A DNA stretch of 64,000 nucleotides from Planctomycetota bacterium (lineage in GTDB: Bacteria > Planctomycetota > UBA1135 > GCA-002686595), in assembly GCA_016220085.1 (NCBI GenBank), contig JACRIN010000019.1, positions 1 to 64,000 on the forward strand. The letters run 5' to 3'. Under the pieces are notes generated by a model. The model saw only the letters and a program-made list of their open reading frames with translations. It was not told the DNA's origin and made no database searches. The first letter of the stretch is position 1. Every line of letters starts with the position of its first letter. The position numbers were made by a program, and so were the translations under genes. This document shows, one piece after another, positions 1-64,000 of this stretch.

Positions 1-160
1 AGCTCCTGGTCGTGAGCTCCTGGTCGTGAGCTCCTGGTCGTGAGCTCCTGGTCGTGAGCTCCTGGTCGTGAGCTCCTGGTCGTGAGCTCCTGGTCGTGAA
101 CTCCTGGTCGTGAACTCCTGGTCGTGAACTCCTGGTCGTGAGCTCCTGGTCGTGAACTCC
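1..160. repeat. 14-bp tandem repeat array (AGCTCCTGGTCGTG / AACTCCTGGTCGTG), about 11 complete units, probably continuing upstream of the window
   Basis: Direct reading: units at 1, 15, 29, 43, 57, 71, 85, 99, 113, 127, 141, then a partial unit at 155. Units 8-10 carry a G to A variant at position 2. Confidence 0.97.
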
Positions 161-277
161 CATCGCGCGCGCCGGGCGACGCGCTCGTCACAGCCGGCTG
201 CTACCACCGAACGCGGCGCGCGAGGAGAATGCACGCGCCGGCTCGAGTGGGCCGGCGAACCAAGGAGCTCACGAGCG

Positions 278-856
278 ATGGCGAAGAAGATCTTGATGCT
301 GTGCGGCGACTACGGCGAGGACTACGAGACGATGGTGCCGTTCCAGGTGCTGCTCGCGGTCGGCCACACGGTGCACGCGGTCGCGCCGGACAAGAAGGCC
401 GGCGACTGGGTGCACACCGCGATCCACGACTTCGAAGGCGCGCAGACGTACAGCGAGAAGCCCGGCCACCGCTTCACGCTCAACGCGAGCTTCTCGGACG
501 TGACGGCGGAGAGCTACGACGCGCTCGTGATCCCCGGCGGTCGCGCGCCGGAGTACCTGCGCATGAACGCGAAGGTCGTCGACATCGTGCGGCACTTCCT
601 CACCGCGAAGAAGCCGATCGCCTCGATCTGCCACGGCGCGCAGCTGCTCGCCGCGACCGGGCTGTTGCGCGGCCGCAAGATCTCCGCGTACCCGGCGTGC
701 CGCGTCGAGGTCGAGCTCGCCGGCGCCGAGTACTGCGCGATCGCGATCGACGCGGCGGTCACCGACGGCAATTTGGTCACCGCGCCCGCGTGGCCCGCGC
801 ACCCCGCCTGGATCTCGCAGTTCCTGACCGTGCTCGGCACGCGCATCGTGACTTGA
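278..856 (+). CDS. DJ-1/PfpI family protein (class I glutamine amidotransferase-like)
   Basis: [17 protein letters not shown]...[15 protein letters not shown]...[28 protein letters not shown]; nucleophile-elbow ICHG motif. ATG at 278 chosen over the upstream in-frame ORF start. Confidence 0.9.
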
Positions 857-927
857 GCGCGGGAGCCGTGGCGCGCGCGCGCCGACGGCGTAGATTCGGC
901 GCTTCCCCTGCGAGCGAGGAACCCGCG

Positions 928-1038
928 ATGTGCCAGATCTTCGTCAGCGCCGATCCGCGCGGCTACGAGAGCCGCACCCGCTCCGGGCGCGTGTACGCGG
1001 TGCGCGCGGCACTCGTTCAGGCGCCGGCCGGGCGGTAG
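928..1038 (+). pseudogene. Truncated N-terminal fragment of a ribbon-helix-helix (RHH_4-like) protein
   Basis: MCQIFVSADPRGYESRTRSGRVYAV matches the typical start of this family (MCxxFxxxDPxxYExRTRSxRLxG...), then ends after about 36 aa inside the 3' end of the convergent HD gene. Confidence 0.6.
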
Positions 1039-2417
1039 AGGTTGGTCGCGCCCGGAAACTCCTTGGCCGCGATCTCGCCGATCTTCGCGAGCAGCGTGGG
1101 GTCGTCGGTGTCCGCGAAGACGTAGAACTTCCAGAGCGCGCGATAGGAGCGCTCGAGATCCGCGAGGCGCGGCACGCGCGCGCTGAATTCCGAGAGCGGC
1201 TTGACGACCGACTCGCCGGGCCAGCGCACGTGCGTGTGCGCTTCCTTGAGCTGCATGCGCTTCGCAGGGCACGTGACGATGATCTCGACGGTCTTGCCGG
1301 TCGCGAAACGCACGAGGTCGGAGATGCGCTCCTCGGCGGCTTGGCGATTCGCTTGGCCTTCACGCGCGAAGTGGCGCGTGACGAGCTCTTCCTGCACCGC
1401 CTCGTTCTCGTAGCGCGGGAAGACGCACGCGCGCTTCGGCAGCTTGCGGGTCCGGAAGCGCTCGACCGCGGATCGAATCCGTTTCGCGACGTCCGCCGGG
1501 CACTTCCTCGACTTCTCGCCGTCGCGGGCGACGCGGTCGAGCAGGTCGAGCACCGACGCGTCGGTCTGGTCGTAGAAATCCTCTTCCTTGACGAGCCCGG
1601 CGCTCAGCGCGAGCTCGACCGCGCGCGCCGCGAGCGCTCCGGCGGCGACCTTCGCGTGGTGGTAGTACACGCGCTCGCTGAAGAAGTAGCGCGCTTCGAG
1701 CAAGCGCACCATCTCCGACAAGATGTCCTCGCGCAGCAGGTTGTGCTTGGCGAGGTCGATGTACAGATGCCCGCTCGCGCGGTCGACGCGAAAGTACGAC
1801 AGCAGGCGTTGATCGATCGCGAGCTTGAGGCCGGTGAAGTACGCGTCGCGCGCGAGGTAGTCTAGGATGTCCGAGCAGATCGGGTCGGAGTTGATCTCGC
1901 TCCAGTACGGCGGGATCGCGCGCGCGGTGTCGCCCTTCTCGGCGCAGAGGATCGCGAGCACGTCTTTGTGCAGCCCGAGGTCGCGCAACACGCGTCCGAC
2001 GCCGGTCTGGGCGCCGAGCATGCGCTCGAACCGGTACGGCGAATCGTGGCGGTGCATCAGGCCCGCCTGGTCCTCGACGTTGTGCCCGAACGGGATGTGC
2101 GTGATGTCGTGCACGAGCCCGGCCATCCGGATCACGCGCGCCTCGGCTTCCGAGACACCCAGGCACTCGCGCGAGTTGTGCTCGAAGGAGAGATTGACCG
2201 CGTCGATCATCCGCTGCGCGAGGTGCAGCGTGCCGATCGAATGGTCGAAGCGCGTGTGGACGGCGCCCGGGTAGACGAAGTTGGCCGAGCCGAGCTGCTT
2301 GACGCCGCGCAGGCGCTGCATCTCGGGCGTGTCGAGCACCGAGATCTCCTCGTGCGTCAGGTACACGTCGCCGTGCACCGGGTCGCGAATGACGCTGTAT
2401 CGCTTCTTGGCGGCCAC
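1017..2417 (-). CDS. HD-domain phosphohydrolase (dGTPase/SAMHD1-like)
   Basis: RDPVHGDVYLTHEEISVLDTPEMQRLRGVKQLG...HTRFDHSIGTLHLA...LVHDITHIPFGHNVED; H...HD...D motifs. GTG start at 2417 inferred. Confidence 0.88.
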   Translation of the reverse strand: MAAKKRYSVIRDPVHGDVYLTHEEISVLDTPEMQRLRGVKQLGSANFVYPGAVHTRFDHSIGTLHLAQRMIDAVNLSFEHNSRECLGVSEAEARVIRMAGLVHDITHIPFGHNVEDQAGLMHRHDSPYRFERMLGAQTGVGRVLRDLGLHKDVLAILCAEKGDTARAIPPYWSEINSDPICSDILDYLARDAYFTGLKLAIDQRLLSYFRVDRASGHLYIDLAKHNLLREDILSEMVRLLEARYFFSERVYYHHAKVAAGALAARAVELALSAGLVKEEDFYDQTDASVLDLLDRVARDGEKSRKCPADVAKRIRSAVERFRTRKLPKRACVFPRYENEAVQEELVTRHFAREGQANRQAAEERISDLVRFATGKTVEIIVTCPAKRMQLKEAHTHVRWPGESVVKPLSEFSARVPRLADLERSYRALWKFYVFADTDDPTLLAKIGEIAAKEFPGATNLYRPAGA

Positions 2418-2526
2418 GAAAAAGCTTCCCCTCGGCTCCCGAAAGGCCGCGCATGGTAGCGGCGGGGCGCTCGGTCTCCGAGGTTCGTTTCGACGCTTCC
2501 GAACGACCCGGTAGAATGGGCCCTGG

Positions 2527-3759
2527 ATGCTCTCCCCGGCCGCCCCCACCGCGCCGCGCGCTCCCTCCGCATGGAAGCCGCGTGCTCTCGCCGTCCTCTT
2601 CGGCACGGTGGCCGCGCTCTTCTCGTTCGTCCTCGCGATGCAGAATCGGAGCTTCGGCAGCCGGGCTTCGGTCGACCTCGACGACAAGAACGCCGAGCTC
2701 GCCGCACTGCTCGCCGAGCGTGATCGTGCGCTCTCGGAGGCGTCCGAGCTCGGCTCGCTGCTCTCGTGGCGCTTGGCGCTGCCGGAGCGGATCGCGAAGA
2801 CGCTCTTCCCGATGCGCCACGCGACGCAGACGTACGACGAGTACTGCTTCTATCGCTACAAGCCCGGCATCGAGTACGCCAACGAGTGGCCCGAGCACCC
2901 GAAGGGTCGCTGGTACGTGCGCACGAACTCGCTCGGCCTGCGCGAGGACTCGGACACGCCGAAAGAGAAGCTCGACCTGCGCGTGTTGGTCACCGGCGAC
3001 TCGCACACCGACGGCGTCTGCGACAACGCGGAGTCGTTCGCGAACCTGGTCGAGGCCGCGCTCGCCACGCAGCATCCCGGCAAGACGATCGACGTCGGCA
3101 ACGCGGGCAAGGGCGGGTATTCGTTCTACAGCTACCTCGGTGTGCTCGAGCGCTTCGTCGCGCTCGACCTCGCGCCCGACGTCTTCGTCGTCACCGTCTA
3201 CGGCGGCAACGACTTCGAGGAAGCGCTGGCGCCGTGGCACTTCTTCGCCGGCATCCCGCGCGGCACCGGACTGCCCGCGTACTGGGACTCCGTCGAGGCC
3301 GCGCGCAAGGTCAACGAGCCGTGCCTGTCGCAGGGCATGCTCGCGACCAAGTACTTCCAGCAGAACCCCGATGAAGTGCAGCGCGCGCGCGAAGCGACGC
3401 TCGGCATGTCCGGGCAGATCATCGGCGAGTGTCGCGCCCACGGGATCGTGCCGCTGTTCGTGTACTTGCCTTCGTGGTACGAGCTCGATCCCGACCGCAC
3501 GATGGAGGATTTCGCCGGCGTCGTCGGCGCGCTCGGGCTCGCGCGCGAAGACATCGCCCGCGTGACCGAGCTCGGCGAGCGCTACGTCGCGGGTCTCCGC
3601 GCGCTCGGCGCCGAGGTCGTCGACCTGCGGCCCGCGTTCCGCGCGGAACGCGGCGCGCTGTACTGGCAAACCGATCACCACATCAACCTCGCCGGTCACG
3701 CGCGGGTCGCGGAGGCGCTGCTCGCACCGCTCGAGGCGCTGGGGTTCGGTCGACGGTGA
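2527..3759 (+). CDS. SGNH/GDSL-hydrolase-like protein (paralog 1)
   Basis: VTGDSHTDGVCDN (GDSH block I), VYGGNDF (N block), TDHHINLAGHA (D-x-x-H block V); N-terminal hydrophobic segment. Confidence 0.8.
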   Translation: MLSPAAPTAPRAPSAWKPRALAVLFGTVAALFSFVLAMQNRSFGSRASVDLDDKNAELAALLAERDRALSEASELGSLLSWRLALPERIAKTLFPMRHATQTYDEYCFYRYKPGIEYANEWPEHPKGRWYVRTNSLGLREDSDTPKEKLDLRVLVTGDSHTDGVCDNAESFANLVEAALATQHPGKTIDVGNAGKGGYSFYSYLGVLERFVALDLAPDVFVVTVYGGNDFEEALAPWHFFAGIPRGTGLPAYWDSVEAARKVNEPCLSQGMLATKYFQQNPDEVQRAREATLGMSGQIIGECRAHGIVPLFVYLPSWYELDPDRTMEDFAGVVGALGLAREDIARVTELGERYVAGLRALGAEVVDLRPAFRAERGALYWQTDHHINLAGHARVAEALLAPLEALGFGRR

Positions 3760-4976
3760 TGCAGCGAGCGGCAAAGGCGCGCGTCGGCGGCGCGCGAGTG
3801 ACGGCGCTGCTCTTCGGGCTCGCGCTCGCCGCGGCGATCGGAGGCGTGCTGTGGACGCGCATGAAGCCGACCCCCGCGCCCGTCGAGCTGCGCGAATCGA
3901 AGCCGATCTCCGGCGAGAAGCTCGCTGCGCGGCGCGGCGAGCTCGCGGATCCCGCGCTCGTGTTCGCGCCCGACCGTCAAAGGCTCGTGCTCTCGCCGGA
4001 GCTCGCGCTCGAGATCTCGCCGCTCGAGGTGCCCGAGCAGGAGTACGACCCGCAGTGCTACCTGCGCCACAAAGCGAACCTCGACAACACGGTGCCGTGG
4101 CCGGAGCATCCGAAGAAGCGCTGGCACATGCGCACCAATTCGCTCGGGCTGCGCGAGGACCGCGAGCTCGCGCCGACCTTCGATGGACTGCGCGTGCTCT
4201 GCACCGGCGATTCGCACACCGACGGCGTCTGCGAGAACTCCGAGTCGTGGCCGCACCAGTTGGAAGCGCGCTTGAAGACCGCGCACCCCGATCGCGCGAT
4301 CGAGGTGATCAACTCGGGCAAGGGCTGCTACGGCTTCTATCACTACCGCGGCGTGCTCGAGCGCTTGGCGCACTTCGCGCCGGAGCTCTTCGTCGTCGGC
4401 GTGTACGGCGGCAACGACTTCCTGGAGACGACGCGGCCCTGGTACTACTTCGCCGGCGCCGAGCGGCCGAGATTGGACGCCGAGGACTGGAAGCGGATCA
4501 ACGCCGCCAAGCGCTTCGACGGTCCCGGGCTCGCGCAGATCTGGACGAGCGCGTACTACTTCCAGCGCTACCCGGACGAGCAGCACGTCGCGCTCTCCGC
4601 CGCGCTCGCGCTCTCCGCGGACATCGCCGGCGCCGCCGGAGCGCGCGGCATGCGCGTGCTGTTCGTCTACATCCCCTCGCGCGCCGAGGTCGCGCCCGAC
4701 GCGGAGTTCGCGAGGTCGAAGGAGACGCTCGACGCGCTCGGACTCGCACGTGCGGACCTCGACACCGCCGGCCGCTTGACCGATCGCTATCTGCAGGGCC
4801 TCGCATCGCTCGGCATTCCGGTGGTCGACCTGCGCGAGCGCTTCCGCCGCGAACCGCGGCCGCCGTACTGGGATAGCGACCTGCACATCGATCTCGCCGG
4901 CCACGCGGCGATCGCGGAAGTGCTCGAACCGTGGCTCGGGCCGTGGCTCGAGCCGCCCGTGAGCGGCGCCCGCTGA
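3759..4976 (+). CDS. SGNH/GDSL-hydrolase-like protein (paralog 2)
   Basis: TGDSHTDGVCEN, VYGGNDF, SDLHIDLAGHA; starts in an ATGA overlap with the previous stop; N-terminal TM. Confidence 0.8.
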   Translation: MQRAAKARVGGARVTALLFGLALAAAIGGVLWTRMKPTPAPVELRESKPISGEKLAARRGELADPALVFAPDRQRLVLSPELALEISPLEVPEQEYDPQCYLRHKANLDNTVPWPEHPKKRWHMRTNSLGLREDRELAPTFDGLRVLCTGDSHTDGVCENSESWPHQLEARLKTAHPDRAIEVINSGKGCYGFYHYRGVLERLAHFAPELFVVGVYGGNDFLETTRPWYYFAGAERPRLDAEDWKRINAAKRFDGPGLAQIWTSAYYFQRYPDEQHVALSAALALSADIAGAAGARGMRVLFVYIPSRAEVAPDAEFARSKETLDALGLARADLDTAGRLTDRYLQGLASLGIPVVDLRERFRREPRPPYWDSDLHIDLAGHAAIAEVLEPWLGPWLEPPVSGAR

Positions 4977-5002
4977 CCCGCGCGCCTTGCTAGATTGAAG
5001 CC

Positions 5003-6091
5003 GTGCTGCTCCCTCTGCTCCACGTCCTGATCGTCGCTTCCGTCGCGAGCCCGGCGCTCGCCCAGGAGCCCGTGCGGCCGCCGCGCTACCACCTCGATGC
5101 CGCGCAGGCGAATCGCCTCTTCTCCAACCTCCGCGGCAAGGACTTCCCCGACAAGGACGTGTACGACGAGGCGGTGTGGTTCCGCCGCAAGCCCGGCCTC
5201 GACATCGAGGAGCTGCATCCGGAGATCCCGGGCGGCAAGTGGCGAATGCGCACGAACTCGCTCGGCTTGCGGATGGATCGCGATCTCGCGAACGAGCCCG
5301 CGGAGATCTCGTTGCTGCTGACCGGCGACGCGAACATGGAAGGCGTGTGCTCGAACTCGGACACGATCGCCGGGCGAGTCGAGCGATCGCTCGCCGCGCT
5401 TCATCCCGGCGCGTCGATCGAAGTCGTCAACTCCGGCAAGGGCAGCTACACCTTCTACAACTACGTGTTGGTGCTCGAGCGTTTCGCCGCGCGCAAGCCG
5501 AAGATGTTCGTGGTGCTCGTGTGCCTGAACGATTTCGAGGAGTGCCTGTCGGCCTACTACCACTTCAGCGGCACGCCGGGGCCGGCCTTCGCGGACGGCG
5601 ACGCGCGCGAACTGGTGGAAGTCGGACGCGACTGGACCGACGAGCTCGCGCAAGGACTGATGGCGCTCTGGCGCTTCGACCGCCAGCCGGGCGAGCTCGA
5701 CACCGCGCTCGCGGTCGGCGCGGGACTGATGGGCGAGCTCGCGGGGACCTGCGCGGCGCTCGGAACCGAGCTCGTCGTGTTCTGGTGCCCGCCCTACTTC
5801 TCGCTCGACGCAGCGAAAGCGCAGCAGGAGCTCGCGAAGCCGTGCGCGGAGCTCGGACTCGACGCTCTGGACCTCGCGAGCGCCGACGCGATCGCGACGC
5901 GCTTCTTGCACAGCGTCCGCGGCATGCGGCTCACCGCGATCGACCTCCGGCCGACGTTCGCAAAAGCTCGAGAGCCGATGTTCTGGACCGACGACCGCCA
6001 CCTCAGCCTCGCCGCGAACGAGCTGATCGCCCGCGAGATCTCGGCGCGCTACGAGACGTTGGCGGCGCGCGAGAAGTCGAAGGCGCGCTGA
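5003..6091 (+). CDS. Degenerate SGNH-hydrolase-like protein (paralog 3), signal peptide
   Basis: Aligns with the two upstream paralogs over most of its length, but the catalytic block reads TGDANMEGVC instead of TGDSHTDGVC; DDRHLSLAAN retained. Confidence 0.75.
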   Translation: MLLPLLHVLIVASVASPALAQEPVRPPRYHLDAAQANRLFSNLRGKDFPDKDVYDEAVWFRRKPGLDIEELHPEIPGGKWRMRTNSLGLRMDRDLANEPAEISLLLTGDANMEGVCSNSDTIAGRVERSLAALHPGASIEVVNSGKGSYTFYNYVLVLERFAARKPKMFVVLVCLNDFEECLSAYYHFSGTPGPAFADGDARELVEVGRDWTDELAQGLMALWRFDRQPGELDTALAVGAGLMGELAGTCAALGTELVVFWCPPYFSLDAAKAQQELAKPCAELGLDALDLASADAIATRFLHSVRGMRLTAIDLRPTFAKAREPMFWTDDRHLSLAANELIAREISARYETLAAREKSKAR

Positions 6092-6093
6092 CG

Positions 6094-6942
6094 ATGCTCG
6101 CGACGCTCGCGACGCTTGCTTCGCTCCTGATCGCCGGCGCGGTCGCGGGCCAGGAACCGCAGCCGGCCCCCACCGAGCCGCCCGCGCCGCGCGTCGCTCT
6201 CGTGCTGGTCGCCGACCGCACGCGCCTCACGGCGGGCGAGACGTTCGAGCTCGGCGTGCGCTACGTCGTCCCGCCCGGTTGGCACATCCACTGGACGAAC
6301 CCGGGCGACGGTGCGACGCGTACGCAGGTCGACCTGACGGTGCCCGATGGGTTCACCGTCGCGGGGCCGAGCTACCCGGGGCCGGAGCGCTTCGACGAAC
6401 TCGGCGGACGCGTCCACTACGGCTACACCGGCGAGGTCGTCGTGCTCTACCGCGTGACGGCGCCGAAGGAGCTCGTCGTGGACACCCACTACACGTTCTC
6501 GATCCAGTCGCGCTGGCTCGCGCACGGCGAGCGCGGCGTGATGGGCGAGAACGCGAAGAAGCTGCGGCTCGAACCCGCCGATCTGGAACACCCGGCAAAG
6601 CCGAACGAGTCGGCGCTGTTCGAGAAGGCCCACGCGCGCGAACCTCGGCCGTGGAAGGAACTGGCCGACGCCCGCGCGGAGTGGTCGCTGTCGAAGGAGA
6701 GCGGAACGCATCTCTTCGTGTTCCGCGTCGAACATGTCGACCGACTCGAGTTCTACCCGGCGCTCGACGGCGGCCTCGATTTCGCCGGCCGCATGATCGG
6801 CATCGACCGCGATTCCGCGACGGTGACGATCAAGGTGAAGAGCCGCGCCGACGTGCCCGAGAAGGACCAGCGGCTGCGAGGCGTGCTGCGGGTCGACCGG
6901 GGCAGGACGCGGACGTGGTACCAGGTCGATTTCCCGCGCTGA
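6094..6942 (+). CDS. DsbD N-terminal-domain-like (DsbC/thiol:disulfide interchange) secreted protein
   Basis: Signal peptide, then LTAGETFELGVRYVVPPGWHIHWTNPGDGATRTQVDLTVPDGFTVAGPSYPGPERF...YGYTGEVVVLYRVTAP. Confidence 0.72.
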   Translation: MLATLATLASLLIAGAVAGQEPQPAPTEPPAPRVALVLVADRTRLTAGETFELGVRYVVPPGWHIHWTNPGDGATRTQVDLTVPDGFTVAGPSYPGPERFDELGGRVHYGYTGEVVVLYRVTAPKELVVDTHYTFSIQSRWLAHGERGVMGENAKKLRLEPADLEHPAKPNESALFEKAHAREPRPWKELADARAEWSLSKESGTHLFVFRVEHVDRLEFYPALDGGLDFAGRMIGIDRDSATVTIKVKSRADVPEKDQRLRGVLRVDRGRTRTWYQVDFPR

Positions 6943-6945
6943 CCT

Positions 6946-7132
6946 AGCTGCCCCGCTTGGCCGGGCGGAAGGCTCGAACCGAGATCGCATCCGAACGGAG
7001 ATCGCGGTCCGAGAGGCTGCGGCGCCCGCGCTGAACCAGCTGCCCCGAGTCGCTGGGCGGAAAGATCGAACCGAGATCGCAACCGAGCGGAGTTCGCGCG
7101 GTCCAGGAAGCTGCGGCGCGCGGCTCGGAACG
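6946..7132. repeat. Imperfect direct duplication of about 90 bp (copies near 6946-7037 and 7038-7132)
   Basis: agctgccccg...gggcggaa...tcgaaccgagatcgca-ccga-cggag-tcgcg...gctgcggcgc appears twice with scattered substitutions, in an intergenic interval. Confidence 0.85.
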
Positions 7133-7375
7133 ACTCTCGCCAGCGCGCGCCGCGGCCCACCGCAGGACGCCGGTGCTTGCCGCCGGTCGTCGGCGATCGT
7201 CGGCGATCGCCGGCGGTCGCGTGCGCTCGCAGCCGTTCACCGGCGCGCGCGAGCGCCAGGCTGCGTAGTCGACAACCCGCCGCGACCTGCCGCCGCCGAC
7301 CGGCGGTCGGATCGGCCTCCTGTTCGCCGGAGCGCTGCCCGACGCCGGAGTCGGTCGCGACGGACTCGGAGGGCT

Positions 7376-8047
7376 CTAGTGGACCCGATGGACGTCGCCG
7401 GAGCCCGCGATGCTCTGCTGCACCCGCGGCTCGCCGGTGTACGAGACGTCGCCGGAGCCCGCGATCGAGACGTCGAGGTCCTCGAGCGCCTGAACCCTGA
7501 CGTCGCCCGACCCGGCGATGTCGACGTCGACGCGCTTGGCGGCGAGCGCGGACGTGTTCACGTCGCCGGAACCCGCGATGGCGATCGTGAGCGCATCGAC
7601 CGCGCCGTCGCAGACCACGTCGCCGGACCCGGCGATGCCGATCGCGAAGCGCGCGCCGGCGAGTTTCGAGAACCGCCCGTCACCGGAGCCGTCGAGCGCG
7701 AAGCCCTCGAGCGTCGGCGAGACGATCCGCGCGACCTGCGGGACGTGGGAGGCATAGCTCCCCTCCTTCATCTCGATCACCAAGGTGTCGTTCTCGATTC
7801 GGGTGACGATGAGCGCGAGCAGGTTGTCGTCCGCGGTGAGCTCGAGCGACGTGTGATCGCCGAGTTCGGCGACGACATCGGTACTGCCGTGGACGTGGAT
7901 GCGCTTGAACTCGCCGATCGTGCGGGTCTCGGTCGCGGCGACGCCGGAGCCGACGACGTCCGCGCCCCAGTCGTCGCCGAGGGAGACGACGCACGCGCCG
8001 CAGAGCGGACCGAGGAACAAAGGGGCGATGAGGGTCGAGAGCTTCAT
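7376..8047 (-). CDS. DUF2807 / head-GIN-domain protein (putative adhesin-like, lipoprotein-type N-terminus)
   Basis: MKLSTLIAPLFLGPLCGAC...; VVGSGVAATETRTIGEFKRIHVHGSTDVVAELG; five IAGSGDV repeats. Confidence 0.82.
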   Translation of the reverse strand: MKLSTLIAPLFLGPLCGACVVSLGDDWGADVVGSGVAATETRTIGEFKRIHVHGSTDVVAELGDHTSLELTADDNLLALIVTRIENDTLVIEMKEGSYASHVPQVARIVSPTLEGFALDGSGDGRFSKLAGARFAIGIAGSGDVVCDGAVDALTIAIAGSGDVNTSALAAKRVDVDIAGSGDVRVQALEDLDVSIAGSGDVSYTGEPRVQQSIAGSGDVHRVH

Positions 8048-8172
8048 GAGACTCCTGTCGATTCGAGTTCCGGGGGACGCAGGGGACGCCGGGGACGCCG
8101 GGGACGAAGGCCGCCCCTTCGCGTACGCGGCCCGGACATTCTCGGTCGGCGCGCGCGCGGCGCAAGGAGACC

Positions 8173-8937
8173 TCACGCTCGGAGGTCGTCGTACAGCGCT
8201 CGAACGCGAGTCTCGGCGCGCTGCGCGAGCTCCTTGCGCTCGCCGCCGAAGAGCGGCTCGGGCGCGAACGACACCTCCGCGTCGAAACCCGGCAGCGCGA
8301 GCAGGCCGAGCGCGTGCGCGAGGAACGGCCGTCCGTCGCCCCAACAGACCGCGCGGCTCGCGGGCGGCCGATCGCCTCGGGTTCGGTAGCGGAGCGCGGC
8401 GCAGTGGACCGCGGCACCCGAGCTCGCCGCGGTCTCGAACAGCGACGGTCGGAAGCCGAGCAGGCCCGCGCCGTCGGTGCTCGTGCCCTCGGGGAAGAAC
8501 CCGACGATCCGTCCGGCGCGCACCGCCTCGCCGATCGACGCGTTGACCTCGGCGAGCGCGCGCTTGTCGTGGCGGCGGACGTAGAGCGTCCCCATCGCCG
8601 TCGCCGTGCGCCCGATCAGCGGCCAATGGCGCACTTCGGCCTTCGAGACGAACACCGCACCGGTCTCCGCGGCGAGCAGGAGCACGTCGACGTAGCCGAG
8701 GTGGTTCGCGACGAGCAACCCGGGCGCCGTCGGCAGCGGACCGCGCCTCGAGCGTCGCATGCCGATCGCTCGCGCCGTCGCGCGCGCCCAATGGACGTAG
8801 ATCCAGTCGCGCCACGCGCGGCTTCGCGGCGCGCTCGACGCCGCGAACGGGCGGCCGAGGTTCCAGAGCGAGTAGAGCCCGACCATCACCGCGAGCACCG
8901 CGCCGAGTCGCACTCCGACGCGCAGCCAACCGAGCAC
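8173..8937 (-). CDS. 1-acyl-sn-glycerol-3-phosphate acyltransferase family (PlsC-like)
   Basis: VANHLGYVDVLLL (HX4D) and GFFPEGTSTDG motifs. GTG start at 8937 inferred. Confidence 0.82.
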   Translation of the reverse strand: MLGWLRVGVRLGAVLAVMVGLYSLWNLGRPFAASSAPRSRAWRDWIYVHWARATARAIGMRRSRRGPLPTAPGLLVANHLGYVDVLLLAAETGAVFVSKAEVRHWPLIGRTATAMGTLYVRRHDKRALAEVNASIGEAVRAGRIVGFFPEGTSTDGAGLLGFRPSLFETAASSGAAVHCAALRYRTRGDRPPASRAVCWGDGRPFLAHALGLLALPGFDAEVSFAPEPLFGGERKELAQRAETRVRALYDDLRA

Positions 8938-8951
8938 GCGCGCCCCGCCGC

Positions 8952-11399
8952 TCAGCTCGTCGCCGCGCGCGGCGCGAGCCCGCGCGAGAGCACGTACGCG
9001 ACCAGGGCGAGCACGTAGCACGCGCTGCCGGCCCAGAACGTCGCCGTGATGCCGAACGCGAGCGAAATCGCGAGCGCGACGACGCTCGCGCAGACGCCGG
9101 CCGCGCCGTTGATGCCCCACAGCCACGGGGTGAGACCTTCGCGCTTCGAGTCCGCGAGCTTCATCCCGAGCGGGAACGCCGTGCCGAGCACGAACCCGAG
9201 CGGCAGCAAGAGTCCGGTCGCGACCGCGATCCGCACCGGCGTCGTCGCGGCGGCGAAGTGCTCGATCGCCCACGGCGTCGCCGAGCCGAACAGCACGAGC
9301 ACGACGAGCAGGATCACCAGTCGACCGACGCCGCCGTCGTCGGTGCGGCCCGCGCGGCCGACCAGCGTCGAAAAGCTGCCGACGCCGCTGGAGAGCAGCA
9401 CGGAGAACAGCACGACCGAAAACCCGTAGACCGGATGGCCGAGGAACACGATCAAGCGCTGCATCTGCGAGATCTCGACCAGCATGAAACCGATGCCGAT
9501 CGCGCCGAAGAAGGCGAACAGCGGCCACGCGCCTTGGAGCTCGCCGCGCCGCGTCGTCAGCCAGAGCGGCACCACGATGCAGGCGAGCGTCAGCCCGAAC
9601 ACGACCGCGAGCAACGCCATCAGCAGCGCGACCGCCTTCATGTTGAAGCTCATGTCGCCTTGGCGCCAGAGCTCGGTCTGCAGCGCGTCCTTCAACCGCA
9701 GCATGTGGAAGAAGAACGGCCGATCGTCGGTCGGCGGCGAGATGTCGAGCTCGTACGCGTCGACCGCCGCGTCGAGTTCACGCGTGGTCAGGAAGTTCTC
9801 GAGCAACGGATCCTTCGACACGCGCGGCGAGATCACGAGGTTGAACTCGTACTTCATCGCGAGCTGGTCGAGCGTGTTCAGGTCGTCCTCGGTCAGAGGC
9901 TCCTTCGAGAGCAGCATCGTGCCGACGCCGGCCGAGTCGCTTTCGCCCGGGACTCCGCCGGAGATCAGGTGCGTGAAGATGACGACATGCGCTCGCGGAT
10001 CGTCGATGCCCGACTCGCGCAGCGCCGCGTTCGCGAGCGTCGCGAGGCGGTAGATCTCGCCCGGGCGATCGGGGAAGAACCAACGCGAGAACGACAGCAC
10101 GCCGCGCGGCGTGAGCTTGGTCAGGAAGAGCTTCCACGCGTCGAGCGTGTAGAGCGAGTTCTCCGTGAACGTGAACGCGCCGGCCGCGGTCGCCGCCCAC
10201 GTGTCGATCAAGGAGACCTGGAGGATGTCGAAGGTCTGATCGGTGCGCGCGATCCAACTGCGGGCCTCGTCGTTGACGAGCTCGACGCCCGGCCGCTTGT
10301 CGAGGTGCCCGGTGAAGTCGCCGAACTCGACCGTCAGCGCGCGCAAGATGTCGTCGTTGATCTCGACGCCGGTGACCTTCTTCTGGTTGAACGAAAGAGC
10401 CGAGAGCACGTCCCGTCCGCCGCCGACGCCGACCACGAGCACGCTCGAGTCGGGCCGGACGTAATGCACCATGTTGGTGACGTCGTACTGCAGATGATCG
10501 GTCTTCGAGAGGTCGTCCTCGAAGTTGGTCATCACCGTCGCGGCGGTCGCGTCGATGTTGAGGCCGAGCTGCAGCTTGGTTCGCTTGTTCTTCGGATAGA
10601 TCGCGGAGAGCCCCCAACCGGAGGGCGGCGACAACGCCTTCGGGTTCCCGAACACCGCGATGCGCGAGAAGCTGTTCCACTTCTCCCACAGCGGATCGGG
10701 CTCGATCTGGCCCTTCACGTAGGTCAACCGAACCAACGGATCCTGCGCGGCGGCGCGCTGGGCGCCCCAGACGGCGATCGCGGCGCAGAGCACGGCGACC
10801 GCGGTGCCCGCTCGACGCGCGCGGAAGTCGTCCGAGCCGACCCCGAACGCGACGCCGGCCGCCGCGGCAAGGCCGGTGACGCCGAAGACGGCGCTCGGGC
10901 CGTCGACGTGCCCCATCACGAACACGAACGCGATGCACGCGAGCGCCGCGCCGATCAGGTCGACCGCATAGAGCCGGTTGGTTTCGCGCGGGAAGCGCGT
11001 CAACGCGAGCGCCACCGCGATGCCGCTGAACACGAACGGCACGGCGATCACCAGGTACGAGAGCGCGAGCGACCAGACGCCGAGCAACGTCGCCTTGCCG
11101 ATGAACGGCACGGAGAGGTGCGTCAGGAAGCTCGCGATGATCGTCACCGCGAACCAGAGCGAGCTCCGGGCGAGATCGCGCTCGACGTTCTCCGCGCGAT
11201 ACCGCTCCGGCCGCAGGTAGACGATCACCGCGCCGACCGTCATCCCGAACATGGCGACCGAAACCGCCATGAAGGCGAAGTGGTACCACATGGTCACGCT
11301 GAAGATCCGCGTGAGCAGCAGCTCGTAGAAGAGCGTCGCCAGCGTGACGAGGAAGAGCCCGACGTACGTGGAAGACTTGGCTCGCGGCGCGACGGTCAT
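8952..11399 (-). CDS. Polytopic membrane protein with central spermidine-synthase-like Rossmann methyltransferase-fold domain
   Basis: N- and C-terminal multi-TM blocks; central VLVVGVGGGRDVLSALSFNQKKVTGVEINDDILRAL. Confidence 0.8.
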   Translation of the reverse strand: MTVAPRAKSSTYVGLFLVTLATLFYELLLTRIFSVTMWYHFAFMAVSVAMFGMTVGAVIVYLRPERYRAENVERDLARSSLWFAVTIIASFLTHLSVPFIGKATLLGVWSLALSYLVIAVPFVFSGIAVALALTRFPRETNRLYAVDLIGAALACIAFVFVMGHVDGPSAVFGVTGLAAAAGVAFGVGSDDFRARRAGTAVAVLCAAIAVWGAQRAAAQDPLVRLTYVKGQIEPDPLWEKWNSFSRIAVFGNPKALSPPSGWGLSAIYPKNKRTKLQLGLNIDATAATVMTNFEDDLSKTDHLQYDVTNMVHYVRPDSSVLVVGVGGGRDVLSALSFNQKKVTGVEINDDILRALTVEFGDFTGHLDKRPGVELVNDEARSWIARTDQTFDILQVSLIDTWAATAAGAFTFTENSLYTLDAWKLFLTKLTPRGVLSFSRWFFPDRPGEIYRLATLANAALRESGIDDPRAHVVIFTHLISGGVPGESDSAGVGTMLLSKEPLTEDDLNTLDQLAMKYEFNLVISPRVSKDPLLENFLTTRELDAAVDAYELDISPPTDDRPFFFHMLRLKDALQTELWRQGDMSFNMKAVALLMALLAVVFGLTLACIVVPLWLTTRRGELQGAWPLFAFFGAIGIGFMLVEISQMQRLIVFLGHPVYGFSVVLFSVLLSSGVGSFSTLVGRAGRTDDGGVGRLVILLVVLVLFGSATPWAIEHFAAATTPVRIAVATGLLLPLGFVLGTAFPLGMKLADSKREGLTPWLWGINGAAGVCASVVALAISLAFGITATFWAGSACYVLALVAYVLSRGLAPRAATS

Positions 11400-11529
11400 C
11401 GTGGGGCGTGGGACCTTGGGGCTGCGCCGCGTGCCGGCGCTCGAAACGGGCCCGACATTCTACGGGTCCGAACGCACCGCGTCCCGAGGGGCTCGCGCCG
11501 CGCCGAGGATGACGGAAGGAAAATCCGTC

Positions 11530-13257
11530 TCAGGGCGCGAGGTCGAGCACGCGGAACGCGCCGAACGTCCGCGGCGGACGGCCGCGCGCGCCGACGAGCT
11601 CGGCCAAGGCCGGAAATTGCTCCAGCCGTCGCTTGGTGAACGTCTCCTCGCCCTGCAGCACGAGCCAACGCGCTCGCCCGTCCAGGAACGGCGCGGCCCA
11701 TCGCGCGTCGAACGCCGCGAACGCCGGATCGTCGGGCCACGGCATCGAGAGACCCGGGTGGAGCCAGAGACACGGCTCGAGCGGCTCCTTGCGCGCCAAC
11801 GCGTGCAGGATCGTGAAGTCGCCGAGCAACACGAAGCCGTCGGTCTCCGCGCGCAGGAACGCGGCGAGCTCCGCGAAGTCGCGGGCCTCGACCGGGAAGC
11901 TCGGCGGCAGATTCCACGCGAGGAACGCGAGCTCGCTCGGCAAGTGCGGCGCGGCCTCGGCGGCGCGCTCGGGCGAGAAGACGAGGTCGTTGACGAGCCG
12001 CGTGCGGTTGACCTCGCACTCGAACCTCCACGCGTCGCGCGCGGCGAGCAACGCGAGCGCCAGGCCGATGGCGCTCCCGGCGATCCCACCGACACCTCTC
12101 CCGGCGCCGCGCCCGGCGACCGACGCGGGCGAACAGCCGCCGCCGTTGCCGCCGCCGTTGCTGACACCCTTGCCGGCGCCCGACCCCGCGCGCTGCGACG
12201 CCCCGTCACCGAGTCCGCGCACGCCCGCGTGCACCAGCCCGACCGCGAGGAACGCGAACGGCACGCCGTTCTGCCATTGGTTGCCCGCGAACGCGACGAA
12301 GCCGACGCAGGTCCAGATCGCCGCGGTCGCGAGCGACCACGCCGCCGCGGCGCCGAGCCAGGCCGCTCGTCGCTCGCGCGAAATCGCCGCGACGACGAAC
12401 GCGACGAGCGCGAGCGCGGGCGCCGCGGCATGCGTGTAGAGCGACAGCAAGCCCGATTCGCCGACGGTGTGCTGCACGCGGCCGAAGAACTTCGCCGCGG
12501 TGTCGACGAAGCGCAGCTTGAACGCGCCTTCGGCCCGCGGCAGGCGCCACGCGTAGTCGAACGCGAGCCCGGCGTCGACGCCGGCGAGCCACGCGACGAG
12601 CGCGAGCCCGGCGACGATCGCGAGCGCGGTGACGACGAGCGTCACGACCGCCGACCGGCGCGGCGCGCGCGCTCCGCACGCGAAGATCACCAGCACCACC
12701 GGCAACGCGAACACCGCCGGGATCTGCTTCGAGAGCGCCGCGGCGGCGAGCGCGAGCACCGCCGCGGCCCAAAGGACGTTCGCGCGCCGCGTCGCGGGCT
12801 CCGCCGCCGTCGCCCAGACCGCGGCAACCAGCGCGGCGAGCGAGAACAGGAAGCTCTCCTGCTCCATGTAAGGCACGCCGATCGGCGGATAGAAGACGAC
12901 CGCCGACGCCGCGGCGTAGAGCCACGCGAACGGCCGCTCGAGCGCGAACCGGCGCAGCAACGCATAGACGAGCAACGCGAACGCGCCGTTGGCGAGCGCC
13001 GCGTGCAGCACGTACGCGAACCACGTCGGTCCGAGCAGCGCGAAGAGCGGCGCTTGCAGGTACATCGGCGCGAGCCCGTTCGGCGTCGTGAAGTCGCGAT
13101 ACGGGACTTGACCGCAGAGCACCCGCCACGCGCCGTCGAAGACGATCGAGTGGTCGAGCGGCATGTAGCCCTTGCGTCCGTCGACGCACGCGAGCGCGAC
13201 GGCGAAGACGAACAGGGCGGCGAGCGAGCCGAGCACCAGCGCGCGCACGCGGTTCAT
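11530..13257 (-). CDS. Polytopic membrane protein, glycosyltransferase 39/87-like
   Basis: MNRVRALVLGSLAALFVFAVALACVDGRKGYMPLDHSIVFDGAWRVLCGQVPYRDFTTPNGL...; many TM segments; family call from overall pattern only. Confidence 0.6.
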   Translation of the reverse strand: MNRVRALVLGSLAALFVFAVALACVDGRKGYMPLDHSIVFDGAWRVLCGQVPYRDFTTPNGLAPMYLQAPLFALLGPTWFAYVLHAALANGAFALLVYALLRRFALERPFAWLYAAASAVVFYPPIGVPYMEQESFLFSLAALVAAVWATAAEPATRRANVLWAAAVLALAAAALSKQIPAVFALPVVLVIFACGARAPRRSAVVTLVVTALAIVAGLALVAWLAGVDAGLAFDYAWRLPRAEGAFKLRFVDTAAKFFGRVQHTVGESGLLSLYTHAAAPALALVAFVVAAISRERRAAWLGAAAAWSLATAAIWTCVGFVAFAGNQWQNGVPFAFLAVGLVHAGVRGLGDGASQRAGSGAGKGVSNGGGNGGGCSPASVAGRGAGRGVGGIAGSAIGLALALLAARDAWRFECEVNRTRLVNDLVFSPERAAEAAPHLPSELAFLAWNLPPSFPVEARDFAELAAFLRAETDGFVLLGDFTILHALARKEPLEPCLWLHPGLSMPWPDDPAFAAFDARWAAPFLDGRARWLVLQGEETFTKRRLEQFPALAELVGARGRPPRTFGAFRVLDLAP

Positions 13258-13367
13258 CCGCTGGGCTCCACGTGTCGTCGGCTCGCGCTCCGCATGCTCG
13301 GCGGGAAGAGTGTACGCCGAGGAGCCGCGCGACGAGGCATGTCGCGGCCGAGCTCGCTCACTCGCGC

Positions 13368-13427
13368 GCTCGTTCGCCGGCTCGGTCGCCGGCTCGTTCG
13401 CCCGCTCGTTCGCCCGCTCGGTCGCGG
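13368..13427. repeat. 12-bp tandem repeat (gctcgttcgccg), about 5 units
   Basis: Direct reading: gctcgttcgccg/gctcggtcgccg/gctcgttcgccc/gctcgttcgccc/gctcggtcgcgg, between two genes. Confidence 0.85.
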
Positions 13428-13583
13428 TCCGCGCCGCGTCGGAAAGCGGACTCGTTCGCCGGCCGCTCGCCCGGGCCGCGCCGCGCGCGCTCGTCCTCGA
13501 AGATTCCCCCGCCGACGGCACGTCCGCGCGCGACGACTCCGAATCCGAGTCGTTTCCGGACACCAACGCCCTCGCCGGGTCGC

Positions 13584-16280
<2,697 letters not shown>

Positions 16281-16297
16281 GCTCGCAGGTTACGAGC

Positions 16298-16747
16298 TCA
16301 GCGGCCGCAGCAGCTATCGAACCGCATCGGGTCGTCGTGCGGCACTTCGGGCTTGAGGCACAGATCCTCTTCCTCGTGCATCTCCTTGCGGAGCTCGTCG
16401 AAGAACGCGCGGAGCTTGGCGACGTGCTCGTGGGGCGTCGTGTGCAAGAGGAGCTTCGAGAGCGCCTCGATGCGCGCGCGCTGGTCGACGTGCTCCTTGT
16501 CCATCCGATCGACGATCGCCTTCTTGCCGTCCTCGGTGAGCACCGGGCGCAGGAGCTTGTCCTCGTTCTCGATGTGGTGCCAGAAGCGCGCGTAGAACGC
16601 GGTGAGCAGACCTTCGAGCTCGCCGGCGCTCGCGCGACGGATGCGCTCCATGCGTTCGAGCGCGGTTTCGATCTCCTGAGCGCGGCGACGCAGCTCATCG
16701 TGTTCCGAGAGGATCATCTGGCGGATCCCGTACGACTTGACCGACAT
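16298..16747 (-). CDS. Hemerythrin HHE-domain protein
   Basis: SEHDELRRRAQEIE...FWHHIENEDKLLRPVLTEDGKKAIVDRMDKEHVDQRARI...EMHEEEDLC. Confidence 0.82.
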   Translation of the reverse strand: MSVKSYGIRQMILSEHDELRRRAQEIETALERMERIRRASAGELEGLLTAFYARFWHHIENEDKLLRPVLTEDGKKAIVDRMDKEHVDQRARIEALSKLLLHTTPHEHVAKLRAFFDELRKEMHEEEDLCLKPEVPHDDPMRFDSCCGR

Positions 16748-16881
16748 GGCAACCTCCGAAAGGGCGCGGGGAACGATCGAACGTCCGTACGGATTGTCGG
16801 CGCCCGTCCACGCACTCGGACATGGGCCCAAGAGAGCACCCCGCGTGCGCCGATCGTCGGTGGCGTTTTCGCGCGGACGAG

Positions 16882-17063
16882 CTATCACCCCGCCATGAAC
16901 GCGCGTGCCGCCGCGTTCGCGCCCTCGACCAGCGGGTCGGGCCACAAACCGAGCAGCACCACCGCCGCCGGACAGATCCCGATCGCCGCGCGCAAGGCGA
17001 GGCCCGAATGGATGCGCGCGTCGCTCGTGTCCTCCGCCATGAACGTCGAGCGCGCGACCGACA
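16882..17063 (-). pseudogene. Duplicated fragment of the nuoN 3' end
   Basis: 182 bp aligning without gaps to 18527-18708, with 8 mismatches by eye; translation LSVARSTFMAEDTSDARIHSGLALRAAIGICPAAVVLLGLWPDPLVEGANAAARAFMAG. Confidence 0.93.
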
Positions 17064-17113
17064 ACGGCCGCTGCAACGACTTGTTGTCCTCAGGAACCAC
17101 GCTGCCGTGCCCC

Positions 17114-17686
17114 CTAACCGGACCCGCCCGGACCCATCCGTTGCTCGCACTCGAGGACGTAGTGACCACTTCCGCCATCGTGCTTCCACGCATCCGTCGC
17201 CGGAACCTCGATGAAGCTCTCTCGACTGGAATCTCGCGTCCTGAACTTCCGCCCGTGGGGGTCAGATTCCTCCTTCCAGGGTGTGGTTTCGAGCAGGATG
17301 CGTCGGATGAACCACTGCCGAAATAGGTCGGGCATTCCCCTCACCTCCTTGAGGCGCTCGAAGTAGAAAAAAGGGGCAACGCCAAGATAGAAGCGCCCGC
17401 TGACAACAGTTCCTGGTTTGGCCCAGCTTGGCGGTTTCGCCTCTTGGAAGGCAAGCACCCCGAAGTCGACAACCCACGCGGCGTCGGAGCAGAACACGAT
17501 CGTGCCAACCGCGTCGTGTCGAGCGTTACCGACATGAGCCAGCCGGGGAATCGACGACGCGTCGGGAGCCACGACCACATCGTGCGGGTAGAACTCGAGT
17601 GCAAACCGATATTCTCGGCCAACCTCGAAGTCCTCGTAGTTGCCGTCCTGGATGATCCAAGCCGCCAAGCCGATGTGAAACGTCAT
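17114..17686 (-). CDS. Hypothetical protein
   Basis: MTFHIGLAAWIIQDGNYEDFEVGREYRFALEFYPHDVV... Uninterrupted ORF with protein-like composition, lies between the nuoN-end repeats. Confidence 0.65.
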   Translation of the reverse strand: MTFHIGLAAWIIQDGNYEDFEVGREYRFALEFYPHDVVVAPDASSIPRLAHVGNARHDAVGTIVFCSDAAWVVDFGVLAFQEAKPPSWAKPGTVVSGRFYLGVAPFFYFERLKEVRGMPDLFRQWFIRRILLETTPWKEESDPHGRKFRTRDSSRESFIEVPATDAWKHDGGSGHYVLECEQRMGPGGSG

Positions 17687-17796
17687 TTGATCGCCGTCCC
17701 GTCGACCGGTGTCGCGCCGCTCCGCGAGCCGCATTGGCGCAGGGCACGCACGGGCTCGACTCGCGGCGACCTGGACCCCGCCACCTCGCGATTATG

Positions 17797-18276
17797 TCAA
17801 ATTCCAGGCCTCGGCGTCAGCGCCGAGAGCGCGGCCTCGTACTCCCCGCGATCGAACTCGAAGGGACCGAATCCAGCGTAGCTCCACTGGCGACGCGCGG
17901 GGTGCCGCGCAGCACGATACGGCTGCTCGAAGTCGAGCCACGTCACGCGCTCCTCGCTGACCTGGATCCGACAAACGAGCGGCCAGCAGCCCGGCTCGCC
18001 GCATTCGCAGCCGAGTACCTGGATCCTGTCCCCGTATCGGTAGAGGTCCCACGACGGTTCACCAAGGAAGTGTCGGGACGGCGGCACGACGCGATCCGGA
18101 GCGAGCCCTCGGTACTGACCGGCGAGCCCGGGTGCAGCTTCGGCCTCGGCGTACGGTCGTTCGTGAGCACCAACGAGCTCGACGAAGTCCGTGCCGTTGA
18201 CGGTGACGACGATCGCGCCCGTTGAACGCGCCGGGTCCGTGAAGCGGAGCTCGAACTGCACTCGATCCAGCGCCAT
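17797..18276 (-). CDS. Hypothetical protein with CECGEPGCWPL motif
   Basis: MALDRVQFELRFTDPARSTGAIVVTVNGTDFVELV...DRIQVLGCECGEPGCWPLVCRIQVSEERVTWLDFEQPYR...WSYAGFGPFEFDRGEYEAAL; looks like a conserved bacterial family. Confidence 0.7.
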   Translation of the reverse strand: MALDRVQFELRFTDPARSTGAIVVTVNGTDFVELVGAHERPYAEAEAAPGLAGQYRGLAPDRVVPPSRHFLGEPSWDLYRYGDRIQVLGCECGEPGCWPLVCRIQVSEERVTWLDFEQPYRAARHPARRQWSYAGFGPFEFDRGEYEAALSALTPRPGI

Positions 18277-18526
18277 TCCTGCAGACTAGCGTTCTTCGTC
18301 AGCGCCTGCGCGCCGCGACGGAAGCTGCAGGCTCGCGTCGGATACCGAGTGGTAGGCCACTCTCGAGGGCGCACGGCCGCTCTGCGTTCGTCGCGCGATT
18401 GCAGATCGGCGTTGGATGACTTGCGACGGGGATCTTGCAGGCGCAACGGTCGAGCAACTCGCGACTCGGGCTTCCAACGCGTGGTCGGCCCCAGTGCATT
18501 CCGCGTGCGGCGCCCGCTCTACCGCT

Positions 18527-19963
18527 CTATCGCCCCGCCATGAACGCGCGCGCCGCCGCGTTGGCGCCCTCGACCAGCGGGTCGGGCCACAAACCGAACA
18601 GCACCACCGCCGCCAGACAGATCCCGATCGCCGCGCGCAAGGCGAGGCCCGAGTGGATGCGCGCGTCGCTCGTGCCCTCCGCCATGAACGTCGAGCGTGC
18701 GACCGACAGGTAGTAGAAGAGTCCCACCACCGCGAGCACGATGCCGATGAGCACCGGGACGATGAGGCCGGCTCGATACGCTTCCAGGAACACGAAGAGC
18801 TTCGCCCAGAAGCCGATCACGAACGGGATCCCCGCGAGCGACAGCAGGAACACCAGCAGCGCGCCGCCGAGCCACGGCGAGCGCCGCGACAGGCCGCTCA
18901 TCTGCGCGATTCCGTGCCCGCCCATGTTCTCCGCCGCCGCGTGCACGACCAGGAACAGCCCGAGGTTCGTGAACACGTACGCCGCGATGAAGAAGAGCGC
19001 CATCGCGAGCCCCTGCTCGGTCGCCGCCGCGAGCGCGATCAGCACGTAGCCGATCTGCGCGATGCCGGAGAAGCCGAGCAGTCGCCGCGAATCCGTCTGC
19101 GGCAGCGCGAACAGGTTGCCGACCGCCATGCTCGCGACCGAGAGCAGCACGATCGCCGGGCCCCACAGCTCGTGCGAGCCGATCCAACCGGTCGACATCA
19201 GGATCACGCACAACGCGGCGAGACCGCCGGCCTTCGGCGCGACCGAGAGGAACGACACGAACGGCGTCGGCGCGCCTTGGTACGTGTCGGGCACCCAGAA
19301 GTGGAAGGGCACGGCGCCGAGCTTGAAGCCGAAGCCCGCGATGATCATCAGCAACCCGACCGACGCGAGCGGCGACGGCTGGACTCCTTGCCCGATCATC
19401 GTCGAGCCCGAGAGCCCGACGAGCAACGCGAGGCCGAAGAACGTGAAGGTCGAGCTCGCCGCGCCGGTGACGAAGAGCTTGAGCGCGGCTTCGGCGGCGA
19501 GCTTCGGCGAATCGGGCTCGCCGTCGTTCTTGGCGTAGCCCGCGAGGACGTACAGCGGCACGCCCATCAGCTCGAACGCGACGACGAGCAACACCCAATC
19601 GCGCGCGCCGGGAAGCAGCATCATCCCGACCAGGCTGAAGAGCACGAGCGCGTAGTACTCGGCCTGGCGGCGCGACGCGCGCTGCTCCAGCCAGTCGATC
19701 GACCCGAGGATCCCGAGGATCGCGGCGACGAGGAACACGCGCTTGAAGAACAGCACCCACGCGTCGGACACGTACGCGCCGTGCGGCGTGACGCCCACGA
19801 CGTCGACGAAGAACGACGCCGCGAGCACGCCGGTGAGCGCCGCGACGACCAGCCAGCCGAGGCTCTTCCCGCGCAGCGAGAGCAGCGCGTCGACGAGCAT
19901 CACCGCGGCCGCGATCGCGACGACGGCGAGGTCGAGGGAGAGGACGTGGATCCAGGAGTTCAC
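18527..19963 (-). CDS. nuoN: NADH-quinone oxidoreductase subunit N
   Basis: VNSWIHVLSLDLAVVAIAAAVMLVDALLSLRG...; GVPLYVLAGYAKND, ASSTFTFFGLALL, GAVPFHFWVPDTYQGAPTPFVSFLSVAPKAGGLA. GTG start in a GTGA overlap with nuoM. Confidence 0.93.
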   Translation of the reverse strand: MNSWIHVLSLDLAVVAIAAAVMLVDALLSLRGKSLGWLVVAALTGVLAASFFVDVVGVTPHGAYVSDAWVLFFKRVFLVAAILGILGSIDWLEQRASRRQAEYYALVLFSLVGMMLLPGARDWVLLVVAFELMGVPLYVLAGYAKNDGEPDSPKLAAEAALKLFVTGAASSTFTFFGLALLVGLSGSTMIGQGVQPSPLASVGLLMIIAGFGFKLGAVPFHFWVPDTYQGAPTPFVSFLSVAPKAGGLAALCVILMSTGWIGSHELWGPAIVLLSVASMAVGNLFALPQTDSRRLLGFSGIAQIGYVLIALAAATEQGLAMALFFIAAYVFTNLGLFLVVHAAAENMGGHGIAQMSGLSRRSPWLGGALLVFLLSLAGIPFVIGFWAKLFVFLEAYRAGLIVPVLIGIVLAVVGLFYYLSVARSTFMAEGTSDARIHSGLALRAAIGICLAAVVLFGLWPDPLVEGANAAARAFMAGR

Positions 19964-21501
19964 TTCGACACCTCCGCGACGGTGGTGACGCGCTGCAGGA
20001 ACGTCGCGCTCGCTCCGTCGATCGAATCGAGCAGGAAGCGCGGCCAGAAACCGAACAGCACCAGCGCGGAGCCGAGCACCAGCGGCGCCGCCCACTCGGT
20101 CTTGCGCGCGTCCGCCAGGTGCGCGTACTCACCTTGCGGCACCGGACCCCAGAAGATCGTCTTGCACGCGCGCAGTACGTACACCGCGGTGACGAACGCG
20201 CCGAGCACGCCCGGGATCGTCCACCACCAATGTTGGCTCTGCGCCGCGCCGACGAACACCAGGAACTCCGCGACGAAGCCCGCGGTGCCCGGCAGGCCGA
20301 GCGACGACAGGCACGCCAGCGTGAAGAACGCCGCGACCACCGGCATCGGATGCGCGAAGCCGCCCATCTTGGCGATCGCTCGCGTGTGCGCGCGCTCGTA
20401 CACGAGGCCGACGAGCGCGAAGAAGAGCCCGGTCATGATCCCGTGCGCGAACATCTGATAGACCGCGCCGTTCCAACCGTTCGGCGTCATCGTCGCCGCG
20501 CCGAGCATCACGACGCCCATGTGGCTGACGCTCGAGTACGCGACGATGTACTTGAGGTCGGTCTGGCTCGCGGCGCAGAACGCGCCGTAGAGGATGTTGA
20601 TCACCGCGACCGTGCCGACGATCGGCGCCCACGTCGCGGCGGCGTCGGGCACGAGCACCATCCCGATCCGCATCACGCCGAACGCGCCGAGCTTCATCAG
20701 CACGCCCGCGTGCAGCATCGACACCGCGGTCGGCGCCGACGCGTGGCCGTCGGGCGACCACGTGTGGAACGGGAAGACGCCGGCGAGCGAGCCGAAGCCG
20801 AGCCACAAGAGCGGGAAGGCCCACATCTGCGTCGTGTGCGAGAAGCTCGCGCGCTCGAGCGCCTGCAGGTCGAACGTCTGCACGCCGGGGCTCGCCCACA
20901 GCATCAACATCGCGACGAGCACCGCCGCCGAGCCGACCAGCAGCATCAACGTCAGCTTCATCGCGGCGTATTCCTTGCCGCCGACCGCGAAGCGCTTCCA
21001 CACGTACTTGAACGGACCGGCGGCGCGCACGTCGTGACTCGCGCCCCAGATGCCGATCAACAGGTACATCGGCAACACGGCGATCTCGTAGAACAGGAAG
21101 AAGACGAAGAGATCCTGGCTGACGAAGACGCCGAACACGCCCGAGACGAGCACGAGCAGCAACAGGAAGAACTCCTTGTCGCGTTTCGGCACCGACCAGC
21201 TCGCGAGCACGCCTGTGAAGATGATGATGCCGGTCAGGATCAGCAGCGCGACGCCCCAGCCGTCGACCGCGAGCTTCAGGTGGATGCCGTAGGACGGCAC
21301 CAGCGGATAGCTCTCGAGCATCTGGAACCCGCCGAGCGCGCGGTCGTACGTGGCCGCGACCACCAGGCTGCCGATCAGCGCCACGGTCGCGCCGACGAGC
21401 GACACCAACCGGATCGCGAGCTTCTGGTCGGGCTTCAGCACCAACAGGCACGCCGCGGCGATCGCCGGAGCCGCCACGATCAGGGAGAGCCAGTGGTTCA
21501 T
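19960..21501 (-). CDS. nuoM: NADH-quinone oxidoreductase subunit M
   Basis: FLFYEIAVLPMYLLIGIWG, GVFPFHTWSPDGHASAPTAVSMLHAGVLMKLGAFGVMRI; last of the L-M-N order. Confidence 0.95.
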   Translation of the reverse strand: MNHWLSLIVAAPAIAAACLLVLKPDQKLAIRLVSLVGATVALIGSLVVAATYDRALGGFQMLESYPLVPSYGIHLKLAVDGWGVALLILTGIIIFTGVLASWSVPKRDKEFFLLLLVLVSGVFGVFVSQDLFVFFLFYEIAVLPMYLLIGIWGASHDVRAAGPFKYVWKRFAVGGKEYAAMKLTLMLLVGSAAVLVAMLMLWASPGVQTFDLQALERASFSHTTQMWAFPLLWLGFGSLAGVFPFHTWSPDGHASAPTAVSMLHAGVLMKLGAFGVMRIGMVLVPDAAATWAPIVGTVAVINILYGAFCAASQTDLKYIVAYSSVSHMGVVMLGAATMTPNGWNGAVYQMFAHGIMTGLFFALVGLVYERAHTRAIAKMGGFAHPMPVVAAFFTLACLSSLGLPGTAGFVAEFLVFVGAAQSQHWWWTIPGVLGAFVTAVYVLRACKTIFWGPVPQGEYAHLADARKTEWAAPLVLGSALVLFGFWPRFLLDSIDGASATFLQRVTTVAEVSK

Positions 21502-23297
21502 CACAAGAGCCCCATCAGCGCGAGCAGGACCGCGCCCACCACGACGGCGACCAAGTAGTGTCGCATTCGACCGGTCTGGGCTCCGCGCACCGCGGCGCCC
21601 GCCTCGATCGTCGTGTATCCGGTGAAGTTCATCAGCCCGTCGATCACGTAGCGATCGAACCAGCCGAGCAGCCCGGAGACTCCGAGCAGCGCGCGGCGGT
21701 AACCGAGCTCCCACGCGCGGTCGACCATGCTCGCCTTGTCGAGCCGCTCGATCGCGCCGGCGACCGACGCGTCACGGCGCCTGCCGTAGATCGCGATCGA
21801 CCCGAGCAGTCCGGCGATCGCCATCGTCGAGGCGACGATCGGCGTCAGCCCGACGTGCGTCTCGTAGTGGGCTCCGAGCGAGTGCGCGAGCCACCCGCCG
21901 AGGAACCCGGCGCCGACCGACGGCACCGCGAGCACGAGCAACGGACCGCTCATCCAGAGCGGCGCCTCGTGCGCGTGCTCGGCTTTGTGCGACAGCGCGC
22001 CGAAGAACGTCATGCACACCACGCGGCCCATGTAGAACGCGGTCAGGAACGCGGCGCCCATCAGCATCGCCCACGGGATCCAGTTCGCGCGGCCTTCGAG
22101 CGTCGCGAGCACCAGGTCCTTGCTGAAGAACCCGGCGAAGCCCGGGATCCCGGCGAGGGACAGCGCGCCGATGACGAACGTCAGCGTCGTCAGCGGCATC
22201 TTCTTGCGCAGCCCGCCCATGTCCGCGAGGTCGTTCGAGTGGACGGCGTGGATCACGCTGCCGGCGGCGAGGAAGAGCAACGCCTTGAAGAACGCGTGCG
22301 TGCCGAGGTGGAAGTAGCCGGCGAAGGCCGAGCCCGCGCCGAGCGCCGCGACCATGTACCCGAGCTGCGAGCAAGTCGAGTACGCGAGCACCTTCTTGAT
22401 GTCGCGCTGCACCAGCGCGAGGCACGCGGCGAACACCGCGGTGAACGAGCCGATCCAGAGCATCACTTCGCGCGTCGCATCGGCCTGCGCGAACAGCGGG
22501 TCCGCGCGCACGACCAGGAACACGCCCGCCGCGACCATCGTCGCCGCGTGGAGCAGCGCGGAGACCGGCGTCGGGCCTTCCATCGCGTCCGGCAGCCAGA
22601 TGTGCAGAGGGAACTGCGCCGACTTGCCGACGACGGCGAGGAAGAAGAGCAACGTGACGCCGACCGCGACCTCGGGCGCGAGCTTCGTCGTCCATTCGAA
22701 GCTCCCGGTCGCGACGAAGAGCCAGAGCAGGCCGAACAAGAAGCCCATGTCGGCGAGCTTGGTCATCCAGAACGCCTTGACCGCGGCCTTCGCGGCGCTC
22801 GGCTTCGCGAAGTAGAACCCGATCAGCAGGTAGCTCGTGAGACCGACGAGCTCCCAACCCGCGAACGCCTGCAGCAGGTTCGGCGCGAGCACGAACAGGT
22901 TCATGCTGAACAGGAAGAGCGCGTGGAACGAAAAGTACCGCCCGTAACCGCGCGGCGGCTCGTCGTGCATGTACGCGACCGAGAAGACCTGCACGCAGAG
23001 CGCGACGAGGCAGACGACCGCGAGCATCGAGACCGACGCTCCGTCGAGGTGCAACCCGACCTCGGCGATCGGCTTGCCGGCCGCCGAGATCCACGTCGTC
23101 GTCCAGCGCGCGTCGCCCTGCGCGGCGTGCACGAAGACGAGCCGCACCGCCGCGGCGAGCGCGACCACGCTCGCGGTCACGCACACGCCGGCGGCCGGCG
23201 CGCCGCGATGTCGCACGGGTGCCGCGACCAGCAGGAACAACGCCGCCGCGATGGGCACGAAGAGCGCGAGCGCGGCGAGGAAGATCGGATCGTTCAT
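21501..23297 (-). CDS. nuoL: NADH-quinone oxidoreductase subunit L
   Basis: GWELVGLTSYLLIGFYF, SAQFPLHIWLPDAMEGPTPVSALLHAATMVAAGVFLVVRADPLF; ATGA overlap with nuoM. Confidence 0.95.
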   Translation of the reverse strand: MNDPIFLAALALFVPIAAALFLLVAAPVRHRGAPAAGVCVTASVVALAAAVRLVFVHAAQGDARWTTTWISAAGKPIAEVGLHLDGASVSMLAVVCLVALCVQVFSVAYMHDEPPRGYGRYFSFHALFLFSMNLFVLAPNLLQAFAGWELVGLTSYLLIGFYFAKPSAAKAAVKAFWMTKLADMGFLFGLLWLFVATGSFEWTTKLAPEVAVGVTLLFFLAVVGKSAQFPLHIWLPDAMEGPTPVSALLHAATMVAAGVFLVVRADPLFAQADATREVMLWIGSFTAVFAACLALVQRDIKKVLAYSTCSQLGYMVAALGAGSAFAGYFHLGTHAFFKALLFLAAGSVIHAVHSNDLADMGGLRKKMPLTTLTFVIGALSLAGIPGFAGFFSKDLVLATLEGRANWIPWAMLMGAAFLTAFYMGRVVCMTFFGALSHKAEHAHEAPLWMSGPLLVLAVPSVGAGFLGGWLAHSLGAHYETHVGLTPIVASTMAIAGLLGSIAIYGRRRDASVAGAIERLDKASMVDRAWELGYRRALLGVSGLLGWFDRYVIDGLMNFTGYTTIEAGAAVRGAQTGRMRHYLVAVVVGAVLLALMGLL

Positions 23298-23590
23298 CCC
23301 TTGGTCTCGCTGGCCGCGTCGAGCAACGTGTCGTCGTAGCGGCGGTAGAGGAGCATCACGAGCGCGAGTCCGACCGCGACCTCGGCCACGGTGATCGCCA
23401 GCGTGAAGAGGACCAACGGCTGCGTCGGCGCGCCCGCGTACTTCGCGAACGCCACCAGGGCCAGGTTGGCCGCGTTGACCATCAGCTCGATCGAAAGGAG
23501 CATCGCGACCGCTTGGCGGCGCGTGATCAGGCCGTAGACCCCGACGCTGAAGAGCGCCGAGGCGAGCAGGAGGCATTGGACGAGTGTCAT
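23294..23590 (-). CDS. nuoK: NADH-quinone oxidoreductase subunit K
   Basis: 98 aa; GVYGLITRRQAVAMLLSIELMVNAANLALVAFA. Confidence 0.95.
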   Translation of the reverse strand: MTLVQCLLLASALFSVGVYGLITRRQAVAMLLSIELMVNAANLALVAFAKYAGAPTQPLVLFTLAITVAEVAVGLALVMLLYRRYDDTLLDAASETKG

Positions 23591-23594
23591 CGGA

Positions 23595-24149
23595 CTAGTC
23601 CGCTTCCGTTCGGCCCACTCGGATCGAGGGCAACGCCGCCGAGCCGCGCGTCTCGCGCGTTTCGACGTCGCGCCGGCGCGCGATCACCACCGCGCCGACG
23701 ATCGCCGCGAGCAACAGCAGCGACACCGCTTCGAACGCCAACAAGTACGTGTCGAGCAACGCGCGCCCGAGTTCGGCGGTCGTCTGCGTCGGGGCCGAGC
23801 TCTCCGGCAAGTCCGTCTTCAGGATCGCGGTCGCGAGCAGCGCGAACACGCCGAGCGCCGCGAGCACGCCGACCGCGTTCGAATCGTTGCTCGCTTCGGC
23901 CGACGCCGAAGTGTGGCGCCGCGTGACCATCACGCCGAACACCATCAGCGTCGCGACGCCGCCGACGTACGTCAGCACCTGCACCCCGGCGAGGAACGGC
24001 GCGTCGAGGTACGCGTAGAGGCCGGCGGTCAGGAGCAACCCGAGCGCGAGCCACAACACCGCGCGCACCAAGTCGCGCGAGCGGACGACCGACACCGCGG
24101 ACGCGCAGAGCCCGGCGGCGAGCAACCAGAACCAAGCGTCGGACATCAC
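23595..24149 (-). CDS. nuoJ: NADH-quinone oxidoreductase subunit J
   Basis: DLVRAVLWLALGLLLTAGLYAYLDAPFLAGVQVLTYVGGVATLMVFGVMVT; GTG or ATG start ambiguous (24149/24146). Confidence 0.92.
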   Translation of the reverse strand: MMSDAWFWLLAAGLCASAVSVVRSRDLVRAVLWLALGLLLTAGLYAYLDAPFLAGVQVLTYVGGVATLMVFGVMVTRRHTSASAEASNDSNAVGVLAALGVFALLATAILKTDLPESSAPTQTTAELGRALLDTYLLAFEAVSLLLLAAIVGAVVIARRRDVETRETRGSAALPSIRVGRTEAD

Positions 24150-24856
24150 GGCTTGGCCTCCGTGACCGGCGCGGCGGAAGCCTCGGGTGCTTTCGCGGGC
24201 TCGCCTGCCTTCGCGGGCTCGCCTGCTTTCGCGGGTTCGCCTGCCTTCGCGGGCTCGTTTGCTTTCGCGGGTTCAGGCGCCTTGTCCACCGCAGGCGCTT
24301 TTTCGGCGGCAGGCGCTTTCTCGACCGCGGTGGGCTTCGCGTGGTGCACGGCCTTCGGAGGCGGCGCGGCGCGGCCGGCTTCCTGCATCGCCATGAGCTT
24401 GGTGCCGTCGCTCCACGCGCGTCGGCGGTTCTTGCCGTTCGCGTAAAGGCGCTCCATCGTCAGCACCAGGTCCTCGCGCGAAAACGCGGGCGTCTCGGGC
24501 TCGCGCGTCATCACGATCGCGTCGACCGGGCAGACCTGCACGCAGAGCTCGCAGTAGATGCACGCGGCGAGATCGAGCACGAAGTCGTCGGCGTAGCCGC
24601 GCTTCTTGCCGGTCACCGGCGATTCCTTCTTGCCCGCGGCCTTGATCGCGATCACCTCGGACGGGCAGATGCGCTCGCACTGCAGGCAGCCGATGCAGAG
24701 CTGATCGCCCTGCTCGTCGTACAAGAGCGAGAACGTCGTCCGATAGCGCTCGGCGCGCGGTCGGATCACGTCGGGGAACTCGACGGTCGTCGGCTTGCGA
24801 AACCCGTTGCGCAGGGTCATCGCGAGCGCGTGCACTCCATCGACGAAGTGTTTCAT
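24146..24856 (-). CDS. nuoI: NADH-quinone oxidoreductase subunit I with Ala/Lys/Pro-rich C-terminal tail
   Basis: CIGCLQCERICP and CIYCELCVQVCP 4Fe-4S motifs, followed by a long AKAGEP-repeat tail. Confidence 0.94.
   Translation of the reverse strand: MKHFVDGVHALAMTLRNGFRKPTTVEFPDVIRPRAERYRTTFSLLYDEQGDQLCIGCLQCERICPSEVIAIKAAGKKESPVTGKKRGYADDFVLDLAACIYCELCVQVCPVDAIVMTREPETPAFSREDLVLTMERLYANGKNRRRAWSDGTKLMAMQEAGRAAPPPKAVHHAKPTAVEKAPAAEKAPAVDKAPEPAKANEPAKAGEPAKAGEPAKAGEPAKAPEASAAPVTEAKP
24192..24281 (-). repeat. 18-bp in-frame tandem repeat (AKAGEP hexapeptide) in the nuoI C-terminal tail, 5 units
   Basis: ttcgcgggctcgcctgcc-type 18-bp units, direct reading. Confidence 0.92.
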
Positions 24857-24872
24857 CGCAGGACTCCGGGGC

Positions 24873-25835
24873 TCACAGCACCACCCACGCGCCGGCGCCG
24901 AGCAGCAGCGCGACGGAGATCGGCACGAGCCAGTACCAGCACATCTTCATCAGTTGGTCCGAGCGGAAGCGCAGGAGCGACCAGCGCACCCAGTAGACGA
25001 ACGTGAACAGCGCCAACGTCTTGAGCACCATCCAGTGCAGCCCGGGCGCGAAGGGCCCGTCCCAACCGCCGAGGAACAACGCCGCGGCCACCGCGGACGC
25101 GACCAACGTGTGCACGTATTCGCCGAGGTAGAACAGAGCGAACTTCATCCCCGAGTACTCGGTGGTGATGCCGGCGACGAGCTCGCTCTCGGCCTCGGGG
25201 ATGTCGAACGGGATGCGATTGGACTCGGCGAGCATCGCGAGCAGGAAGAGCACGAACGCCGGCAGGCCGAGCCACACGGGACCGATCGCGATCCACGAGC
25301 CCGCGGCTTGGTACTCGACGATCTTCGAGACGTCCATCGAGCCCGCGAGGATCACCGGCACCATCGCCGAGAGCACCAACGGCACCTCGTACGACAGCGA
25401 TTGCGCGAGCGCGCGCATGCCGCCGAGCAACGCGAACTTGTTGTTGCTCGCCCAGCCCGCCATGAAGACCGGCAGCACCGTCACGGCGCCGATCGCGAGC
25501 AGGTACAGCACGCCAAGGTCGATCTTGGCGCCGACGATGTGCGCGGAGAACGGCACGACCGCCGCCGCGCCGAGCGCGCAGAGCGCCGCGATCTGCGGCG
25601 CGAGGTTGAAGACCGCGCGGTCGGCGGCCTCGGGGACGAGGTCCTCCTTCTGCAGCAGCTTCATCAGGTCCGCGAGCGGCTGCGCGAGGCCGACGGGACC
25701 GACCATCGTCGGCCCGAGGCGCGATTGCAGGCGCGCGGAAAACTTGCGCTCGAACCAGATGCCCCAGGCGGTGACCGTCAGGACGCCGACCAGGATGGCG
25801 AGGCTCGTCACCAGCGCCGTCAACACCACGTTCAT
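24873..25835 (-). CDS. nuoH: NADH-quinone oxidoreductase subunit H
   Basis: IWFERKFSARLQSRLGPTMVGPVGLAQPLADLMKLLQKED; AESNRIPFDIPEAESELVAGITTEYSGMKFALFYLGEY. Confidence 0.96.
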   Translation of the reverse strand: MNVVLTALVTSLAILVGVLTVTAWGIWFERKFSARLQSRLGPTMVGPVGLAQPLADLMKLLQKEDLVPEAADRAVFNLAPQIAALCALGAAAVVPFSAHIVGAKIDLGVLYLLAIGAVTVLPVFMAGWASNNKFALLGGMRALAQSLSYEVPLVLSAMVPVILAGSMDVSKIVEYQAAGSWIAIGPVWLGLPAFVLFLLAMLAESNRIPFDIPEAESELVAGITTEYSGMKFALFYLGEYVHTLVASAVAAALFLGGWDGPFAPGLHWMVLKTLALFTFVYWVRWSLLRFRSDQLMKMCWYWLVPISVALLLGAGAWVVL

Positions 25836-27022
25836 CTGTCGGCCTCCCCCATGATCGGGTCGACCGAACCCAGGATCGCGAGCGCGTCGCTGACCGTGCC
25901 GCCGGGCAGCATGTACGGCAGCGCGGAGAGCGCGTGCAGGCTCGGCGGCCGGATCTTGAGTCGGTACGGGTTGGCGGAACCGTCGGCGATCACGTAGGTG
26001 CCGAGCTCGCCGCGCGGCGTCTCGATGCCGACGTAGGTCTGGCCCGCCGGGATCTTGATCGAGTTCGGGAGCTTGATCGGCTTGCCGCCGTTGATCGAGC
26101 CCTCGGGGATCGAGTCGATCGTCGCGCGGACGAGGCGCACGCTCTCGCGCAGCTCGGCGAAGCGCACTTCGGCGCGCGCGAGGCAATCGCCGCCGTGCGC
26201 GACCGCGACGTTGACCGGGACCTCGTCGTACGCGTGGAACGGAGCGTCGCGCCGCAGGTCGTGGTCGACGCCGCACGCGCGCAGCATCGGACCGGTGAGG
26301 CCGAGCTCGAGCGCGAGGCTCGAATCGATCACGCCGACGCCGCGCGTGCGCTGCACGAAGATCCGGTTGTGGAGCGACATCGCCTCGTACTCGCCGATGC
26401 GGGCGCCGATGACGTCGAGCGCGTGCTTGACGCGCCCCGCCCAACCGGCCGGGATGTCGTGGCGATTGCCGCCGATCGTGTGCGTGTTGTAGTGGAAGCG
26501 CGCGCCCGAGATCTCCTCGAAGAGATCCATGATCATCTCGCGCTCGCGGAACGAGTGGATGAACACCGTCGACCCGCCGCCGAGCGCGCCGCCGAGGTCC
26601 ATCGCGAACGTGCCGAGCCACAGGAGGTGCGACGCGATGCGCTGCAGCTCCGCGAACACGAGCCGCATCCAACGCGCGCGCCGAGGCACTTCGATGCCGA
26701 GCAACTTCTCGAAGGCCATGTTGATGGCCTGCTCGTTGGTCATCGGCGAGACGTAGTCGTTCTTGTCGACGATCGGCGTGACCTGCGAATAGGTGAGCTT
26801 CTCGCAGAGCTTCTCGACGGATCGGTGCAAGTAACCGACGTACGGGACCGCCTTGACGACGATCTCGCCGTCGAGATAGAGGTCCATGCGGAACACCCCG
26901 TGCGTCGCGGGGTGCTGCGGACCCATGTGCAGGAGCAGGAGCTCGGCCTCGGGGTCGTAGCGATCGATCGACAGGTGCGGATCGACGCGGCGTTCGACTT
27001 GGAGCGTCTGGAGCATGCTCAT
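25832..27022 (-). CDS. nuoD: NADH-quinone oxidoreductase subunit D
   Basis: LLHMGPQHPATHGVFRMDLYLDGE, VGYLHRSVEKLCE, NYVSP-like DYVSPMTNEQA, SASL-type SPLHALSALPYMLPGGTVSDALAILGSVDPIMGE; ATGA overlap with nuoBC. Confidence 0.96.
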   Translation of the reverse strand: MSMLQTLQVERRVDPHLSIDRYDPEAELLLLHMGPQHPATHGVFRMDLYLDGEIVVKAVPYVGYLHRSVEKLCEKLTYSQVTPIVDKNDYVSPMTNEQAINMAFEKLLGIEVPRRARWMRLVFAELQRIASHLLWLGTFAMDLGGALGGGSTVFIHSFREREMIMDLFEEISGARFHYNTHTIGGNRHDIPAGWAGRVKHALDVIGARIGEYEAMSLHNRIFVQRTRGVGVIDSSLALELGLTGPMLRACGVDHDLRRDAPFHAYDEVPVNVAVAHGGDCLARAEVRFAELRESVRLVRATIDSIPEGSINGGKPIKLPNSIKIPAGQTYVGIETPRGELGTYVIADGSANPYRLKIRPPSLHALSALPYMLPGGTVSDALAILGSVDPIMGEADR

Positions 27023-28206
27023 CTCCACGGTGCGCAAGGCGTGTCGATCGGATAGTCGCGGCGCAACGGGTGGCCGACCCAGTTCTCCGCCATCATCAGC
27101 CGGCGAAGGTCGGGGTGGCCTTCGAAGCGCACGCCGACCAGGTCGTACTGCTCGCGCTCTTGCCAATCGGCGCCCGCGAAGAGCGGCACGATCGTCGGGA
27201 TCGTCTCGTCGACGACGAGGCGCACCGTCCACGTCGCGACGCGCGAGCCCTTGCCGACGGTGCGCAGCAGGTACGTGACCTCGAAGTGCTCGGGCTCGGC
27301 TTCGTCCTTGCCCTTGCGGCCGAGCCCGGCGGGCCAGTGGCTCGCGACGATCGAGACCAGTTGGCGGTAGCCGAGGTCCTTCAGCCGCCGCGTGAGCTCG
27401 TAGTGCCGCGCGACCGGCACGCACGGCGGGCCTTCGGCGGGCGCGTCGGCGATGCCGAGCTCGGTGAGCAACCCGGCGAAGTCCGGCGCGAACACCGGCT
27501 TCTGTGGCGTGGTCGCCGCGTACGGCACGTCGATCGGCGAGCACATCTGATCGGCGGTGACGCGCAGCGCTTGGTCGGCTTGCTCGCGCGAGAGGTCGCC
27601 GTCGCGATCGCGCTCGCAAACGCGCGGGACCGACGGCTTGGTGATCGCGATCAGCTCGGGATTGGGGTCGCGGACGACCTTTTCGCCGCGGCGGATCGCC
27701 TGCACCTTCTCTTGGAGCCGCAGGAGCCCGTGCATCAGCGCTTCCGGATTGGGCGGACACCCCGGGACGTAGACGTCGACCGGGATCACGGTGTCGATGC
27801 CCGGGATCACCGAGTAGAGGTTGCGGTAGAAGTCGCCGGAGATCGCGCACGAGCCCATCGCGATGCACCACTTGGGCTCGGGCATCTGCTCCCAGAGCTT
27901 CAGGACGCGCGGCGCCATCTTCACGGTGATCGTTCCGGCGACGACCATCACGTCGGCTTGGCGCGGCGTCGCGCGGACGATCGTGCCCATGCGGTCGAGG
28001 TCGATGCGGCTCGCGGCGGCGGCCATCAGCTCGATGCCGCAACAGCTGGTCGCCATCGGGAAGACCCAAAGCGAGTTGGTCAGTCCCCACGCGAGCAAGT
28101 CGTCGAGCGACGCGAGCCCGAGCGAGACGCCGGGCAGCCTTTCCAGCGTTTGGTAGAGCGGGTGCGTGAAGCTGCCGCCGGTGTCGAGGTTGGGCTTCGA
28201 GCTCAT
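27019..28206 (-). CDS. nuoBC: Fused NADH-quinone oxidoreductase subunits B and C (NuoB-NuoC)
   Basis: NuoB: FPMATSCCGIELMAAAASRIDLDRMG...GSCAISGDFY...VPGCPPNPEALMHGLLRLQEKV. NuoC: ATWTVRLVVDETIPTIVPLFAGADWQEREQYDLVGVRFEGHPDLRRLMMAENWVGHPLRRDYPI. One uninterrupted reading frame. Confidence 0.94.
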   Translation of the reverse strand: MSSKPNLDTGGSFTHPLYQTLERLPGVSLGLASLDDLLAWGLTNSLWVFPMATSCCGIELMAAAASRIDLDRMGTIVRATPRQADVMVVAGTITVKMAPRVLKLWEQMPEPKWCIAMGSCAISGDFYRNLYSVIPGIDTVIPVDVYVPGCPPNPEALMHGLLRLQEKVQAIRRGEKVVRDPNPELIAITKPSVPRVCERDRDGDLSREQADQALRVTADQMCSPIDVPYAATTPQKPVFAPDFAGLLTELGIADAPAEGPPCVPVARHYELTRRLKDLGYRQLVSIVASHWPAGLGRKGKDEAEPEHFEVTYLLRTVGKGSRVATWTVRLVVDETIPTIVPLFAGADWQEREQYDLVGVRFEGHPDLRRLMMAENWVGHPLRRDYPIDTPCAPWR

Positions 28207-28544
28207 TGCCACTTCAGCGCCCCCTTGCGCACCGCCCACAGCCAACCGAGCAGCACGACCGCGACGAAGCTCACCACCGCGACGAAGCCTTGCACCCCGA
28301 GCTCGCGAGCGTTGCCGCCCCACGGGAACAGGAAGGCCGCTTCGATGTCGAAGAGCAGGAAGAAGAGCGCGACGACGTAATAACGAGCGTGGAACCGCAC
28401 CCAGGCCATGCCGGCGGGAGATTCTCCGCACTCGTACGTGGTCTTCTTCAGAGGCGATTCACGCTTCGCTCGGACGGCGAAGACGCGCGCACCGATCAGC
28501 ATCCCGGCGATCACCCCGAAGGCGACCGCGAGGAAGACGATCAA
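28203..28544 (-). CDS. nuoA: NADH-quinone oxidoreductase subunit A
   Basis: YECGESPAGMAWVRFHARYYVVALFFLLFDIEAAFLFPW; TTG start at 28544 uncertain. Confidence 0.93.
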   Translation of the reverse strand: MIVFLAVAFGVIAGMLIGARVFAVRAKRESPLKKTTYECGESPAGMAWVRFHARYYVVALFFLLFDIEAAFLFPWGGNARELGVQGFVAVVSFVAVVLLGWLWAVRKGALKWQ

Positions 28545-28740
28545 CGGGTAGTCCTGGACGAAGGAAGACGTAGGGGACCTCTGTCGTTGTCTCGGGTGTC
28601 GTTAGCTCGGGTGTCGTCAGCTCTGGAGACGCTGGGCAAGGGCCGCGAGAGTACCCGCGGAGGCCGTCGGGGCCCACGTTTCTGACCGCAGGATCTCAGA
28701 ACGGGCCCCGCGTGGATCGAGCAAGGGAGTCACGAGGGAA

Positions 28741-29301
28741 TCACTGGGAAACGGGCTCGTCGGAGTAATCCGCCGGATCGCCCGGGGGGTCGCCCCACGG
28801 GTCGGTCGCCTGGCGCGCGAGCTCCGCCAGGACGTAGGCCTCGTGGTCGGACTCCTCGGCGACGAGCTCGGCGAACAGGAAACGCGCCTCGAGGTCGGTG
28901 GTCTCCGCCAACGCGGCCTTGAAGAAGGCGCGAGCCTTGCGCTCGGACTGCAACGCGACCTCGAGCGCCTGGCGCACGGTCATGAACACGCGGACGGTGT
29001 CGTAGTCCGGCGCCTCGATGTCGAAGATCTGCAGGCGGCCGACGGTCGACGGCCGGTCGCCGAAGCTCGCGCGGCGCTTGGTCAGCAATGCGACTCGGTG
29101 CTTTTCCTCCATCCGAGCCATCTTGCGGAAGAATTCGGACGCTTCCGGCGTGTGCGCGATCGAGAGCGCGTCGGCGAGCTCGACGTAGCGATCACGCGCC
29201 TCTTCCTCGACGGTCACCGCGAGGTCGAGCGCTTCCATCAGCGACAACTTCTTGAAGTCGACGCCCGGAGAGCACGGCAGGCTGTTCACGGTGCGCCTCA
29301 C
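28741..29301 (-). CDS. Ferritin-like / rubrerythrin-fold protein
   Basis: MEALDLAVTVEEEARDRYVELADAL...ARMEEKHRVALL...ALEVALQSERKARAFFKAALAE...FAELVAEESDHEAYVL; paired ExxH helices. GTG start overlaps korB stop (GTGA). Confidence 0.8.
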   Translation of the reverse strand: MRRTVNSLPCSPGVDFKKLSLMEALDLAVTVEEEARDRYVELADALSIAHTPEASEFFRKMARMEEKHRVALLTKRRASFGDRPSTVGRLQIFDIEAPDYDTVRVFMTVRQALEVALQSERKARAFFKAALAETTDLEARFLFAELVAEESDHEAYVLAELARQATDPWGDPPGDPADYSDEPVSQ

Positions 29302-30188
29302 TTCTGCAAGAACACGTCGAGAAGACGTGAACGGTCCTTCGCCTCTGGGGCGAGGGCTCGCTGTCGTTCGCGCACGAGCGCGTCGTAGGTCGGCGGCGGA
29401 TTGGGATTGCGGTAGAGGACGCCGGTGTGGAGCTCCTTCCCGTACGACCGCGCGAGGTCGAGCGCCCGCAACTGGTCGCTGGGATCGTGGCCGAGGCTCG
29501 CGAGCGGCCGCAGGTGCGCCTTGTGCGCGCGCATCTGCTGTTCTTCCTGGCCGAACGTCACGCACGGCGACTGGATGTTGACGAACGCGAAGCCCGGGTA
29601 GCGGATCGCTTGCTCGATCAGCGCGGTCAGCCCCGGCATTTCCGCCGGCGTGCCTTGCGCGACGAAGCCCGCGCCGTAGGCGAGCGTGTAGAGCAACGGG
29701 TTGATCGGCTCCTCGAGGCTGCCGAGCGGCGACGTCACCGTCGCGAGTCCCTTCGGCGACGTCGGCGAGAGCTGGCCCTTGGTCAGCCCGTACACCTGGT
29801 TGTCCATCACCAGGTACGTCAGGTCGAGGTTGCGCCGCACCGCGTGCGCGACGTGGCCCCCGCCGATCGAGAACCCGTCGCCGTCGCCGCCCGCGACGAT
29901 CACTTGGAGGTCCGGATTGGCGAGCTTGACGCCCTGCGCGATCGGCAGCGCGCGTCCGTGGACGCTGTTGAAGCCGTACGCGGTCGTGTAGCCCGGGATC
30001 CGGCTCGAACAGCCGATGCCGGAGATGAATGCGATCTCGTGCGGTGGCCTGCCGATGGCCGCCAGTGCGCGGTAGAGCGCCTGCAGCACGCCGTAGTCGC
30101 CGCAGCCCGGGCACCAGATCGGCTTGAGCGCGCTGCTGTAGTCCTTGGGGGTCGCGGTGGCGCCGCAGGTGGTGGTCGCGGTGTCCAT
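29298..30188 (-). CDS. korB: 2-oxoacid:ferredoxin oxidoreductase subunit beta
   Basis: WCPGCGDYGVLQALYRAL, GIGCSSRIPGY, GGDGDGFSIGGGHVAHAVRRNLDLTYLVMDNQVYGLTKGQLSPTSP (TPP-binding). Confidence 0.93.
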   Translation of the reverse strand: MDTATTTCGATATPKDYSSALKPIWCPGCGDYGVLQALYRALAAIGRPPHEIAFISGIGCSSRIPGYTTAYGFNSVHGRALPIAQGVKLANPDLQVIVAGGDGDGFSIGGGHVAHAVRRNLDLTYLVMDNQVYGLTKGQLSPTSPKGLATVTSPLGSLEEPINPLLYTLAYGAGFVAQGTPAEMPGLTALIEQAIRYPGFAFVNIQSPCVTFGQEEQQMRAHKAHLRPLASLGHDPSDQLRALDLARSYGKELHTGVLYRNPNPPPTYDALVRERQRALAPEAKDRSRLLDVFLQK

Positions 30189-30190
30189 GG

Positions 30191-31948
30191 TCACTTCACC
30201 CCCACCGCGGCGAGCGCTTCGAGCTCGGCGAGCACCTGGTCGGGTCGGAAAGGCGTCGCGCCGCTGTGGCAGAACGAACGCAGGCCGGCGGGTAGATCGA
30301 GCTGCATCCGCAGGATCTTGTGGAGCTGCCCTTGGTGCGAGAGCTCGACGACCAGCCCCGCCTCGACCGACGCGAGGAACTCGCGATAGACCGGAACGGC
30401 GATCGGGTAGAGCAAGCGCGGGATCAGGAGCTTGACGGCGAGCCCCTTCGCGCGCGCGAGCTCGAACGCCTCGCGCGCGACGCCCGCGCTCGAGCCCCAG
30501 CTGATCAACGCGAACGGCGCGTCGCTCGGCCCGAGGACGTCGAACAGATCGCGGCGGTGCTGCAGCGGCTCGAGCTTCTTGAAGCGCTTCTCGTTCATCC
30601 GCGCGTGCTCGGCGCCGCTCGCGGTCGGATCGCCCTTCTCGTTGTGCTCGATGCCCGCGCCGAGGTAGCTGCCGCCGGCGAGCCCCGGATGGCTGATCGG
30701 GCTGACGCCGGACTCGGTGTGGCGGAAGCGGCGGTAGTCGACGAGGTCGCTCGCGCTCGGCGCGAGCCGCTCCTCGATCGTGAACCGCGACGTGTCGATC
30801 GGCTCGACCGTCTCCTTGCGCTGCGCGACCTCCTGGTCGGAGAGGATGATCACCGGCGTCTGGTAGTGCTCGGCGAGGTTGAACGCCTCGACCGTGACGC
30901 GAAACGTGTCGCCGACCGAGATCGGCGCGAGCACCGGCCGCAGCACGTCGCCGTGCGCGGAGAACGCGGCTTGGAACAGGTCCGCTTGCTCGCTTTTCGT
31001 CGGCAGGCCGGTCGCCGGACCGCCGCGTTGGACGTCGAGGATCACCAGCGGCAGCTCCGCGATCGACGCGAGCCCCATGATCTCGGTCTTGAGCGCCATT
31101 CCGGGCCCCGAGGTCGCCGTCATCGACTTCAGGCCGGCGAACGAGGCGCCAAGCGCCGCGCCGATACCCGCGATCTCGTCCTCGGCCTGCAACACGGTGC
31201 CGCCGTACTTCCAGATCTCCTTCGCGAGCGTCTGCATCACCTCGGTCGACGGCGTGATCGGGTAACCGCCGAAGAACTTGCAGCCGGCGAAGAGCGCGGC
31301 GGTCGCGCAGAGGTCGTTGCCGTCGCACAAGAGCTTCGGCGAGTGAGTCGGCGGCGGCGCGAGGCGCTTCGTCGACCGCAGCGGATTGGCGAGCGCGTGC
31401 TCGATCCCCGCCTTCAGCGCGCGTTCGTTGGTTTCGAGCAGCCCCTCGCCCTTCTTCGCGAACTTCTTCTCGAGCCCGCGGCGCACGCCGTCCTCCGGCA
31501 CGCCGAACCAGCCGCACAGGAGGCCGAGCACGACGCTGGTCTTCGCCTTCTCGGTGCCCGCGGACTGGTTGGTGAGCTCGGTGATCGGCACCGCGACCAC
31601 TTCAGTCGGCATCGCGCCGCGCCGCACCAACGCTTCCGGCGGCGGACCCGCCTTCGCTTCGTGGATCAGCACGGTCGTCGGCGCGAGCTCGAGCTCCGCG
31701 CCGAACTTCAGGAAGTCCTCCCAATTCAGCGCGACGGCGGCGTCGAGGGCGCCGCCGGGGTTGTGCACGGGCACCGTGCCGACGCGCACCCGGCAGCTCG
31801 ATTCGCCTCCGCGGATCTGCGGGCCGAAGCTCTTGGTCATCATCGCGTGGTAGCCGTGCGACGACACCGCCGCGAGCAGCGACTCCCCGGCGCTGACCAC
31901 GCCGTCGCCGCCCGAGCCGGCCATGCCAAGTACGAGATCGACCACCAT
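30191..31948 (-). CDS. korA: 2-oxoacid:ferredoxin oxidoreductase subunit alpha (gamma-alpha fusion)
   Basis: LVLGMAGSGGDGVVSAGESLLAA (gamma), GNDLCATAALFAGCKFFGGYPITPSTEVMQTL (alpha), RGGPATGLPTKSEQADLFQA. Confidence 0.93.
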   Translation of the reverse strand: MVVDLVLGMAGSGGDGVVSAGESLLAAVSSHGYHAMMTKSFGPQIRGGESSCRVRVGTVPVHNPGGALDAAVALNWEDFLKFGAELELAPTTVLIHEAKAGPPPEALVRRGAMPTEVVAVPITELTNQSAGTEKAKTSVVLGLLCGWFGVPEDGVRRGLEKKFAKKGEGLLETNERALKAGIEHALANPLRSTKRLAPPPTHSPKLLCDGNDLCATAALFAGCKFFGGYPITPSTEVMQTLAKEIWKYGGTVLQAEDEIAGIGAALGASFAGLKSMTATSGPGMALKTEIMGLASIAELPLVILDVQRGGPATGLPTKSEQADLFQAAFSAHGDVLRPVLAPISVGDTFRVTVEAFNLAEHYQTPVIILSDQEVAQRKETVEPIDTSRFTIEERLAPSASDLVDYRRFRHTESGVSPISHPGLAGGSYLGAGIEHNEKGDPTASGAEHARMNEKRFKKLEPLQHRRDLFDVLGPSDAPFALISWGSSAGVAREAFELARAKGLAVKLLIPRLLYPIAVPVYREFLASVEAGLVVELSHQGQLHKILRMQLDLPAGLRSFCHSGATPFRPDQVLAELEALAAVGVK

Positions 31949-32209
31949 GAAAACTCCTGAGCGCGCCCTCGCGCGCGCCGGGCCTCGGACCGTCGAACCA
32001 CTCGCCGGTCGGAATCAGCGGCGTAGGTTGAGGTTCGCGGCGGGCAATCGAAATACGCGCGAGGTCCGCGCAACCTGCGCCCTTCTACGGAGAGCGTCGG
32101 ACCCGGCGTAGGCGCAGCGGTCGATCGCGCGTCCGCGCGCGGGCGCGACCCGGCGCGAATCCGGGGTGAAGTCGGCGTGGCCCGACGCGATCTACGGCGA
32201 AGGGACCGG

Positions 32210-35200
32210 ATGTCTACGCCCTTCGTGGGAGCGCGTCCGGCAGTCGTTTCCTGCGAAGTGTGCTCCGGAGGTTGTTCCTTGAACCCTACACCTGAATCCG
32301 TGACCGCCCGTCCTGAAGCCAAGGCCGAATTGGTGAGCAGCGCCAAGCCCGAAGCGCACTTCGAGATCCTCGACGGCAACCAGGCGGCGGCCGACGTCGC
32401 CTACCGCGCCAGCGAGGTGATCGCCATCTACCCGATCACGCCCTCGTCGACGATGGGCGAGCTCTCCGACGAATGGTCGGCCGCGGGGAGAGTGAACCTC
32501 TGGAACTCCGTGCCCTTGGTGCAGGAGATGCAGTCCGAGGGCGGTGCCGCGGGCGCGGTCCACGGCGCGCTGCAAGCGGGCTCGCTCGCGACGAGCTTCA
32601 CCGCGTCGCAGGGTCTGCTGCTCTACATCCCGAACCTCTACAAGATCGCCGGCGAGCTGTTGCCCTTCGTGCTGCACGTCTCCGCGCGCACGTTGGCGAC
32701 GCACGCGCTCTCGATCTTCGGCGACCACTCCGACGTAATGGCGTGCCGGGGCACCGGCTTCGCGATGCTCGCGGGCTCGTCTCCGCAGGAAGCGCACGAC
32801 CTCGCCGCGATCGCGCATGCGGCGACGCTGAAGGCGCGCATCCCGTTCCTCCACTTCTTCGACGGCTTCCGGACGTCGCACGAGCTCGCGAAAGTCGAGT
32901 TGCTGACCGATCAGGAGCTCGCGACGCTGCTCGACGCCGAATTGATCGCCGATCATCGCCGCCGCGCGCTCACGCCGGATCGTCCGGTGCTGCGCGGTAG
33001 CGCGCAGAACCCAGACACGTTCTTCCAAGCGCGCGAAGCCGCGAATTCGTTCTACGACCGTTGCGCGGACGTCGTCGCCGCCGAGATGAAGGTCTTTGCC
33101 GCGCTGACCGGCCGGCAATACGGCCTGTTCGAATGGCACGGCGCGCCCGACGCGGAGTCCGCGATCGTGATCATGGGCTCCGGCGCCGAAACCGCGCGTG
33201 AGACGGTGGACTGGCTGCGCGCGAGAGGTGAGAAGGTCGGCGTGCTCGTCGTCCACCTCTACCGACCGTTCTCGCTCGAGCGCTTCGTCGCCGCGCTGCC
33301 GCAGAGCGTGAAGCGCGTCGCCGTGCTCGACCGCACCAAGGAATCGGGCGCTCTCGGCGAGCCGCTCTACCTCGACGTCGTCGCGGCGCTCGCGCAGGCG
33401 CGGCCCGATGCGATGCCGCGCGTGATCGGCGGCCGCTACGGTCTCTCTTCGAAGGAGTTCACGCCCGCGATGGTCGCGGCGGTGTTCACCGAGCTCGCGA
33501 AGCCGAAGCCGAAGCAACAGTTCACCGTCGGCATCGTCGACGACGTGACGCACCTCTCGCTGCCGCTCGGCCCCGAGCCCGCGATCTTCCCGAAGGGGAT
33601 GTTCCAGGCGCTCTTCTACGGTCTCGGCTCCGACGGCACCGTCGGCGCGAACAAGAACACGATCAAGATCATCGGCGAGGAGACCGAGCAGTTCGTGCAG
33701 GGCTACTTCGTCTACGACTCGAAGAAGTCCGGCGCGGTCACCGTGTCGCACTTGCGCTTCGGGCCCGAGCCGATCCGCGCGCCGTACCTCGTGCAGGAGG
33801 CCGACTTCGTCGGTTGCCACCAGTTCGAGTTCGCCGACCGCTACGAGATGCTCGAGCAACTGAAGCCGGACGGCGTGTTCCTGCTGAACAGCCCGTTCGG
33901 GCCCGATCGCGTGTGGGGCGAGCTCCCGCGCGAGGTGCAGGACGCGCTGGTCCTGAAGCACGCGCAACTCTGGGTGATCGACGCGCTGAAGGTCGCCGGC
34001 CTCTGCGGCATGGGCAACCGGATCAACACGGTGATGCAGACCTGCTTCTTCGGGATCTCGGGTGTGCTCCCGCGCGACGAAGCGATCGCGAAGACCAAGC
34101 AAGCGATCGAAAAGACGTACGGCAAGAAGGGCGCGGACATCGTGCGCAAGAACCAAGAGGTGATCGACCTCTCGCTCGCGCACTTGAACCGCGTCGTCGT
34201 CCCCGATCGCGCTACCTCGACGCGGCGCCGTCCGCCGATCGTCGCGCCGGAAGCGCCCGAGTTCGTGCAGAAGGTCACCGCGGTGATGCTCGCCGGCAAG
34301 GGCGACCTGCTGCCGGTCAGCGCCTTCCCGCCTGACGGCACGTGGCCGACCGGCACCGCGAAATGGGAGAAGCGCAACATCGCCGCCGAGATCCCGGTGT
34401 GGAACTCGGACCTCTGCATCCAGTGCAACAAGTGCGCGATGGTCTGCCCGCACGCGGCGATCCGCGTCAAGGCGTACGAGCCCGCGGCGCTCGCGGGAGC
34501 TCCGAGCTCGTTCAAGTCCGAGCCGTACAAGGGCAACGAGTACCCCGGCGCGAAGTACACCGTGCAAGTCGCTCCCGAGGACTGCACCGGCTGCCAAATG
34601 TGCGCCGTGATCTGTCCGGCGAAGGACAAGGCCAATCCGCGCCGCAAGGCGTTGGAAATGGCGCCGCAACGGCCGCTGCGCGACGCCGAGCGCGAGAACT
34701 TCGGGTTCTTCCTGGAGCTGCCGGAGGCCGATCGCAAGACCGCGAAGCTCGAAGTGAAGGGCTCGCAGTTCCTCGAGCCGCTGTTCGAGTTCTCCGGCGC
34801 GTGCGCGGGCTGCGGCGAGACGCCGTACATCAAGTTGCTCACGCAGCTCTTCGGGGATCGCCTGCTCGTCGCGAACGCGACCGGCTGCTCGTCGATCTAC
34901 GGCGGCAACCTGCCGACGACGCCCTACACGACCAACAAGCAAGGTCGCGGGCCTGCGTGGGCCAACTCGCTCTTCGAGGACAACGCGGAGTTCGGGCTCG
35001 GCATGCGGATGGGCGTCGACGCGCTGGTCGCGCAGGCGCACGAGCTGCTCGCTCGGGTTTCCGGCGGGCTCGGTGAAGAGCTGGTGCGCGCGCTCCGCGA
35101 CGCGGATCAGAAGGACGAGATCGGCATCGCCGCGCAACGCGAACGCGTCGTGCTCTTGAAGCAGAAGCTCACGTCGCTGAAGGGCGACGAAGCGCGCCGA

Positions 35201-35905
35201 CTCGAGCTGATCGCCGACTACCTGGTGAAGAAGAGCGTCTGGCTCGTCGGCGGCGACTGCTGGGCGTACGACATCGGGTTCGGCGGGCTCGACCACGTGC
35301 TCGCATCCGACAAGAACGTCAACATCCTCGTGCTCGACACCGGCGTGTACTCGAACACCGGCGGTCAGCAGTCGAAGGCGACGCCGCTCGGCGCGGCCGC
35401 GAAGTTCGCGACCGCCGGCAAGGCGACGTCGAAGAAGGACCTCGGGCTGATCGCGATGAACTACGGCCACGTGTACGTGGCGCAGGTCGCGTTCGGCGCG
35501 AAGGACTCGCAGACGGTCAAAGCGATGCTCGAAGCGGAAGCGCACCCCGGGCCGAGCATCATCATCGCGTACAGCCACTGCATCGCGCACGGCTACGAGC
35601 TCTCGCGCGGCACCGAACAGCAGAAGCTCGCTGTCGAGTCCGGCCTCTGGCCGCTCTACCGCGTCGACCCCGCGCGCGGCGAGCAAGGCGAACCGCCGCT
35701 GCAGCTCGACATGGGCGGGACGCCGAAACGTCCGGTCACCGACTTCACGCAGAACGAAGCGCGCTTCCGGATGGTCGAGAAGATCGATCCGAAACGCTTC
35801 GCGAAGCTCGCCGCGGAAGCCCAGCGCGACGCGGTGCGCCGCACCGAGATCTACCGTCAGATGGCAGAGATGCGCGTCAAGCCCGTCGACGCGGCGAAGC
35901 AGTGA
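32210..35905 (+). CDS. nifJ: Pyruvate:ferredoxin (flavodoxin) oxidoreductase
   Basis: DGNQAAADVAYRASEVIAIYPITPSSTMGELSDEWSA; two 4Fe-4S motifs CIQCNKCAMVCPHAAI and CTGCQMCAVICPAKDK; CAGCGETPYIKLLTQLFG; LDTGVYSNTGGQQSKATPLGA. Confidence 0.96.
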   Translation: MSTPFVGARPAVVSCEVCSGGCSLNPTPESVTARPEAKAELVSSAKPEAHFEILDGNQAAADVAYRASEVIAIYPITPSSTMGELSDEWSAAGRVNLWNSVPLVQEMQSEGGAAGAVHGALQAGSLATSFTASQGLLLYIPNLYKIAGELLPFVLHVSARTLATHALSIFGDHSDVMACRGTGFAMLAGSSPQEAHDLAAIAHAATLKARIPFLHFFDGFRTSHELAKVELLTDQELATLLDAELIADHRRRALTPDRPVLRGSAQNPDTFFQAREAANSFYDRCADVVAAEMKVFAALTGRQYGLFEWHGAPDAESAIVIMGSGAETARETVDWLRARGEKVGVLVVHLYRPFSLERFVAALPQSVKRVAVLDRTKESGALGEPLYLDVVAALAQARPDAMPRVIGGRYGLSSKEFTPAMVAAVFTELAKPKPKQQFTVGIVDDVTHLSLPLGPEPAIFPKGMFQALFYGLGSDGTVGANKNTIKIIGEETEQFVQGYFVYDSKKSGAVTVSHLRFGPEPIRAPYLVQEADFVGCHQFEFADRYEMLEQLKPDGVFLLNSPFGPDRVWGELPREVQDALVLKHAQLWVIDALKVAGLCGMGNRINTVMQTCFFGISGVLPRDEAIAKTKQAIEKTYGKKGADIVRKNQEVIDLSLAHLNRVVVPDRATSTRRRPPIVAPEAPEFVQKVTAVMLAGKGDLLPVSAFPPDGTWPTGTAKWEKRNIAAEIPVWNSDLCIQCNKCAMVCPHAAIRVKAYEPAALAGAPSSFKSEPYKGNEYPGAKYTVQVAPEDCTGCQMCAVICPAKDKANPRRKALEMAPQRPLRDAERENFGFFLELPEADRKTAKLEVKGSQFLEPLFEFSGACAGCGETPYIKLLTQLFGDRLLVANATGCSSIYGGNLPTTPYTTNKQGRGPAWANSLFEDNAEFGLGMRMGVDALVAQAHELLARVSGGLGEELVRALRDADQKDEIGIAAQRERVVLLKQKLTSLKGDEARRLELIADYLVKKSVWLVGGDCWAYDIGFGGLDHVLASDKNVNILVLDTGVYSNTGGQQSKATPLGAAAKFATAGKATSKKDLGLIAMNYGHVYVAQVAFGAKDSQTVKAMLEAEAHPGPSIIIAYSHCIAHGYELSRGTEQQKLAVESGLWPLYRVDPARGEQGEPPLQLDMGGTPKRPVTDFTQNEARFRMVEKIDPKRFAKLAAEAQRDAVRRTEIYRQMAEMRVKPVDAAKQ

Positions 35906-35918
35906 GGAGCCCACCACG

Positions 35919-36917
35919 ATGAACCTGCGCACGAAATACCTGGGGCTCGACCTGCCTCACCCGCTGATGGTCGGCGCTTCGCCGATCTGCGACGACTTGG
36001 ATCTGGTGCGTCGCGCCGAGGACGCCGGCGCGGCGGCGATCGTGATGCATTCGCTGTTCGAGGAGCAGCTCGCGCTCGAGAACCGCACGCACGAATTCAT
36101 CAGCACGCACGGCGAGTCGACCGCCGAGGCGGCGAGCTACCTGCCTCGACCGCACGAGTTCGTGCTCGGCCCCGACGCGTACCTGGAGCAGATCGGGAAG
36201 CTCAAGCGCATGCTGCAGATCCCGGTGATCGCGTCGCTGAACGGCTACACGGATTCCGGTTGGTTGCGCTACGCGAAGCTGATCGAGCAAGCCGGCGCCG
36301 ACGCGCTCGAGCTCAACGTCTACAGCGTCGCGCACGATCCCGAGCTGACCTCGATCGAAGTCGAGAACGGCGTCGTGCACATGGTCGAGCACGTCATCCG
36401 CGAAACGCGCTTGCCGGTCGCGGTGAAGCTGTCGCCGTACTGGACGTCGTTGACGCACCTCGCTCGCCGACTGGAGCACGCCGGCGCGAAGGGCCTGGTG
36501 CTCTTCAATCGGTTCTTCCAGCCCGACATCGACGTCGAGGAGCTCACCGTCGCGCTGCGACTTCGCTACTCGGACTCGCAGGCGCTGTTGATCCGCTTGC
36601 GCTGGCTCGCGCTGCTCTCCGGGCGCGTGAACGTCACGCTCGGCGCGAGCGGCGGCGTGCACAGCGGCGTCGACGCGCTGAAGGCGATCATGGCCGGCGC
36701 GCACGGCGTCCAGATGGTCTCGGCGCTGCTCCAACGCGGCCCCGAGCACCTACGGACGGTGCGCACGGACCTCGAGCGCTGGCTCGTCGAGCACGAGTAC
36801 GAGTCGCTCGCGCAAGCCCAGGGCAGCATGAACCTCTCCCGCAGCCCGGACCCCGAGAACTACGAGCGCGGGAACTACGTCAAGATCCTCCAGGGCTATT
36901 CGCGCGCGATGCACTGA
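35919..36917 (+). CDS. Dihydroorotate dehydrogenase-like protein
   Basis: MNLRTKYLGLDLPHPLMVGASPICDDLDLVRRAEDAGAAAIVMHSLFEEQL...ALELNVYS...VAVKLSPYWTSLTHLARRLEHAGAKGLVLFNRFFQPDID. Confidence 0.9.
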   Translation: MNLRTKYLGLDLPHPLMVGASPICDDLDLVRRAEDAGAAAIVMHSLFEEQLALENRTHEFISTHGESTAEAASYLPRPHEFVLGPDAYLEQIGKLKRMLQIPVIASLNGYTDSGWLRYAKLIEQAGADALELNVYSVAHDPELTSIEVENGVVHMVEHVIRETRLPVAVKLSPYWTSLTHLARRLEHAGAKGLVLFNRFFQPDIDVEELTVALRLRYSDSQALLIRLRWLALLSGRVNVTLGASGGVHSGVDALKAIMAGAHGVQMVSALLQRGPEHLRTVRTDLERWLVEHEYESLAQAQGSMNLSRSPDPENYERGNYVKILQGYSRAMH

Positions 36918-36963
36918 GCGTCACGCGCTCGTTCGACCTCCGCGCGGCGACTAGACTGCCGCG

Positions 36964-38541
36964 ATGTCCGCTTCGCTGCTGCTCTTGGCGGCGGGGCTCG
37001 GCGTCGTCGCGTTGGTCACGCTCGTCGCGCCGCGACTCCGCACGCCCGCGCCGATCCTGCTCGCGCTCGCAGGCGTGCTGGTCAGCCTGTTCGCGCCGCT
37101 CGAGCACGTCGAGATCGATCCCGACCTGATCCTGATCGGTTTCCTGCCGCCGTTGCTCTACGCGGACGCGTTTCACACGTCGTGGGTGCACTTCCGCCGT
37201 TGGCTGCGACCGATCCTGATGCTCGCGATCGGGCTGGTCGCGTTGACGATCCTCGCGGTCGGCTGGGTCGCGCACTGGTTGCTGCCGGAGCTGCCGCTCG
37301 CCGCGTGCTTTCTGCTCGGTGCGATCGTCTCGCCGACCGACACCGTCGCGACGCAAGCGGTGATCGAGCGAGTGCGCGTGCCGCGTCGGATGACGGCGAT
37401 CCTCGGCGGCGAGAGCTTGGTCAACGACGCCACCGGGCTCGTCGGCGTGCAGCTCGCGCTCGTCGTCCTGCTCTCCGGCGTGTTCGAAGCGGGCGAGGTC
37501 GCCGTGTCGTTCGCGCGCGTCGCGGGCCTCGGCATCGTGATCGGCATCGCGATCGGCGGGCTCTTCTCGTACGCGAACAAGCTCGTGCGCGACACGCAGG
37601 CGCTCTTCGCGCTCTCGCTGCTCTCGCCGTACCTCGCGTTCCTGGTCGCGGACCAGCTCGATGCGTCCGGCGTGCTCGCGGTCGTCGCCGCGGGCTTCGT
37701 CGTCGCGTGGCGCATCCACCACGTCGAAGCGCAGAGCCGCATCGAGCTCTACTCCGCGTGGAACCTGCTGACGTACCTGCTCAACGGTTTCTGCTTCGTG
37801 TACATCGGCCTCGAAACGCCGTGGTTGCTGCGCGACCTCTCGCCCGGGGGCGACCGACACGTGCTCGTCGCCGGTGTCGCGATCACCGTCGTGTGCGTCG
37901 TCGCGCGGTTCGCGTGGTGCTTCCCGGGCACGTACGTTCCGCTCGCGCTCTCGGCGAGGCTGCGCGAGCGCGAGGGCACCGCGCCGCCGTGGCGCAACGT
38001 CGTGATCGTCTCGTGGTGCGGCGTGCGCGGCGCGGTGTCGCTCGCGGCGGCGCTCGCGGTGCCGGCGACGTTCGACGACGGCTCTGCGTTCGACGGCCGG
38101 CGCGTGATCGTCGCGTGCACGTTGATCGTCATCCTGCTGACGCTGTTCCTCCAAGGCTGGACGCTGCAACCCTTGGTGCGCGCGCTCGGCATCCGCGAGG
38201 ACGCCGATGGCGAGCACGAGCACTCGTTCGCGCGCGAGAAGATCCTCGGCGCCGGGATCGCGAGGCTCGACGCGTTCTGCTCGGAACGGAGCTGTCCGCT
38301 CGCGGTCCACCGCTTCCGCGCGGCGATGGCGGACGAGCTCGCGGCGCTGTCCGCGGCTGACTCCGCGCTCAAGTCGGAGGCCGCGGAACGCGTCGCGGTG
38401 TCCGCCGAGGTCCGCCGAGCGGTCCACGCGGCGCAGGAAGCCGAGCTGCTCGACCTGCGCGACGGCGGCGCGATCAACGACCGCACGTACGTCGAGCTCC
38501 AGCTCGAACTCGACCGCGCGCAGGACGACGGCAAGCGCTGA
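36964..38541 (+). CDS. Na+/H+ antiporter, CPA1 family
   Basis: LIGFLPPLLYADAFHTSW, LLGAIVSPTDTVATQAVIERVRVPRRMTAILGGESLVNDATGLV, SWCGVRGAVSLAAALAVP. Confidence 0.93.
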   Translation: MSASLLLLAAGLGVVALVTLVAPRLRTPAPILLALAGVLVSLFAPLEHVEIDPDLILIGFLPPLLYADAFHTSWVHFRRWLRPILMLAIGLVALTILAVGWVAHWLLPELPLAACFLLGAIVSPTDTVATQAVIERVRVPRRMTAILGGESLVNDATGLVGVQLALVVLLSGVFEAGEVAVSFARVAGLGIVIGIAIGGLFSYANKLVRDTQALFALSLLSPYLAFLVADQLDASGVLAVVAAGFVVAWRIHHVEAQSRIELYSAWNLLTYLLNGFCFVYIGLETPWLLRDLSPGGDRHVLVAGVAITVVCVVARFAWCFPGTYVPLALSARLREREGTAPPWRNVVIVSWCGVRGAVSLAAALAVPATFDDGSAFDGRRVIVACTLIVILLTLFLQGWTLQPLVRALGIREDADGEHEHSFAREKILGAGIARLDAFCSERSCPLAVHRFRAAMADELAALSAADSALKSEAAERVAVSAEVRRAVHAAQEAELLDLRDGGAINDRTYVELQLELDRAQDDGKR

Positions 38542-39900
38542 TCAGGGCGCGCGTAGCTCGAGTCGGCCGGCGTAGAGCGCTCGCCAATCGGTCTTCTCGA
38601 GCGCGAAGCCCAGCGTCGCTTCGAAGTCGGGCGCGACGACGCCCGTGTGGACCGACTTCCCGTTCCAGATGACCTCGAGCGGTGTTGCGAGGTCGACGAG
38701 CTCCGGATCGAGCGCGAGCGTCAGCCGCTTCACGCCGCGCGAGCTCAACGTCACCCGTTGACCTTCGATCGCGCCGTCGACGAACGCGACCGGCTTCGAG
38801 CCCGCGCGGCCGTCGCCGGGTTTCTCGAGCTCGTCGACGCGCAGCCAATGGCACCACGGCGTCTCGAGCGTGAGCAGGTGCTTCGCCACGCGCGCGGGAT
38901 GCGCGACGCGCGGCGACTTCGCGAGCCAGAGGAGCGCGCGATCCAGCTCGCCGAACACCCCGAAGTCGTGCGCCGCGCCGTCGATCTCGTCGTACTCGAC
39001 GCGAAGGCCGAGCTTCGTCAGCGCCTCGCACGTCGCGCGCGGCTGCTCGACCCTGCAGATCGGGTCGTTCTCGCCGTGCAGCACGTAGATCGGCACGTGC
39101 GCGAAGTTCTCGAGGTAGGCGTTCACGTGCCACGTCACCGAGGACATCGGCGCGATCCCGGCGACGCGATCGGAGAGCGCGCGCCCCACGTACCACGACC
39201 AGAACCCGGTCTGCGAGAGGCCGGCGAAGTACACGCGGTCGGGGTCGATCGCGAAACGGCTCGACACGTCGCGCAGGAACCCAGCGAAAGCCCTCGCGAC
39301 CTGATCCTCGGGCTTCGCGCCGCGCTTGCCGCCGGCGCCGATCTGCTCGACGATCTCGGTGCGCGCGATCAGCCAGTCGCGCAGGTTCGCTTCATTCGCT
39401 TGGTTGCGGAAGTACTCGAGGAAGCCAGCCTTGCCGCGATCGTCCTCGTCGGCGCCCGAGCCGTGACCGGGATCGACGAGCAACGGCACCGGCTCCTTCG
39501 CGTCGTAGCCCGGCGGCACGTCGACGGCGTAGCGTAGGACGAGCCCGTCGCACTCGAAGCTGAAGCCGACGGTCGTCTTGCCGACCTCGGTGAACTTCTC
39601 CTGCTCCTTGCCGACCTTGCGCGGCTTGGTGCTCTTCGCGTCGTAGACCGGTCCTGCGCGCAGCGCGTCGGCGAGCTCGCCCCACGGATGCTTCGCGCCG
39701 AGCGTCTTGGCGAGCGCGAGCGCCTTGCCGTCGCACTTCTTCGTCGAATCGCCGAGCGCCTCCGTGAAGCTCTGCCGCAGCTTCTTCGCATCCGCGGGCG
39801 CGAGCGGCTTGTCGCCGGCCCCGAGCGGAGCCAGCGTGAGTGAGGGCGAAGCCAGCGTGAGCGAGAGCGGAGCGAGCGCGAGAGCGAGTGTGGCGAGCAT
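38542..39900 (-). CDS. Secreted alpha/beta-hydrolase (esterase, PHB-depolymerase/phospholipase-like)
   Basis: VDPGHGSGADEDDRGK...IDPDRVYFAGLSQTGFWSWYVG (GxSxG)...YVLHGENDPICRV...GAAHDFGVF. Confidence 0.82.
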   Translation of the reverse strand: MLATLALALAPLSLTLASPSLTLAPLGAGDKPLAPADAKKLRQSFTEALGDSTKKCDGKALALAKTLGAKHPWGELADALRAGPVYDAKSTKPRKVGKEQEKFTEVGKTTVGFSFECDGLVLRYAVDVPPGYDAKEPVPLLVDPGHGSGADEDDRGKAGFLEYFRNQANEANLRDWLIARTEIVEQIGAGGKRGAKPEDQVARAFAGFLRDVSSRFAIDPDRVYFAGLSQTGFWSWYVGRALSDRVAGIAPMSSVTWHVNAYLENFAHVPIYVLHGENDPICRVEQPRATCEALTKLGLRVEYDEIDGAAHDFGVFGELDRALLWLAKSPRVAHPARVAKHLLTLETPWCHWLRVDELEKPGDGRAGSKPVAFVDGAIEGQRVTLSSRGVKRLTLALDPELVDLATPLEVIWNGKSVHTGVVAPDFEATLGFALEKTDWRALYAGRLELRAP

Positions 39901-39917
39901 CGAGTTCTCCTCCTGGG

Positions 39918-41519
39918 CTACTTGCGCAACGCAATGACCGGCAGCGGCGTGCCGCGGATCGGCTCGGGCAACCGACCCGAGTTCTTCTCCCACCACGCGC
40001 GCCACCACGCGCCGTCGTGCGACGGGTCGTACGCGACGCCGGTGAGCTGCTGCAGCCCGTTCGCCCCGATGCCTTCGATCGTCACCGGCGTGTCGTCGGC
40101 GACGATGTACGCGACGAGCACCGGCGTCGCGCGCGGATCGCGCGTCGCGGCGAGCGCGCGCGACAATGCGAGCACCCGGCGGTCCGCCACGCCGAGCTCG
40201 AAGCTCTCCTGCAACGCGCCGAGGAGCTCCGCCGCGACCCACGGCCAATCCGGCTTGCCGAGCGCGTTGCACGCCTCGGCGAAGAGCTCCGGCGGCACGC
40301 TCCGTTCGCCGCGCACGAGCGGGACGACGTGTTCCCCCAGTTCCTCCTCGGTCGGATCGAGCCGCGCGAGCCACATCACGCCGGTCAATCGACGTTCGCG
40401 ATCCGTGGAGCGGATCCAGTCCGCTGCAAGCTCAAACGCGCCCGCGCTGCGGAAGGTGACGACTAGGTCGACGCCGGCCGCTTCCGCCGCGCGGAAGTCG
40501 AGTCCGCGCCAGTTGCGCACGAGTCCGTCCAGCTCCGCGCCGTTCGCGGCGAGCACGCGCTCGACGAACTCGCTCGCGTTGGCGACGAAGACTTCCGCGA
40601 GCGGCCGCACGCCGAAACGCTGGTACCACGCGAGGTAGCCTTCGTAGTCCTCGCCGAAGTTGCGGAACGCGTAGTCGCGCAGGTACGAGTAAGCGCGCGC
40701 TCGGACCGACGGCTCGGGATCGGTCGCGCCGAGGTGCAGCACGCGCAGCGCGCACGGCTTGCCGCCGTGGAAGACGAACGGTTTGAAGAGCTGCTCGCGG
40801 TGCGGGACGGACAGCGTGCCGTAGATGAAATCGAGCACCTCGACCGCGCGCTCGCACGAGCACTCGTCGGCGAGCCGCTGCGCGACCGCGAGCCCGTGGC
40901 GCCAGTCGTCGGGATGCTCGTTGAACCGATGGTTCCACATCTCGTCGGCGGTTTCCTCTTCAGGCGGAGAGGAGCGAAGGTCGGTGCCCGCACCGAGCTT
41001 CTGCACGAGTATCTCGTTGAACAGATCGCGCTCCGCGCCCGCCGAGCCCGGACTCGGGCGACCCGGGCCGTTGGTCGCGTTCCGTTCGCCGACTCCCGGC
41101 GTCACGTCAGCGGACTCGGTCGCGCCTCGGTCCGCGAGCGCCGCGTTCAATTGCGCGACCTCGGCTCGCATGCTCTCGATCAAGTAGCGCGAGTCGCGCT
41201 GCGCGGCGTACGACTGCCACGCGAAGAACACCACGCCGCCCGCGAGCACGAGCAGCAACACGAAGTTCAGACGATGCAACACGATGCGCTCCCCCAGTTG
41301 CACGCGACGGCATTCGCCGCGGATCCTCTCGAAGTCGCCGAAGCGGCGCTCGGCGTCGGCGCGCGCCTCGTCGGCGCTCATCCCCGCGGCGCGGTTCTCG
41401 CGCTCGCGCTCGGCGAGGTGGAAACGGAGCTCCTCGTCGATGTCGCCGTCGACCTCGCGCGACGAGCGCGGGTCCGGCGCGCGCCACGACAGACCGAGGC
41501 TCTCGAGGAACCGGCCCAT
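39918..41519 (-). CDS. Permease-prefix-domain protein with one TM and a large C-terminal region (no permease)
   Basis: DIDEELRFHLAERERENRAAGMSADEARADAERRFGDFERIRGECRRVQLGE (prefix domain), TM VLLLVLAGGVVFFAW, coiled-coil-like stretch, then soluble repeat-like region; adjacent to padR. Confidence 0.7.
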   Translation of the reverse strand: MGRFLESLGLSWRAPDPRSSREVDGDIDEELRFHLAERERENRAAGMSADEARADAERRFGDFERIRGECRRVQLGERIVLHRLNFVLLLVLAGGVVFFAWQSYAAQRDSRYLIESMRAEVAQLNAALADRGATESADVTPGVGERNATNGPGRPSPGSAGAERDLFNEILVQKLGAGTDLRSSPPEEETADEMWNHRFNEHPDDWRHGLAVAQRLADECSCERAVEVLDFIYGTLSVPHREQLFKPFVFHGGKPCALRVLHLGATDPEPSVRARAYSYLRDYAFRNFGEDYEGYLAWYQRFGVRPLAEVFVANASEFVERVLAANGAELDGLVRNWRGLDFRAAEAAGVDLVVTFRSAGAFELAADWIRSTDRERRLTGVMWLARLDPTEEELGEHVVPLVRGERSVPPELFAEACNALGKPDWPWVAAELLGALQESFELGVADRRVLALSRALAATRDPRATPVLVAYIVADDTPVTIEGIGANGLQQLTGVAYDPSHDGAWWRAWWEKNSGRLPEPIRGTPLPVIALRK

Positions 41520-41520
41520 C

Positions 41521-41865
41521 TCACGCCCCCATCGAGCGCGCTTGGAGCACTTGCTCGATCGCGCCCGAGACCTTGTTCCAGTTCTCCGTCTGCGCCTTCA
41601 GCTCCTCGCGGCCCTGCTTGGTCAGCCCGTAGAACTTCGCGCGCCGATTCGACTCCGACGGTCCCCATTCGGCGTCGATCCAACCGCGGCGCTCCATGCG
41701 ATGCAGCGCGGGATACAGCGAGCCCTCCTCGATCCGCAGCACGTCGGCGCTGCGTTCTTGGATCGAGCGCGAGATCGCGTACCCGTGCTGCGGCCCGCGA
41801 GCGAGCGTCTTGAGCACCAGCATCTCCAGCGTCCCCGGCAACAGTGCGAAGCGTTCTTCGGCCAT
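41521..41865 (-). CDS. PadR family transcriptional regulator
   Basis: LLPGTLEMLVLKTLARGPQHGYAISRSIQERSADVLRIEEGSLYPALHRMERRGWIDAEW...RRAKFYGLTKQGREEL. Confidence 0.96.
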   Translation of the reverse strand: MAEERFALLPGTLEMLVLKTLARGPQHGYAISRSIQERSADVLRIEEGSLYPALHRMERRGWIDAEWGPSESNRRAKFYGLTKQGREELKAQTENWNKVSGAIEQVLQARSMGA

Positions 41866-41872
41866 CGGCGTT

Positions 41873-41925
41873 CCCCTTGATCGTCTAGGGGGAAGCTACG
41901 AGCGCTCCCCTAGACGGTCAAGGGG
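41873..41925. promoter_or_regulatory. Double palindrome, candidate PadR operator
   Basis: CCCCTTGATCGTCTAGGGG (41873-41891) and CCCCTAGACGGTCAAGGGG (41907-41925): the two boxes are near-exact reverse complements and each is itself CCCCT-N9-AGGGG; sits 8 bp upstream of the padR ATG. Confidence 0.8.
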
Positions 41926-41939
41926 TAAAATCGGCGGCG

Positions 41940-43496
41940 ATGCCGTCGGACCGGCCGGTTGGGCGCACGGCCGCGCGCGCTATGCTCGCCGCGATGGCGA
42001 GACCTGCCGCGGAGTCCGGCGAGCGCGTGTCGAACGTTCGGCGCGCGCTCGCGTTCGTCGGCGGCGCGTTGCTCGCGTACTGCGTGCTGCTCGCGTTCCC
42101 GCTCGATCCGCGCGATCCGACCGACGAGCACGAGTGGACCGCGATCTCGATCGCGCACTTCGGCCAGGTCTTCGACGGCCGCACGCCGCCGGGCGCGCTG
42201 CCCGGCGAGAGCGAATGGCGCGCCGGCGTCCAAGAGACCACCTTCGGCGCGACCAACCCGTGCTTCGCGAAGCTGGTGCTCGGCGGCGTGCTGTGGGCGC
42301 GCGGCTTTCGCGGCGTCGAGCCCGAGGTCTTCCAGCGTTTCGCCAAGGATGCTCCGGCGAAGGCGGCGCTCGCGCGCGCACGGATCGAGCCCGCGCTCGA
42401 GCCCGCGCGCGCCGTCGTGCGCGCCACCGCGGCGCTGTGCGCCGGCTTGCTCGCGCTGATCGCGCTCGAAGTCGGCGGCGCGCTGGCGGCGGCCCTCGCG
42501 TGGGCCGGGTTCGCGTTCGCGCCGCTGGTGCGGACCTGGGGCGGCTTCGTGCGCACCGACTTCTTCATGCTCGCGGCGGCGCTCGCGGTCGTCGCGGCGG
42601 CGCTCGTCCTGCGCGAAGGGCTCGGCGGCGAGCGCCGGCTCGCGCGCAAGCTCGCGGCGGCCGCGCTCGTCGGTGCGCTCGCGGGCGTCGCGACCTCGGC
42701 GAAGTTCAACGGCGCGCCGAGCGCGCTGGTCGCGGGTGCCGCACTCGTGCTCGCGCACCTCGCCGCCGCGCGCGGCGCGCGCAAGGGGAACGAACTCGCC
42801 GGCGCGCGCGAACCGTCAGGGGCGCGCGAAACCTCCGGCGTGCACTCGGTCGCCGGCGAGAACTCAGTCGCCGACGAGCGCGCAATCACCGGCGTGCGCC
42901 AGATCGCCGGCGAGCACGAGATCGCTGGCGTGCGCGAATCGTCCGGAGCACTCGCACTCCTCGGCGCGCTCGCGATCGCCGGGCTCGCGTGCCTCGGCGT
43001 GGTGTGGCTCGCGAACCCGGTGCTGCACGCGCATCCGATCGACGAAATGAGCTCGATCCTCGCTTTCTGGGACGAGCACATGCGCTACCAGCAGGGTCGC
43101 GCCGCCGCGCAGGGGCTCGCGACGCCCGACGGGCCGCTCGCGAGCCTCGCGTTCGCCGCGCGGCGCCTCGTGACGCGCGACGAGCCGGTCGTCGCGCTCA
43201 CCGGGCTCGCGTGGGGCTGGCCGGTCGCGCTCGCGGGGCTCGCGGTGCTCGCGGCGCGCGCGCGGAGCTCGCTCGCCGCCAGCGTCGCACTCGCGTGGGC
43301 CGTGCTCTTCGGCGGCGTCACCGCCGCGTGGATCCCGCTCGACTGGGATCGCTACTTCCTGCCGCTCGCCGCGCTCTACGCGCTGCTAGAGGCCGTCGCG
43401 GTCGCCGCGCTCGTGGGGCTCTGCGCGCGCGCGTTCCGACGGCCACGCGGCTGCCGGATGCCGGACACCGTCCGAAACCCGCGCGCGGCCGGGTAG
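41940..43496 (+). CDS. Polytopic membrane protein, glycosyltransferase 39-like
   Basis: Multi-TM; DPTDEHEWTAISIAHFGQVFDG..., VATSAKFNGAP; 18-bp repeat in a loop. Start could be 41940 or a later in-frame ATG. Confidence 0.62.
   Translation: MPSDRPVGRTAARAMLAAMARPAAESGERVSNVRRALAFVGGALLAYCVLLAFPLDPRDPTDEHEWTAISIAHFGQVFDGRTPPGALPGESEWRAGVQETTFGATNPCFAKLVLGGVLWARGFRGVEPEVFQRFAKDAPAKAALARARIEPALEPARAVVRATAALCAGLLALIALEVGGALAAALAWAGFAFAPLVRTWGGFVRTDFFMLAAALAVVAAALVLREGLGGERRLARKLAAAALVGALAGVATSAKFNGAPSALVAGAALVLAHLAAARGARKGNELAGAREPSGARETSGVHSVAGENSVADERAITGVRQIAGEHEIAGVRESSGALALLGALAIAGLACLGVVWLANPVLHAHPIDEMSSILAFWDEHMRYQQGRAAAQGLATPDGPLASLAFAARRLVTRDEPVVALTGLAWGWPVALAGLAVLAARARSSLAASVALAWAVLFGGVTAAWIPLDWDRYFLPLAALYALLEAVAVAALVGLCARAFRRPRGCRMPDTVRNPRAAG
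42795..42938 (+). repeat. 18-bp in-frame degenerate tandem repeat ([LIV]AGxRE hexapeptide), 8 units
   Basis: LAGARE/PSGARE/TSGVHS/VAGENS/VADERA/ITGVRQ/IAGEHE/IAGVRE, exact 18-bp periodicity. Confidence 0.88.
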
Positions 43497-43524
43497 ACTC
43501 GCGCCTTCCCCTTCGGAGTCCGGC

Positions 43525-44580
43525 ATGCTGCGTCGCTTCGTCCTAGTCGTCCTCGCGCTGGCGTGTTTCGCCGCGCCGTCGCTCGCCGCGGCGCAGGACG
43601 TGAAGCCCGACAAGCTCGCCTACGACGCCGCGCAAGCCCAGAAGAAGCGCGGCGAGCACCGCGACGCCGCCGGAGCGTTCGAGGCGCTCGCGCTGACGTT
43701 CCCCGACTCTCCGCTCGCGCCGAATTCGCTCGTCGAGGCAGGCGTGTGCTGGTTCACCGTCGGGCGCGACGCGCTCGAGCTCCACCGCGTGACGCCGAAA
43801 GCGCGCGAAGCGTTCGACGCCGCGCTCGGCGTCTTCGATCGCGTCACCAAGCAATGGCCGAAGTCCGGCGTCGCGTCGCGCGCCCAGTACATGCGCGGCT
43901 CGACGCGGCTCTTCGCGGGCGAGCTCGAGCTCGCCGAAGCCGCGTACGAGGGCGTGCTGACCAACTTCTCCGCCGACCCGAACTACCTCGCGAAAGCGCT
44001 CGAGCGGCGCGGCTTCGTGCGACGGCAACTGATGGAGAACGCCGCGGCGGTCGTCGACCTGAAGGCGTACCTGGAGCGCTATCCGAAGGGCGAGTCGGCG
44101 GCCGCGGTGCAGCAGTACCTCGAGCTCTCCGCGCTGCTCGACAAGCCCGCGCCGACTTGGACCGCGGAGGCTTGGATCCAGGGCGAGCCGACGCCGCTCG
44201 AGCTCTGCGGCGGACGCGTCGTCGCACTCTACTTCTTCGCTTCCTGGTGCCCGAACTGCGCGAAGGAGCTGCCGTTCATGCTCGACCTGGAGAAGCGCTT
44301 CACGCCCCGCGGCGTCGCGTTCGTCGGCGCGATGGACCAGAGCCGCGGGCAGACGGTGGCGTCGCTCGCGACGTACCTGCGCGAGAAGAAGCTCGGATTC
44401 CCGGTGCTCCAGCACGCGGGCGCGGTGTCGACCGGCTACGGGCTGCCCTCGATCCCGCATTTGGTGCTGATCGATCGCGCCGGTCGCGTGCGGTGGCGCG
44501 ACAACCCCGCGAACCTGGCGGATTGGACCCTGGAGAAACTGCTCGCCGAGGATGGGCACGAGGTCCTCGAGGGAAAGTGA
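43525..44580 (+). CDS. TlpA-like thioredoxin-fold protein with N-terminal TPR-like repeats, signal peptide
   Basis: VALYFFASWCPNCAKELPFMLDLEKRF...GLPSIPHLVLIDRAGRVRWRDN; helical repeats with Ala/Tyr periodicity upstream. Confidence 0.87.
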   Translation: MLRRFVLVVLALACFAAPSLAAAQDVKPDKLAYDAAQAQKKRGEHRDAAGAFEALALTFPDSPLAPNSLVEAGVCWFTVGRDALELHRVTPKAREAFDAALGVFDRVTKQWPKSGVASRAQYMRGSTRLFAGELELAEAAYEGVLTNFSADPNYLAKALERRGFVRRQLMENAAAVVDLKAYLERYPKGESAAAVQQYLELSALLDKPAPTWTAEAWIQGEPTPLELCGGRVVALYFFASWCPNCAKELPFMLDLEKRFTPRGVAFVGAMDQSRGQTVASLATYLREKKLGFPVLQHAGAVSTGYGLPSIPHLVLIDRAGRVRWRDNPANLADWTLEKLLAEDGHEVLEGK

Positions 44581-44643
44581 AGGTTCGTCCGCCCCGCGCG
44601 GACCGGATTTCGTGTTCGCGTCGTAAATTGGAGTTCGACCGTC

Positions 44644-47085
44644 ATGGACCACCCGCCGGAGGACCTGCCGTCCGAGCCGCTCGTCGAAGAGGTCGCGTTC
44701 GTGCGCGCGCTCGCGCGTGAGCTGATCCACGACGAGCACGACGCCGAGGACCTCGCGCAGGACGCGTTGCTCGCCGGGCTTTCCAACGCGCCGTCGGAAC
44801 GCGCGGCGTTGCGACCGTGGCTCGCGCGCGTCGTCCGCAACGCGTCGATCGATCAGCGCCGTCGGAGCGCGACGCGCGCGCACGTCGAACGAGTTTCGGC
44901 GCGCGCCGAGGGCTTGCCGTCGGCTGCGGAGCAACTCGAGCACGAGACGGCGCGGCGCGCGTTGCACGCGGCGCTGCACGCGCTCGACGAACCGTATCGC
45001 ACCGCGCTGCGTCTGCGTTTCCTGGAGGAGCTCGCGCCGCGCGAGATCGCGCGCACTCTCGGCGTGCCGGTCGAAACGGCGCGCACGCGGATCAAGCGCG
45101 GGCTCGAGCGGCTGCGCGCCGAGCTCGATCGACGCTCGAACGGTCGCGCGGCCTGGGGCGTCGCGCTCGCCGGTTGGCTCGCCTCCGTGGAGAACGCGGC
45201 CGCTCGGAATCGGCTCGTCGCGCGCGGTGCGCTCGGCGCGACGGCGGCGGTGTTGGTCGGGCTCTGGCTCTTCGTGCCGAGGCTCGAGCAGCGCGCAGCC
45301 GGCGTCGCCGCTGAACGCGCGGACGCAGCGAGCCCCACGCGTGACCTCGCGGCGGTCGAAGACGCCGCCGAACGTCGCACGGTGGTGCCCGCGGGCGGCG
45401 AGCGCGCGGCCGGTCGTTCCACTTCCGGCGGGGCAGCGTCCGGCGGCGCCGCGATCGGTCGCGTGCGCTTCGCCGACGGCCAAGCGGCCGCGTTCGCGGA
45501 CCTCTTGGTCTGGCCGGGCGACGACGCGCGCGTCGTCGACGGACGCTTCGTCGGCACCGCGTTGCACGGCCGCGCCGACGTGCACGGGAACTTCGAGCTC
45601 GGCGGCTTGCCCGCGGAGTTCGTGCTCTTCGCGCACGTCGCGTCCGCGGCCTCGCCGAGCTGCGTCGTCGTGCGCGCCGCGAACGTCAAGCGCTACGCCG
45701 AGCTCGAGCTCGAGCTCGTCGAGCTCGCCGTGCTCACCGGCAGCCTGCACGACGACGCGGGCCGACCGCTCGACTCGGTCGAGCTCGAGTTGCGACCCGC
45801 GCCGACCCGCATCGGCCCCCATCCGACCGGACGGCGCGATTCCGCGCGCGTGCCTGCGCTCGCGTTCGCGACCCGCACCGATGCCGCCGGCGGCTTCGAG
45901 TTCCCGTGGCTCGTGCCCGGCCGCTATCGCGTGCATGTCGACGGACGCGCGCTCGGATCCGAGCTCGGCGTGAGCTCCGGCGCGCAGCTCGTGCACCTCG
46001 TCGAGCGCGCCGAAGCGACTCCGCACGCGCGCGCGGTCGCGTGGGAGATCGCGGGTCGCGTCGTCGACGCCGACGATGGCGCCGAGGTCTCGGAGTTCGA
46101 TGCGTGCGTGCTCGACGCGTCGGGTTCGAGCTGCGAAGCGTCGCGCGACGGCGCGTTCCGACTCCACGGGCAAGCGACCGCCGATGCGTGGCTCTGGCTC
46201 GGTTCGGCGAGTCGCGCGCACGAGCTCGTGCGGCTCGACGCCGCGGTCGGGCGCACGGAGCCGTTCGAGCTCGCGCGCGAAGCCTCGCTCGCGCTGCGCA
46301 TCGTCGATGGGGACGGCGCGCCGCTCGCGCACGCGCAGGTCGCGTTCGAGGAGCTCGACGGACGCCCGCGCATCGTGCCGGTCGGCGGACGGCGTTGGGC
46401 CGACGTCGCGCGCACCGACGCTCGAGGTCGCGTCGACGCGCTCGCGCTGCCGAGACGAGCGCTGCGGATCGCCGTCGCGCGGCCGAACGAGAGCGTCGCC
46501 GAGTTCTTCGTCGTCGATCTCGCCGACGGATTCGTCGGTGAACGCACGGTGGAGCTCGCGAGCGCCGCCACGCGCGTCGAGTACGAGCTCGAGCTCGACT
46601 TCGCGCCCATCGAGGTCGGCGCGCTGTCGACGCTCGCGCCGGGCGATGGCGGCGCGACGCGGACGAGCGCGTGGGGCCATGGAGGCGCGCCGCGGACGCT
46701 CGCGCCGGGCGACAGCAGCGCGATGCCGACGATCTCGCCCGGCGACGGCGCCACGACGTCGACGGTTTCATTGGTCGCACTCGACGCGAACGGCGAGCCG
46801 TGCGCACGCGCGTTGCGCTGCTTCGCCGACGGCTCCGGCCGCGCGCGCGAGCCGTTCGGACGCCGCGAGCTCTCGCTCGCCGCCGACGGCCGGCCCGAAG
46901 CGCTCGTCGACATCGCTCCGGGGATCCTCGACGAAGCCGCCCCCGCGCCAGGTCGCACGCTCGCGCTCTTCCCGCGGCGCGCGGTGCGAGTCGAGGTCCG
47001 CGACGAACGCGGCGTGCTCCACGAGCTCGACCTACCGCGTCCGACCGACGGCCGCCGCGTGCGCGTCGGCGGCGCGCCGCGCTGA
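44644..47085 (+). CDS. ECF sigma factor fused to a TM helix and a large C-terminal region with carboxypeptidase-regulatory-like segments
   Basis: Sigma region 2 (FVRALARELIHDEHDAEDLAQDALLAGL...LRPWLARVVRNASIDQRRR) and region 4 (LDEPYRTALRLRFLEELAPREIARTLGVPVETARTRIKRGLERLRAEL), then TM GALGATAAVLVGLWLFV, then beta-rich segments such as DAAGGFEFPWLVPGRYRVHVDG. Confidence 0.85.
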   Translation: MDHPPEDLPSEPLVEEVAFVRALARELIHDEHDAEDLAQDALLAGLSNAPSERAALRPWLARVVRNASIDQRRRSATRAHVERVSARAEGLPSAAEQLEHETARRALHAALHALDEPYRTALRLRFLEELAPREIARTLGVPVETARTRIKRGLERLRAELDRRSNGRAAWGVALAGWLASVENAAARNRLVARGALGATAAVLVGLWLFVPRLEQRAAGVAAERADAASPTRDLAAVEDAAERRTVVPAGGERAAGRSTSGGAASGGAAIGRVRFADGQAAAFADLLVWPGDDARVVDGRFVGTALHGRADVHGNFELGGLPAEFVLFAHVASAASPSCVVVRAANVKRYAELELELVELAVLTGSLHDDAGRPLDSVELELRPAPTRIGPHPTGRRDSARVPALAFATRTDAAGGFEFPWLVPGRYRVHVDGRALGSELGVSSGAQLVHLVERAEATPHARAVAWEIAGRVVDADDGAEVSEFDACVLDASGSSCEASRDGAFRLHGQATADAWLWLGSASRAHELVRLDAAVGRTEPFELAREASLALRIVDGDGAPLAHAQVAFEELDGRPRIVPVGGRRWADVARTDARGRVDALALPRRALRIAVARPNESVAEFFVVDLADGFVGERTVELASAATRVEYELELDFAPIEVGALSTLAPGDGGATRTSAWGHGGAPRTLAPGDSSAMPTISPGDGATTSTVSLVALDANGEPCARALRCFADGSGRAREPFGRRELSLAADGRPEALVDIAPGILDEAAPAPGRTLALFPRRAVRVEVRDERGVLHELDLPRPTDGRRVRVGGAPR
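46633..46764 (+). repeat. 33-bp in-frame tandem repeat (11-residue LAPGDGGATRT), 4 units
   Basis: LAPGDGGATRT/SAWGHGGAPRT/LAPGDSSAMPT/ISPGDGATTST. Confidence 0.85.
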
Positions 47086-47090
47086 GGCGG

Positions 47091-49394
47091 TCAAGGCGCG
47101 TAGGTGATCGAGAGCGCGTTCGACGTGTTGTAGGTCGAACCGCACGGGCCGTTCGGGTCGCGGAACCACGCTTGGAAGTGGTACGTCGTGCCCGCGTGCA
47201 GCTTGCCGCTCGCCTTCGCGACCGGCGAGGAGAGCGAGAACGCGCCGCTCGCGCCCGTCGAGCCCGGCGTGAAGCGATGGATCGGCACGGTGCAGAGCAA
47301 ACCGTCGCCGAACGCGATGCCGTAGCCGGCGCCGGTCTGGTTCGTGCCGACGAAGACCAGGACGGACTTGTTGCTCGGCATGTCGGTGGTGGTCAGCACC
47401 GCGTCGTCAGCGCCGAGACTCGCGCTTCCTGTCGCGCGCAGCGCGGCGCCCTCGCCGCTCGAGTTCTCGCAACCCATGCCGGGGTCCTTGTCGTTGCCGC
47501 ATGGGCAACTGACGACACTGCCGTCGCCCGAGCAGAACACGGTGCCGAGTGGCGGAGCGACGACGGTCAGCGTCGCGACATTGCTGGTGATCGAGCCGCA
47601 AGCGTTCGAGACGACGCAGTCGTAGCCGCCCGCGTCCGCCGCGGTCAGCCCGTGCACCGTCAGCGTCGCCGTGTGCGTGCCGGAGAAATGGCCGTCGTCG
47701 GCGAGAGCGACGTTGGCCCTGCGCCACTGATAGTTCGGCGCGGCGCCTGTCGCCAACACGTCGAGGCTCGCGGTCGTGCCGGCACCGACGCTCTTCGAGA
47801 GCGGTTGGATCACGATCGCCGGGCACGCCGGCGGCGGCGGGCTGCCGAACTCGTACGCGCCCATGTCGACGGTGAAGGAGCTCGCACCCTGCCACACGCG
47901 CTGATGACCATCGAGATCGAGCTCCGCGGTGCCCGGCAACAGCGCGTTCGAGCCCGCGTCGATGCACGGCGAACCCGCGGTGAGGCGCAGGTCGAGCGTC
48001 GCGTAGCTCGCGAACTGCGGATTCGTCTCGATGCAACCCGGCACGTCGGCCTGTTGCGGCGGCGGATCGTTGGGATCGGGCGCGAAGAGCCCTTCGACGC
48101 AGCAGTGCTCGATCGCGACGTTGCCCTTGTAGTTCGCTTGGCGCGTCGACGCCGGCGGCGGCGCCGTGTTGCCCCACAGGATCGAGTCGTACACCGCGAT
48201 GTCGTAGGTGCCTCCGCCGTACACCGCGCCCGCCTCGCCCGTGACGACGCGATTCTTCACGAGCGTGCACCCGACGACACGCATCGGGTGGTTCCAGTAG
48301 TTCGTCGCGCCGATCGCCGAGCCGTAGCCGCTGACCGTCGTGCCGCCGACGACGCAGCTGTAGACGTCGTTCTCGACGAAGAGCGAGTCCACGATCGTCG
48401 ACTCGCCCCACACGTACAGCGCGCCGCCCGCGTTCGCCTTGTTTCGTCGGAAGACGCACTCGCGAACGACCAAGCCGTCGCTGAAGCTCGAGAGCCCGCC
48501 GCCGCGCGCCTGCTCGACGCCGCCGCCGGAGTAGAACTGCTGCGCGGAGTTCGAATCGAACGTGCAGCGCAGCACGGTGATCGGCGGCAGATTCCAACCG
48601 AGCGTCAACCCCGCACCTTGCGCCTCTTGCCCGCCGGAGCCGGTGGTCGCGAAGTTGTCGTAGAACACGCAGTCTTCGATCACCGGTTGGCTGACTCCGG
48701 CGACGTGGACCGCGCCGCTGCCCAAGTGCACCCAGTTGTGCTGGAAGACGCAGTCGCGCAGCGTCGGGCTTCCGTCGAGCACGTAGATCGCGCTGCCGGA
48801 ACCGAAGGCGGCGAGGTTGTACTCGAAGGTGCAGCGCTCGATCGTCGGGCTCGCGTTCTTGCACATCAGGCCGCCGGCGTACATCTCCCACGAGCCCGCG
48901 GGGGTGCCGGACGGTCCCGTGCTGCCGTCGCGCACGACGAACCCGTCGAGGATCGCGGTCGCGTCGACGAACGACGCGGTCACGACCTGTGCACTGTTCG
49001 ACGTGCCGATGTTCCAGCCGTTCCACCACGGACTGCCGTAGAAGTCGTCCTGGCCGACGTCTCCGGAGAGAATCGTCGGGTGCGCGATCCAGTCGCGCTG
49101 CGCGAGGCTGGTCTCGCCGCCCGCAAAGCCGCCGTACAGCGCCACGCCGCTCTTCAGCACGAAACTGTCGGACATCTGCGCGCTCGGACCGGGCAGGTAC
49201 GTGCCGCTCGCGACCCAGAGCTCCTCACCGGCGGCCGCGGCATCGAGCGCGACCCGCAGGCTCGTGTAGGCGTTGCTCCAACTCGTCCCGTCGTTCGCGC
49301 CGGTCGCGGCGTGGTCGACGTAGACGACCTGAGCGGCGAGCACGGGGCTCGCGAGGCAGACGGAGACGAAGGCGGCGATCGACGGAATGCACAT
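47091..49394 (-). CDS. Secreted right-handed beta-helix (choice-of-anchor Q-like) protein with Ig-like domain and Cys-containing C-terminal domain
   Basis: VVYVDHAATGANDGTSWSNAYTSLRVALDAAAAGEELWVASGTYLPG...; Ig-like QPLSKSVGAGTTASLDVLATGAAPNYQWRRANVALADDGHFSGTHTATLTVHGLTAADAGGYDCVVSNACGS; C-terminal FCSGDGSVVSCPCGND..GCENSSGEGAALRATGSAS. Confidence 0.85.
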   Translation of the reverse strand: MCIPSIAAFVSVCLASPVLAAQVVYVDHAATGANDGTSWSNAYTSLRVALDAAAAGEELWVASGTYLPGPSAQMSDSFVLKSGVALYGGFAGGETSLAQRDWIAHPTILSGDVGQDDFYGSPWWNGWNIGTSNSAQVVTASFVDATAILDGFVVRDGSTGPSGTPAGSWEMYAGGLMCKNASPTIERCTFEYNLAAFGSGSAIYVLDGSPTLRDCVFQHNWVHLGSGAVHVAGVSQPVIEDCVFYDNFATTGSGGQEAQGAGLTLGWNLPPITVLRCTFDSNSAQQFYSGGGVEQARGGGLSSFSDGLVVRECVFRRNKANAGGALYVWGESTIVDSLFVENDVYSCVVGGTTVSGYGSAIGATNYWNHPMRVVGCTLVKNRVVTGEAGAVYGGGTYDIAVYDSILWGNTAPPPASTRQANYKGNVAIEHCCVEGLFAPDPNDPPPQQADVPGCIETNPQFASYATLDLRLTAGSPCIDAGSNALLPGTAELDLDGHQRVWQGASSFTVDMGAYEFGSPPPPACPAIVIQPLSKSVGAGTTASLDVLATGAAPNYQWRRANVALADDGHFSGTHTATLTVHGLTAADAGGYDCVVSNACGSITSNVATLTVVAPPLGTVFCSGDGSVVSCPCGNDKDPGMGCENSSGEGAALRATGSASLGADDAVLTTTDMPSNKSVLVFVGTNQTGAGYGIAFGDGLLCTVPIHRFTPGSTGASGAFSLSSPVAKASGKLHAGTTYHFQAWFRDPNGPCGSTYNTSNALSITYAP

Positions 49395-49673
49395 GGGGGA
49401 TCTCGGGCGAGCTGGGGACGGACTCAGTCTCGCCGATCGTCAGCAATCCGCGCGCCTTCGTCGGCGAGTCCAGTGAACGCAGGGCGGAGTCTCGCGCCGG
49501 CGAGTGGGGCGAGCCCGCGTCCGTCCGCGGCGTCCAATACGTGGACATGCCGCCGCAATCTCAGGCGCGAGCGGAGCAGCGCCCAGACCTCGGTGCACGC
49601 GTGCATGTCGGTCTGCACCGCCGTGAGACGCCTCGAGAGCCGGAGGCGCGTGGGGTTCCCGCCGGCACAGCCG

Positions 49674-50447
49674 TCACGCGACCTTCTCGAACTCCACCCT
49701 GGTCGCGTCGGATGAAATCGGTTGGTATCGCTCCGTAGCGAACGGCGCGAAATCTGGAACCGCATCGGCGGTCAATTCGCAGATGAGGCGGACCTCCACG
49801 GGAAACGGCGCCGGATTGACCAACGCCACGGAGACGCGCACCTCGCCTTCGATCAGACGCCGGACGTCCTCGTTCAGATACCTGGGGATGTACCCAACCA
49901 CAGCCTTGTCTTCCGTTCGAAGCGCGATCGCCAGCGGGTCGTGCTCGTTCTGAAGGTCGAGCATGCACCACAGTCGGTCGCCGCTCCGAAGTTGGCGGAT
50001 CGCATCCTCCGCGGCAGCGACGAATCGGATCCCGCGAACGGGGAATGTGTATCGCCACTGCTGACGCACTCGGTCCAACGCCGGTGGAGAAAAAACTTCG
50101 AACGAGTCCGTGAGTCTCGTCCCTCCGCTGCGGGCGAGGATCTCCAAGGGCTGTGCGCCCGGTTCCAGTCCGAGGCTTTCAACGTACCGCGCATACTCCT
50201 GACGCGACGCCGGCATGAGCCGGTTGGCGAGCATCGGATGCAGTTCGTGGGATCGATACACGGCATCGATCGATGCCATTCCGTGGAAGGGGTGGAATCC
50301 CCGCGCCAGTGCATCGCGAACACCCTGGATGTAGCCGAACTCGTACCGAGGGCGCGAGCCCAACTCCACGATCCGAGCGATCGGGAAGTAGCCGGCGTGC
50401 AGCGGTTCCTGCCAAGTCATGTACAGGAGGTTCGTGGCCGTCGTCAT
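49674..50447 (-). CDS. HIRAN-domain protein
   Basis: VRGIRFVAAAEDAIRQLRSGDRLWCMLDLQNEHDPLAIALRTEDKAVVGYIPRYLNEDVRRLIEG; starts in an ATGA overlap with the kinase stop. Confidence 0.75.
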   Translation of the reverse strand: MTTATNLLYMTWQEPLHAGYFPIARIVELGSRPRYEFGYIQGVRDALARGFHPFHGMASIDAVYRSHELHPMLANRLMPASRQEYARYVESLGLEPGAQPLEILARSGGTRLTDSFEVFSPPALDRVRQQWRYTFPVRGIRFVAAAEDAIRQLRSGDRLWCMLDLQNEHDPLAIALRTEDKAVVGYIPRYLNEDVRRLIEGEVRVSVALVNPAPFPVEVRLICELTADAVPDFAPFATERYQPISSDATRVEFEKVA

Positions 50448-51390
50448 CGGGTGAGTCGCGTGAGCAGCCGCTCGTAGGACACGCCCAGCATAGCCTTCGC
50501 GAACTCCTTGCAGGTATCCGTCATGCGATCGCCCGGCATCCCATCGACGGTGGCAAGGAACTCGGCGAGAGGTACGGACGCAAGCGCGGAAAGCCAACCA
50601 CCGCGCGCGCGCGGATAGAGGTCCCCGGCACGGTCGAACGCATCGAGCGGGCGCAGGCGCTCTCGATCGACATCGGACGAGTAGAACGCACCTTTCGCGC
50701 GTTCAACAAAGCGTTCGACGCGGTAGCCGTGGTCGTTCGACGCGAGCCTCGCGGCGCGTTCGGCGTCGCCAAGGCCGAAGGCAAACGACGACGCGTGGTC
50801 GAATGTTGGCGCCAGTCGCAGCATGCGCTGGCCACCTGGCGCGCGACTCTCCAAGACGCCCCAGTTCTCGTGGTGCCGGTCGAGGTTGGTCACGAGCGCG
50901 TCGAGCATGACGTACCCCAGGTACACGTCTGCGGCCGTTTCGATGTCCCCCTCGGCATGAAATCGGTAGGCGGTAGCATCTCCACGCCGCTGAGGGTCCG
51001 AAAGACACGCTCGATGGTGTGTCCGCCGACCCGGATTCCGGAGCGCCCTGGATAGCCCGGGTCCGCTTCGACGAGGAGTGCATTGCCCAGAATCAACTCC
51101 CCCGCCCGACGCGCGTGCGTGAAATCGCGTGAGATCACTCCGGGCGCGCCACAGTGCACCGCGAGCTCGACCTCAGCATGGGGAATCCCGAGAAGCGCGG
51201 CGACTCGCGCTACGAGTGCCTCGGCCCAGTCGTCCCCGGTCGTGGGACGGTAGCGGTACTTGAACAGCCAGTACCCGTCTTCCGCATCGGTACCTGGCTC
51301 TCGCAACCAGACCTTGCGCTTTGTGCCAAGGGTCTCGCCGCGTTCCGCAACCCAGCTAGAGACGTCACGTCCGGATTCCAACTCAGCCAC
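50444..51390 (-). pseudogene. HipA-like kinase, interrupted by an apparent frameshift near 50941-50965
   Basis: Frame 1: MAELESGRDVSSWVAERGETLGTKRKVWLREPGTDAEDGYWLFKYRY...GDDWAEALVARVAALLGIPHAEVELA...DFMP; frame 2 continues EGDIETAADVYLGYVMLDALVTNLDRHHENWGVL...FDHASSFAFGLG. Confidence 0.75.
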
Positions 51391-51473
51391 CCAGTCCGAA
51401 CAGACTAGCGTCGCCGGGGTTGGTTACACCAAACGCGACGTGCAGGACGACCGAGTTGCCCAGGCGCCCGACG

Positions 51474-52544
51474 TCAGACTTTCGCGGTGATCGCGCGGAG
51501 CTCGCGTGCGACCAGTTGACCGACTTCGCTGCACTTGTGCATGCCGGTCTGCACGCCTTTCAAACGCTTCGAGCGGAAGAGATCGCCGACGACCTGGTCG
51601 ATCGCGGTCGCGGCCTGCTTCTCGCCGAGGTACTCGAGCATCATCGACGCGGCCATGATCGCCGCGATCGGCGAGCTGACGTCCTTGCCGGCGTGCTTGG
51701 GCGCCGAGCCGTGGATCGGCTCGAACAGCGACACGCGGCCCGGGTGGATGTTGCCGCTCGCGGCGATGCCCATGCCGCCTTGGATCATCGCGCCGAGGTC
51801 CGTGATGATGTCGCCGAACAGGTTCGGCGTCACCGCGACGTCGAACCACTCGGGATTCTTCACCATCCACATGCACGCTGCGTCGATGTAGGCGTGGTCG
51901 GTCTTGCAGTCGGGGTACTCCTTCGCGACTTCGGCGAACGTGCGCGTCCAGATGTCCTGCGCGCGCACCGCGTTGGCCTTGTCGATCAGCGTCACTTGCT
52001 TGCGCTTGCCGCGCGCGCGAGCGCAGTCGAAGGCGTAGCGGATCGCACGCTCGACGCCGATGCGCGTGTAGACCATCGTTTGCGTCGCGACCTCGTGGAA
52101 CTGGCCCTTGTGCGTGAAGCCGTGAGCCCCGACGTAGGCGTCTTCCGTGTTCTCGCGGACGAACACCATGTCGACGTCTTCGGGCTTCTTGTCCTTCAGC
52201 GGGCAGAGCGACTCGTCGTACAGCTTGATCGGACGCAAGTTGATGTAGAGGTCGAGCTCGAAGCGGCACTTCGCGATGATGCCGTACTCGATCAAGCCGA
52301 CCGGAAGACGCGGATCGCCGATCGCGCCGAGGTAGATCGCATTGTGCTGTTTCGTTTCCTCGAACGCGGCGTCCGGAAAGATCTCCTTGGTCTTCAGATA
52401 GTGCTCGGACCCGAACGGATAAATCGTGCGCTTCGTGCGGAAGCCGAAGACTTCTTCCGCCACGGTCAGCACGTTCATGGCTTCGCGCGTGACCTCCGGG
52501 CCGATGCCGTCGCCGGCGATGACTGCGATCGAATACGTCTTCAT
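51474..52544 (-). CDS. Isocitrate/isopropylmalate dehydrogenase family (3-isopropylmalate dehydrogenase-like)
   Basis: [77 protein letters not shown]. Substrate not assignable by eye. Confidence 0.9.
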
Positions 52545-52590
52545 GGTTCCTTCCGAGATGCTGGGGAGAATCTGCGTCGCGAGATGGCTG

Positions 52591-54600
52591 CTACTGCCGC
52601 GAGACGGCTCGGTTGCTGCGTTCGAACATACCCGGTGTGTAGCTCTTGATCGTCCCTTCGACCGCGCTCGCCGCGACGGTCAGAGGAGAGGCCAGGTAGA
52701 GTTTTCCGGGTCCGCTGCGCCCGGCGAAATTGCGGTTGATCGCGCTGACCGTGACCTGGTCGGGCGCGGAGGAAACGCCCGGTCCGCAGCCGATGCACGC
52801 GCCGCAACCGGGGTTGATGATCTCGACGCCCGCGCGCCGGAATACGTCGAGGTAGCCCTTCGCTTGGGCGTACTCGCGCACGGCCTCGCTGCCGAATTGC
52901 AGATACATCTTCACGCCGGGCGCGACGCCGCGACCCGACGCGAGCGCGTCCTTCAAGACGAGCGCGTAGTAGTCGAAGTCGTGCTCCTTGCCGGCGGTGC
53001 ACGAGCCTGCGTACGCGATGTCGATCTTGACGTCGCCGAGCTCTCGGATCCGCGCGCCGTACGTCGGATCGCCGGGCTTGGCGACCATCGGCTCGATCTT
53101 CGACAGATCGATCGTGTGCACTCCACCGTCGTAGTGCGCACCGCGGTCGGGCGCCACGAAACGGGCGCGGATCTGGTCGCGCGTCACGCCAGGCCGGCGA
53201 GCGGCGAGCCACTCGAGCGTGACCTCGTCGGCCTCGCAGATGCCGGAGCGCGCCGTGCACTCGGTCGCCATGTTGCAGAGCGTCGCGCGCTCGTCCATCG
53301 AGAGCGACGCGAGCCCCGGACCGCCGAACTCCATCACGCGATCGAGCGTGTCCTCGCGCACCGCGAACGTCTCGAGGATCACCAGGATCAAATCCTTCGC
53401 GGTGCAGCCCGGATCGAGCGTGCCGACGAGCTCGAAACGGATCGACTCGGGCACCTTGACGAACGTGAAGCCCGAGAACGCGAGGCCCGCGTACTCGGTC
53501 GCGCCGACGCCCCAGGTGAGCGCGTTGTTGCCGCCGCCCATGCAGGTGTGGCTGTCGGTCGCTTGGATGAAGTCGCCGGGGTCGACGAAGTGCTCGCGCG
53601 CGATCTGGTGGCAGATACCGGGCGAGACACCGTCCTTCGCCGAGTAGTCGCGCACGCCGGTGTGCTGCTGGAACTCGCGCTGCAGCTTGCGCAGCGTCCC
53701 TATCTTGTCGGCGAACGGCGCCATGCGCGCGACGCCGTCGGCGTAGAGCAAGTGATCCTCGAAGACGGCGAGCTTGTTCGCGTTCTGCACGCGGTAGTCG
53801 GCGCCGTACTCCTGCTGCAGGAAGTGGTGCACCTGCGCGGTCGTGAACTCGTGGCTGTAGCCGCCGTCGACGCGCACCAGGCACGCGTCGTTCGGCTTCA
53901 GGTGAACCGGGCCCCGCGCGTCGAGCACGTGCGAGGCGAGGATTTTCTCCGCCATCGTCAGCGGCCGCGGCGCGTTGCGCGGAGCGTCGACTCGGATCTC
54001 GCCCGACTTGTACTTGGCGACGAACGGGAAGAGCCCGCCCGCCTCAAGCGTCGCGCGCGTCACCGCGTCGTACTTGCCGGTGAACTCCTCGAGCGGGATG
54101 CGCTCGCCTGCTTCGAGGCGCTTCAACTGCTCGTAGTCGCCCATCAACTGGCCGAGGTTGATGTTGTTGCGCGCGTGGATCGGTGCGAACGAGCTCGCGA
54201 CGACGAGCTCGATCCCCGACCACTTCTCGCACTGCGGCGCGGTCTCGCGCGACGAGCCCGTGCCTTTGCGCTGACCGGAAACGATCACTTGGAAGCCGCC
54301 ATCGAGCAGCGCGCGCGTCTCGAACACGCGCTTCTGCGCCTTGTCGACCAGCCCCGCGTAGGCGTCGAGCGCGATGTCCTCCGGCCTGTGGCGAAAGCAC
54401 ACCCAGGCCGGAGTCATCACGTCGGTGTTGATGTCGTCGAGCAGGTCCGCGGGGTTCACGTCCTTCATCGCGATCGTGACTTCGCCGCGGAGCTGCGCGC
54501 GGATCTTCTCCAAGTCCTTGAACAGGTAGAGCACTCGCCGCGCCGGATCGAGCGCGACGACGCGGTTCCCGTTCGGAAGGGTCTCGATCAATGCCTTCAC
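52591..54600 (-). CDS. Aconitase-superfamily dehydratase, swivel (LeuD-like) domain fused N-terminal to the catalytic (LeuC-like) domain
   Basis: N-half: DINTDVMTPA, RKGTGSSRETAPQ, VVASSFAPIHARNNINLG; C-half: QATDSHTCMGGGNNALTWGVGATE, SMDERATLCNMATE, AGSCTAGKEHD, NPGCGACIGCGPG (Fe-S cysteines). Confidence 0.88.
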   Translation of the reverse strand: MKALIETLPNGNRVVALDPARRVLYLFKDLEKIRAQLRGEVTIAMKDVNPADLLDDINTDVMTPAWVCFRHRPEDIALDAYAGLVDKAQKRVFETRALLDGGFQVIVSGQRKGTGSSRETAPQCEKWSGIELVVASSFAPIHARNNINLGQLMGDYEQLKRLEAGERIPLEEFTGKYDAVTRATLEAGGLFPFVAKYKSGEIRVDAPRNAPRPLTMAEKILASHVLDARGPVHLKPNDACLVRVDGGYSHEFTTAQVHHFLQQEYGADYRVQNANKLAVFEDHLLYADGVARMAPFADKIGTLRKLQREFQQHTGVRDYSAKDGVSPGICHQIAREHFVDPGDFIQATDSHTCMGGGNNALTWGVGATEYAGLAFSGFTFVKVPESIRFELVGTLDPGCTAKDLILVILETFAVREDTLDRVMEFGGPGLASLSMDERATLCNMATECTARSGICEADEVTLEWLAARRPGVTRDQIRARFVAPDRGAHYDGGVHTIDLSKIEPMVAKPGDPTYGARIRELGDVKIDIAYAGSCTAGKEHDFDYYALVLKDALASGRGVAPGVKMYLQFGSEAVREYAQAKGYLDVFRRAGVEIINPGCGACIGCGPGVSSAPDQVTVSAINRNFAGRSGPGKLYLASPLTVAASAVEGTIKSYTPGMFERSNRAVSRQ

Positions 54601-54613
54601 GGAGCTCGTCTCG

Positions 54614-55819
54614 TCACGCTCGCGGGTTCTCGATCAGGATCGCGATGCCCTGACCGCCGCCGATGCACGCCGAGGCGATGCCGTAGCGCTTGTTGGTCGC
54701 ACGCAGCTCGCGCATCAGCGTCAGGATCAGCCGCGAGCCGGTCGCGCCGAGCGGGTGCCCGAGGCTGATCGCGCCGCCGTTGACGTTGACGCGGTCGCGG
54801 TCGAGGCCGAGCTCCTTCTCGCAACCCAGGTACTGGGCGCTGAACGCTTCGTTGATCTCGATCAGGTCGACTTGATCCAGCGTGATCTTGGCGCGCTCGA
54901 GGCATTGACGAATCGCGGGCACCGGGCCGAGGCCCATCTCCGCCGGCTCGACGCCGACGATGCCCCAGGCGACGATCTTCGCCCACACGTCGAGCTTCTC
55001 GGTCTTCGCGCGCTCCTCGGTCGTGATCACGACCGCCGCGGCGCCGTCGACGACGCCCGAAGCGTTGCCCGCGGTCACCGTGCCCTCCTTGCCGAAGGCG
55101 GCGCGCAGCTTCGAGAGCGCCTCCATCGACGTGTCGGGCTTGATGTGGTCGTCGGCGTCGATGACGAGCTCGCCCTTCTTCGTCGTGAGCTTCAGCGGCT
55201 CGATCTCGGCGGAGAACTTGCCGGACTTCACGGCGGCGGCGCCGAGTTGGTGGCTGCGCAGCGCGTACGCGTCCTGCGCTTCGCGGCTGATGCCGAGGCG
55301 CTTCGCGACGTTCTCGGCGGTCTGCGCCATGTAGAGGCCGCAGCTCGTGTCCATCAAGCTCGCGAAGAGCATGTCCTGCATCTGTGGCGCGGTGCCGAAC
55401 GGGAAGCCCTGACGCGCGCCGTAGAGCACGTACGGCGCCATGCTCATGTTCTCCATGCCGCCGGCGAGCACCGTGTTCGCTTCGCCGAGCTGGATCATCT
55501 GCGCGCCGCTGACCACCGATTGGATGCCGGAGCCGCACAGGCGATTGACCGTCAACGCGCCGATCGCCTTCGGCACGCCGGTCTTCACGCCGACGTGGCG
55601 CGCGCCGTAGATCGCGTCGAGCGAAGTCTGCAGCGCGTTGCCCATCACGACGTGGTCGATCGCGTCCGCGGAGACCTTCGCGCGCGCGAGCGCGGCCTTC
55701 GAAGCGTGGACGGCGAGCTCGATCGCCGAGATGTCCTTCAACTTGCCGTAGCCCGGCGTGCCCACGTACTCGCACATCGGAGTGCGCGCGCCGCCAACCA
55801 GAACGACCGTGCGGTTCAT
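54614..55819 (-). CDS. Acetyl-CoA C-acetyltransferase (thiolase)
   Basis: NRLCGSGIQSVVSGAQMI, EINEAFSAQYLG, GGAISLGHPLGATGSRLILTL, ACIGGGQGIAILIE. Confidence 0.95.
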   Translation of the reverse strand: MNRTVVLVGGARTPMCEYVGTPGYGKLKDISAIELAVHASKAALARAKVSADAIDHVVMGNALQTSLDAIYGARHVGVKTGVPKAIGALTVNRLCGSGIQSVVSGAQMIQLGEANTVLAGGMENMSMAPYVLYGARQGFPFGTAPQMQDMLFASLMDTSCGLYMAQTAENVAKRLGISREAQDAYALRSHQLGAAAVKSGKFSAEIEPLKLTTKKGELVIDADDHIKPDTSMEALSKLRAAFGKEGTVTAGNASGVVDGAAAVVITTEERAKTEKLDVWAKIVAWGIVGVEPAEMGLGPVPAIRQCLERAKITLDQVDLIEINEAFSAQYLGCEKELGLDRDRVNVNGGAISLGHPLGATGSRLILTLMRELRATNKRYGIASACIGGGQGIAILIENPRA

Positions 55820-55848
55820 GCTTTGTCCTTCGTCCTATCGAGTCGGGC

Positions 55849-56631
55849 TCACTTGCCCTGGAAGTTCGCCTTGCGCTTCTCGAGGAAGGCAGTCATGCCC
55901 TCCTTCATGTCCGCGGTCGTCGAGGCGAGGCCGAACATGTCGCTCTCGATGATCTCGCCCTCTTGCTGGCTCATGTTGAGCCCGCGATTGATCGTCTCCA
56001 TCGCGAGGCGCACGGCGACCGGTCCGCGCGACAAGATCGTCTGCGCGAGCTTCAGCGTGCCTTCGCGCAGCCCTTCCGGCGGGAATACGCGGTTGATGAC
56101 GCCGACGCGGTGCGCTTCCTCGGCGGTCACCAGATCGCCGGTGAGCACCCACTCGCGCGCGACGCCGGGTCCGGCGATCCGCGCGAGACGCTGCGTGCCG
56201 CCGTAGCCCGGGATGATGCCGAGCGAGACCTCGGGCAGACCGAGCTTCGCCGTCGCCGACGCGGTGCGCAGCGTGCACGCGAGCGCGAGCTCGCAACCGC
56301 CGCCGAGCGCGAAGCCGTTGACCATCGCGATCGACGGAAGCCCGAGCTTCTCGAGCCGTGCGAACACCTGCTGGCCGAAGAAGGCCTTCTCCTTGGCCTC
56401 CATCGCCTGCATCTTCGCGAGCTCGTTGATGTCGGCGCCCGCGACGAACGCCTTCTCACCGGAGCCGGTGACGATCACGAGCCGCGCCTCGTCGTCCGCC
56501 TTGACGGCGTCGAACGCGTGCGCGAGCTCGGACAGCGTCTGATGGTTCAGCGCGTTCAAGACCTTCGGCCGGTTGACCGTGACGAACGCGATCGAACCTT
56601 CCTTCGTGAGCAGGATGTTCTCGTACGTCAT
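55849..56631 (-). CDS. Enoyl-CoA hydratase/isomerase family
   Basis: IAFVTVNRPKVLNALNHQTLSEL, VITGSGEKAFVAGADINEL, ALGGGCELALACTLRTAS, LPEVSLGIIPGYGGTQRLARI. Confidence 0.95.
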   Translation of the reverse strand: MTYENILLTKEGSIAFVTVNRPKVLNALNHQTLSELAHAFDAVKADDEARLVIVTGSGEKAFVAGADINELAKMQAMEAKEKAFFGQQVFARLEKLGLPSIAMVNGFALGGGCELALACTLRTASATAKLGLPEVSLGIIPGYGGTQRLARIAGPGVAREWVLTGDLVTAEEAHRVGVINRVFPPEGLREGTLKLAQTILSRGPVAVRLAMETINRGLNMSQQEGEIIESDMFGLASTTADMKEGMTAFLEKRKANFQGK

Positions 56632-56632
56632 G

Positions 56633-57172
56633 TCAGGCCTTCTTCGCCGCGGGGTCGGCGGGACGCACGATCCGGACCTTGGTGACCCTGACCGGGTTGA
56701 CCGGCTTCGACTTTTCGCCGCGTTGGTCGATCGCCGGCGCGGTCGCGATCTTGTCGAGCACGTCGGTCCCGGCGGTCAGACGGCCGAACGCGGTGTACTG
56801 CTTGTCGAGGAAGCCCGCGTCGCCGTGGCAGATGAAGAACTGCGAGCCCGCGGAGTTCGGATCCGACGAGCGCGCCATCGAGAGCACGCCCTTCACGTGG
56901 CGCGTGTCGTTGAACTCGGCCTTGATCTGGTAGCCCGGACCGCCGGTGCCGGTGCCTTGCGGGCAACCGCCTTGGATCATGAAGCCCGGGATCGTGCGGT
57001 GGAACACCGTGCCGTCGTAGAAGCCCTTCTCCGCGAGCTTCACGAAGTTCTCGACGTGTCCCGGCGCCTTGTCGGGGAAGAACTCGAGCGTCATCGAGCC
57101 GAGCCCGGTCTCGATCACCGCGGTGATGCCGGCAAGGTTGCCCGCGTCCTGCTTCTTTCCGAATCCGAGCAT
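56633..57172 (-). CDS. Peptidylprolyl isomerase (cyclophilin type)
   Basis: FYDGTVFHRTIPGFMIQGGCPQGTGTGGPGYQIKAEFN...GVLSMARSSDPNSAGSQFFICHGD. Confidence 0.95.
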   Translation of the reverse strand: MLGFGKKQDAGNLAGITAVIETGLGSMTLEFFPDKAPGHVENFVKLAEKGFYDGTVFHRTIPGFMIQGGCPQGTGTGGPGYQIKAEFNDTRHVKGVLSMARSSDPNSAGSQFFICHGDAGFLDKQYTAFGRLTAGTDVLDKIATAPAIDQRGEKSKPVNPVRVTKVRIVRPADPAAKKA

Positions 57173-57174
57173 GG

Positions 57175-58146
57175 TTACTTCGACCCTTCTTGCTTGGGCG
57201 CCGCCTTGACGACCAGCGCGCGTTCGATGACTTGCGGAGGATTGGGGCGGACGCCGCCGCCGACGCCCGGGTTCTGCGTGCCCGGCGCGTTCGCGATCTT
57301 GTCGAGGACGTCGTAGCCCTCGAGCAGCTTGCCGAACGCCGTGTAGCCGCCGTCGAGCGACGATGCCTCGGCGTGGCAGACGAAGAACTGGCACGACGCC
57401 GTGTCCTTCTTCGGATCGTTGTCGGGATCGCGCGCGTAGTTCGGATGACCTTGACGCGCCATCGAGAGCACACCGCGCACGTGCTTGACCGTCTTGCTGA
57501 ACTCCGACTTGAGCATCCGCGGGCCGTTGCCCTGGCCCCACGTCGACGGATCCTTGTCCTTGGTGTTCGGATCGCCGCCTTGGATCATGAAGCCCTTGAT
57601 GCAGCGGTGGAACTTCACGCCGTCGTAGAAGCTCGTGTACGCGAGGTCGAGCCAGTTGCGCGCGTGCTCGGGCGCGACGTCGGGCCAGAGCTCGAAGCGC
57701 ATCGGCCCCGAGGTGGTGATGAAGAGCACGTTCCAGTTCTTCAGCTCCGCGACCGGCATCGCCATGAAGTCGAGGCCCGCAGGCGCGGCTTCGACGTACG
57801 ACACCTGGGTCGGCGCGGCGATCGAGAGCTCTTTCGCGAGGGCGAGCGAGAAGTCGCGGTTCGGCCGGAAGCCCTCGACCTTCGACAGGTCGACCTTGCC
57901 GACGACTTTGAAGCCGCCGGGCAGCGCGAGCTCCTTGTTCGAGCGCGCGACCGGGAACGGAGCACCGTCGACGGTCAACGCCGCCGGCGACAGCATCCAC
58001 TCGGCGATGGTTGCGCCCGACGCGGGCGCGACGACCTCGATCTCGACCTCGTAGGGCAGGCCGCTGACGAACGCAGGCGGCACCTTGATCGAGACTTGGG
58101 GCGAACCGCCGAGGATCAGCGGCAACAGCAGAGTCGCGAGGCTCAT
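57175..58146 (-). CDS. Secreted peptidylprolyl isomerase (cyclophilin type) with N-terminal extension
   Basis: SFYDGVKFHRCIKGFMIQGGDPNTKDKDPSTWGQG...RGVLSMARQGHPNYARDPDNDPKKDTASCQFFVCHAEASSLDGGYTAFG. Confidence 0.92.
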   Translation of the reverse strand: MSLATLLLPLILGGSPQVSIKVPPAFVSGLPYEVEIEVVAPASGATIAEWMLSPAALTVDGAPFPVARSNKELALPGGFKVVGKVDLSKVEGFRPNRDFSLALAKELSIAAPTQVSYVEAAPAGLDFMAMPVAELKNWNVLFITTSGPMRFELWPDVAPEHARNWLDLAYTSFYDGVKFHRCIKGFMIQGGDPNTKDKDPSTWGQGNGPRMLKSEFSKTVKHVRGVLSMARQGHPNYARDPDNDPKKDTASCQFFVCHAEASSLDGGYTAFGKLLEGYDVLDKIANAPGTQNPGVGGGVRPNPPQVIERALVVKAAPKQEGSK

Positions 58147-59036
58147 GCCTTCTTGTCCCCTTCCCACTTGTAGAAGCCTTCGCCGGTCTTCCGGCCGAGC
58201 TTCTTCTCCGCGACCTTCTGCTTCAGCAGGTTCGGCACGCAGAACGCAGGATCGTTCGGGTAGCGCTTCACCCAGCCTTCGACGATGGACAGCGTCGTGT
58301 CGAGGCCGACGTAGTCGGTGAGCTCGATCGGACCCATCGGGTAGCCGCAGCCGAGCTTCATCGCGATGTCGATGTCTTGCGCGCTCGCGTCGCCGCGCTC
58401 GAGCATCTTGATCGCTTCCGCCATGTACGGCACGAGCAGGCGATTGACGACGAAGCCCGGCGTGTCCTTGCACGACACCGGGACCTTGCCGCAGGCCTCG
58501 CCGAACGAGCGCGCGGCGGAGAACACCTCGTCGGAGGTGTCGGCGGCGCGGACGACCTCGACGAGCTTCATCAACTGAACCGGGTTGAAGAAGTGCAGGC
58601 CGACCATGTTCGCCGGACGGCCGCTCGCCTTGCCCATCTCGCCGATCGAGAACGAGCTCGTGTTCGACGCGAAGATCGTCGAGGGCTTGCAGAGCTTGTC
58701 GAGCTCGGCGAACAGCGTCTTCTTGACGTCGAGGTTCTCGACGATCGCCTCGACGACGAGATCGCAGTCGGCGAGCGCCTTCTTGTCGAGCGTGCCCGTG
58801 ATCCGAGCCTTGGTCGCGGCGACGAACGCGGTCGCTTGCTCCTGCGTCGCCTTGCCGTCCTTGACCTGCTTCTCGGCGAGCTTCGCGAGGCTCTTGTCGA
58901 TGCGTCCGAGGCCGGAATCGAGGAACTTCTGCTCGGTCTCGACAGCGACGACCTGACAGCCGCCCTGCGCCGCGACCTGGACGATTCCGTGGCCCATCAG
59001 GCCGCAACCGATGACACCGACCTTCTTGATCTGCAT
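58143..59036 (-). CDS. 3-hydroxyacyl-CoA dehydrogenase (3-hydroxybutyryl-CoA dehydrogenase-like)
   Basis: VGVIGCGLMGHGIVQVAAQGG, DLVVEAIVENLDVKKTLFAELD, ASNTSSFSIGEMG, GLHFFNPVQLMKLVEVV, DTPGFVVNRLLVPY. Confidence 0.95.
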   Translation of the reverse strand: MQIKKVGVIGCGLMGHGIVQVAAQGGCQVVAVETEQKFLDSGLGRIDKSLAKLAEKQVKDGKATQEQATAFVAATKARITGTLDKKALADCDLVVEAIVENLDVKKTLFAELDKLCKPSTIFASNTSSFSIGEMGKASGRPANMVGLHFFNPVQLMKLVEVVRAADTSDEVFSAARSFGEACGKVPVSCKDTPGFVVNRLLVPYMAEAIKMLERGDASAQDIDIAMKLGCGYPMGPIELTDYVGLDTTLSIVEGWVKRYPNDPAFCVPNLLKQKVAEKKLGRKTGEGFYKWEGDKKA

Positions 59037-59088
59037 GAGTCTTTCCTTCTGCGTTGGCTGGAGCAGGGGTTCGTTGGAGCCGGGTTCG

Positions 59089-60300
59089 TTAGAGCCCGTC
59101 GCGGTCGAAGGCCGTCGCCAGGCCCAAACCGCCGGAGACACACAGCGTCGCGAGCCCGCGACGCGCCTTGCGCTTCTTCAGCTCGTGCAACAGCGTCACG
59201 ACGATGCGCGCGCCGGTGCAGCCGATCGGGTGACCGAGGCTGATCGACCCGCCGTTGACGTTCAACCGCTCGCGCGGAAAGTGGAGCTCACGATCGCACG
59301 CGAGCACTTGCGCCGCGAACGCCTCGTTGAGCTCGACCAGGTCGTAGCCGTCTACCGCGACGCCGTTCAGCGCCACGAGCTTCTTCACCGCGGGCACCGG
59401 ACCGATGCCCATGATCCGCGGATCGACGCCGACCTCGGTCGCGTGGCCGAGGTACGCGAGCGGCTCGTAGCCGAGCTTCTCCGCGACGTCCGCGCCCATC
59501 ACGAGCAGCGCCGCCGCTCCGTCGGTGATCCCGCTCGCGTTGCCGGCGGTCACCGTGCCGGCCTTCGGATCGAAGACCGGCCTCAGCTTTGCGAGATCCT
59601 CGATCGTCGCGTCGTCGCGGGCATGCTCGTCGAGAGCGAAGAGCACCTCGCCCGCCTTGGTCTTGAGCTTCGCCGGCGAGAGCTCGTCGTCGAAGCGCTT
59701 CGCGGCGCGCGCGGCTTGCGACTTGTGCTGGCTCTCGAGCGCGAACTGGTCCTGTTCGTCGCGCGGGATGCCGAGGTCCTTCGCGAGCTTGTCGGCGGTC
59801 TCGCCCATCACCATGTTGGCGAGCGGGCAGACGAAGCCGTCCTTGTACATGCCGTCGACCACCGGCGCGTGGCCGAGGCGATAGCCCTTGCGCATCTCCG
59901 GCAGCATGAACGGCAGCCGGCTCATGCTCTCGGTGCCTCCGACGATCACCACGTTGGTGCGACCGGAACGGATGCCCTCCGCGGCGAGGCTCAGCGACTT
60001 CAGACCCGACGCGCACGCCATGTTGATCGTCAGCGCGGGCACCTCGACCGGCAGCCCGGATCGCACCGAGATCTGTCGCGCGGGGTTCGGACCGCCGCCC
60101 GCTTGCCGACCGTTGCCGAAGATCAGCTCGTCGACCAAGCGCGGATCGAGCTTCGCGCGCGCCAACAGGTCGCTGACGACGCTCACGCCGAGATCCGCCG
60201 CCGACAAGTCGGAGAGCGAGCCGAGGAATTTGCCGATCGGAGTGCGGAGCGCGTGGGTGACCACCACCGGACGGCCGGAGGGGCGCTGGGTCGGTGCCAT
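59089..60300 (-). CDS. Thiolase family protein (acetyl-CoA acetyltransferase), second copy
   Basis: TINMACASGLKSLSLAAEGIRSG, ELNEAFAAQVLA, NGGSISLGHPIGCTGARIVVTLLHELK, LCVSGGLGLATAF. Confidence 0.95.
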   Translation of the reverse strand: MAPTQRPSGRPVVVTHALRTPIGKFLGSLSDLSAADLGVSVVSDLLARAKLDPRLVDELIFGNGRQAGGGPNPARQISVRSGLPVEVPALTINMACASGLKSLSLAAEGIRSGRTNVVIVGGTESMSRLPFMLPEMRKGYRLGHAPVVDGMYKDGFVCPLANMVMGETADKLAKDLGIPRDEQDQFALESQHKSQAARAAKRFDDELSPAKLKTKAGEVLFALDEHARDDATIEDLAKLRPVFDPKAGTVTAGNASGITDGAAALLVMGADVAEKLGYEPLAYLGHATEVGVDPRIMGIGPVPAVKKLVALNGVAVDGYDLVELNEAFAAQVLACDRELHFPRERLNVNGGSISLGHPIGCTGARIVVTLLHELKKRKARRGLATLCVSGGLGLATAFDRDGL

Positions 60301-60552
60301 CGACCCTCCTTGTTGGGTCGCGGTTGGGTCGCGTGCAGAAGTGCCTGGGAAGCGAGCGGAGCGAAGCGCTCCGCGCACCGCTCGAGCTCGGGCCTCCGGA
60401 GAGTTCGGAGGCCCTTGGCCGAGCGTTTGGGCGAACCAGGATAGGCGCGCCGCTAGGTCGCCGCAAGCCGCGCGACTCGCCCCCTTCTCCCCCGAGCACT
60501 CGCGAGCCAAGATGAAGCCCGGGCGAATTACGCCCCAATACGAAGCTCTACC

Positions 60553-61425
60553 GTGTCGACCTCGCTGCGCGCCGCCCAAACCCGCCTCTGCGCGCTGATC
60601 GAGCTCCTGGACGACGACTCGACGGTGGTCGGTCGCGAGGTGCTGCGCGAGCTCGATCGCCTCGGCCGGCCGGCGCGCGCCGCGGTCCGACGCGCCGCGC
60701 GGTCGGGCGTCGCCCGGGTCCGGCCCCGCGCCCGGCGGATGCAGCTCCTGCTCGCGCGCCTCGCCCAGGCCCGGCGGCTCGCTCGCTACTCGGTCCGCAA
60801 GGACCTCGACCTCGAGCGCGCGCTCTGGCTGCTCGCGCGTTTCGACGATCCGGCGCTCGACGTGCGGCCGTACGTGCTCGCGCTCGACGCGATGGCCGCC
60901 GAGGTCCTGCGGCGCATCGACGCGCTTCCGGCGACGCACGAGCGCGTGCTCGAGCTCGCTCGCTATCTCGGTGGCGAACTCGGCTACCGCGGCGAGCAAG
61001 AGGACTACCACGCGCCCGGCAACGCGCTGCTCCCTCGGGTGATCGTCGACAAGCGCGGCCTGCCGTTGACTCTCTGCGCGCTCTACTTGCTGGTCGCACG
61101 CCGAGCGGGCCTGCGCGCGGCGATCATGCCGTTGCCCGGACACGTGATGCTGCGGCTCTACGGCGGCGACAAGCACGTGATCGTCGATCCGTTCCACGAA
61201 GGCAAGGTGCGCAACGAGCGCGAGCTCCTGAAGTTCCTCGCGGAGCACGGCCTCGCCTTCCAACCGACTTGGTTTCGCGACGCGGACGATCGCGCGATGT
61301 TCGCCCGGCAGGTCGCAAACCTGAAGACCGCCTACATCCGCCGCGGCATGCACCAAGAGGCCGGCATGCTCGACTTGGTGAACGCCGCGCTCGATCGCGG
61401 CGCGCAGAAACGAACCCGAGGCTGA
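60553..61425 (+). CDS. SirB1-type transglutaminase-like protein
   Basis: YLGGELGYRGEQEDYHAPGNALLPRVIVDKRGLPLTLCALYLLVARRAGLRAAIMPLPGHVMLRL...VIVDPFHEG. Confidence 0.85.
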   Translation: MSTSLRAAQTRLCALIELLDDDSTVVGREVLRELDRLGRPARAAVRRAARSGVARVRPRARRMQLLLARLAQARRLARYSVRKDLDLERALWLLARFDDPALDVRPYVLALDAMAAEVLRRIDALPATHERVLELARYLGGELGYRGEQEDYHAPGNALLPRVIVDKRGLPLTLCALYLLVARRAGLRAAIMPLPGHVMLRLYGGDKHVIVDPFHEGKVRNERELLKFLAEHGLAFQPTWFRDADDRAMFARQVANLKTAYIRRGMHQEAGMLDLVNAALDRGAQKRTRG

Positions 61426-61426
61426 T

Positions 61427-62062
61427 TTGGTCGAGCTCGGAAGTGTTTGGCCGCCCTCGCCCGCGGCGGCGCCGCGCGTGATCGCGCCGATGTTCCCACT
61501 TCCGAACGTCTTCCTCTTCCCCGGCGCGCTGATGCCGCTGCACGTCTTCGAGCCGCGCTACCGGCAGATGATCGAGGACTCGCTCGACGGCCCGGGCCGG
61601 ATCGTGATGGCCGCGGTGCTCGAGAGTCATCACGACCAGCTCGCGGGCGACCCGCCGGTGTTCGAGTACGCCGGGCTCGGCGAGATCCGCCACCACGAGC
61701 GCCTGCCCGACGGTCGCTTCTTCATCAATCTCGTCGGGTGTTGTCGCGTGCACATCCACGAGCTGCCGAGCTCGCGCCTCTACCGCCTCGTCGAGGCGAC
61801 GCTGCTCCAGGAGACGCCCGCGACGCGCGACGAGGAGTGCGCGTTGCGCGGCGAGCTCGCGAAAGCGATCCTCAAACGCACGCCGAAGCTGCGCGACCTG
61901 CCGCTCGACATGCCGATCGGGCACATGGCCGACTTCCTGCTGATGCGCCTCGAACTGCCGCAAAGCGCGATGCAGGGGGCTTTCGCGCGCCTGTCGACGA
62001 CGGATCGCGCTCGCCGCGCGCTCGCCGAGCACGAGCGTCGCCCCGACCGGCCGCACTGCTGA
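61427..62062 (+). CDS. Lon N-terminal (substrate-binding) domain protein
   Basis: MFPLPNVFLFPGALMPLHVFEPRYRQMIEDSL; true start may be downstream of 61427. Confidence 0.88.
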   Translation: MVELGSVWPPSPAAAPRVIAPMFPLPNVFLFPGALMPLHVFEPRYRQMIEDSLDGPGRIVMAAVLESHHDQLAGDPPVFEYAGLGEIRHHERLPDGRFFINLVGCCRVHIHELPSSRLYRLVEATLLQETPATRDEECALRGELAKAILKRTPKLRDLPLDMPIGHMADFLLMRLELPQSAMQGAFARLSTTDRARRALAEHERRPDRPHC

Positions 62063-62202
62063 GCCGCCGCGCGAAACGTCAGCCGCCCGACGGAGCGCTG
62101 GTCGCCCGGCTGAGCGCGCGTCGCCCAGCGCAACGCGAGTCGGTCGCCTTCCTGAGCGCGCGTCGAGCAGCAGAGCGCGTGTCGAAGGCCGCGTCGATTA
62201 GG

Positions 62203-62232
62203 AAGGAGGCCGGGCAGGACCCCGGCCTCCTT
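62203..62232. terminator. Candidate bidirectional hairpin terminator
   Basis: Perfect 12-bp stem AAGGAGGCCGGG-caggac-CCCGGCCTCCTT between convergent genes; no strong T-run. Confidence 0.55.
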
Positions 62233-62422
62233 CGCTCTCAGCATCGAGCCTCACACGCCCCGCATGGGGCCTGTCAGGATGCAGCGCGGGCCTCGCCGAC
62301 CTTCAGCGTCTCCGGCCGAACCGCGAGGACTCCGGGCGCGAACGCCCGACCCTCGACTCGCCGTCGCGGGCACCCACTTGGTGTCGCGAGCACGCCGCGC
62401 GGTTTCGCCCGCGCCGAAAAAC

Positions 62423-63838
62423 TCAGCGCGCTTCCCGCACGGTCGCTTCGATGGCACTCGCCGAGCCGCGACTCAGAAGCGCACGCACTTGGGGCGCGAG
62501 CGCGAGCGCCGCGGCGCGCTGACCCTTCTCGTTCCAGTGACCTTCGTGGAAGTAGCTCTTCCACTCGTCGACGTAGATCGCGTCGACGTCGAGCGACGGC
62601 ACGCTCTGGCGCGCGAAGATCTCGCGGAAGCGGCGGTGCTCGTCGACGTTCTTGGTGCTGACGTCGAAGCCCGCGAGCACCGCGCCGTCGGCTCGCACGA
62701 GCGCGGCGAGGTCGCGGACGAGCAGCTCGGTGACCCGCCACGCCTCGCCGGGGTCCGCGGCGACCTCGACGTCGCGGCGGATCGCCGCCTGACGAGCGAT
62801 CGTTTCGGCGAGCAGCGCGAGGCCGGAGAGCTGCATGAGCTCGCGCGAGAAGATCCCGCTCGAACGCACGTCGGGCACCGGCGTGCCGGTGAGGAACAGC
62901 AGCTCGCCGTGGCGCTCGAACACCGGCTTCTTGCCGCGCCAGTAGTGGTCGAGGACGTTGAACTCGGGATCGTTCGCGCAGGTCTGCAGGATCACCAGGT
63001 CCGGCGCGAAACGACGGCCGTAGTGCAGGTAGGCGAGCAGCTCCTGATCGTTCGAAAAGCCGCCGACGCCGAGCGAGATCACTTCGACCGGGAAGTTGCG
63101 CGAGAGCTCGCGCTCGAGCACGACGAGCCACGTCTCGCCGTCGTCGACCGTGTACGCCTCCGAATGCGAGTCCCCGACGACGACGACGCGCTTCGTGCCC
63201 GCGGGCTTGTCGAACGGCCGCTCCGCCGTGCGGAAGCCGAGCGAATTGATCGTCTCGCGCGCGGTGAAGAGCTCGTTCTGGTGGGTCAGCGACGCGCCGG
63301 GCCGCAGTTTCCAGCCGAGCTTCGGATCGTGGACGATGAAGAGGTTGTTGTGCGACTTCGACGGCAGCACGAGCACGCGCACGCCAATGTCGAGCGCCAC
63401 CAACGCGAGCAGGTTGAGCCCGACGATCACCGTGCGCCGCAGCGTCGCGCCTAGCGCGGTCTCGAGGCCGTGCACGTAGGCCGCGAGCGAACCGAGCGCG
63501 AGCGCGAAGCCGAGCGCGGCGATCGGCGGACCGCCGACGTCCGCGCCGGCGAGCACGAACGCCGCGACGGCGGCGAGGCCGAGCACGACGAAGCCGACGT
63601 ACGCGAAGAGCGCGCTCGCCAGCTCGCCGACCAGCGCACGGCCGCGCGGCAAGAGCACGCAGACCGCCCACACGACGCCCGCGGCCGCGGCGAGCACCCG
63701 CGGAGCTCCGACGTCGCCGCCCGCGCGCCACGCGCTCGCGAGCCGCGTCGCCGCGAACGCCGCGGGCGCGAGACACGCGAGCACCGCGCAAGCGCGCGTC
63801 CGTGTCGAGAGCGCGGGTCGGACCGGCGAGGCCGTCAT
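62423..63838 (-). CDS. Membrane-anchored SGNH-hydrolase-like protein
   Basis: Several N-terminal TMs; RVVVVGDSHSEAYTVDDGETW...ILQTCANDPEFNVLDHYW...HEGHWNEKGQRAAALAL. Confidence 0.82.
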   Translation of the reverse strand: MTASPVRPALSTRTRACAVLACLAPAAFAATRLASAWRAGGDVGAPRVLAAAAGVVWAVCVLLPRGRALVGELASALFAYVGFVVLGLAAVAAFVLAGADVGGPPIAALGFALALGSLAAYVHGLETALGATLRRTVIVGLNLLALVALDIGVRVLVLPSKSHNNLFIVHDPKLGWKLRPGASLTHQNELFTARETINSLGFRTAERPFDKPAGTKRVVVVGDSHSEAYTVDDGETWLVVLERELSRNFPVEVISLGVGGFSNDQELLAYLHYGRRFAPDLVILQTCANDPEFNVLDHYWRGKKPVFERHGELLFLTGTPVPDVRSSGIFSRELMQLSGLALLAETIARQAAIRRDVEVAADPGEAWRVTELLVRDLAALVRADGAVLAGFDVSTKNVDEHRRFREIFARQSVPSLDVDAIYVDEWKSYFHEGHWNEKGQRAAALALAPQVRALLSRGSASAIEATVREAR

Positions 63839-63848
63839 GGCGCGCACT

Positions 63849-64000
63849 CTACAGCTCGACGAGCTCCAAGGGCCGAGTGAGCCAGTGGTCGGGCCGCTCG
63901 GGCTCGAGCCACGCGCGCGGGAACGGTCCCCAGAGCGCCGCGCCGGTGCGCGTGCCCGCCGCGCGACCGGAGGCGAGGTCGTGCGGCGAATCGCCGACGT
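63849..64000 (-). CDS. HAD-family hydrolase, C-terminal end (5' part beyond the window)
   Basis: Reverse complement reads VGDSPHDLASGRAAGTRTGAALWGPFPRAWLEPERPDHWLTRPLELVEL*; HAD motif IV-like GDSPHD. Absent from the ORF track because it runs off the edge. Confidence 0.78.
   Translation of the reverse strand, partial: VGDSPHDLASGRAAGTRTGAALWGPFPRAWLEPERPDHWLTRPLELVEL

Follow-up and report, generated by a model that had tools for sequence, protein, structure and literature searches.

The window analysed here, a 64,000-nucleotide stretch of contig JACRIN010000019.1 from a member of the Planctomycetota, contains at 44644..47085 (+ strand, as are all parts of the gene given below) one intact gene of 813 codons with an ATG start and a TGA stop, correctly placed in coordinates, strand and frame by the initial annotation. 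Its 813-aa product is predicted to be a membrane-tethered ECF sigma factor. Sigma-70 region 2 occupies residues 18-76 (44695..44871; Pfam PF04542, Sigma70_r2, 3.5e-11) and region 4 residues 104-157 (44953..45114; PF08281, Sigma70_r4_2, 7.2e-12), so that both lie within residues 18-157, in agreement with the earlier claim that they fill the first ~170. The domain content is that of an ECF (group 4) sigma factor, with sigma2 and sigma4 present and without sigma3 or sigma1.1 (TIGR02937, 1.7e-21). The nearest solved structures are the ECF sigma factors SigE, SigW and SigH, with coverage limited to residues 19-162.

Region 4 is followed by the motif NGRAAWGVALAGWL (residues 166-179; 45139..45180), recognised by family conservation, and by a single predicted transmembrane helix (residues ~191-212; 45214..45279), assigned from hydrophobicity and family comparison. 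An Ala/Ser-rich, fast-evolving juxtamembrane linker (residues 213-268; 45280..45447) leads into a beta-rich, putatively extracytoplasmic region (residues 269-813; 45448..47082), supported by Pfam matches and by dN/dS against the orthologue in the relative G002. The carboxypeptidase-regulatory-like segments noted earlier correspond to two Pfam CarboxypepD_reg stretches, one a transthyretin-like domain at residues 364-438 (45733..45957; PF13620, 1.2e-10) and the other weaker. The initial annotation had also given the outside part ~550 residues, near the ~600 that follow the helix, and had reported a Pro/Gly repeat; such a stretch is present at residues 660-700 (46621..46743), but it is a short, imperfect Pro/Gly/Asp/Ala repeat of LAPGDGG type, indel-rich and near-neutral, and reads as a linker. 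AlphaFold on two sequences returned a mean pLDDT of 33.7 and the model was discarded.

A frameshift or second start dividing the protein in two is ruled out by the position-specific GC content (0.81/0.56/0.88), which is uniform over the sigma, transmembrane and ectodomain parts, junction included, and thus indicates a single frame throughout, free of internal gene boundaries. An antisense ORF of 1045 aa was rejected as a gene because its codon-position pattern is the mirror image expected opposite a coding strand rich in GC. Upstream, at 43525..44580 (+), lies a gene encoding TPR and TlpA/AhpC-like thioredoxin domains that ends 63 bp before the sigma gene and is a possible operon mate; in a comparison of 20 tethered loci it was no recurrent partner of the family.

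The helix, LVARGALGATAAVLVGLWLFVP, has a Kyte-Doolittle maximum of 1.75 and is favourable on the octanol scale, and composition shuffles reach the same score in 8% of trials. The transmembrane segment claimed earlier is therefore moderate in the single protein, yet firm because the family shares it. A helix just after sigma4 is found in 20 of the 69 sigma-region-2 matches in the genome and in none of the remaining 49. These 20 tethered proteins are all long or ended by a contig edge, except the one on C61, where the frame ends after 352 aa; away from the helix, a score of 1.6 is reached in just 9 of 169 stretches taken from these proteins. In a set of 72 members drawn from this genome, its relatives and the wider phylum, and representing many planctomycete families, 70 score at least 1.6 within 110 residues after sigma4, and the helix normally lies 20-62 residues past it. 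In L142, one of these 70, the peak falls in the post-sigma4 motif instead, and L143 and L154 score 1.51-1.56. Acidic residues are concentrated C-terminal of the helix (21 D/E before versus 112 after, over the 72 members) and basic residues are about equal (83 versus 88 K/R), which predicts an N-in/C-out topology, the same orientation as in RseA and IutY. As read from the sequence, the architecture is thus an intact sigma head in the cytoplasm, a single helix and outside-facing beta domains in one polypeptide.

Proteins of this type number ~20 in this planctomycete genome and are spread over much of the phylum. Eighteen of the 20 belong to a single sigma clade and reach profile scores of at least 172, against at most 80 for ordinary sigma factors, and two more heads fall in this clade, C98, which is cut by its contig, and C7:57371, a helix-less protein of 225 aa. 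The latter (L023:8961-9635, -) lies near a tethered paralogue, C7:55180, and a similar pair occurs in G001 to G003. The two tethered proteins outside the main clade, C108:78295 and C61:30959, have distant sigma heads. C108:78295 (L106:2418-6017, +) likewise carries a helix and CarboxypepD_reg domains behind its other-clade head, so this type of ectodomain either became fused to sigma on more than one occasion or was swapped. CarboxypepD_reg follows the helix in every protein scanned, ten paralogues and ten members belonging to other families of the phylum, one of the latter just under the curated cut-off. On C19, a DUF6596-bearing (ECF42-like) sigma gene (L024:8172-9590, -) lies directly upstream of the tethered gene C19:108780, on the same strand.

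The helix-checked members come from 29 genomes beyond the one studied here; six candidates were scored per genome in this survey, and per-genome counts are therefore lower bounds. In a FastTree phylogeny of the sigma domain, built on ~160 columns, the 18 own-genome members are spread over 14 separate clades among the homologues of other genomes. This scatter opposes a recent duplication and suggests that the repertoire is old and diversified. The only matches in a single-protein scan of genome contigs were a sister MAG and an actinobacterial sigma factor of generic type.

The family is further marked by the motif that follows sigma4, with a consensus of about G-G-D-R-x-A-W-x-x-A-L-x-P-L. In members the order of segments is sigma4, this W motif, a variable loop, often M-x-T-K-x-K, and the helix. 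The tryptophan is present in the aligned column of 87% of the 72 members, and a looser pattern of W followed by a hydrophobic pair is found in 61 of the 72 against 2 of 39 ordinary sigma factors of this genome. The motif is retained in the helix-less C7:57371, which simple tethering leaves unexplained; the sigma head could be its direct target.

Two congeners, G001 and G002, show synteny with the interval 38.5-49.4 kb; G002 corresponds to Planctomycetota bacterium SJ175, the nearest named relative, with which it shares an identical sequence. The G001 orthologue is an intact 792-aa fusion. The G002 orthologue is broken near codon 137, in region 4, with one side joined to a tyrosine integrase gene, through either an inserted mobile element or an assembly break (L080:5800-7240, L075:4724; the integrase has an Arm-DNA-binding domain). 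Identity to the G002 orthologue falls from 86% in the sigma part to 60% in the Ala/Ser linker. Against the same orthologue, the sigma part has a dN/dS of 0.33 and the ectodomain domains 0.16-0.43, compared with 0.57 for linker and helix together, 0.65 for the Ala/Ser linker and 1.28, with indels, for the Pro/Gly repeat. Low values in sigma and in the ectodomain domains, in the same frame, argue that both parts are maintained, and these substitution rates indicate purifying selection on sigma and on most of the ectodomain. Farther along the window, 49677-50926 (-) contains two genes, one with a HIRAN domain (49680-50447) and a short one of HipA_C-like type (50450-50926), which lie between the genes for a beta-helix protein and an isocitrate/isopropylmalate dehydrogenase; G001 and G002 both lack this ~2 kb at the syntenic place.

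Searches for anti-sigma elements gave negative results at each level covered. With only ~30 residues between sigma4 and the membrane, there is no room for the anti-sigma domain that known fused ECFs (ECF48/52/53, IutY) contain. Pfam found no zf-HC2 in the 813-aa protein (E<1) or in ten paralogues (E<0.01), and FecR is absent from this protein and from the whole genome. As had been noted from the sequence, no anti-sigma gene adjoins 44644-47085, and the 20 tethered genes all lack a neighbour of a recognised anti-sigma type (zf-HC2, RskA_C, FecR). Among the 49 ordinary sigma genes, six lie within 1 kb of a zf-HC2 or RskA_C gene, a contrast in the expected direction that is not significant alone.

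The only neighbours to recur over the 20 tethered loci are secreted proteins that have a C-terminal domain in common, found within 5 kb of 5/20 tethered and 4/49 ordinary sigma genes, with 17% expected at random; with 104 copies genome-wide and no clear enrichment near tethered genes, they were rejected as partners. This domain of ~140 aa (CTxKxNSxGC...GGTLC...YWSRDP) closes ~100 secreted-looking proteins (for example L028:6097-9008, -), which suggests a surface or sorting module, and the product of the neighbouring beta-helix gene in the window has a C-terminal module resembling it. The ECF-type promoter AAC-N15-17-CGT was found upstream of none of 22 family genes and of 6 of 97 neighbours. 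The hexamer ATTCCG occurs within 150 bp upstream of 7/22 family genes against 4/97 neighbours (~0.06 after correction). Site-2 proteases of family PF02163 are encoded at three loci in the genome; matches in 14 of 14 control genomes show them to be near universal, and their presence is weak evidence for release.

The reading that we prefer, at a little better than an even chance, is a one-piece transmembrane signalling switch in which sigma is held by its own helix and freed by proteolysis on signal. The ECF head would lie in the cytoplasm, ~30 residues from an N-in/C-out helix, with the CarboxypepD_reg domains beyond the inner membrane. In the resting state, the helix would keep sigma at the membrane and tethering would itself be inhibitory. 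We infer that the ectodomain is an envelope sensor, on which a ligand, a surface structure or envelope damage would act, and this may expose the Ala/Ser linker to a first protease, with residues 213-268 a possible place of first-site cleavage. A site-2 protease would then cut the helix and the freed sigma domain would engage RNA polymerase. Release by regulated proteolysis is probable, with IutY as a characterised precedent (PMC8999054). With ~20 such switches per genome, one kind of cytoplasmic output head would be coupled to diversified ectodomains. The broader claim, that Planctomycetota possess a large transmembrane sigma class in which the anchor itself is the off-switch, providing ~20 one-gene channels from the outside to promoters in each cell, is tentative and falls somewhat short of an even chance.

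Regulators of the ToxR type act while membrane-anchored. An anchored sigma could similarly recruit RNA polymerase in the manner of ToxR or CadC, its ectodomain tuning activity by conformation or clustering, with no cleavage. The lack of an anti-sigma domain blocking the head, the closeness of sigma4 to the membrane and the W motif, which persists in C7:57371 and so may act on the head, are all in favour of such an arrangement; however, a sigma factor has to accompany core polymerase to many promoters and normally dissociates once transcription has been initiated, and no membrane-bound active ECF was found in the literature searched. We regard activity from the membrane as unlikely, though deserving serious consideration. 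Control could also lie with an unlinked anti-sigma factor or kinase encoded elsewhere, the ectodomain mainly positioning the protein at the envelope. Most of the 49 ordinary sigma factors likewise have no recognised anti-sigma neighbour, so that regulators may be unlinked or unrecognised, and Ser/Thr kinases are abundant in planctomycetes (PMC11032199). Given that no neighbour gene recurs in the 20 loci and that direct fusion makes a second regulator unnecessary, an unlinked partner is a rather improbable explanation.

It is very doubtful that the head is transcriptionally dead and the protein an envelope adhesin or scaffold that merely kept the domain. The ectodomain does make up most of the protein, and many CarboxypepD_reg frames in the genome have no sigma head, but sigma2 and sigma4 agree well with Pfam and with solved ECF structures, the family shows no variation at key residues and sigma evolves at the constrained rate given above. 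High GC yields long open frames on both strands and the single helix score is only moderate, as would be expected if assembly or translation had joined two genes or if the helix were a chance hydrophobic stretch; with the same fusion in ~20 paralogues, at the syntenic place in G001 and G002 and in another 29 genomes from the phylum, an artefact is scarcely credible. Transmembrane sigma factors made as one polypeptide offer a minimal route from an outside signal to a promoter. As tethered sigma factors are nearly a third of the genome's sigma matches, they may form a main system of envelope sensing in these uncultured planctomycetes; as portable sensors that need a single gene, they are also attractive. 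No description of a fusion between sigma and CarboxypepD_reg was found in the literature searched, a body that lies outside the main ECF and planctomycete classification papers.

Comparison with the extended ECF groups, suggested by the initial annotation and made here by their published descriptions, finds the helix and outside region shared and the anti-sigma domain missing. ECF52 proteins, such as SCO4117 of Streptomyces coelicolor, consist of sigma, a zinc-finger anti-sigma domain, a helix, a low-complexity linker and an outside domain (PMC5826349), and ECF48 and ECF53 are described likewise, with the zinc-finger domain between sigma4 and the helix (PMC8999054). Proteolytic release has been proposed for these actinobacterial groups (PMC5826349, PMC8999054). 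The planctomycete protein resembles them in that a single chain carries an ECF head, a helix, a low-complexity linker and a large extracytoplasmic domain, and differs in its phylum of origin and in the absence of the zinc-finger domain. ECF52 has a carbohydrate-binding module where CarboxypepD_reg repeats are found here, and SCO4117 is the sole ECF52 of S. coelicolor, in contrast to ~20 tethered sigma factors in this genome.

IutY (ECF243) of Pseudomonas putida, a FecI-FecR fusion cut by Prc and RseP (PMC8999054), also joins sigma to a single N-in helix and a periplasmic part, but it has an anti-sigma portion and a cell-surface signalling system, whereas no FecR domain is present here. The long C-terminal extension recalls ECF57, where WD40-rich extensions are prevalent, though not universal, and two conserved Cys link sigma2 and sigma4 (PMC8999054); WD40-bearing ECFs have been described as a planctomycete innovation (PMC8567305, PMC8999054). 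In contrast, WD40 is absent from the 813-aa protein, ten paralogues and ten distant members, and Cys is absent from the sigma domain of this protein and of 59 of the 72 members. The expected topology and release logic are those of RseA and RsiW with sigma-E and sigma-W, except that sigma and anchor here form one polypeptide and the anchor has no anti-sigma domain. The layout is thus like that of fused ECFs but lacks the defining feature of ECF48/52/53 and ECF243, and this absence sets the family apart from the catalogued extended ECFs as published descriptions present them, with earlier cataloguing possible. Known fused examples retain the anti-sigma domain; in a family that dispenses with it, if this is true, either anchoring alone can control sigma or sigma can work from the membrane.
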